A stretch of DNA of 64,000 bases, from contig NC_071347.1 in assembly GCF_027744825.2 (NCBI RefSeq), forward strand, positions 23,855,001 to 23,919,000. Reading direction: 5' to 3'. A program made the position numbers and the translations under genes. The notes beneath the pieces are model-generated. The model worked only from the letters and a program-made list of their open reading frames with translations, was not told the origin of the DNA and did no database searches. Positions 1 through 64,000 of this stretch are shown in pieces (positions within the stretch are counted from its first letter, which is position 1; each line of letters begins with the position of its first letter). Origin of the DNA: Synchiropus splendidus (lineage: Eukaryota; Chordata; Actinopteri; Syngnathiformes; Callionymidae).

Positions 1-510
1 TAGATTAGAGTCGCTCAGAATACAACTGAACGAAAAAGAAATCAAAGCAGACCATAACGAAACAAGACTCACACACAATCTGTCGTGTAGCGCTTTCTAA
101 TGGGTCTTTTCATGGGATGTTGCACTTTATAAAGCAACCATTGAAGTTGGAACACATGTCAGTCGCTGAGAATTGTGAATATGGAACGTGTCACCACGTG
201 ACCCGAGCCTGGTGTTGTGTCGCCACCTCGTGGTTGTCAGAGGTGGCGGACATTCTCCAGCTCAAGACAGGGACCCGTGTCCTCTCGGTGAGAAACGAGC
301 CCGGAACGACTCAAGTAGCGACAGTTCATTCCGCCTCAACATCCAGTCCAATCTCCATCCTTTCATTTTCTTCCTTTAGCACTTGCCAATTGAACAATTC
401 CAATAATAATCATCACCAAAAACAGGCCGCGGCAGGACAATCGCCAACTCCAAACATGAATGAAGCACGACACCCAAGTGCCGCAGAACAATATCATAAT
501 CACGAGGATA
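1..510. other. Window edge, no confident gene
   Basis: No supported gene. The minus strand of 363-519 reads as a short hydrophobic peptide with two possible membrane stretches and a stop at 363-365, interrupted upstream by the LINE insertion at 520. I cannot name it and it may be chance. Confidence 0.4.
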
Positions 511-519
511 GTGACAAAC

Positions 520-1157
520 TGTGAAGCGGCCGGGATCAGCATCTCCAAGTCTGAGGCCATGGTTCTCCACCGGAATAAGGTGGTTTGCTCTCTCCAGGTC
601 GGTGGAGAGTTCTTGCCCCAAGTGGTGGAGTTTAAGTACCTCAGGGTCTTGTTCTCGCGTTGGTGCAGCGGCAGCAGTGATGCGGTCGCTCTATCAGACC
701 GTCCTGGTGAAGCTACCGATCGATCTACGTTCCCCCCCTCACCTATGGTCACCAGCTTTGGGTCATGACCGAAAGGATGAGATGGCGGATACAAGCAGCT
801 GAGATGAGTTTCCTCAGGGTGGCTGGGCGCACCCTTAGAGATAGGCTGAGGAGTTGGGTCATCCGGGAGGAGCTCGGGGTGCAGCCGCTGCTCCTCCTCA
901 TCCAGAGGAACCAGCTGAGGTGGCTCGGGCGTCTGATCCGGATGCCCCCTGGACGCCTCCCTGGGGAGGGGTTCCGGGCATGTCCTACCGGGAGGAGACT
1001 GGCTGGAGAGATGCTGTCTCCGGTCTGGCCTGGGAAGCCCTCTGGATCCCCCGGGAAGAGCTGGAGGAGGTTTGTGTGGACCGGGAAGTTTGGGCTTCCT
1101 TGCTCCGAATGCTGCCTCCGCGACCCGACCCCGGATAAGCGGCAGAAGAAGGTGAAG
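520..1157 (+). mobile_element. LINE 3' fragment (copy A), 5'-truncated
   Basis: Both reading frames in this stretch translate to the C-terminal part of a fish non-LTR retrotransposon reverse transcriptase. An early piece reads SISKSEAMVL and EFKYL; after a frame change it reads MTERMRWRIQAAEM, then IREELGVQPLL, RMPPGRLPGE and PPRPDP. The frame change and missing 5' end show it is dead. It is flanked by a 9-bp direct repeat GTGACAAAC at 511-519 and 1158-1166, consistent with a target-site duplication. A second copy lies at 43686-44115 and is nearly identical over the shared part. The exact family (Rex1-, L2- or R2-like) cannot be set without a repeat library. Confidence 0.85.
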
Positions 1158-1439
1158 GTGACAAACCACAACACAAAAACCAATGCAAAGTGGCAGCTGA
1201 AGGGAATAAGCCATTGACAGTAACCGTCTCCTGCGCTCATCGTTCAATCATTCTGAGGGGCGGAATTCATCGATATCTGCTCTGTTCAGCTCCCTTTAAT
1301 CTCCACCGGTCTGAACCGTGACGTGCAGACGAGCATGTTGGCTTTCATCGCTCCCCAGACATTAAAGAAGTGGCGATGGCGACGTGAGGACGCGACTCCG
1401 TTTCCAGAGCAGTGAAGCTGTGGCTGAGCTGACCTGTGT

Positions 1440-2293
1440 GCTGATCTGAGGTCGGATTTCTCCGTGCCAGCAGGGCAGCGGGCGGCTGAGCTCGGAGCAG
1501 CGCAGATCTCAGGTCAGCCCGCGCAGCCCTCGCGCTCCCCCCGGGCCAGTGTTGATGACGCCGGGTTATGGCCGCTCTGCGCGCCGTGTGGGATCCTTCA
1601 TTTCTACACTGAGGGCGCCGAATCGACTGTTGATACCCCGTGTGTGGCGTGTACACTGCTCACTGACGGCGGGAGAGAAGGGTGCCGGGTGCGCAGTAGC
1701 CTCTTTGCGGAGCTCCGGGACAGCAAGGTAAATGGAAGCGTTGGTTAGCAGAGGGGCTGCACCGTTAGCCTAGCACCAGCGCGTCACGTTAGCCCGAGCG
1801 TTAGCCTAGCATCCGCACATGACAAAAGCCAGGCACAATGCGCGGACCCGAGTGTTGCCGACGACGCGAGTCCGTCGGTAGCGGTGGTTTCACAGGTAGT
1901 TCGCGGTGTGTTCTGCCCGAGTCTCTCGTTTGCCGAGCTCCCCGAAGTTCTGGGCCTTGTTAGCTTGAAGCCGCCGCTGGCTAAAGTAGCCGGCGTTTGC
2001 TGCCAGTTAGTTCCTCTCTGAGTTGACGCGGTCGGGCTCCAGGTGGAGCAGAGTTGGGGTCACCAGCGGCCCGGTCTGCCTGAGTTCTTGAGCGAGTGCA
2101 CAGCCGCAGCGCATCAGCTGACCGACCGTCGGTGGTTCTTCTGCAGCAGGGGCGAGCGGCTCGGTTCTTGCTGCCGTGTGAGGGGAACCTTGTGCCGTGT
2201 CTCACCCCCGAGACTCGTGAAACCATTGGAACAAAACTCTGTCGGTGAAGCAGCTGAGTGTTGAGGTGGCTGTGGGGTGACGGGGAGCAGAGC
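1440..2293 (+). promoter_or_regulatory. zc3h18: CpG-rich probable promoter and 5' UTR of zc3h18
   Basis: This block is GC-rich and full of CpG, unlike its flanks, and precedes the first coding exon of zc3h18 by about 2 kb. A donor-like CAAG/GTAAAT lies at 1727/1728 and a second, CAGG/GTGAGT, at the start of the minisatellite near 2303. Either could end a non-coding first exon. The transcription start is inferred, not seen. Short GTTAGC-type repeats occur at 1742-1815. Confidence 0.5.
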
Positions 2294-2810
2294 GGGGCCC
2301 AGGGTGAGTGGTCTGGACATGGTGCCGGCCCTCAGACTGTGTGCGGGGCCCAGGGTGAGTGGTCTGGACATGGTGCCGGCCCTCAGACTGTGTGCGGGGC
2401 CCAGGGTGAGTGGTCTGGACATGGTGCCGGCCCTCAGACTGTGTGCGGGGCCCAGGGTGAGTGGTCTGGACATGGTGCCGGCCCTCAGACTGTGTGCGGG
2501 GCCCAGGGTGAGTGGTCTGGACATGGTGCCGGCCCTCAGACTGTGTGCGGGGCCCAGGGTGAGTGGTCTGGACATGGTGCCGGCCCTCAGACTGTGTGCG
2601 GGGCCCAGGGTGAGTGGTCTGGACATGGTGCCGGCCCTCAGACTGTGTGCGGGGCCCAGGGTGAGTGGTCTGGACATGGTGCCGGCCCTCAGACTGTGTG
2701 CGGGGCCCAGGGTGAGTGGTCTGGACATGGTGCCGGCCCTCAGACTGTGTGCGGGGCCCAGGGTGAGTGGTCTGGACATGGTGCCGGCCCTCAGACTGTG
2801 TGCGGGGCCC
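2294..2810 (+). repeat. 51-bp minisatellite, about 10 copies
   Basis: Ten back-to-back copies of a 51-bp GC-rich unit starting GGGGCCCAGGGTGAGTGG, followed by a partial eleventh. The copies look identical by eye, so the array is young or homogenised. Because 51 is a multiple of 3 and the unit lacks stops in several frames, it produces long artefactual open frames on both strands. It lies in the presumed first intron or 5' region of zc3h18. Confidence 0.95.
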
Positions 2811-4327
2811 ATTCTGTCAGTGTCCATGAGCATGAAGTTAGTCTTCGAGTTCTGTCTCTGACTTCTTTGTCCTTCTAATGGGTGCTACTCTCTGGCGAAG
2901 GTTATGGTCCTCCTCCCTGGATGTTTTGGCCACTTCTGAACCCAGAGGTGAGGTTGGGTGACGCTTTGGCAGAGAGGGAAGAGAGTGCATGAGCTAGGTC
3001 AGGACCAGGTCATTGGACAAGTATTGATATCCCAGAGTCTTGTGAGTCAAGGCTATGATTGTCTCCCAGTGATTCATCAGGGTGAGGCTCCACCACCGGA
3101 GTCCTCGAGATCGGCCTGGGAGTCTTCTCAAACCAGGAAGTCTTTGCGGTCCCCACAGCCCCCGATCTTCATGGCAAATGCAGTTTGAAACTTTGTTTTT
3201 CACCTGTTCTGTTGATCAGACCAGACCTTCTCCATGTACATTTCAAGGCCAAGTGTTTCAGCTTCTGAAGTGTAGAATCACCTCTGTATTAGTGGTTTGG
3301 GTGGTTAGGGATGTCTGGTGACTTTTCACACAAGATCTACTGCTGAGAACGGTCCCCACCATGAGAGTTTAGCATCTCACGATAAATGTAGTATGTTGGT
3401 ATGTGGTGCTGGATGTGGGTTTTTAATACACAGCAGCTCAAGAAAGTACGTCCTCGTCAGGAGCAAGGACGCAAGCGGCCATCAACGTACCCGTAGACGG
3501 GGTCTCTGAGGTCCATCTCACTGCGAGAGGAAACACGAGTCATTATCAAAAGCCCTGAAAATGGTGGTTACTTTCTAAACCCATAGGACAGCAAGGGTAG
3601 TGAGGCCAGTCAGAAGCTCAGCGCCTCAATAATGACGTGAGACTCGGAGTCAGTGTTTGCTTTAGTTGGGTCGGTTGGTTGTTGTATGAGGGCTCAACAC
3701 ATGCAGGGTCCCCCGCAGTGCTGCTGCCGCCGCCTGCGCTCCCTGCCTCATCACGCCAACAACAGATGATGCTCCTACTGGGAATATGAACATCTCCGCC
3801 ACGTCTTTCACGTCTCGGAGTGCTTGCTGACTCACAAAGCCACAATTTAATGCCAAAATGAAGTTGGTAGATCACAATCTGTGTGGTGATAAACACTGAT
3901 CTGGGATCTGTGAGAGACGAGGAACACTGAATAACTCATCTCGGTGCTTGGGTACCATAATCATTCATATTTAAACATGAACAGATGAGCACGTTGGAGA
4001 GTGGAGACCCGTGAAGCGGAGAACTGAAGTGACCAGTTAGTTTCATCATATAGCAGTTGGGCTTTCCAGACACTAGTGAGTTGAACACATGTAACGGAAT
4101 GGAAAATGTATCCGGGTTTTTATGGTTCTCACCAGAATGGAACATTTTTTCATGCAAATTCTTTTGCCTATATTTCCGCTCGATGGGCAGGACCCATCTG
4201 AACATAGTGAGTGAAGTAATGTATGTCTGACTTTGACACGTGTTTGACACAGCAGCGACTTGGTTTTGTCTATCAGCTCTTGACCAAGAAGAGGTTAAAA
4301 TTGTTTTGTTTTTTTTTTTCTTTTCAG
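2811..4327 (+). other. zc3h18: Intron 1 of zc3h18, with an inverted exon copy
   Basis: No separate gene seen. It ends in a polypyrimidine tract and acceptor TTTTCAG at 4321-4327. Its one notable content is the inverted duplication at 3428-3625 (own entry). Confidence 0.6.
3428..3625 (-). repeat. Inverted duplicate of zc3h18 exon segment 7572-7768
   Basis: The reverse complement of 3428-3625 matches 7572-7768 with only a few substitutions and one single-base indel. The copied segment includes the whole 30-nt exon (7677-7706; antisense copy 3491-3520, identical), its acceptor, its donor and about 60-100 bp of flanking intron on each side. The duplicate lies antisense to the gene. No TSD or poly(A) tail is visible, so it is not retroposed; an inverted segmental duplication fits best. 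Confidence 0.93.
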
Positions 4328-4338
4328 CAAAATCTCTC

Positions 4339-7300
4339 ATGGAGACGCCCGAAAGCCCGTCTCAGTCTCCCCAGTCTCCTGAGGAGGCAGAGAAAGGCTT
4401 TTCTGAGGCTGAGCTCCTGGATTCTCCCGAGGACCGGGGTGTCTCAGATGAGGAGAACAGAAGTGCACCGGAGGAGGAAGATGAGGCAGTGGACACCATA
4501 AATGATAATGGATTTGAGGAGGATGAAGCTGACGAGGTGGTACCAGACTTTGTCTCCGAAGCAGAGGACGAAGGGCTAGCAGGAGAAACTGGAGAGATGG
4601 AGCAGGAGGATGAGGACATCTTGTTGATGGAGGGAGATGATGAAGGTGCCAAGTCAGATGAGGGAGAGGAGGATGGACCTCTCAACACTCTAAAATCTCC
4701 CTCAGAATCAGCGCTGGGCCCAGAGGGCATTGGTGAAGAGGATGGAGAAGCAAGGATTGAAAGCCACCGTAGAAGTGTGTCAATCCCAGAAGCCCACGAT
4801 GAAGGAGACGATGAAGAAGGGGAGGACGAGGAGGGGAAGAAAGCACAGGACGAAGAGGATGAAGACCACATGACAGAGCAGCGGAGGAGAGCAGTGGCTG
4901 TCAGAGAGATGAAGGACGACCCGACATCAGTCTCTCGGGAGCTTGACGAGCACGAGCTGGACTACGATGAGGAAGTTCCAGAGGAACCTAACATCCCCAC
5001 TCTGGAGGAGGAGGAGGATGAAGATGATACCAAAGTCGAAGATGACGATGAGAACGAGGAGAGAAGTGTGAAGAGAGACAAGAAACCAATCCTTCCTCCG
5101 TCACCCTCAGAGGGAGATTCCAGGAAGCTGGACGACCCCAAAGGTCATGAAAGGTCACGGAGAGATTCCTTCCGAGATAAGAAGAAAGATGACGACGATG
5201 GAGAGATTGACGAAGGGGAGATTGATGTGAGTGGTCCCTGGTGATTTTGCTCTCAGATGATTTTTACAGAATAATACTTCATCGCACAGTGGCAGAAACG
5301 TGTTGGAGCGGACACGAGCAAAATGATCCAGCAGTTGGAACATGTGGGTCTGAGGGTGGTGCAGCGTGTCCTGGCCAAAAATGCATGCTCTGTCCAGCAC
5401 ACCCATCTCCGAGGTGACCGTCTGACTGGTGCGAGCTCTGGCTTTGATCAGAGAGTGGCTTGAAAGAATGGTGCTGTGGGAAATGTCGCAAGCACAGCGC
5501 TGTAGACCCAGTCGGTCAGCCATTCACATACACTGAGGTCGCCGGAGGAGGGTTCTCCTGCTGGCTCTCTCATCAGCGTGGTTGACTGTTTGTGTGCAGG
5601 ACGACGACCTGGAGGAAGGCGAAGTGAAAGATCCGTCTGACAGAAAAATCCGACCTCGGCCAATCTGCAGGTTCTTCATCAAAGGTCAGGCGCTCTCACA
5701 TGATGTTTGCGTCTGAATCTCTTTATATGTGCTTCCCTCTTAAACTTTGGTGTGACTTCACTCTCCCCTTCTTCTCTCTTATACAAGCCTTTCACTTCAT
5801 TTGTCGTCAGCATCCCCTTATTGTTTTCTAGAGTGAAATGCATTTGAGGTAATGTGTCGTTAGACCAACAGGTGGCGCTGTTAGACTGGGTGTGAAGTGA
5901 CATCAGTGACTGCAGGAGGTGAAAAATGCTGCTGTGTGATCGGTGATGTGTGTCCACCTGAAGGCGCCTGCTCACCTCTGAATCACCGCGCTGCCTTGTG
6001 TCTCGCAGGAAACTGCACCTGGGGAATGAACTGCCGCTTCATCCACCCTGGAGTCAACGACAAGGGGAACTACTCCCTCATCAGTAAGCCAGACGTCTTC
6101 TCTCCGAACGGAGCGCCCCCTGGGGCGCCGCCCCCGCTCCTGCCCAACAACCCTTGGGTCTGTGTCTCTCACGGCAGACTGATGTGAGCGTGCTGCGCCG
6201 CTGACTCAATTCCTCCCTTCACCTGTCGCTTCAGGTGGGGCCTGCTGTAGAGGAGCTCCCCCCGCCGCCGCCTCCCCCCGTGGAGCCTCCTGTGGAGAGC
6301 GCCTGGGAGCGCGGCCTGCGACACGCCAAAGAGGTAGTTACACGGCTCCACAGCCTCGCGGGGCCAGCGGCTGCTTTTGTTCCAGATGTCGCAGTGAAAA
6401 TCAAACCTCTGCGTGAGTGGTGCTGAAGGTGTCGCAGTGAAGAAGCCTGATGCGAGTCTGACGCACGTCTGCTGCTCATGTTGTCTGAGTGGGTCTGGGA
6501 TGACTCGGGCCAGACTTCGTCTTAACCCGGTCAAGGCTCGCACGTGTCACACGACTTGGTGCTACATGTGAGGTTGCAGGAGGAGAATGGGCGGGGCTTA
6601 TTCCTCACTGACATGAAGCAATCTGAGATGGTGAGTGGGAGGAAGACTCCCCCGAACTAACTACTGCGATAATGCAAGAGAGGAACATGTGTCTGCTTCA
6701 ACACTGGGCAGATCAGGTTGACTACATCTGAGGCAGGAATCTGTCATGCAGACGACACCGGAACAGTCATGTGTTCCGACGCTGCTGGATCGTGGATCGT
6801 CAGGTTCATTAGCCAGACGTTGCTGTTGGAACCTTTTTGTTCAGAATCGTTGAACGTTCAGAAAATTTGCATCTGACCCTTTTGGAGAAGCCAACTAGTG
6901 TTTTGAGGCGCAAATGATTTTATGATTTGTTCTGTTTGTGCAGCTCCAGATGATTGGTTTGACTTGATAGATGTTCCCTGAATCGTTTGATAATTTAGCC
7001 CTTTCTGTTCCTGCTCCTGTGTTTACTTTCTTCTCACGTCACTCGTACTTTCCACTTGATGCCCGGAGCAGATGTTTTTCGGCTTTAACTGCTTCAGCAT
7101 TGTTGAAGGGTGTTGGCGCGATACTGGCTGCATCACTGCTCGATGTCATTTCTCATCCGACTGGTTCTGCTAATGCTGCAGTTGAGGTGTGAGACGCTCG
7201 GGTCCTGATGAGCTCCTGCAGACGCCCGGGGGGAGCCTGACGCTCGTGTGTGTGTGTCTGCGCCCACAAACAGTCCAACGTGTCTCCTGCTGTGCCCGAG

Positions 7301-9644
7301 CAGGTCCTGAAGAAGGCCACCATCCGGAAAGAGCAGGAGCCGGACTTTGAGGAGAAGCGCTTCAACGTGACCATCGGGGAGGACGATCGGGAATTTGACA
7401 AAGAGAACGAATTCTTCAGAGAACGCAGCTACCGCATCATCAGAGAGTGAGCTGCTTGCTTTCCCATGAGCTCGTGCACAGGTGTCCTCTGCTGTCGCTA
7501 ACAACCGTGCAGCAGCAGAGGACACCTGAAACTGAAGTTCAGGAGGTCCACGCAGGCAGCCCCCACCAGAGGGCGCTGAGCTTCTGACTGGCCTCACTAC
7601 CCTTGCTGTCCTATGGGTTTAGAAAGTAACCACCATTTTCAGGGCTTTTGATAATGACTCGTGTTTCCTCTCGCAGTGAGATGGACCTCAGAGACCCCGT
7701 CTACGGGTACGTTGATGGTCGCTTGTGTCCTTGCTCCTGACGAGACGTGCTTTCTTGAGCTGCTGTGTAATTAATTGTGTGTCCTGCAGTGACCCCTACG
7801 CTGACCCCTACTACGACTATGAAATGGAGACGCTGTGGCGAGGTGGCCAGTACGAGAACTTCCGAGTGCAGTACACTGAAGCTCCTCTGCCCTACCACTA
7901 CAGCGTAAGTGTCCTGCCACCGTCATGGATCGCCCAACCTCCTCCTCCTCCTCCTACTCCTCCTCCTCCTCCCCTCACTCGGCCAGGCTTCTATGAATAG
8001 TGCTCATGTTTGTCTAAAGCCTTCCAACCTAAACAGCATCACTCCCTTTCCTGACAGGGCTATTTACACTCTCGTCTGAGGTCACGTTCACACTGCGGGT
8101 TCTGTCTCCAGATAAAGCTCTTTCGGCTCAGAAGTCAGAGATGTGAACACAAGCCAGTCGGGTTTTGGCCGCGGACCTGATCCCAGCTGGAGAGGGCTTA
8201 GCTTCTGGCCTCAGATGACTCGGCGCTAGATGCTGGAAACTAGGTGTCCGGCGCAACTCCACACCAACATGATAGGTGCCGGCCAGTGAAGGGTCTGATG
8301 GCTGTCGGGGTGACCGACATGCTTCAGAAACAACTTCTCAGGCTCCCAGAACGCTGAGGTGAGCAGCTTCAGCTGCAGGAGACTGGAGCTGGGGAACAGG
8401 AGCGCGGCGCAGCACAGCGGTCCAGGACTGGAGGTGTGTGCGGGGGTTTGATAGCTCAGGTGTTTTCTCCTTTATTAGGCTGATCAACACCTGATGTTGC
8501 TGACAGACAGAGTTGCTTCAGTGAATCACGCTGCGCTCTACAGTCACTGTTCTCACCGCTGTGATCTGCAGCTGTCACTGCATGAGGAGCACAGTGAGGA
8601 GGAACGCGTTACTGAAGATTACCAGACCATTCATGGATCACTTCTGACGTCTGGATCTGGACTTCACTGACTGAAACCTTCTCCATCCTCAGTCATCTCT
8701 CTCACTGTGGTCAAGGTGTCGTGAGAGCAGCGTGGACCGATCCAGACGCTCCGTATTACACAGCTTGTTTCCTTGTAAAACAAACATGACGAGACTCTTC
8801 CATGTTTAGTTTTGGCTGTGAAACACCACATTCTGTTCCAGCCGTGGCTCAGTTCCGTCATCAGTTCATATCTGAGGTGAGGACGACTGGTAGAGCTAAG
8901 AATTGACAGAAATAAGGAGCTCAAGGCCATGGCGGTAAACAGGTTGTTGCGCGGCTGATGGCGACTTCCTTGAGACCTGCTTCATCGTGGGTCAAAAACC
9001 AGCTACTTTGTGCAGAACGCTGCCAGCTGAGCTGGAAAAAAGGGACAGGGCTTGAGGCTGCACAGCAGGGGGCGAATTGGACCCACCCAAGACAGAACCC
9101 TCAGTGTGAAAAGCGGTGACATCAGCTTCAGTTGGGACTCTGGCTGCTGCTGTGCTCAAAGATGGAGGTGGTCTGTGTGTTTGATGTAGCAGAGCTGCTC
9201 GTGTTCTGAAAAGACAGAAGAGTTTGCTGTTGAACCAGCTTGTCGCTGCATGGGCCGGGCATCTCTTGATGCTGACGTGATCAGTGCCAGGTCAACCTCT
9301 CTGACCCCACCTGCTGCCTCTCAACAGGACCGAGAGCGTGACCCCAGAGAGCCACACCGGGACCGCGAGAGGGAGCGGGACAACCGCGAGAGGGAGCGGC
9401 GGCAGAGGGAGCGGGAACGGGAGCGTGAGCGCGAGAAGGAGAGAGTGCGGAGGAAAGAAGAGTGGGACAGAGAGCGGCTGAAGCGTGATGACAAGGAGAG
9501 GCCCAGGATGAGACCGCCACGAGAGCTCCGGGACAAGAAGGAGGAGGACAAGCTCAAGCCTCACTCTCCGCTCACCATGCCACCAAAGTGAGTGGTAGCG
9601 ACCTCCCTGGTCCATGTGGTGAACACTCCACAGTCTTCCCGCCA

Positions 9645-9730
<86 letters not shown>

Positions 9731-12700
9731 GGTATCAAACTGCTGTGCTCTGAGGTGAGGCCTGCCCCTCCAGTCTGTGGACTCCTCTCTTCTGGCCCTG
9801 CTGCTCCACAGACTGCCCTGGTTGCTGCACACAGGCACCAGTGAGTGTCACTTGTCTTGTCGCTGTAGGAGGAATGAATGTTGCAATGCTGCGGCCCCGG
9901 TGACTGGTGGTGGCGGCGGCGGCGACCTGTCACACCTGTCATAGCAGCCGTGTGAAAGTGTCTCTGCGTGAGGAAGCATCTGGAATGCACTGACACCGTT
10001 TCTGTTGTGCTGCTTCATTTCCTGTTTAGATGTTAGAGTGGAACTCGGTTCTTCCCTCCCCTGACCTCAGGCAACAGCTCTTGGTCTCCTGACTTGAACC
10101 GCGTCTGCAGGTGCCGACAGCCGCAGTGAGAGTCATGGTCTGCCGTATCTGCCGTGGTCTTGCGTGTGGGTTTAGTGTCCTCTTTCAGTCACAGAGAAGT
10201 CAGTGTGAGGTGGACACGCCTGTTTGCCTGGACCTCAGGGCTGCGAGCTCACGCAGGTGGTTTCCCCGTGTGCTCATGTTGTCATTAGCTTTTACCAGAA
10301 GTCTCCTCAGAGACGTGTTGCGTCATCAATCCATAATGTCTTATCATAACACTGGTGCTATTCTTGGATCCACTTCCTCAAGTGTCCTGTTGAATGTGTT
10401 CTATATTTGGATCTTTGGATTCTAAACTTATCTTACCTATATTTAGCTCTGGCCTGGGTGTAACTCTGTCTCTGTACTCACCAGGGACGTCACTGATGTC
10501 TGACGGAGCCTATCCTCCACAGACACCTCACCCGTGTCCACACTCACTTTCTCGTGTTACTGCCGTTTTCGCTTCATGTGCCGAGGTTGGAATGTCACTG
10601 GTGGTTCCCCAGCAGTCACTGATTAACACATGATATTCCCTCCGAGCTTCCGCAGCACGGCTGCTTTCTCCACGCCAATATCCGCTCCAGCCTTGCTTTT
10701 CCAAAGTCAAAATGCCCCATTCAGTCCTTGGTGAGTGATGATGGCGCGGTGGGAGAAGCTCCGCCTTGGTTTGATCCTGGTCTCTGCCTAGAAAGGACTG
10801 AGGTCAGTGACTTTCAAAGAGGTGCGTTGGCGGTCACGGAGGCTTTCCACCGGCACTGCCCCTCCCCCAGTTGGGTGCATTTAGGTTCATGTTGTCCATT
10901 CTATGTTGAGCACCGGCACAATGAGCCACGAGTCTAAAGGTGCCGTTTGCTCCGCTCCCTCACCGAGCGTCTCCCCTCTGCCTGGCCAGCAGGCCGCTGG
11001 AGCCGCTCATGAAGAAAGATGTCCTGCCGGTGATGAGGCGGCCCGACGAATGGAAGGATCCGTGGCGTCGGTCAAAGTCTCCACGGAGAAGACCTGGACT
11101 GGGCTCCCCCCTCAGAGGCCGCAGGAGACATCGGCCATCTGGTTCCTCCATCTCTCCGTCCAACTCTTCCAGGTAGGAGCTTCACCCGAGCCGTCGCTCC
11201 TCCTTTCCTCCACCTGGAGGTGACCTCTGTTGAGGACTGACTCAGGGAGCCAACTGAACCTTGTTGGTGACACTGCCCAGGACCCTGAGCAGGGCGTGGT
11301 GAGGCGGCGGCCCCCTGCTGGGCTGTGCTTCCCACGCGAGGGTGAGCTCCATCTTACTGCCGTGCTCCAGGTCATGTGAGGAATGACTCTCTGACGGCGA
11401 TGCTCAGAAAATGCCTCATGGTCATGGATGGATTTAATAGAAATGAGCAGGGAACAGTCATGTTATTTATTCGTTTCCTCATTCATTCAAGCATTTTTGG
11501 ACATGACGTTTATAGTTCAGTGACTTTTCTATCATTGCATTTCCACATACATTAATTTATCTTTGAGCAGCGTGTTAATGATGACCCTCCCAACAAACCT
11601 GCTGGGGGCGCTGTGGCATCAGTGCCGAGGCAAACAGTGTCTGGACGCAGAGCTCCAGCGTCGACGCTTGTGACATCCTCCTCCACGCCGCAGGTCTTCC
11701 TCCCGGTCCTCATCCTACACCGGCTCCGGTTCGTCTCGGTCCAGCAGCCGCTCGTCCTCCTTCAGCTCCTACTCCAGTCACTCGTCGCAGCACAGCTCCT
11801 TCAGCGGCAGCCGCTCCAGGTGAGTGCTCCCAGCCGCACCTGTGGAACTGGAGAGTCCACTTCACACGTGACGACACAAATGGATGCCCTCAACAAGCCT
11901 GGTCCACTGCTGAGGGCCATAAGGAGGTGCCCCTGTAGTCGGGTGGCAGGTCTGAGGAACCTTCTCCTGAGGCACTGTCTTCCCCCCGTAGGTCCAGATC
12001 TTTCTCCACCTCTCCATCACCCAGTCCTGCAGCCCCGAGGAACAACAAGAACAAAGCAGAGCCTGCTGCTGCTGCTGCTGCAGCAGCCAGAGGGTGAGTG
12101 AGTCACGCTCCTCACTGGTGGTGGTGGTGGTGATGATGGTGAGGAGGACTGGGTCAGACGAGGTCTCGCGCTGTAGGAAGATCTTGAAGAGACAAGTGTC
12201 TCTTCAAGATCTTCAAGATGGTTAGCCTCTGCAGAGAGAAAGCAAATACACTGTTCACCTGAAGCAGGACGGTGCAGGAACGTGAGCATCTGTGAGACAC
12301 TCTGAGGAGAGGTAGCCGGACCAGGACAGGGATTGTCCTCCATCACCAGAGCCACTGGTGCAAGCTCTGCCAGATAATTGACCCCTCATCATCATCGTCA
12401 TCATCACCAACAGGTGGAAGACTGGAGCCAGTTTAACTCTGGCCTTCTCACCCTCTGGAAGGATGCCAGCGAAGCCCGGCGCTGTGAACCCCCCTCGCAG
12501 AGAGAAGCCTCCCATGAAGAAGCCCCCAACTTCTCCTCCGCCCGGAGCCCCTCCGGGTCGACCTCCCAAACCTCCACTGGAGGCAGCCAAGCTGCCGGCT
12601 AATCCTCGGGAGAGAGAAGGCGCGGGGAGCGGCGGGCCGGCGAGGCCCCCGCCTGCCCGAGAACCTGGGAAGCCTGCGGTCCAGAGGGAAGGAAGGAAGA

Positions 12701-14923
12701 AGGAGCCGCAGCAGCATCCGCCTCGAAGGTAAGCCCCGCGTCCAGTCCGCTTCCCTGCTGGACTGAAGAGTCCGAGGCTGGTCGCCTGCTGTGCACCTGA
12801 ACCAGGAAGACCTGACGCCCACCTCGCTGTGGTAACTGAGAGAAGCGTGGGCAGTTTCACTTGGCAGCGGCTCGTGACGTCGCGTTTTCAAGATTAAACC
12901 TTTGTTGGACTCGCGTTCCACATTCTTCTCATGCTTGGAATGGCTGAGCCGCACTAACCCGACCAGGTTGTCTGCCGGCGGCGCCGAGCGCCAGCCGACC
13001 TCCCCCCCGGGCGCAGACCCCCGCCGGACGCTTCTGCACGTGCCCCTCCTGTCTTCAGCACCGGCGGATGATCGGTGCCAACACTGGGGAGAGGGAAGTG
13101 CCGGCGGCCGAAACTGCTTATCTGCATCTGCCACCCACACGCTGGCTGCCTGCCCTGCTCTTTCACTCTTCCTCTCTGGCCTCACGGCAACACTTCCCCG
13201 GGAACTTCGCTCACTCATGAAGCATCTCCGCCCCGCGCACGGCCACTTCCTTCACCGAGCTGCTCAGGAGTCCCGCTCCGAGTGACTCAGCTTCACCCAC
13301 ACACCTGAAACTAGTTTCCACCTCAGCTGTACAAACACACAGCAGCCACTTTCCCCAGAAGAAGCTGCTGCTGGAGCCCTGCAGACCCTTGCATGGCGGC
13401 AGCAGGTGTCTGTGACCCGGGGACGACCTCTCCAGACGCTTCCTCTGCTGCTCTTCCTCCACAGGCGCGCCATGAGCGGCAGTGTGAGCGGCAGCAGCTA
13501 CTCGGGATCCAGCTCCAGGTCCAGGTCCTCCTCCAACTCCGTCTCCCCCTCACGCTCGGGTTCCAGGAAGTCCAGGTGTGTGAGCTCAGATGTGTGTCAG
13601 TGTTTGCTGTGTGACTGAAGCCAACTGCTTGTCTTCCATGTGCGGCCCGGCGGACCCTCAGGAAGTCCAGGTACGGCTCCTCCCTTGCTCTCGCGCTGCC
13701 GCGTGGCCCTCACCCTGGACTCTCCCGCAGGTCTCTGAGCGTCAGCAGCGTCTCCTCCGTGTCCTCGGCCTCGTCCAGCGGCAGCTCGGTGCGCAGCGCC
13801 GACTCGGACGACATGTACGCCGACCTGGCCAGTCCCGTGTCCTCGGCCAGCTCCCGCTCCCCGAGCCCCAGCCGGCCCCACAGAGACCGGGCCGGAGCCC
13901 CGCGGGAGAGAGCGGCCCCGGGCCCAGGCCCAGGCCGGGAGAGGGCCAGAGGTGAGTGTCGGCAGGTCCAGCTGCAGCACCTGGCACCTGCCGCTGACCT
14001 GTGTCCTCCAGCAGAGCGGCCGCCCCGGAAAGAGGACGCCTTCAGGGAGGAGCGGCGGAAGACGGAGCCGTCGGGTCCTTCGGCCCGCGGAGGACACCTG
14101 CGGCCGGGAGCCAGCGGCAGGGGGGGCCACCCCCCGCACCCGCCCGCAGGCAGCATGCCGCCCCCCGGTGCGCACGCCGCCGCCGCCGCCTCACATAAAG
14201 ACATCAAGCTCACCCTTCTGAACAAGGTGAGTTCCTGCGTCAGAGTCGACCTGGTCACCTCTGACCCCGCCTCTCTGCCTGCAGCAGGCGGACAAGAGGA
14301 AGAGGTACCTTCCCTCGGACAAGGAGCGGCCTGGCTCTCCACCCAGCAAGAGGATGGTCATGTCCCCGGACCGAGGTGAGGCTCCACGTCAGGCCGCTGG
14401 TTACACAACAGTGGCCAGCCGCGTGAGCCGGAGCGTTCTCTGACGCCTGAGCGGCTGTTTGTCCAAAGCTGTAAAAGTCCTCATCAATTTCCTGTCTGCG
14501 TCCACCGCGAGCTCCACGCACCAACCTGTCTGTCCTCCCTCAGGTCGAGACAAGAGGCCGCCGGGTCGACCCCCGATGGAGCGAGCCCGAGGCCAGGGGC
14601 CGCGGCCGGCGGCCCCGCAGGCAGACAGGTACGCGCCTCGTGCTCGCCACCGCTCGCCTGACCTCAGCTCTCTTCCCTGCTCTGTTGGCAGGAAGCGACC
14701 CGTCTCGCCGCCGGCCAAGTCGTCCGCCAAAGGTCCGGCCGCCGCCGCGCCGCTCAAACCGTCGGCCGCAGGTCCGGCCGCCGCCGCTGCCGCCGCCGCC
14801 GCTGCCGTCGCCGGGAGCAACAAACCCAGCAACACTTTGTCTCGCCGCGAGGAGCTGCTGAAGCAGCTGAAGGCCGTGGAGGACGCCATCGCCCGCAAGA
14901 GAGCCAAGATTCCCGCTAAATGA
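4339..14923 (+). CDS. zc3h18: Zinc finger CCCH domain-containing protein 18
   Basis: Nuclear CCCH zinc-finger protein that, in mammals, links the cap-binding complex to the RNA exosome. Coding exons: 4339-5226, 5600-5684, 6009-6157, 6235-6333, 7304-7446, 7677-7706, 7790-7904, 9328-9587, 10990-11172, 11694-11819, 11992-12093, 12414-12728, 13465-13575, 13662-13670, 13731-13951, 14012-14226, 14285-14375, 14544-14628, 14692-14923; all phases agree, giving about 1152 aa, longer than the human protein (about 950). Domains in order: a 290-residue Glu/Asp-rich N terminus; one CCCH finger of form C-x7-C-x5-C-x3-H spanning exons 2-3 (CTWGMNCRFIH); a proline stretch; conserved ATIRKEQEPDFEEKRF; an Arg/Glu repeat region; Ser/Arg-rich segments; and a C-terminal helix RREELLKQLKAVEDAIARKR. 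The start follows an acceptor at 4327. The exon at 13662-13670 is only 9 nt. Introns carry a MITE-like repeat (8087-9110) and a CA tract. Confidence 0.95.
8087..9110 (+). mobile_element. Non-autonomous TIR element, copy 1 (about 1.02 kb)
   Basis: Lies in the zc3h18 intron 7905-9327. It begins TTCACACTGCGGGTTCTGTC and ends with the near-perfect inverse (GACAGAACCCTCAGTGTGAA), so it has terminal inverted repeats of at least 20 bp. It has no coding capacity. Related copies are at 24414-25215 (inverted) and 38478-39038. This one is the longest. The superfamily is not determined; no clear TSD was found. Confidence 0.8.
9645..9729. repeat. (CA)n microsatellite
   Basis: About 42 uninterrupted CA dinucleotides in the zc3h18 intron that follows the Arg/Glu-rich exon. 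Confidence 0.98.
12177..12214. repeat. Perfect 18-bp palindrome, 2-nt spacer
   Basis: GAAGATCTTGAAGAGACA at 12177-12194 is followed, after AG, by its exact reverse complement at 12197-12214. It lies in the zc3h18 intron 12094-12413. Confidence 0.9.
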
Positions 14924-15216
14924 GCGGGCGGCGCGCATGCAGAGAGACTGCTGGTGTTGAATCAAAGTGAAGCAGCGCTGTGACGGCCGGAGGCCCCCCT
15001 CACGTTTCTCTCGTTTCTGTTCGGACCGCTGATCCAGTGGACCGGTTCTTGGTGGACCTGGTTCCGGCACCGCCGCCGCAGCCGCGTGCGAACGTTCCGC
15101 TTCTCCGATCTTAGTTTTTACTTTCTTTCTCGCTCTCCTCAAGTTGGTGTCACGATTGTAGCCGGAACAGCACCGCCCCCGGGCCGTGTCTCATGCTTTT
15201 GTGACGGAAGACTCTA

Positions 15217-15222
15217 AATAAA
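15217..15222 (+). terminator. zc3h18: Poly(A) signal of zc3h18
   Basis: AATAAA about 294 bp after the zc3h18 stop codon, the first canonical signal downstream. The il17c TATA-like box is only about 250 bp further on. Confidence 0.75.
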
Positions 15223-15470
15223 CTATTTTGATAAAGAGACGGCTGTGTGAGGGTCCGCTCCGGGCTGGCGCGGGAGTCCAGTGGAAAAGTCTCGCTCCCC
15301 GCGTCAGCGCGCTCATAAACTCCCGCCACATTTAATGACATTTTCCAGCTGCGGAGGGTCTGCGCTCTCGTGGTGACGTCACGCGGCAGGTGAGGGAGGG
15401 CGGGGCTCTGACTCTGCTGCGGGAAAGAGGAAGTCTCTTGATGACGTTGCCATTTCCTCATGCCGCGAAG

Positions 15471-15479
15471 GATAAATAG
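15471..15479 (+). promoter_or_regulatory. il17c: TATA-like box upstream of il17c
   Basis: GATAAATAG lies 56 bp before the il17c ATG at 15527. Position fits a core promoter with a very short 5' UTR. A CRE-like GATGACGTT lies about 30 bp upstream. Inferred, not proven. Confidence 0.45.
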
Positions 15480-15526
15480 TGGCGCGGCGGTGATGGAGAG
15501 CATCGGCAGCGGAGCGCACGCACGTG

Positions 15527-17665
15527 ATGGACGTCAAGGTGAGCGCCGCCGCCACGGCCCTCGCGCTCGTCACGACTTGGTTGAGCTTGGCCTGCTCATG
15601 CTCGGGTGTCTGTGGCCGATGCGCGAGCCTTGCGCGGTGCTGCGTTCACGGACGGCACCTCGGAAGGTGTCGCGATCTGAGCACGCGGTTTTCAGTTTGA
15701 CAATCGACGGACTCGCTCAGTCGCGAAAAGACAAAGGGTCCGTTGTCGCTCGCTGGCGAGTGTCGGGTGGAACAGCGGCGTCCGCGGCGCTGGCTCTGCG
15801 CTCCGGACACTTGCTCTTCATCACCATCCTCTCCTCCTCCTCCCCACAGGTTCTCCTCCTCCTCCTGGCCGCCGCGTGGCGCTGTGACGCGCGCTGCCTC
15901 CACAACCAGACGAGGCTGAAGAGGCTGGCGGAGCGGTGGCAGCGGCGCTTCTCGGAGCCGCTGGCGGACAGCGCTCCCACCTCCTGCCCGGCGCACCTCC
16001 TCCGCTCCGGCGGCATCCACGAGCGCTCCCTGTCGCCCTGGAGATATGTGTGAGTCCCGCGCTGCGCCCGCGGCCAAGGTTCGCTCGGGTAATACGGTGG
16101 ACGTGATTGGCGTGGAGCGCGCGAGGCTCGTCGAGTGCCCGTCACCAGTCACGTGGGTTTCACGGTCCGGCTCCCGCTCGCTTTAGGAGTTCGATCCCAG
16201 TCTTTCGAATGGAACACGGGGCTTCGCTGTCGCTCCTCATCCCTGACGTGGACTTGGATGACAACCGCTGAGGTCGTTTCGAGTCGTGGGTGGGTGCGGC
16301 GTTGTTCACCGGGTGAGAGAGAGTCAGGTGAGAGAGAGAGAGGGAGGGAGAGAGAGTCGGGTGAGAGAGAGTCAGGTGAGAGAGAGTCGGGTGAGAGAGA
16401 GAGAGTGAGAGGGAGAGAGAGTCGGGTGAGAGAGAGAGTCAGATGAGAGAGGGAGAGAGAGAGAGAGGGAGGGAGAGAGAGTCGGGTGAGAGAGAGTCAG
16501 GTGAGAGAGAGTCGGGTGAGAGAGAGAGAGTGAGAGGGAGAGAGAGTCGGGTGAGAGAGAGAGTCAGATGAGAGAGGGAGAGAGAGAGAGAGGGAGGGAG
16601 AGAGAGAGAGAGTCGGGTGAGAGAGAGTCAGGTGAGAGAGAGAGTCAGATGAGAGAGAGTCGGGTGAGAGAGAGTCAGGTGAGAGAGAGAGGGAGAGAGG
16701 GAGAGAGAGAGAGAGAGAGAGTCAGGTGAGAGAGAGAGTCAGATGAGAGAGAGTCGGGTGAGAGAGAGAGTCAGGTGAGAGAGTGAGAGGGAGAGAGAGT
16801 CAGGTGAGAGAGAGAGTCAGATGAGAGAGTGAGAGGGAGAGAGAGTCAGGTGAGAGAGAGAGTCAGATGAGAGAGAGTCGGGTGAGAGAGAGAGTCGGGT
16901 GAGAGAGAGAGTCAGATGAGAGAGTGAGAGGGAGAGAGAGTCAGGTGAGAGAGAGAGTCAGATGAGAGAGTGAGAGGGAGAGAGAGTCAGGTGAGAGAGA
17001 GAGTCAGATGAGAGAGAGTCGGGTGAGAGAGAGAGTCAGATGAGAGAGTGAGAGGGAGAGAGAGTCAGGTGAGAGAGAGTTGGGTGAGAGGGAGAGAGAG
17101 TCAGGTGAGAGAGAGAGTCAGATGAGAGAGAGTCAGATGAGAGTCAGGTGAGAGAGTCAGGTGAGAGAGAGAGAGTCAGATGTGAGAGAGTCAGGTGAGA
17201 GAGAGAGTCGGGTGAGACCCGACGCTCTCACCTGACTCTCTCTCACCCAAAGGATGACGCCTCAGTCCTCTGGTGACGTCTGAATCAGGAGCGAGTTTTA
17301 TTCTGAAAACTCTGCGGAGCTTGCGGTGACACCTGCAGCCACGAGGGGGCGCCGGCAGCTCACATGTCCTCAGGTGGGTTTCACTGGGCCTCCCTGACCT
17401 CTGACCCCACCTCCACAGGAAGAAGACCCTGAAGGACCACCTGCCCGAGACCTACTCGGAGGCCGAGTGTCTCTGCGCCGGCTGCATCCTGTTCGACAGC
17501 GAGACCGGAACCATCAACGAGACGGAGCAGTACAACTCGGCGCCGGTGGTCCAGGCCCGCACCTTCCTGAAGAAGGTCCCGTGTCAGGGCCAGAGCGGCT
17601 ACCGGCTGGAGCGGGTGCAGGTGCAGGTGCAGGTGGGCTGCACCTGCGTGGCGCCCCTCCACTGA
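15527..17665 (+). CDS. il17c: Interleukin-17C
   Basis: Secreted cytokine of the IL-17 family; in mammals IL-17C acts on epithelial cells through an IL-17RA/RE receptor. Exons: 15527-15538 (only four codons), 15850-16049, 17419-17665; phases agree, giving 152 aa. The N terminus is a signal peptide (MDVKVLLLLLAAAW). The second exon has SCPAHLLRSGG and the family signature SLSPWRY; the third has the cystine-knot region CLCAGC, PCQGQSGY and a C-terminal GCTC. Assignment to the C branch rests on immediate adjacency to zc3h18, which is also the human arrangement, plus the sequence; another IL-17 paralogue is possible. The second intron (16050-17418) is mostly a GA-rich repeat array. Confidence 0.88.
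16310..17255 (+). repeat. GA-rich minisatellite ending in an inverted unit
   Basis: About 0.9 kb of irregular repeats built from GAGAGAGTCAGGTGAGAGA and variants (GTCGGGTGAG, GTCAGATGAG), with higher-order units of about 100-150 bp. It fills most of il17c intron 2. At the 3' edge, GTCGGGTGAGACCCGAC is palindromic and is followed by an inverted unit (17224-17248). Confidence 0.93.
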
Positions 17666-17854
17666 AGACCAGCGGCCGCGTGGTCGCTCCGCCCGCCGCC
17701 TTCGTTGTAGAACGCGTCGGGCGCCAGTGCGACGCAGCGGGCGGCGCCCGGCTGCAGCACGAACCCGTGAGACTTCACAAGTCTGAGACAGCTCCGGCCC
17801 GTTTTAGAGGCCGACCGTGTCTGCAGTGGACAGCTCTGCTTTGGTCCCGCAGCA

Positions 17855-17860
17855 AATAAA
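17855..17860 (+). terminator. il17c: Poly(A) signal of il17c
   Basis: AATAAA 190 bp after the il17c stop. It faces the utp4 poly(A) signal 128 bp away, so the two genes are tightly convergent. Confidence 0.85.
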
Positions 17861-17987
17861 GTTGTGTGTTGCCTCCTCAACCCCTTGTTCTGGCCTCCTG
17901 AGTTCCGCTGCCCTCGGGGTCAGGGGTCACGGGTCATGACCCAGATCACTCACACACACACCCGGCTGCTCACGTGACAACACACAC

Positions 17988-17993
17988 TTTATT
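17988..17993 (-). terminator. utp4: Poly(A) signal of utp4
   Basis: TTTATT on the plus strand (AATAAA on the minus strand), about 26 bp past the utp4 stop, giving a very short 3' UTR. Confidence 0.85.
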
Positions 17994-18018
17994 CGATGAA
18001 AACATGTGGAGGAGCTTC

Positions 18019-21830
<3,812 letters not shown>

Positions 21831-22026
21831 CGCTTGTTCCGAGCCGACACCAGACGCTCACGCCGCCTTCTGGAGCATCAACAGCACGTGGGGACCTCTG
21901 ACCCGGAAGTGAACGGGAACTACCGGCTACGTCACGGAAGCGCGTCATCGCGTGGCTCCTGGCGGGAAAAGCGAGGCGCCGAAACCAACGTCGGCTGTGT
22001 CCGTGTGTCCTGCGTGTGGCCGGCTC
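21831..22026. promoter_or_regulatory. Bidirectional promoter utp4/chtf8
   Basis: The start codons of utp4 (minus, 21830) and chtf8 (plus, 22027) are 196 bp apart, so one GC-rich segment must serve both. It contains an ETS-like CCGGAAGTG near 21903, CRE-like CTACGTCACG and CGTCATCG near 21930-21950, and an E2F-like GGCGGGAAA at 21961-21969. No TATA box. The same head-to-head order is found in human 16q22. Confidence 0.85.
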
Positions 22027-22065
22027 ATGGTCCAGATCGTGGTCCGGTAAGGGAGTGTCCGGTGC

Positions 22066-22097
<32 letters not shown>

Positions 22098-22534
22098 CTG
22101 ACGTGACCGTCCCCGCAGCGCCAGCGCGGACGGCGCCAGAGCCCCGGAGTGGCTGCTGCTGGAGCTGCAGGGCGAGATGGTGTCGCGGCGCGACTCCGGC
22201 CTGGCGGGAAACCTGCTGGGCGACCTGCTCTACACCCGCGAGGTAAGTCCGGAGTCCCGGCGCCAGCCGCCTCCCCGCTGACGCCGCGCCTCGCTCCCGC
22301 CACCAGGGGGCGCCCGTGCTCATCGTGGGACACCACATCCTGTACGGCAAGCAGGTGAAGCTGGACAAGCCGTTCGCCGTCCTCACCAAACACGGCGGGG
22401 GCTCGCGGGAGCTCGCCACGGAGACGGAGCCGCCGCAGAGCACGTGCTACACGGTGGCGGCGCTCGTCAAGCGGAAGCTCATCTTCAAGACCCGCCCCAA
22501 ACCCATCATCACCCACGTGCCCAAGCGGGTGTGA
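22027..22534 (+). CDS. chtf8: Chromosome transmission fidelity factor 8
   Basis: Small subunit of the alternative clamp loader CHTF18-DSCC1-CHTF8-RFC, which handles PCNA and supports sister-chromatid cohesion. Three exons: 22027-22046, 22119-22242, 22307-22534; phases agree; 123 aa, close to the 121 aa human protein. Starts MVQIVV and then has [41 protein letters not shown] and the C-terminal [13 protein letters not shown], all hallmark CTF8 segments. Intron 1 is 72 bp and consists largely of a TG tract. Poly(A) signal AATAAA at 22646-22651. Confidence 0.97.
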
Positions 22535-22645
22535 GGAGCCATTCATCAGCGCGCGCGTCATCGCTTCCTGTTTGGACCCAAAACACGGGGACGTGAGGCG
22601 CGCGGCGGAACTGGACCTGCTCTGTTTGTTTGCTGTGAAGTTTGA

Positions 22646-22651
22646 AATAAA
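22646..22651 (+). terminator. chtf8: Poly(A) signal of chtf8
   Basis: AATAAA 112 bp after the chtf8 stop codon. Confidence 0.85.
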
Positions 22652-22899
22652 GAGGCCCGACCCGACCTGGACCTCGGTGGCTCGGCGCACGCACGCTCAC
22701 ACGCACGCACGCACACACACACACACACCTGAGCGACACCACAGGACTGCAGCGCCTCAGACGGACGGACCGGATGAAAGGGCGTCTGTGTGGAGGAGAG
22801 TCGGAACATTCGCCTTCTGTTCAGGAGTCTGAATCAAAGAAACTCTGGTTCCAGGCGTCTCAGCAGCTGTGTGCACATGAGTTCATGTTCCTGTGCGGA

Positions 22900-23055
22900 C
22901 CAAGCTTTGACCAGACACTGATCTCATGAGGACCGTTGGTCCATGTTGAGTTTTGTGGGTTCGTGCTCCAGAATAAGAGGCTGGGGAAAGGGCCACGTCC
23001 AGGAGTGGTCCTCACAAAGACAGCAAAACAAACACGTGTGTGTGTGTGTGAGAGA
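22900..23055. repeat. GTGGGGACC-type dispersed repeat with TG tract
   Basis: A short element bounded by GTCCTCAC / GTGAGGACC-like ends and a TG tract, with inner GGCTGGGGAAAGGGCC. The same core recurs at 25285-25480, 26388-26590, 49285-49545 and 53860-53970, with partial copies near 18170 and 19300. Confidence 0.65.
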
Positions 23056-23155
23056 GACCGGCTGAAGCTGTCCCGCCTCGCCAACTGCTGAGGTCAAAGG
23101 TCAGCGGCGGGAGACGACAGACGAGCGGCAGAAACTGTTTGGACTAAAACTCACG

Positions 23156-23161
23156 TTTATT
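23156..23161 (-). terminator. has3: Poly(A) signal of has3
   Basis: TTTATT on the plus strand, 50 bp past the has3 stop: a very short 3' UTR for a hyaluronan synthase gene. Confidence 0.75.
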
Positions 23162-23210
23162 GCTCGGTTGGTGGAGCCGCGCGTCTGCTGGTGACCCTGT
23201 GGGGGCGGGG

Positions 23211-25443
23211 CTAGGCCTGGCCGTACGGCAGCGGGAAGCGCTCCTCCCGCTTGCCGCAGCGCTTGGCCACGATGGCCAGGTAGAGCAGCAGCAGCACCAG
23301 CCAGTAGGAGGCGTAGAGGAGCGTCCCGGCCAGCAGCAGCGCCCGCTCGGTGGCGCCGAAGGGCTCCTGCGCCTCGCAGTAGACGGTGTAGGCCACGCCC
23401 CCCAGCAGCACCAGCGCCCACACCGTGACGGGCACGGCGCCCACCAGGTTGACCACGATCCTGCGGCGGCCCGAGGTGCCCCAGCCCGCCTTGTTGATGG
23501 TGAGCAGGGCGAAGATCTTGGCGGGCAGCAGGCTGGACATGTAGAGCAGCGAGTAGAGCGACATGAAGCTCATGAGCAGGCTGCCGCGCAGGAAGCAGGC
23601 GTAGCTGGCCTTCACCACGCCCACCAGCTGCACCGTCAGCAGGAAGAGCAGGATGCTCCACAGCCGGCCGCGGTAGAAGAGCTGCAGCACGGTGGCCACC
23701 AGGAAGAAGGGGAAGAAGCCGGTGACCAGCGACTCGTAGGTCATCCACAGGCTGTGCTTGTGGAACCACAGCGCGCTGTAGAGCCACTCGCGGAAGTAGG
23801 ACTTGCTCCAGCGCGTCTGCTGGTTGAGCCAGCGCAGGTAGCGCGTGGGCGTCTCCGTCTGGCAGCGCGAGCGCGCCGTGAACTTGGTCTTGTAGCCGCG
23901 GCTCAGCACGCGGTTGGTGAGGTGGCGGTCGTCGCCGAAGCTGCACTTGGAGCCCAGGAAGGTCTGCTGGTACCAGGGCTCCAGGAAGCTCTGCAGCAGG
24001 GCGTTGCGGTACATGCCCAGGGGCCCGCTGATGCACTGCACGCAGCCAAAGTAGGACTGGCAGGCGCGCTCCACGTTGAAGGCCATCCAGTAGCGCACGC
24101 TGCTGAGGAAGGAGATCCACGAGTCGTACTTGTTGAGGATCTGTGGAGGAGCGGCGGCGGGTCAGGGCGGCGCGGCGAGGCGCGGCGCGGCGCCGGTGCA
24201 CCCACCTGGACGTCTCCTCCGACTCCACCCACCGTGGGGTCGTCCTCCAGGATCTTCAGCATCTCCATGCTGCACGCAGGATCCAGAACCGTGTCCGAGT
24301 CACAGACCTGGGAGCACAGGTGGGACGGGTGAGAGAGCGCGCCTGTCCGGGCCTTGGCCCCGGGGCCAATCGCCACCACGCCGCCCACATCCTGGGGCTC
24401 GGGCCGGGGCCTTTTCACACTGAGGGTTCTGTCTCGGCTGGATCTGAGGGGTCGGGTGAACTGATGACGGAGCTGGCGTTTCACAGCCAAAACTAAACAT
24501 GGAAGAGTCTCGTCATGTTTGTTTTACAAGGAAACAAGCTGTGTAATACGGAGCGTCTGGATCGGTCCACGCTGCTCTCACGACACCTTGACCACAGTGA
24601 GAGAGATGACTGAGGATGGAGAAGGTTTCAGTCAGTGAAGTCCAGATCCAGACGTCAGAAGTGATCCATGAATGGTCTGGTAATCTTCAGTAACGCGTTC
24701 CTCCTCACTGTGCTCCTCATGCAGTGACAGCTGCAGATCACAGCGGTGAGAACAGTGACTGTAGAGCGCAGCGTGATTCACTGAAGCAACTCTGTCTGTC
24801 AGCAACATCAGGTGTTGATCAGCCTAATAAAGGAGAAAACACCTGAGCTATCAAACCCCCGCACACACCTCCAGTCCTGGACCGCTGTGCTGCGCCGCGC
24901 TCCTGTTCCCCAGCTCCAGTCTCCTGCAGCTGAAGCTGCTCACCTCAGCGTTCTGGGAGCCTGAGAAGTTGTTTCTGAAGCATGTCGGTCACCCCGACAG
25001 CCATCAGACCCTTCACTGGCCGGCACCTATCATGTTGGTGTGGAGTTGCGCCGGACACCTAGTTTCCAGCATCTAGCGCCGAGTCATCTGAGGCCAGAAG
25101 CTAAGCCCTCTCCAGCTGGGATCAGGTCCGCGGCCAAAACCCGACTGGCTTGTGTTCACATCTCTGACTTCTGAGCCGAAAGAGCTTTATCTGGAGACAG
25201 AACCCGCAGTGTGAACGTGACCTCAGAGGTCAGAGGTCAAGGCTGCAGGAGGATTTGACGCTTCTTCTGGATGAACCAGCTCCGTGTGTGTGTGTGTGTC
25301 TGGTTTATGCTCACTTGTGGGGACCATTTGGCTGGACCCCACAAGGTTCAGCCTCAGTTTGAGGGTTCAAACCTAACGGGCTCTTGGTCCTGGTCCTGTT
25401 GAGAGGCCGGGGAAAGGGCGATGGCCAGGAGAGGTCCCCACGC

Positions 25444-25474
<31 letters not shown>

Positions 25475-26142
25475 CGGGTCCTCACCTGGATGTAGTCCAC
25501 AGTGTCGCCCAGAGCTTTGAAGGCCGTGTACATCACCTCCCTCTTGCCCCCCCACTGCTGCATGATGCAGGAGAACCTGCAGGTCCGGACCAGCCGGGCC
25601 ACTCGGGCCGCCTCCTCTGCGCCGGCGCCGCTGTGGTAGTTGCCCTTCCAGACCAGGCTGCCCGCCTGCTCGGCCCCGCCCATCACCTCCTGGAAGATGT
25701 CCATCATGTAGCGGTCCTCGGGCCGGTTCCCGTCCACCACCAGCACCACCTTCAGGCCCGGCAGCGAGATGCGCCGCACGCTGCGCAGGCACTTCCTCAG
25801 GTAGTCGGGGTCCTCCTGGTAGGCGGCGATGCAGAGGGCCACGGAGCGGCGCAGGTGCTGCGGCCGCGCCGGCCGCTTCATTCGCCGCTGCTCCAGGTAG
25901 GCGAAGAGGCTCTGCAGCAGCAGGTGCAGCGACAGGAAGGCGCCGTAGAGGCCGAAGGACAGGTGGTGCTGCTCGCTGCGGATGAACTGGTACCCTGCGG
26001 GAGACGGGAGCCTGAGACGCCGCACACGCTCGCACGCCGCGCTCTCACCTGTCACGTAGGCCAGCAGGATGGTGGAGAGCACCACGGCGGCGAAGAGCGT
26101 GGTGACCGCGATGTTGAGCGCCGTCCTGCAGCGGGAGGGCAT
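23211..26142 (-). CDS. has3: Hyaluronan synthase 3
   Basis: Plasma-membrane glycosyltransferase that polymerises UDP-GlcNAc and UDP-GlcA into hyaluronan and extrudes the chain. Four coding exons: 26142-26049, 25994-25486, 24307-24206, 24140-23211; phases agree; 544 aa (human HAS3 553). Order: two N-terminal membrane segments; the family-2 transferase domain with [23 protein letters not shown] and VCDSDTV; the acceptor/priming GDDRHLTNR; the QQTRW processivity motif; then about five C-terminal membrane segments ([40 protein letters not shown]). Orthology to HAS3 rather than HAS1/2 follows from the tango6-has3-chtf8-utp4 order. The ATG comes directly after an acceptor-like CCAG, and a non-coding 5' exon probably ends at 26702 with donor AAG/GTAAGA. 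The third intron (24308-25485) holds a TIR element. Confidence 0.96.
24414..25215 (-). mobile_element. Non-autonomous TIR element, copy 2 (inverted, internally deleted)
   Basis: Reverse-complement copy of the 8087-9110 element, within a has3 intron. Both terminal inverted repeats survive (TTCACACTGAGGGTTCTGTC at the left, its inverse ending CAGTGTGAA at the right). Compared with copy 1 it lacks part of the segment next to the left end; the remaining several hundred bases are almost identical. Confidence 0.85.
25285..25480. repeat. GTGGGGACC-type dispersed repeat, TG tract at both ends
   Basis: In the same has3 intron. Left end TG tract then CTTGTGGGGACC; right end GAGGTCCCCAC then a TG tract, so the ends are inverted relative to each other, like a small MITE with microsatellite flanks. 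Confidence 0.65.
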
Positions 26143-26387
26143 CTGGATCAGAACCAGAGACACGCCGTCATCCAGAGCCGGCTCTGTGACCTCGGGGTCA
26201 GAGGTCAGGACCTGACGGCGGGAGTGGGCGGAGCCTCGCTCCCGGGACGCCCCCAAGCCGGACCTCTAATGAAAGAGTGTCCCAGGACCGGGCGGCGCCG
26301 GACCAGGTGCCTCCAGAGGAGCAGGACCAAGCGCGTCTGCCGTCAGCTGACCCGGCCTCGGGTCCAGGAAACTCTGTGGACCCTCGC

Positions 26388-26590
26388 TGAGACACACACA
26401 CACACGTCTGTCTCGCTGTCCTTGTGGGGACCGTTCCCCAGCCTCTCACCTGAACCAGGACCAGACTGGACGCCAGTTATTTTGACCTTTCAAGCCTCCA
26501 ATTGAGGCTGAACCTGGTGGGGCGCAGCCACACGGAGGTGCTGAGTCCGGACTTGGACCGACCAAACACACTCACACACACACACACACT
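26388..26590. repeat. GTGGGGACC-type dispersed repeat
   Basis: CA tract, then TTGTGGGGACCG, an inner part related to 25285-25480 in inverse orientation, and a second CA tract near 26575-26589. Lies in the presumed has3 5' intron. Confidence 0.55.
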
Positions 26591-26701
26591 GGGCTCTTTG
26601 TGCTGGCGCCTCTGCTCAACTCCGAACAAGTTCCACCAGCGGAGAGTCCGGGCCGACTCTCTCCCCCCGCCGCCCCCCCAGCGCGCGCACGGCTCTTACC
26701 T

Positions 26702-27080
26702 TCCTGATGCGCTGGAGGGTGCCCTCAGGACTGGGTCCTGCTCCGCGTCCGTCCTCTGCTCTCAGGCTCAGCGCAGCTCTGGTTCCCTCCTCACTTCACA
26801 CTACATCTTTATTCCCGCTTCATTCAGCAGATCCAGAAATACAGCAGCTCAGAGCCCCGCCTCCTCGCCCCCCCCTCACCTGCTCCTCCTCCTCCAGCTC
26901 CCCCCACACACGCGCACACACACACACGCCTGCAGTTCTGCTGCCGCTCCGGGCCGAACCTGGTCCTGGACCCTGCAGAGTGACGCGGCTCCTCACACGC
27001 CCCCCTCCCTCCCTCTCTCTCTCTCTCTCTCACTGCAGTGCAGCCATCGCTCGCCCACAGAGGGATGTTTGATCGCCCCC
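26702..27080 (-). promoter_or_regulatory. has3: Probable has3 non-coding first exon and promoter
   Basis: The minus strand has a strong donor AAG/GTAAGAG at 26702/26701 in a GC-rich context upstream of the coding start. A (CT)n tract at about 27014-27032 lies in the promoter side. No coding potential. Start site unknown. Confidence 0.45.
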
Positions 27081-27574
27081 CCTCCTCCCCACTCAAAGCA
27101 TCTTTTATGTTCTTATTTATTTACCCGCGCCCCTCCCCCACCAGGCCCTGGTGCCCCGGCCCAGGTTGCAGACCAGCACCTGGAACGAACCTGGTTCTCA
27201 GAGTCATCGAGTCTGACGACAACCCACCTCCTCCACGGCTCCTCCGACCCGCGGCCACGAGAGGCGGAGCGGGTCAGAACCGTGTCAGAGCCTGTCAGAC
27301 GTGGGTCAGAACCATTTCAGAAGTGAGTCAGAACTGTGTCAGAAGCGGCCGCAGGCTGCCACAGCGACTGCAGAGACGTGTGGCAAACAGAGGCGCGGGA
27401 CAACAGCAGGAATGTGCACTGTTCAAACTGCGGCGTGTTTGCAGAGACGAACGCGGCGGGTGGGAACACTGCAAGTGGACCTGCCGGACAGAAGCGCCAG
27501 ACTCGCCCGTGCCGTCCGGACCTGCACGCAGGAGTCAGCGACATGAGCCAAGCAGAAGCACCAGAGCGAGACCT

Positions 27575-27580
27575 TTTATT
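27575..27580 (-). terminator. tango6: Poly(A) signal of tango6
   Basis: TTTATT on the plus strand, about 37 bp past the tango6 stop. Confidence 0.8.
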
Positions 27581-27616
27581 CACAGCTGCAGAACATGGAC
27601 AGAACCGGGCCGCACT

Positions 27617-34073
<6,457 letters not shown>

Positions 34074-34200
34074 GGTGAAGAACCACTGAGCTCCTCCGCC
34101 AACAAGAGTCGGCTAACTAGCCACGCTGCTAACCACAAGTGAAGATGGCGCCGGAGTTAAACGTCACACTGACGCGGCTTTCCTATTGGCTGTTGTACAC
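34074..34200 (-). promoter_or_regulatory. tango6: tango6 promoter region
   Basis: Upstream of the tango6 ATG; contains AAGATGGCGCC at about 34143 (YY1-like) and a CCAAT element in inverse form (TATTGGCTG) at 34183. No TATA. Inferred from position. Confidence 0.45.
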
Positions 34201-35985
34201 CACTACCGCCCCCTAGCGAGGCCTGTGCCGTTCTGCATTTGTTTCTTTCTGCTGCATTGGAGAACATGAAGTGAACTTCTCGACGGTTGTCTGGTGACGC
34301 GCTGCGCTCAGGTGATCGAGCAGCAGGGATGTGGACAGCTGCGCAGAAACACGCTGCACCGATTCTCTCTCCGCTCATCACACTTCCTTCCACCCCAAAT
34401 GAATGAACGAATGAATGTGGGACCATTTCTGCGTGTGAGGACCAATGACAGCAGGCAGAGCATCATTTCCATCAGCGTTTTAATGAAAATAAACTCTCTT
34501 TGTACAAAAACAAATAAATATCCAGGCGGCCCTCAGCTGGCAGGAGAAGCTTCACAGTCAGCCTCGGAATGTTCAGCGGCACCACAGCAGCCCAGGGGGA
34601 CTGCGATGCCTTCAGGAGCTGCGGCAAACGTGAGCTCCACTCAACCGGACCTTGGTGTGAAAATGCGGCCGGACCGCGGGGGGTTCACCGAGACACGCTC
34701 CTCTTTCCGCTCATGGCTTGTGTCACCTCACCACCAGGACCGTCGGCTGATCAAGGTTTAATGATTGAAATATCCACATTCAGATGGGTCACAAAAAGAT
34801 TCAACAAAACTAGCGCTGTGGTGCAGCAGGATGGCGAGGATGCCCGCACCGCCAGATCCCATCATTCCTCCTCGTTCCCGGATGGAAAAAGTCTCTCAGA
34901 ATTCCACAAAAACATAGTTACAATGCAGAAACAAGCGCGAGGATAGGATCTCCCCTCAGACTCCGAGTCCTGGAGTCTGGACTATCTCACGTTATTGCAC
35001 CAACAAACTGATTGTCCTTACGAGTCAGAAACGAAAAGTTGGGACTCAGGCCTGGGTCTTTGTGGCGCCCCCCTCAGGCAGCCCACCGCCACTATCTGTT
35101 ATTTACAAACTGATAAATAAAGTTCATTTCTCTACATTCAATCTCTCAAGCAGCATTTTTGTGGCCCGACCCAAACGTGGCAAAAGCAAGTCTCGTCTCT
35201 GAAGCTGGGTCTCCCCGGAACTCCCGGACTCTATGTACAGGTGTCGAGCTGCGACGGGCCGACGCCCATCCAGTCTCAGACTCAGTCGGCTTCCTCACAC
35301 CACCTCCAGCAGCTCGTCTCTGCCGGGGCTTCAGCCAGTCTGGCCGCTCGTATGTCTCAGCCAGCACGGCGCTGCTCTGTGATTGGCTCATGCGAGGTCA
35401 CGTGGGAGGAGCAGAGCCAGCAGGGTGTGCAGCTGTGCAGAGGAAGACCATCGCTCACACACCATGTCACTGAGCTGAGCCGACAACAGCTGAGAGGTTG
35501 AAGGTGGCAGAGGAAGCTGACCGCTGCGGTGGACAGGTCCACTTTCTCGATACAATAAACCAAACAGTTAGGGTGAGACAGCCGTGACATTATGACCACT
35601 AACAGAGGCTGGCAGCAGACAGCCAGGTGGTCATAATGTCACGGCTGACTGGGTAGAATCTGGAGGTGCGACGGACGAACAGTCTTGGTGCTTGGTCGCT
35701 GGCATCGGCAGAGTGTGTGTGTGTGCGTGCGTGACCCTGTGGAGCCCCATGTCTCACAGAGAAGCCTCAAACACGTCCCTGCAGCTGCAGACCAGTCCAC
35801 CACTCGTGGGTCCAGAGTCTCGGCCCACCCTTCTCAAATGAGGGCTGATTCTGAGAAAGAGACGGGGAAAGGCATGAGTGCAGGAGAGACGGCAACCCTC
35901 AGCGGTCAGTGGTGTTCTTCACTCCTCACACCTCCACCTCCTGATGCTCTCCTGACACGCACACACCCACCCACCCTACCTGTGG
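34201..35985 (-). other. Gene-free stretch, possibly the cryptochrome 3' UTR
   Basis: No coding potential. On the minus strand ATTAAA (TTTAAT at about 34482-34487) could end a 1.5-kb 3' UTR of the cryptochrome, but no canonical AATAAA is seen on that strand. The stretch contains the perfect hairpin at 35579-35647. Confidence 0.4.
35579..35647. repeat. Perfect 21-bp inverted repeat, 27-nt loop
   Basis: Left arm 35579-35599 contains GTGACATTATGACCAC; right arm 35627-35647 is its exact complement, GTGGTCATAATGTCAC plus flanks. It lies in the likely cryptochrome 3' UTR. Either a minimal MITE or a transcribed hairpin. Confidence 0.9.
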
Positions 35986-43330
<7,345 letters not shown>

Positions 43331-43685
43331 GGCGGCTTCTTAATCCATCCCGGGAGCACCGCAATCCTCCAGAAGCGTCGAGCACCAGTCCGGATCCGCA
43401 GCGCCAACAGCCGCAGACGGAGAAAGTTTGCTGCCTGTCAAAGTGCTGGGGCTGAGGAGGGGGGCGGGGCCGGCCGCGAGCTCTGCTCACTGATTGGTCA
43501 GGACGGAAGCGCCGAGCGCCATTATAAAACAGACGCGCGGCGATTGGCTGTTCAGCGGCTCGTGTCACGTTTCCGAACGGGGGCGCTGTCGTGCTGCACC
43601 TGACGGACGCGGCCAGAGGAGCCAGTGACGTCACGAAGTCTCGACGATCACTTGCAGATGCTTTTGATCGAACTGTAACGACAGA
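43331..43685 (-). promoter_or_regulatory. Cryptochrome promoter
   Basis: Upstream of the cryptochrome ATG. On the minus strand: two CCAAT boxes (ATTGG at about 43493 and 43541), a perfect CRE TGACGTCA at 43626-43633, and GC-rich sequence. CRE elements are known inputs to clock genes, so light or cAMP control is plausible. A LINE fragment was inserted just upstream (43686). Confidence 0.55.
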
Positions 43686-44115
43686 TTGATCGGTAAATCA
43701 ATCTGATTCCCCCCTCACCTATGGTCACCAGCTTTGGGTCATGACCGAAAGGATGAGATGAGTTTCCTCCGCAGGGTGGCTGGGCGCACCCTCAGAGATA
43801 GGCTGAGGAGTTGGGTCATCCGGGAGGAGCTCGGGGTGCAGCCGCTGCTCCTCCTCATCCAGAGGAACCAGCTGAGGTGGCTCGGGCGTCTGATCCGGAT
43901 GCCCCCTGGACGCCTCCCTGGGGAGGGGTTCCGGGCATGTCCTACCGGGAGGAGACTGGCTGGAGAGATGCTGTCTCCGGTCTGGCCTGGGAAGCCCTCT
44001 GGATCCCCCGGGAAGAGCTGGAGGAGGTTTGTGTGGACCGGGAAGTTTGGGCTTCCTTGCTCCGAATGCTGCCTCCGCGACCCGACCCCGGACAAGCGGC
44101 AGAAGAAGGTGAAGG
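43686..44115 (+). mobile_element. LINE 3' fragment (copy B), 5'-truncated
   Basis: Same reverse-transcriptase C terminus as copy A (IREELGVQPLL, RMPPGRLPGE, PPRPDP). Flanked by a 12-bp direct repeat TGTAACGACAGA at 43674-43685 and 44116-44127, a clear target-site duplication. Both copies end in GAAGGTGAAGG. About 355 bp upstream of the cryptochrome start. Confidence 0.92.
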
Positions 44116-44127
44116 TGTAACGACAGA

Positions 44128-44611
44128 GTCGCGTTCCGGGAGCAGCGCGTCATTACCGCAGTTCCAGAGGCTCTGTGCAGAGATAAGGACCAAGTGGGTC
44201 TCTGGCCTCGTCCTCAGCTCTGATCCCAGCGCTCACGGTTTTCGACATGGTCCATTCTCCATTCAGGATCATAAAGAGAACACGAGTCAGACTGAGAGAA
44301 GGGGTCTCCTGCGCCCCTTTGAAATGCTGAAGATGTCCTGCTCACTCCATCAGCGATGCACAGAGGAGCCACACAGGCGACCCATCATTCACGCATGTTC
44401 TACTAACGTCTCCTCACTCTCACACCTGTGTGACCCTGTGCTCCAGGTGAGGCTGGGCTCAATCAGTGGCAGGTGCGATGACGGCCAGGTGCATCCACTT
44501 TGCCAGCAGAGCTCTTAAAGCGCCGCAGTGGAGGCTGCTCCTGTCACAGGTGTCTTCAGGGTCCACGCTCCGAACAAACCTGCTCGTCTGGTCTAGTGGT
44601 GAGACTTCAGC
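44128..44611 (+). other. Upstream region of the first secreted-protein gene
   Basis: No gene seen between the LINE and the 44612 start codon. No clear TATA box. Confidence 0.4.
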
Positions 44612-45232
44612 ATGATGTGAGTGTCGCTGCGTCGTGGGTCAAAGCCCTGGGCCCCTGACCAAGACTTGTTTCTGCAGGTGGTGGGTTCTGGTCCTGCTGG
44701 GTGGAAGCATCAGCTGCTCTCCGGTGCCTCATGGTGAGGGCACCTCCAGAGTCTCCCTGACTCCAGTGTCTCCTGATGTGCTTTGGTCACTTCTGCCCAT
44801 GTTCTCTGCTCAGGCTTCAGCTCAGACCCGTCCGCTGCCTTCTACCCTCAGCCCTTCTCTAACCTGTACTGGTCCACGGGAGGCCTGAGTCCAGATGATG
44901 CCGCGGTCGCTGTCCAAACTCCGCTGAAGCAGCAGCAGCTCACCCTTCAGCCTGGTGCAGCTCCAGAACCCCAGCTGGCCGCCTACAGTCCGATAGCACA
45001 AGGACCCGAGTCTCCAGTGCAGGCTCCAGAGGAGGAAGTGCCTGAACCCAGTGAAGAAGCCGAGGAGCCGGTCTTCAGCGACGTCTCCAACCTGGAGCCA
45101 GTCTACTCCTTCAAGTCTCGCTCTCGCTACCAGAGAGGACGCGCCGTGTTTGCTGAGACCACCTACATCCCAGGCCCCCCTCCAGCTGTGCCCGCCTACC
45201 CCTCCAGTCCTGTAAAGTCTCAGGAAAAATAA
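44612..45232 (+). CDS. Small secreted protein, tandem copy 1 (unrecognised family)
   Basis: I do not recognise this gene. Model: exon 1 contributes only ATGAT (44612-44616, donor GTGAGT), exon 2 is 44678-44733 and exon 3 is 44814-45232; phases agree; 159 aa. It begins MMWWVLVLLGGSISCSPVPH, a convincing signal peptide. The mature protein is Pro/Gln/Glu-rich and low in cysteine, and ends with a block that holds EEPVFSDVSNLEPVYSF, SRSRYQRGRAVF and AETTYIP, then a proline-rich tail. No membrane anchor follows, so it is probably extracellular. The neighbouring gene at 45802 has the same exon structure, phases and C-terminal block. The stop codon TAA (45230-45232) lies inside the AATAAA at 45228-45233. 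A matrix, coat or mucosal protein is possible, but function is unknown. Confidence 0.75.
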
Positions 45233-45233
45233 A
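45228..45233 (+). terminator. Poly(A) signal overlapping the stop codon of copy 1
   Basis: AATAAA contains the TAA stop of the preceding gene. No other AATAAA was noted close downstream. If used, the 3' UTR is only the usual 15-30 nt to the cleavage site. Confidence 0.65.
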
Positions 45234-45801
45234 GCATCTAAACAACTTGATCTTGAGTTCGTCATCTTCATGTTGCACCTCATGGTCGCCGCAGATTTGG
45301 GTTTCAAACTGCTTCTGCTCCAAGGCGTGGTCACACGTGCGTGTCAGCCGATGACCTGAGCCGTTTGTGGAGACGCGACTCCTCGCTCTTTCCTCTCCTC
45401 GTTTGACTTCTGACTTTTCATGCTTGAATATTCAGGACATGAGGTTTCATAAACACGTTTCAAGTGACGTGAAGATGCTGCGTGACACAAGGTTTGAGCA
45501 TCACTGCAGGGGAGGCGGAGCGTGAGACGGTTCTGCCGATGACTTGTATCAAGCATCTCAACAGGGTCAACGTTGGCTGCCATCTTGATTTCCTGCAATA
45601 TCAGGAGAGGCTGGCTCGCCTGTGTTGAGGTCATGACCCCGACCACACCTGCTGCTCATTAACAATCAAACTGAGACTTAAGAGCAGCTGCTGCAGCTGT
45701 GGCCGTCGTGTGCTGTGAGAAGGTCAGGTGTGTCAGAGCGCAGCGGTGTCTTCCCAGAGTTTCTGAAGCTGACTGTCCCCTGACCTCTGGAGCCAGCCAG
45801 G

Positions 45802-46485
45802 ATGGAGTGAGTAGATGCGCTTCCTCTGCTGGAGCCACCTGCAGTGAGAAGGTTGAGCCTGAAGAGCTTTCCCACCTCACTTCAAGCCCATGGATGTTTC
45901 AAGTGACGCAGCTGCAGGTCGGTGGCCCAGTGGGAACTTCAGCTGTGGTTTCTGTTGCAGGTGGTTGATGATCTTCAGTGTCCTGATGGGAACCGTCTGC
46001 GGCTTTCCTGCGTACCACGGTATGGTCTCTGAGCAGCAGCAGCAGCAGCCGCAGCCTGATGGTCCACGACATCGTTGACCCCTCTTGACCTTTGTCTGAC
46101 AGAGTACCAGTACGACCCGGCGCTGGGCTACATCAACCCCAACTACTGGTCTGCGGGGAAAGTGCTGCTTAGTTCTGACCCGACCCGAGACTCCAGTCCC
46201 CAGAGCAGCGTCCCATTATATGCCAGCTATGACGACACAGCCAAGGCTGACGAGGGCCTGCCCGCCCCGACCGAGGAACAGGGTCCAGACTCCAGTGAGC
46301 CCGAGGAGCCGGTCTTCAGTGACGTGTCCAACCTGGAGCCAGTCTACTCCTTCCAGTCTCGCTCTCGGTACCAGAGGGGAAGAGCAGTGTTTGCTGAGAC
46401 CACCTACATCCCTGCTGAACCCCCTGCTCCCCCGATGGCCCAACAGGTCCACACAGTTCCAGCCAAACAGCAGGCCACTGTTTAG
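45802..46485 (+). CDS. Small secreted protein, tandem copy 2 (unrecognised family)
   Basis: Paralogue of the gene at 44612, in the same orientation. Model: exon 1 ATGGA (45802-45806, donor GTGAGT), exon 2 45961-46019, exon 3 46103-46485; phases identical to copy 1; 148 aa. Begins MEWLMIFSVLMGTVCGFPAY, a signal peptide, then EYQYDPALGYINPNYWS. The C-terminal half repeats the block EEPVFSDVSNLEPVYSF, SRSRYQRGRAVF and AETTYIP almost unchanged, while the central part has diverged from copy 1 in sequence and length. Poly(A) signal AATAAA at 46550-46555. It lies between the cryptochrome and mapk8ip1, a place where I know of no human gene of this kind. Function unknown. Confidence 0.75.
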
Positions 46486-46549
46486 AAGGTGTGCCTCGGC
46501 AGCTTGGAGCAAGAGGTCCGAGGTTCTGCCTGGCCCGGCGCTCTTCTGC

Positions 46550-46555
46550 AATAAA
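46550..46555 (+). terminator. Poly(A) signal of tandem copy 2
   Basis: AATAAA 65 bp after the stop at 46485. Confidence 0.8.
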
Positions 46556-46899
46556 GGTTTGAGTGAAGCAGAGTCTCTGCCACCAGAGTGTTGAGGTTTA
46601 AATCAGCGGTGGGAAACATTTTAGAGGGGTGTCACTTCCACCATATCTCAATGCATGTGGTTTAACACAAGCCCCTTAAATGTGAAGAGCGTGGAAGTTA
46701 AAAGTCTCCGGTAAATCTCTTGTATATGTAAAATGTATCTTTAAAAAAAAGTGGACACCAGTGCCTGCGACTGACCGGGGAACTCAACGGTGCAGGGTTC
46801 TGTGCGCTGAGGCGGAAATGCGTCTGTACATGTATCTTGCTTTTCTGAAAGTACGGACGCACTGTCTCCGCGTTTATACACAATGATTTACTCCATTTC

Positions 46900-47437
46900 G
46901 AACGTCTTCAGCAGTGGGCGGGGTGGGACGGCGCAAGGGCGCCCTCTAGCGGCTGGCCGCAGACCCCAGCCGGACACGAGCCTCACGTCACCGACTCCAC
47001 ACGTCAGTCAAGCCGCCCGACCACGAGAGGGCGCCAGCCTACTGTGGGGATGAATGACGCGCTGTCGACTCGGTGGTGAGAAGCTCCTATGTGGCGCGCG
47101 CGCGCGCCCCTGACAGCCTCGCGCAGGTCTTCAGTCGGACGGTGACCGTCAGAGGAGCCGATGACGTCAGGCCGCGCCGTGATTGGCCGGCTCCGCTCTC
47201 CTCGAGTGTCACTCCTGGCTCGGTTTCGTCTCCGGCTCCTCCCGCCTCCTGCGGACGGTGACGTGACACCGACCAATCAGCAGCGAGGACGGGAGCAGGC
47301 GGGCGTGTGCCGGAGCCGATCGATGCTGAGGAGGAGAGGAGGAAGAGGAAGATGAGGAGCGGCAGGGTGGGGGAGGCCTAGACCAGCAGAGAGGCGCTGG
47401 CTGGATCCCGGAGAGCAGGAGGAGCAGGTGGAGGAGC
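46900..47437 (+). promoter_or_regulatory. mapk8ip1: CpG-rich promoter and 5' UTR of mapk8ip1
   Basis: Strong CpG content, a (GC)n run at 47095-47107, a perfect CRE TGACGTCA at 47162-47169, and CCAAT elements in both orientations (GATTGGCC at 47180, ACCAATCAG at 47271). It sits directly before the exon that carries the start codon, supporting transcription start here. Confidence 0.6.
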
Positions 47438-47561
47438 ATGGACAAGTGCCGACCCAAGAGGCCCACCACCCTCAACCTGGTGCCTCAGATGCCACCGGCC
47501 GGAACACAGGTAGCGCACGCGCGTGTTGTCAGGGAGGCTCCTGTCGTGTGGCTGAACCTGC

Positions 47562-47599
<38 letters not shown>

Positions 47600-48791
47600 C
47601 AGCTGAGATGCTGCAGCTCTGGTCCTCACCAGTGAGAGGAGGCCTCACCCGAGGCTCACCTCAGGTCTCTGGCGTGCCTCCTGGTGACGTGTCAGCGACT
47701 GCTCCCTCTGGGCCTCTGGTTCTGACGGGACGAGGACAGCTGCTCCTCAGACCTCGGAGAAGATCCCTGCAGATTAAAGGTGATCAGACTCGGCAGGGTT
47801 CCGCCATCTGCCGTCATCACCGAGCTGCGAGCCGAGCTCCTGCGGCGGAGGAGCCACAGGTCTGCCTCCGACCCAGCAGAACCTCTGCCTAGCGCAGTCG
47901 ACGGCAACTTCACTACAAACATGGCCGCCATGATGTGATATGACAGTCCCGTCGGCTGTCTGAGGTCACATGACCGCTGCTAGCCGTCAGTGTCTGCTTG
48001 AAGGTAGCCATGGGCGAGACAGTGCTAGGTCAGAGGTCACGCCGGCCCTGTGAGCGTCAGTGACCTGGGAAAGGACGAGCCGGACTCTGTTCCGCTCCAT
48101 CTGGACGTCACTTCCCGCCTCTGCTCCGCTGGAGCCGGAGTCCAGGATCCGGTCAGCAGCTGGACTCAGCAGGCCCCGGTGTCCAGCAGACCAGGAAGTG
48201 GAACACACTCGTGGCTGTGACGTCATCATCCCGCGCCAGGCGGGACACATTCCACCAGGTCTGGTCCCGGCGCCGGCACCTGGTCACACGCGTCTGCGAG
48301 AGCAGCACTGGATACAGTCACAGCAGCGACTCACTCTGACTCCAGGACTCGGGTCATCTCAGTCAGGAGTCTTGACGTCGTCCCTGCGCTGGCTCCGTCG
48401 GAGCTCGGTCTCGTGTGTTCTGCAGGAAGCTTGACTCGGCTGTCAACACCTCAGTTCCGATGGGTCACCAGCCTGACAGTTTCTCAGCAGGAGGTTACAG
48501 TCCACGAGTCACGCACAGCTGACTCCTCGCGGCCTGAGTCTCTGGGACACACCCTCCCAGACCCTAGTTTAACATGACCCACCCAAACAGGAAGTGATGT
48601 GGCGCTCGCAGGACCTCGCCGACCTCAGCTGCTTCACCTCAGTCAACAACCTGCCGCAGCATGATGACCACCGGACGCTCAGCAGGGACCACGCTGACTG
48701 AGTTGCCGTGGCAACAGAGGCAGGCGTGATGGAGGAAAGCAGCTGCTGGAGCTGATGATGTGGCGCCGACTTCCTGGTCCAGTGATGTCAT

Positions 48792-48823
<32 letters not shown>

Positions 48824-51800
48824 TGCAGGACTCCATCAACAACAACTCTCTGGGCAGGAAGGACAGCTGGAAGGCGTCGCGCTCTTCTTCTCCACATATC
48901 AAAGGTGACCAGAGCAACGCTCCAGAACACGTGCAGTCTGAGTGCTCCAATTTCCTCCTCATTTCTCCTTTGTTGACGTCCATCGGCAGTCGTGCTGATG
49001 CTAGCTGTTAGCTTGATGTCAGATGAAGTGGTGGATGAAGGAGTGAGGACTTTCATGTCAGTCCAACGATGTTTTCATCCAGCGAAGGGCTAGTGTTAGC
49101 GCAGCCTGCATCACATCTGACACCTCACTGCTGGAGGAGGAGGAGCTTGTGCTCTGTGCTCAGCAAGTTTATGAAACTGAGGTGAAATGTTTGAAGGCTG
49201 TAATCTCTGGTGGATAATCCTGCTGCAGCTGTTTGCCCAACACATAATCTGATTCTTTTGTTTCTTTGTGAGCACGTTGAAGTGTGTGTGTGTGTGTGTG
49301 TGACTGTCCTGGTGGGGACCGGCGCTTGACAAAACACCACCTTCTGGGGACCTTGTGCTTTTCCCCACAAGCTTATTCTGAGAGTGAAAACTTCCAAGCA
49401 ACCGGGGGATTCTGACTGGGTTCCAGTCTGGTCCAGAGTCCTGGTTCAGGTTAGCCACGTGTTCAGGGGGGGCGAGGCTGGGGAAAGGGCGATGGCCAGG
49501 AGAGGAGGTCCCCACTTAGACAGTCAAACAAACGTGTGTGTGCAGGGGATCAGCAAGGAGGTCCAGACGGCAAAACTAAAGCCGAGGACAAAGTCCGAGC
49601 GCCGGCCCGGCGCCCGGCACCGAAGCCTCCCACCACCAATGGAGCCAACAGCCGGTCGGGCTCTCAGGCTGAGGACCCTCGCACTCGGGCGCGGGACAAG
49701 CAGGCGCCCGGAGCCGCCCAGACCTTCAGCTCGCCGCGGAGTCAGCGGAGAGCGGCGGCAGCGGGGAGAGGACGAGGACGCGGGGAGGGGAAGGACGGCC
49801 CCAGCGCCGGCCGGGAGGAGCGGCGAGGCGGGCGCCTGTGCGAGGAGTCCCGAGCCAAGGTCACGCCGCTGAGGTCACGCCTGGCCGGCAGCAAGACAAA
49901 AGTGACGGCCAGAGCCGAGAACCCCAGGGGAACCAAGATGTCTCAGCAGGAAGCGCTGCTGACGGCCATGGTGGTTCCTCGGACGCCCGTCACCCCCCGG
50001 AAGAAGGACAGGAGCCGAGAGCAAGGTGAGGAAGCGACCCTGTGATGTCGGCGCCGGGGTCACCCGCTCCTCTCTGTGTCCACAGGTCAGAACCACGACA
50101 GGAAGAAAGACAAGGCTCCGCCCGCTCTGTCCCGCTCCAGCAGCGAAGGCGGCTCCAACAGGATGTCCCTCAGCTCCGACACGGAGGGACCCCCGCCCGG
50201 ACCCCTCAACCCGCCCACATGCACCCGCACCAACCCTATCACGGAGGAGGACGGGGAGGGGACCCCGACTCCCTCTGTCGGCCGTGGAGTCCCCGCAGAG
50301 ATGGAGTCTGAGGGAGGCCTCGCCCGGTCCCCCACGGACAACCGTACCTTCAGACCCGCCGAGGACGTCTCGGGCGAGGACCCCCGTCAGACCCTGGCCA
50401 AGAGCCAGAGCTCAGCAGGTCTGAGTTACGACTCGGTCAAGTACACGCTGGTGGTGGACCAAGACGCCCAGCTGGAGCTGGTCAGCCTCAAGAACTGTCT
50501 CCACGGCGACGACAGCGACGCCGAGACCGTCTACCAGTCAGCCAATGAGGAGGAGGACCCCGAGTACCGGGAGGAGAGGAGGACGCAGGAGGCTGTGAGG
50601 GAGCGAGGTAAGACTCGTGGCTCCCCCCGCTGGTGGGGCAGTGTCATCGCAAGCTGTCGTGTTTGCCCTGATCGCTGCTTCAGCATCCGCTCAAACTCAG
50701 TGATGTTCTGAGACGTGACAGCTGCGGCGTGGTGCGTGAGGGGGCTTCATCAAAACAACTCTGAGAGTCACCGGATGGTTGGGGACCAAGCAGAACGCGA
50801 GGCTGCTCTGTGTTTTGGCAGAGCGCCGCAGTGAAGAGGACCTGAGGAGGAGGAGGGAGGAGGAGGTGAAGCGGAGGAGAGACGTGGTGGCCCGAGTCTG
50901 CAAGCACACCAAGGTCACGGCCGCGGCGGAGGAGGAGCCGAGCGGAGGGAGACCTCCGAGCAGCAGGAAGTTCCGCAACCTCTTCGCCAAAGAGAAGAGT
51001 CCCTACAGCGCCACCGGTGGGTGAGGCGCGGCGCGGCGCTGCCGTCTCCGCCAGGACACCGCCTCTGATCGGCAGCGTTGCGTTGCAGGCGCCGGTTCCT
51101 TCGGGGTCTTCTCCTGCGTCCTGGACGGCGTGGAGCGACAGCAGACTCACCGCGCGGCGTACAGGTGAGGCGGCGGCTCCCTATTGTGGCTCCGCCTCCC
51201 GCGCTGACGCCTCTGCCCTCCAGGTTCGTCCCCCGACACGCGGACGAGCTGCACCTGGAGGCCGACGACCCGGTCCTGATGGTGAGCCGCGGCGAGGACC
51301 TGTGGTGCCAGGGCTACAACATGAGGACCGGCGCCACCGGCGTCTTCCCCGCCTTCTACGCCGTCGCCGTGGCCAAAGACTGCGCCAAAGGTGCGTGGCG
51401 TCGGGTCGCGGCAGGTCAAAGGTCACAGCTGTCTCATGCCAGTGGTTTCGCCTCAGTCCAAAGAGACGGCGGCGGCGAGGAGTTCGCGGTTGGCTTCCTG
51501 GGCTCCGTCCAGGTGCCCATGCACAAGGGCAACGACGTGCTGTGCGCCGCCATGCAGAAGGTAACGCCTTCAACCCCTCACTGCGGCAGCAGGCGCTCAT
51601 GCTTCCGGCGTCTGCCTGCAGGTGGCGCACAACCGGCGGGCGGCAGGCCAGCCTCCGACCTCCTGCGTGCTGGAGGTCAGCGTGAGAGGCGTGAAGATCA
51701 GCGTCCAGGACCCGTGTCAGGCGGCGCACAGGGTCAGTCTCCTCGCAGCGCCCCCCACTGTCTGCGGCAGGAAGTGCAGCTCTGTCCTCTGTCCGCAGGG

Positions 51801-52178
51801 CGACCAGTGTTTCCACTTCTTCCAGCTGAAGAACATCTCCTTCTGCGGCTGCCACCCCAGACACAGCAGGTGAGGCCTCAGTCGCTCGGCTCCCGGCCCG
51901 GGTCCTGCTCTCACCCGGCTCTCGCTCCAGATACTTCGGCTTCATCACCAAACACCCGGAGCAGCAGCGCTTCGCCTGCCACGTGATGGTGGCCCAGTCC
52001 TCGCTGCACCCCCTGGCCCAGTCTGTCGGGTAGGTGGGGTCCCCACCCGGGCTGAGCTGGGACCCCCTGGGCTCCTCTGACCCCCCGCCCTTGTGTGTCC
52101 CACAGAAAAGCCTTCCAGCACTTCTACAAGGAGCACGTCGGCTACTCGTGTCCCACCGAGGACATCTTCATCGAGTGA
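47438..52178 (+). CDS. mapk8ip1: JNK-interacting protein 1 (JIP1 scaffold)
   Basis: Cytoplasmic scaffold that assembles MLK, MKK7 and JNK and links cargo to kinesin-1. Twelve exons: 47438-47509, 48829-48904, 49546-50025, 50086-50607, 50822-51016, 51089-51164, 51224-51390, 51457-51560, 51622-51732, 51799-51869, 51931-52029, 52106-52178; phases agree; 681 aa. Order: JNK-binding motif [10 protein letters not shown] at residues 5-14; a basic, Pro/Arg-rich exon of 160 residues; [22 protein letters not shown]3 domain ([33 protein letters not shown]); PTB domain ([36 protein letters not shown]); kinesin-light-chain-binding C terminus [12 protein letters not shown]1 rather than JIP2 because of TTLNL and [13 protein letters not shown]. 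Unlike long mammalian JIP1 it starts at the JNK-binding motif; the acidic N-terminal exons are not present upstream. Fish have two copies, and which one this is cannot be set here. Confidence 0.94.
48799..48823. repeat. (TG)n tract before mapk8ip1 exon 2
   Basis: About 12 TG units replace the usual polypyrimidine tract immediately before acceptor TTGCAG at 48828. UG repeats next to an acceptor are known binding sites for TDP-43/CELF-type factors, so splicing could be sensitive to length. Confidence 0.8.
49285..49545. repeat. GTGGGGACC-type dispersed repeat ending at a splice acceptor
   Basis: TG tract, GGTGGGGACC, inner GGCTGGGGAAAGGGCGATGG, GAGGTCCCCAC, TG tract. Its right end abuts the mapk8ip1 exon 3 acceptor (TGTGTGCAG at 49537-49545), so the element supplies the acceptor region. 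Confidence 0.7.
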
Positions 52179-53016
52179 CCCCAACCCCCCCTCTCAGCAT
52201 GTCGCCCGGGTCCCACAGCAGCCGGGCCGCTGCCCTGTGTGGGTGTTCCCGGCTCCTGCTGCAGATGGCGCCGTGCCGCCTGTGCTGCATTCAAGACTGC
52301 GGTGAACTCCGACGCCTTCTGTTGGGAGCACGCGGGACGTGACTCGCTTGTGTTGAGTTTCCTTCAGAAGTGGGTTCACTGTCGTCATGGTCGCAGCAGC
52401 TGCCGGTCGAGTCCTCAGAAGTGTGTGTTCAGACTCAGTCGCTCACACGAACATAGTTATTCAAGATGAAGTCGAGACACAACTCTCATCTACATTGGAC
52501 AAACCCACGTGAGCCTGCAGGAGGAACCTTCGCTTCCTCTGCAGTCGGTGCCCGGCTCACCGGCTCCCGGCTCACCTGCTGGACTCGGTGGGACGCGAGC
52601 TGTTAGGAAGTATTCATCTGCGGTGGAAGGTTGTGTGTTCCATCCCGGAGACCTTCCTGCAGCAGAGCAGCGGCCCGGACCCATGACACCCACCCGTGTG
52701 TGGTGGAGTCCCGGTCTGTCTGTCTGTCTGTCTGTCCGTCCGTCCGTCCGTCCGTCCGTCCGTCCGTCCGTCCTCTTCACCTGCCCAAGTCTGGTGTCGC
52801 GCCCCCAGCGCTTCCGGTCCCGGACACCGACCCAGCAGGTTTGGATCCGCCCGCGTGTGGCCAGCCCGGCCTCACTGGCTGGACCCAGCTGCGTGGTCAG
52901 GTGTGAGCAGGTCCCAGAAGACAAGTCTGTCCCAGAGTCACGCAGGGTTCAGCAGAAGCGCTGGTTGCCTTGGAAACAGCAGGAGTCGACCGCAGGGCCA
53001 GTGGTGATGGAGCTGC
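52179..53016. other. Convergent 3' region of mapk8ip1 and cstpp1
   Basis: No coding sequence. Contains a compound microsatellite (52714-52772). The nearest plus-strand AATAAA after mapk8ip1 is at 53213-53218, beyond the likely end of cstpp1, so the two 3' UTRs may overlap. Confidence 0.5.
52714..52772. repeat. (TCTG)n(TCCG)n compound tetranucleotide repeat
   Basis: About five TCTG units followed by about nine TCCG units, without interruption. Confidence 0.95.
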
Positions 53017-53022
53017 TTTAAT
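53017..53022 (-). terminator. cstpp1: Possible poly(A) signal of cstpp1
   Basis: TTTAAT on the plus strand (ATTAAA variant on the minus strand), about 340 bp past the cstpp1 stop. No canonical minus-strand AATAAA was seen in between. Confidence 0.45.
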
Positions 53023-53363
53023 CGGGGGAACAGTAAGGACACACGAACAGGTTCCGCCGCGCCACCAGAGGTCGCTGTGACCCGCTGCCCTTCCGTCGGT
53101 GTGTAAATATAACCTCCGCATCAATACAGTATATGGAGTCCAGACGTGTCTGAGCATGACCCGACGCGAAGCACAGTGATGAAGATGATGATGATGAAGA
53201 CTCTTGTGGATAAATAAACATGTTTACAAGCTGACGAGTGAGAAACAGCAGCTGGGTCTCAGGTGTGGAGCGCCTCCTGTTGGCCAGCCGTGATCACATG
53301 ATGCAGTCCACCTGGAGAAGACCAGCCAGGGGGTGGGAGGGCTTCTGAGGGTGGGTGGACTCC

Positions 53364-55156
53364 TCAGTTCTCCGAGGAGTCGGTCTCCTCGGTGGAGCCG
53401 TCGCTCTCCACCTCCATCCTCCTGCGGTGGTGGATGTTCCTGCGCGGCGAAGCCTTCCTGGGCACCTCCTTCAGCACGGCCACCGCGCTGCCGCTGCTGT
53501 TGCTGCTGGGACTGATGGACACCTGAGCGATGCTGGGCACCAGAGGACGACACCCTCAGAACACACGCACGCACGCACGCCAGCAGCCGCAGCGCTTACA
53601 GCTTGTCCAGCTCCTGGTCCATCTCTGGGTCCACCAACAGGTCGGGCTTACTGGGCAGCGCCCCTGTGGAGGGGCAGCCAAGTGTTCAGGGTGAGGGCTC
53701 CAGTGTGACTGTGAGTGTGTGGTCACGCTCGCACTCACCAATGGCTTGATTGACGGCTTCATGTTTGGCCAGAGCCATCAGAAGACTGTAGTATGAGATT
53801 TTATCAGCCTGGTCCAGGATTTCTCTCAGACATGACCTCGGAGGGTGACTGCACGCACACACACACGTTAGTTTTGCCATCCCTGCAGGGACCTGCCCTG
53901 GCCATCACCCTTTCCCCGGCCTCTCTCTCCCCCTGAACCAGACCGGGGGCAGTAAGAACCCAACACATCGACCCGAGGGCCACAGCAGCTGGTGTCTGAC
54001 CTGTGTCTGAAGCGCTCGCACAGCGTGTCCACACACTGGGCCAGCGTGGCAGCGTCCACTTCCTCCTGTGGCTGTTGCTCCTCCTCCGCCGCCGCCGCCG
54101 CCACCGAGGGGAGCAGTTCCACTGAGCTGGACGTGGGGACGATGACGGTGTTGGGACTCTTGCCAGCCAACAGGTCCTGGTAGATGAGCAACACGCTGTC
54201 CAGGAACTCTTCGCTCGCACGCACGCACACACACACACAGACAGACAGACGGACACAGAGCATGGAGTGGGTTTCAGTGTCGCTGCCGGACGAGCGCATG
54301 ACGACAGAGACCCACCTTGGTAGTAGAGCTGCAGCTGCAAGGCAAAGAGGAAGTCAGGGAAGGACATGAGACAGTCCAGGGCGTCGTCCATCAGCACGAT
54401 CCTGCGGGTGAGGACGCGTGTCACTTCAGGAACATCAGCCGCTCACGTCACGTCACGCCACCTCCCACCTGGCAGCGCTCCGGACCGTGTCCACGGGGAA
54501 GTCTGGGCACAGCAGCTGCAGCAGAGAGCGGAACTCCAGCGCCGAGAGGAGGTCTGAAGGAGAGGTCAGAGGTCAGCATCCGGGGGGCCGGGCCGGGCCG
54601 GGCCAGGCCAGCCGCCCGTCTCCCACCTCCGCTCTTGCCGATCTGCCTGTAGCACCTCCAGAAGACCCTGAGGAAGGAGGCTCGGTTGTGAGGCGTGGCT
54701 CGGACGTAGCCGAACTCCCGGAACAGGACATGGTTGCTGTTCTTCACACTGCTGAAACTACAGCAGAGGGCCGTCAGCGCACAGGAGCGGGCCTCGGCGG
54801 CGGGGCTGAGGGGAACCTACTATTCAGCCAAGTATCGCGTGACTCCAAACTGCGTGTATTCGTCCTTGTGCTCCAGCAGCTGCGTCACCGCGTCGCTCAG
54901 GTAGAAGAGCACGTGACTCCGCGCTGCGAGAGAAGGCAGGTTCACACTCACTCGCAGCACTCGACACCCGCGGTACCACACAGCCGAGCACCGGCTGACG
55001 CCTGCCCCGCGTCTCTCACGCACACCAGTCACTTCATGCTCGCACGGCTCCTTCTCACAGGCGCAGACTGACGGCAGGGCTGAGCAGCGCGTGTCGCTGG
55101 CGGCGGCACCTACCGAGGTACTGCTCCACCGACACCGAGGAGGCCAAGCGGTTCAT
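53364..55156 (-). CDS. cstpp1: Centriolar satellite-associated tubulin polyglutamylase complex regulator 1
   Basis: Homologue of human C11orf49/CSTPP1, which binds the tubulin polyglutamylase complex at centriolar satellites and controls microtubule glutamylation. Nine exons: 55156-55114, 54923-54821, 54757-54627, 54553-54469, 54401-54316, 54208-54001, 53848-53739, 53663-53600, 53532-53364; phases agree; 332 aa, against 331 in human. Diagnostic segments: REFGYVRATPHNRASFLR, LLQLLCPDFPVDT, ARIVLMDDALDCLMSFPDFL, GKSPNTVIVPTSSS, LALAKHEAVNQAIGALP-like region and the acidic C terminus ESDGSTEETDSSEN. An alanine/glutamate insertion (AAAAAEEEQQPQEE) follows the conserved PTSSS. It is convergent with mapk8ip1 and divergent from ckap5; all three lie at 11p11.2 in human. 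Confidence 0.96.
53860..53970. repeat. GTGGGGACC-type dispersed repeat (diverged)
   Basis: In a cstpp1 intron (53849-54000): CA tract, GCAGGGACCTGCCCTGGCCATCACCC and CCTTTCCCCGGCC, matching the inner part of the other copies in inverse orientation. Confidence 0.5.
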
Positions 55157-57780
55157 GCTGCAGGTCGCTGCAGGAGGCTGAGGGCCTCCGTGGACGCGGC
55201 CGGATGTTGTGAGCTCGCTCATAAACGGTCCCCGTCAACACGCCAGCACTGCAGTTCCGCCGCAGCCGCCGAGTGCGTTTCAAAGAATGACCTGCATAGT
55301 ATTTGTCCACGATTTTAGACATTTGCTTAACTCGCTCACTGTCACGTTATTTTCGACCTCGTTTCTGTCGCCATCACCCCGCGTTCACAACTATCTAGCC
55401 AGTCCGAAACGCTGCTGCGCGAACACTCCAGTGTTTACGGTAGACTGCAAACTAATGGCGCAGAAAGTGACAAGACGCAGCTATTTTACTGTTCTAAAAA
55501 ACATGTCCTTAAAAAACGGAGTCCAGATTCTTGTCCAGAAGGTCAAGTACTACGAGTACGCAAAGTGTCGTGCATTTTCAATGAAGCGCGATGTAACCGT
55601 GTTCACCGCAGGTGCTGAGCGGCGTTGTTGAATCTCTGAAGCGGTCGGAACATCTGTCGGTGTTGGCTGCTATCATTTACTCTGCTAACTGACACGCATG
55701 GATCTGTAGTGCCAATATCTGGGTCTATCACTTGCATGTGTCCTTGTCGTATCCTCCAGCTTTGATCGTGATGAAGACGCGCTGCAGAGTGGCTGCAACG
55801 GCAAAGACCAACTTATCAATCAATCAAACCAACCATACTGTTCGTATCACTTCCTCTGCGTTACTGTTCAATAAATCCATATTTCTGCAGTAAAATGATG
55901 ATCGTCAATATGGACTCCGTTTCACACCTATGAAAGACCTTTTTTTATCAATAAAAAGATGTCAACGCAGCGATCCACTGCACTTGCTGTACAATCAATC
56001 AGTTGCGCGAACTGTGTGGGTGTGGGGACTGGACGGTCAAACATGCACACGTGCGCTGGCCAGCCGTGTTCCACATGTTTTCGTGGCAATTCTAAAAGAG
56101 CAAACCTGGCTGCCTGCAGCCCAGTAGGATTGGCATGTCTGCCATGTCTTTAATGGTCACATGCTGCCATCGCAAACGTGCCCCTGTGGGAAGAACAAAG
56201 GCACTTTGCTCCAAACAAATGGCTGGAACAATGTTCAGTGAACAGGGAGTCTGGAGGACCTTCATCGTGCTTGACGTTTTACACGCATCCCAATGCATGA
56301 AACTCGCAAGAACAGAGTTATGTTTATTTTTGATTGAATCCAGTTGGTTTCCCTGATGAAACTGAACGCGTGTTTTGTGTTCCGTGTCGTGTTCCTGGCT
56401 GAGTCATTCTAATCCGGCGTCCACACACCCTCCTGCTGACAGGCCCTCACAGACGCATCTGAGACCTGCCATTCGCCAACTTGTTCATGTCAGTCTGTTC
56501 GAGTCCATTTGGAATCAAAGCTGCCTCCCCAGGGTGAGCTGACTGGGAGAAGGCTGAGGCATGTCACCGCCACGTGACCATGGGCAGCGACAGTTGATGA
56601 AGTTCTGTGTCATCCGTGCTCCGCCCTCTAACGGGCTCCGCTGTTGGTTACTTCCACTCCGAGGCCCTGCCTGGCGCCCGAGGGCTCTCACCCAGATAGG
56701 CCAGCGGGAGCCCGCGACCGACTGACGGCTGTTCTGTCGGATCGAGGCTATGCTGGCGGCATTCAGGTCAGGGCTCTCGCTAACAACGTGGCCACACTGG
56801 CAGGCTTCCTCGACCCTTTAGCCTTCTCCAAGGACACTTTTGATGCCAAAGACGTTCATGAAGGCCGGGGGCTGTGCTTCGGTGGTTCGATCCAGCTGAC
56901 CATGTGCGTTGTGCGCTTATCGGAGCACCGATCTCGAAGGACTCCTTGTTCGGTCCGGTGGAGGACGTCCTGGCCAGGGTGGAGACCACGCAGAAGACGA
57001 AGAAACTTCTGGGCCATATTACGCTCCGGTCCTGCCCCCAACAAGCCGAGCTTTTGTTCTGATGGTGGAGCTGATCAGGATCCATCAGGGCTCGGAAGAG
57101 CACTCACAAGAGACACGTTTGTGAACATGTCACGAGTGACAAGTTAAAGCGTCAAGGTCTCGTTGTGACGTCATCAGCTTCACGTACACAGGTATGAGGA
57201 CATCAATTTGACATTTGGATTCACTGTAATCATGAAAAGCCTGCGGCCCGGACCGTGACTCCGAGAACGTGTCGAGAGTCCGAGACGTCAGTCACCAACG
57301 TTCCAACCCTGACGAAGCCAGCCGAAGTTTGAATCCACGCTCTGACAGCCCACGAAACACAAAGCCCACCAATCACATAAGGCGTTTCAGTCGGGGAGGC
57401 GGGGCTACATTTTAAACGAACCAATCATTGTTTGCGTAAAGTCGCCTACGCGGAGGCAGCGCGTAAATAAAAGTCAGCGCTGGTGGACTCACTGCGGTGT
57501 TACGGCGTCTTTTGCAGCTAACAGACGAACAAAAACAACAGTTTGGAAGCCAGAGGAACGTGAACAGCAACTCGCCCCGCCCTCGCTGGCTCTTCAAGCT
57601 CGCGGCAAGTTAGATGCAAACACGCGGATAGGACCGGAAACGTGACATCATATGTTCCCAATTAAAATAGTTTTGTTATCATGTGCTGGACGAACAAACA
57701 GAACCCGCAGTAGAAACCACTTCGGTGCCTTGTGTGTGACATTATATTGGAATAAAGTAAACAAAATAACGTGACAATCA
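55157..57780. other. Intergenic region between cstpp1 and ckap5
   Basis: No gene supported. cstpp1 5' UTR and promoter should lie at about 55157-55320. The rest is less GC-rich than the window. A stretch at 56640-57120 has overlapping open frames that read like a decayed retroelement gag-type segment (for example ALANNVATLAGFLDPL), but the match is too weak to name. Confidence 0.45.
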
Positions 57781-58250
57781 AACGGGACCAGCCGGGTTTT
57801 ATTTTGAACCGGAAGCTGAGTGTTGTATCCTGCTCACACTGACGACTCTTGTATAAAGCTGGACGGAGGCGCTGAGCCCGTTATTAGCTCCAGCTCAGCG
57901 GACGACAGCTGCCGCGCCACACCTCGCCGACTTTTACAGGTATTTCAGCGCCACTCAGCCGCCGCGGGTGACCGGGCTCTGGTGTGGACCTGCGGCTGCG
58001 GCTCGCTGCTGCGTTATCAGGCCTGAGTGTCGGCGCGGGCTAGCTGCTAGCTAGACAGCCCTCCGCCCGCTAGCAAACAATACCGCCCGCGGACACCGTT
58101 TCCTGGCTGCCACCGCGCTTGTCAGCGGAGTCCTCCGTCCTGTCGAGGGGGAACGACATTGGCGAGCTGCTGCGTTTGCGCCAGACGAGAGCTGCGGAGG
58201 CGAGCGAGTGTCGCTCCTGACAGCGCGTTGCTAACTTAGCTCATCGAGGT
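57780..58250 (+). promoter_or_regulatory. ckap5: Probable ckap5 promoter and first non-coding exon
   Basis: Becomes GC- and CpG-rich here. TATAAAG at 57852-57858, with donor-like ACAG/GTATTT at 57939/57940. The ckap5 start codon is 1.8 kb downstream after an acceptor, so a non-coding first exon is required; this is the best place for it. Exact site not determined. Confidence 0.45.

Positions 58251-64000
<5,750 letters not shown>

What the first reader, a model, noticed from the sequence alone, without database searches (positions are those of the whole stretch)
3428..7768. Inverted copy of a zc3h18 exon with both splice sites inside the gene's own first intron
About 198 bp at 3428-3625 is a near-identical reverse complement of 7572-7768, including the 30-nt exon 7677-7706 (identical in antisense at 3491-3520), its acceptor and its donor. 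The primary transcript can fold into a ~197-bp duplex across 4 kb. Inference: this would mask the small exon and favour its skipping, could be an ADAR substrate, and, because the two arms flank the four exons between 4328 and 7446, could promote a circular RNA. It may also be recent or an assembly artefact, since the divergence is only a few bases.
Basis: partly seen in the sequence, partly recalled or inferred. Interest (0 to 1): 0.78.

Follow-up and report, generated by a model that had tools for sequence, protein, structure and literature searches.

The report
Backward exon copy in zc3h18 intron
In this fish gene a roughly 200-letter piece holding one tiny exon has been copied backwards into an earlier intron of the same gene, so the primary transcript could fold onto itself over that exon; the copy looks real and recent, but whether it changes splicing has not been shown.

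Summary
Window 3427-3625 is the reverse complement of 7572-7769 (199 aligned columns, 3 transitions, 1 one-base indel) and carries an exact antisense copy of the 30-nt exon 7677-7706 with both splice sites. The gene is a fish zc3h18. A search of its 583-Mb genome found the segment only at these two places, so it is not a dispersed repeat. The arms flank five coding exons, not four. Best origin: one recent, replication-based inverted duplication. A minimum-energy fold of 4.6 kb of transcript pairs 198 of 199 arm bases and covers the exon's splice sites; but 40 of 56 bases around the exon also pair in a local fold without arm 1, and intron 1 may be spliced before arm 2 is transcribed. Exact skipping appears in one mudskipper protein; 25 other fish-type proteins carry the exon. 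Exon masking, editing and circular RNA remain plausible and untested. A new member of a known kind.

The parts
3427..3625 (-). arm 1: inverted copy of 7572-7769 (fringe to 3423), in the putative first intron
3491..3520 (-). antisense copy of the 30-nt exon, identical
7572..7769 (+). arm 2: source segment (fringe to 7774): end of intron 6, the 30-nt exon and start of intron 7
7677..7706 (+). 30-nt in-frame exon of zc3h18 (EMDLRDPVYG; skipping keeps the frame)
4328..5226 (+). zc3h18 exon with the start codon (ATG 4339), first of five exons between the arms
5600..5684 (+). zc3h18 exon between the arms
6009..6157 (+). zc3h18 exon between the arms (with 5600-5684 it encodes the CCCH finger)
6235..6333 (+). 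zc3h18 exon between the arms
7304..7446 (+). zc3h18 exon between the arms; 125 nt separate it from arm 2
7790..7904 (+). zc3h18 exon after the 30-nt exon
1480..1727 (+). putative non-coding first exon (5' limit arbitrary; donor GTAAAT at 1728)
   Evidence: inference

Best explanation
A single recent duplicative event copied about 200 bp (the 30-nt exon 7 with its flanking intron) in reverse orientation about 4 kb upstream into intron 1 of the same gene, most likely by replication template switching or microhomology-mediated break repair (inferred). As a result the primary transcript can form a duplex of about 199 bp that loops out exons 2-6 and covers exon 7 (shown by fold prediction only). 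My commitment on effect (inferred): mainly a near-neutral passenger. In those transcripts where intron 1 is still present when arm 2 is made, it lowers exon 7 inclusion somewhat and offers an ADAR substrate.
For: Only two genomic matches, both in zc3h18. The longest word shared by the 15 nt before and 20 nt after the copy is 3 nt, and there is no poly(A) beyond a run of five A at one end (seen), so no sign of a target-site duplication or retroposition; intron is copied along with exon. The source is the exon-bearing copy by logic: the exon segment is present in 25 fish-type proteins. 3 substitutions in 198 sites (1.5%), i.e. about 0.8-1.5 million years at an assumed, recalled 0.5-1e-8 per site per year. 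GC is 0.586 against 0.396-0.61 (16 of 19 at 0.46 or less) in 19 hand-picked stretches, and the gene lies about 490-500 kb from the end of contig C14, perhaps a subtelomeric setting prone to rearrangement (inference). Fold: RNAduplex -421.6 kcal/mol against -49.7 and -53.4 for the arms alone; 198 of 199 arm bases pair within 2 nt of register in the MFE of 3300-7910. Precedents: an inverted 4,260-bp exon-bearing segment in DMD, one patient, 2-bp junction homologies, put down to FoSTeS/MMBIR (an inversion with deletions, not a duplication; PMC4303224, passages); template switching makes reverse-complement copies (PMC8794818, abstract).
Against: All 4 differences lie in the 52 columns at the donor-side end and none in the other 147 (P about 0.02), a little uneven for one event plus random mutation; later gene conversion is possible. 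Junction microhomology cannot be judged without the empty site. The ape template switches of PMC7954356 are called within 100 nt of a mutation cluster (passages), much nearer than 4 kb. No DNA from a related fish could be had, so direction and date are not shown by an outgroup.
Confidence: 0.72

Rival explanations
1. A working cis-acting 'anti-exon': the antisense copy masks exon 7 and sets its skipping level, giving a species-specific ZC3H18 isoform that lacks EMDLRDPVYG. (Compatible with the origin given above.)
For: All bases of 7660-7715, with both splice sites of the exon, are paired in the MFE with arm 1; skipping is in frame; the same skip exists in one mudskipper entry (P0088); all 3 substitutions between the arms are G-U pairs in the RNA (about 1 in 8 by chance given transitions, my reckoning). 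In TERT, non-conserved intronic repeats drive skipping by pairing, shown by compensatory mutations (PMC3948165, abstract and discussion).
Against: No RNA data. Young, conservation unknown. Without arm 1 the local fold of 7304-7904 already pairs 40 of the 56 bases of 7660-7715. Splice sites of the exon are ordinary. Arm 1 may be spliced out before arm 2 is made. 25 fish-type proteins include the exon segment against 1 that lacks it, and that one is an unreviewed UniRef entry, probably a predicted model.
Confidence: 0.12
2. The arms promote back-splicing of exons 2-6 (4328-7446) into a circular RNA of 1,375 nt that carries the start codon. (Compatible with the origin given above.)
For: Arms lie on either side of exons 2-6, the usual layout for circle formation (recalled); a study of human genes finds conserved complementary regions enriched outside circular RNAs (PMC8052449, passages); a human circZC3H18 has been measured in blood (PMC7031184, passages; its exons are not named in the passages seen).
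Against: Arm 1 is about 700 nt from the exon 2 acceptor, and arm 2 spans an exon rather than lying in one intron; five exons in the loop. No RNA evidence.
Confidence: 0.1
3. An older inverted duplication kept alike by gene conversion or template switching between the arms; the identical 147 columns are the last converted tract.
For: Clustered differences, P about 0.02. Homogenisation of inverted-repeat arms by template switching is described for yeast (PMC8604942, start of abstract in the listing).
Against: Only four differences; a single young event explains them with modest strain.
Confidence: 0.13
4. Assembly or haplotype artefact.
For: No reads could be inspected; the region is GC-rich and repeat-rich; the genome-wide uniqueness of the flanks was asked but not answered.
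Against: Chromosome-scale assembly, four differences, flanks unlike those of the source, 4-kb spacing unlike fold-back read artefacts (the last point recalled).
Confidence: 0.05

Closest known systems
Replication template-switch / MMBIR inverted duplications
   Same: Reverse-complement copy of nearby sequence, no sign of a target-site duplication
   Different: About 4 kb away and about 200 bp, farther than the short-range events called in apes (PMC7954356, passages); it captured a whole exon with both splice sites; junction homology not assessable
Inverted Alu pairs (IRAlus) in introns
   Same: Intronic inverted repeats able to form long dsRNA around exons (PMC11263572, start of abstract in the listing; links to editing, circRNA and skipping recalled)
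   Different: Not a transposon; one arm contains the gene's own coding exon, so the exon itself is in the duplex
TERT intron 6 repeat RNA pairing
   Same: Young, non-conserved intronic sequence pairing with distant pre-mRNA (PMC3948165, abstract and discussion)
   Different: There supported by compensatory mutation; here only predicted, with one long and nearly perfect duplex instead of 38-bp repeats

Membership tests
Fish ZC3H18 gene (host gene) | CCCH finger and similarity to ZC3H18 | tested here: met
   PF18044 40.6 bits (cut-off 24.6), the other three Pfam matches below cut-off; best 12 hits 87-95% identical over 88-92% of the 226-aa query region, named ones all fish ZC3H18 or CCCH proteins
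Dispersed transposable element | many genomic copies | tested here: not met
   2 matches in 583 Mb
Retroposed gene fragment | intron loss, poly(A), target-site duplication | tested here: not met
   intron copied with exon; only a 5-A run at one end; longest word shared by the 15-nt and 20-nt flanks is 3 nt
Template-switch/MMBIR inverted duplication | reverse-complement copy of a nearby unique sequence | tested here: met
Template-switch/MMBIR inverted duplication | microhomology at junctions | tested here: inconclusive
   AT-rich fringe with TTAA at one junction, none clear at the other, by eye; no empty site to compare
RNA-structure-regulated exon | pairing required for the splicing outcome (compensatory mutation) | not testable with these tools
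   no RNA or minigene data
RNA-structure-regulated exon | conservation of the pairing in relatives | not testable with these tools
   no fish DNA beyond the window's genome; viral-contig scan confirmed none
circRNA-forming inverted repeats | back-splice junction reads | not testable with these tools
   no RNA reads

The most novel reading that the evidence does not exclude
One mutational event gave birth to a self-complementary 'anti-exon' that already acts as a cis switch on a conserved in-frame 30-nt exon of ZC3H18 (a nuclear RNA-decay adaptor, recalled), with selection keeping the pairing (all three substitutions wobble-compatible).
Probability: 0.1. Interest if true: 0.7.

Novelty: new member of a known kind. 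Interest (0 to 1): 0.36.

Why it matters
It is a clean natural test, in one gene, of whether a young and nearly perfect 200-bp intramolecular duplex that covers an exon really changes its splicing, editing or circularisation, without the confusion of many transposon copies. If it does, it would show regulatory RNA structure arising in a single mutation.

Tried and rejected
Dispersed-repeat origin: rejected, two genomic matches. Retrocopy: rejected. Known structured RNA in the arms: no Rfam match in the whole window at gathering scores. Fish DNA relatives in viral contigs: 4 pattern matches, none confirmed. Paper searches: 0 papers for the exact combinations; ZC3H18 with microexon gave 2 papers with one mention of each term (listing only); ZC3H18 with alternative splicing and zebrafish gave 5 (listing only); circZC3H18 gave 1 (then passages); some searches gave listings, from which I opened only some of the papers cited. 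I saw no report of this copy, but those ten searches cover one open-access library. Genome-wide uniqueness of the arm flanks, of exon 2 and of the 8075-8828 repeat was asked but did not complete, so those counts are unknown.

The classes rest on a text pattern, not on exon maps. Of the 120 listed proteins (194 passed, 74 not shown) 27 were exon-type (25 fish-type, 4 of these unnamed; plus alligator and frog; P0007 and P0110 differ in a few residues at the start of the segment), 1 exact skip, 66 short-type (mostly tetrapods, also reedfish and coelacanth), 26 not parsed. The database is clustered at 90% identity, so isoforms that differ only by this exon may be hidden inside clusters and the rarity of skipping is not measured. 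In one search the rows for exons ending 1728 and 11174 were out of register by one and two bases and their donor scores are not used. The clustering P (about 0.01) used approximate columns and is replaced by that.

Full report
What is there. Window 3427-3625 is a near-perfect reverse complement of 7572-7769. The global alignment has 199 columns with four differences: 3447/7749, an extra base at 3452, 3471/7726 and 3478/7719, the three substitutions being transitions. A looser local alignment reaches 3423 and 7774 (97.5%, E 5e-93). The 30-nt exon 7677-7706, its acceptor and donor are copied without change.

The host gene. Joining the exons gives a protein whose best 12 relatives are 87-95% identical over 88-92% of the searched 226-aa region, the named ones being fish ZC3H18 or CCCH proteins, with a CCCH zinc finger above the Pfam cut-off. 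The 30-nt exon encodes EMDLRDPVYG at the junction ..RIIRD|EMDLRDPVYG|DPYADPYYDYE..; skipping keeps the frame. In one search a text pattern sorted the 120 listed homologues (of 194): 27 with the exon-type segment (25 fish-type, 4 of them unnamed), 1 exact skip (P0088, Periophthalmus; P0009 of the same species includes it), 66 with the short segment (mostly mammals and birds), 26 not parsed. A second search with the skipped form put P0088 first; no other fish entry in that list is classed as an exact skip (93 proteins from 101 candidates). Clustering at 90% may hide further isoforms. So the segment is kept in most listed fish proteins and is short or absent in many other vertebrates.

Where it is. 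The window lies at C14:23855001-23919000 of a 582.7-Mb, 96-contig assembly; C14 is 24.36 Mb long, so the gene is about 490-500 kb from the contig end. GC is 0.586 against 0.396-0.61 in 19 stretches picked by hand at round coordinates, 16 of them at 0.46 or less. With the minisatellite and young repeats around it, a subtelomeric setting is possible (inference; whether the contig end is a telomere was not checked).

Not a repeat family, not common. The arm has two matches in the genome, itself and the inverted copy. Of the three inverted pairs of 100 bp or more in the window at E<=1e-20, the other two belong to one dispersed repeat and are 14-16 kb apart. None was found inside the 19 stretches (190 kb, two of them largely tandem arrays; pairs wider than 10 kb could not be seen).

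Origin. The 15-nt and 20-nt flanks of the copy share no word over 3 nt, there is no poly(A) beyond five A, and intron is copied with exon: not retroposition. A replication template switch or break-repair copy fits, and is my inference. An inverted exon-bearing segment with 2-bp junction homologies is described in one DMD patient, as an inversion with deletions (PMC4303224, passages), and template switching as a maker of reverse-complement stems in PMC8794818 (abstract). All four differences fall within 52 columns at the donor-side end (P about 0.02 for so long an identical run), a mild hint of later conversion. At 1.5% substitutions and an assumed rate of 0.5-1e-8 per site per year (recalled) the event is about 0.8-1.5 million years old, or older if conversion occurred.

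What it could do. The arms form a predicted duplex of -421.6 kcal/mol against about -50 each alone, and in the MFE of 3300-7910 198 of 199 arm-1 bases pair within 2 nt of register with arm 2; 7660-7715, with the exon and both splice sites, is then fully paired. The control is less clear-cut: a local fold of 7304-7904 without arm 1 already pairs 40 of those 56 bases. All three substitutions are G-U pairs in the RNA; for transitions this has a chance of about one in eight (my reckoning), so it is a hint only. In human genes, exons looped out by conserved long-range pairings are included less, such regions are depleted around active splice sites, and editing is enriched in them (PMC8052449, passages). 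In TERT, non-conserved intronic repeats drive skipping by pairing, shown by compensatory mutations (PMC3948165, abstract and discussion).

Why I stay cautious. Thermodynamics says what could form, not what forms during transcription. Arm 2 lies about 3.2 kb downstream of the intron 1 acceptor, whose polypyrimidine tract is excellent (14 of 14), so arm 1 may often be gone before arm 2 appears. The exon's own sites are ordinary. No RNA data, no relatives' DNA and no reads were available. Hence: structure shown, origin well supported but not polarised, function inferred. The odds given for rivals are not exclusive: masking and circle formation are compatible with the origin I favour.

Verdict. 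A real, young, single inverted duplication that captured an exon. Ordinary in kind, unusual in geometry, and a good natural experiment.

Noticed in passing
2292-2811: Perfect 51-bp minisatellite, 10.2 copies, 100% identical, in the putative first intron; every unit holds a donor-like GGTGAGT and an acceptor-like CCCTCAG.
   Followed up: no
7479-7494 and 7513-7528: Perfect 16-bp hairpin stem in intron 6 just upstream of arm 2, paired in the intron's predicted fold.
   Followed up: partly
8075-8828 and 24474-25227: 754-bp inverted pair, 99.87% identical, in a zc3h18 intron and beside a hyaluronan-synthase-like gene (name recalled); a third, partial copy at 38479-39042. Genome copy number asked but not answered.
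   Followed up: partly
7563-7576: CTCF-like motif CCACCAGAGGGCGC (motif recalled) cut by the border of the duplication; the copy keeps only its last part.
   Followed up: no
12177-12214: 38-bp near-perfect palindrome in a zc3h18 intron.
   Followed up: no
733-1160 and 43709-44117: Direct dispersed repeat, 94%, with an open frame that looks like the tail of a retroelement (recalled).
   Followed up: no
7677-7706 and homologues P0001-P0120: The ZC3H18 segment at this exon differs among vertebrates: long in listed teleosts, a frog and one alligator isoform, short in listed mammals and birds, reedfish and coelacanth.
   Followed up: partly
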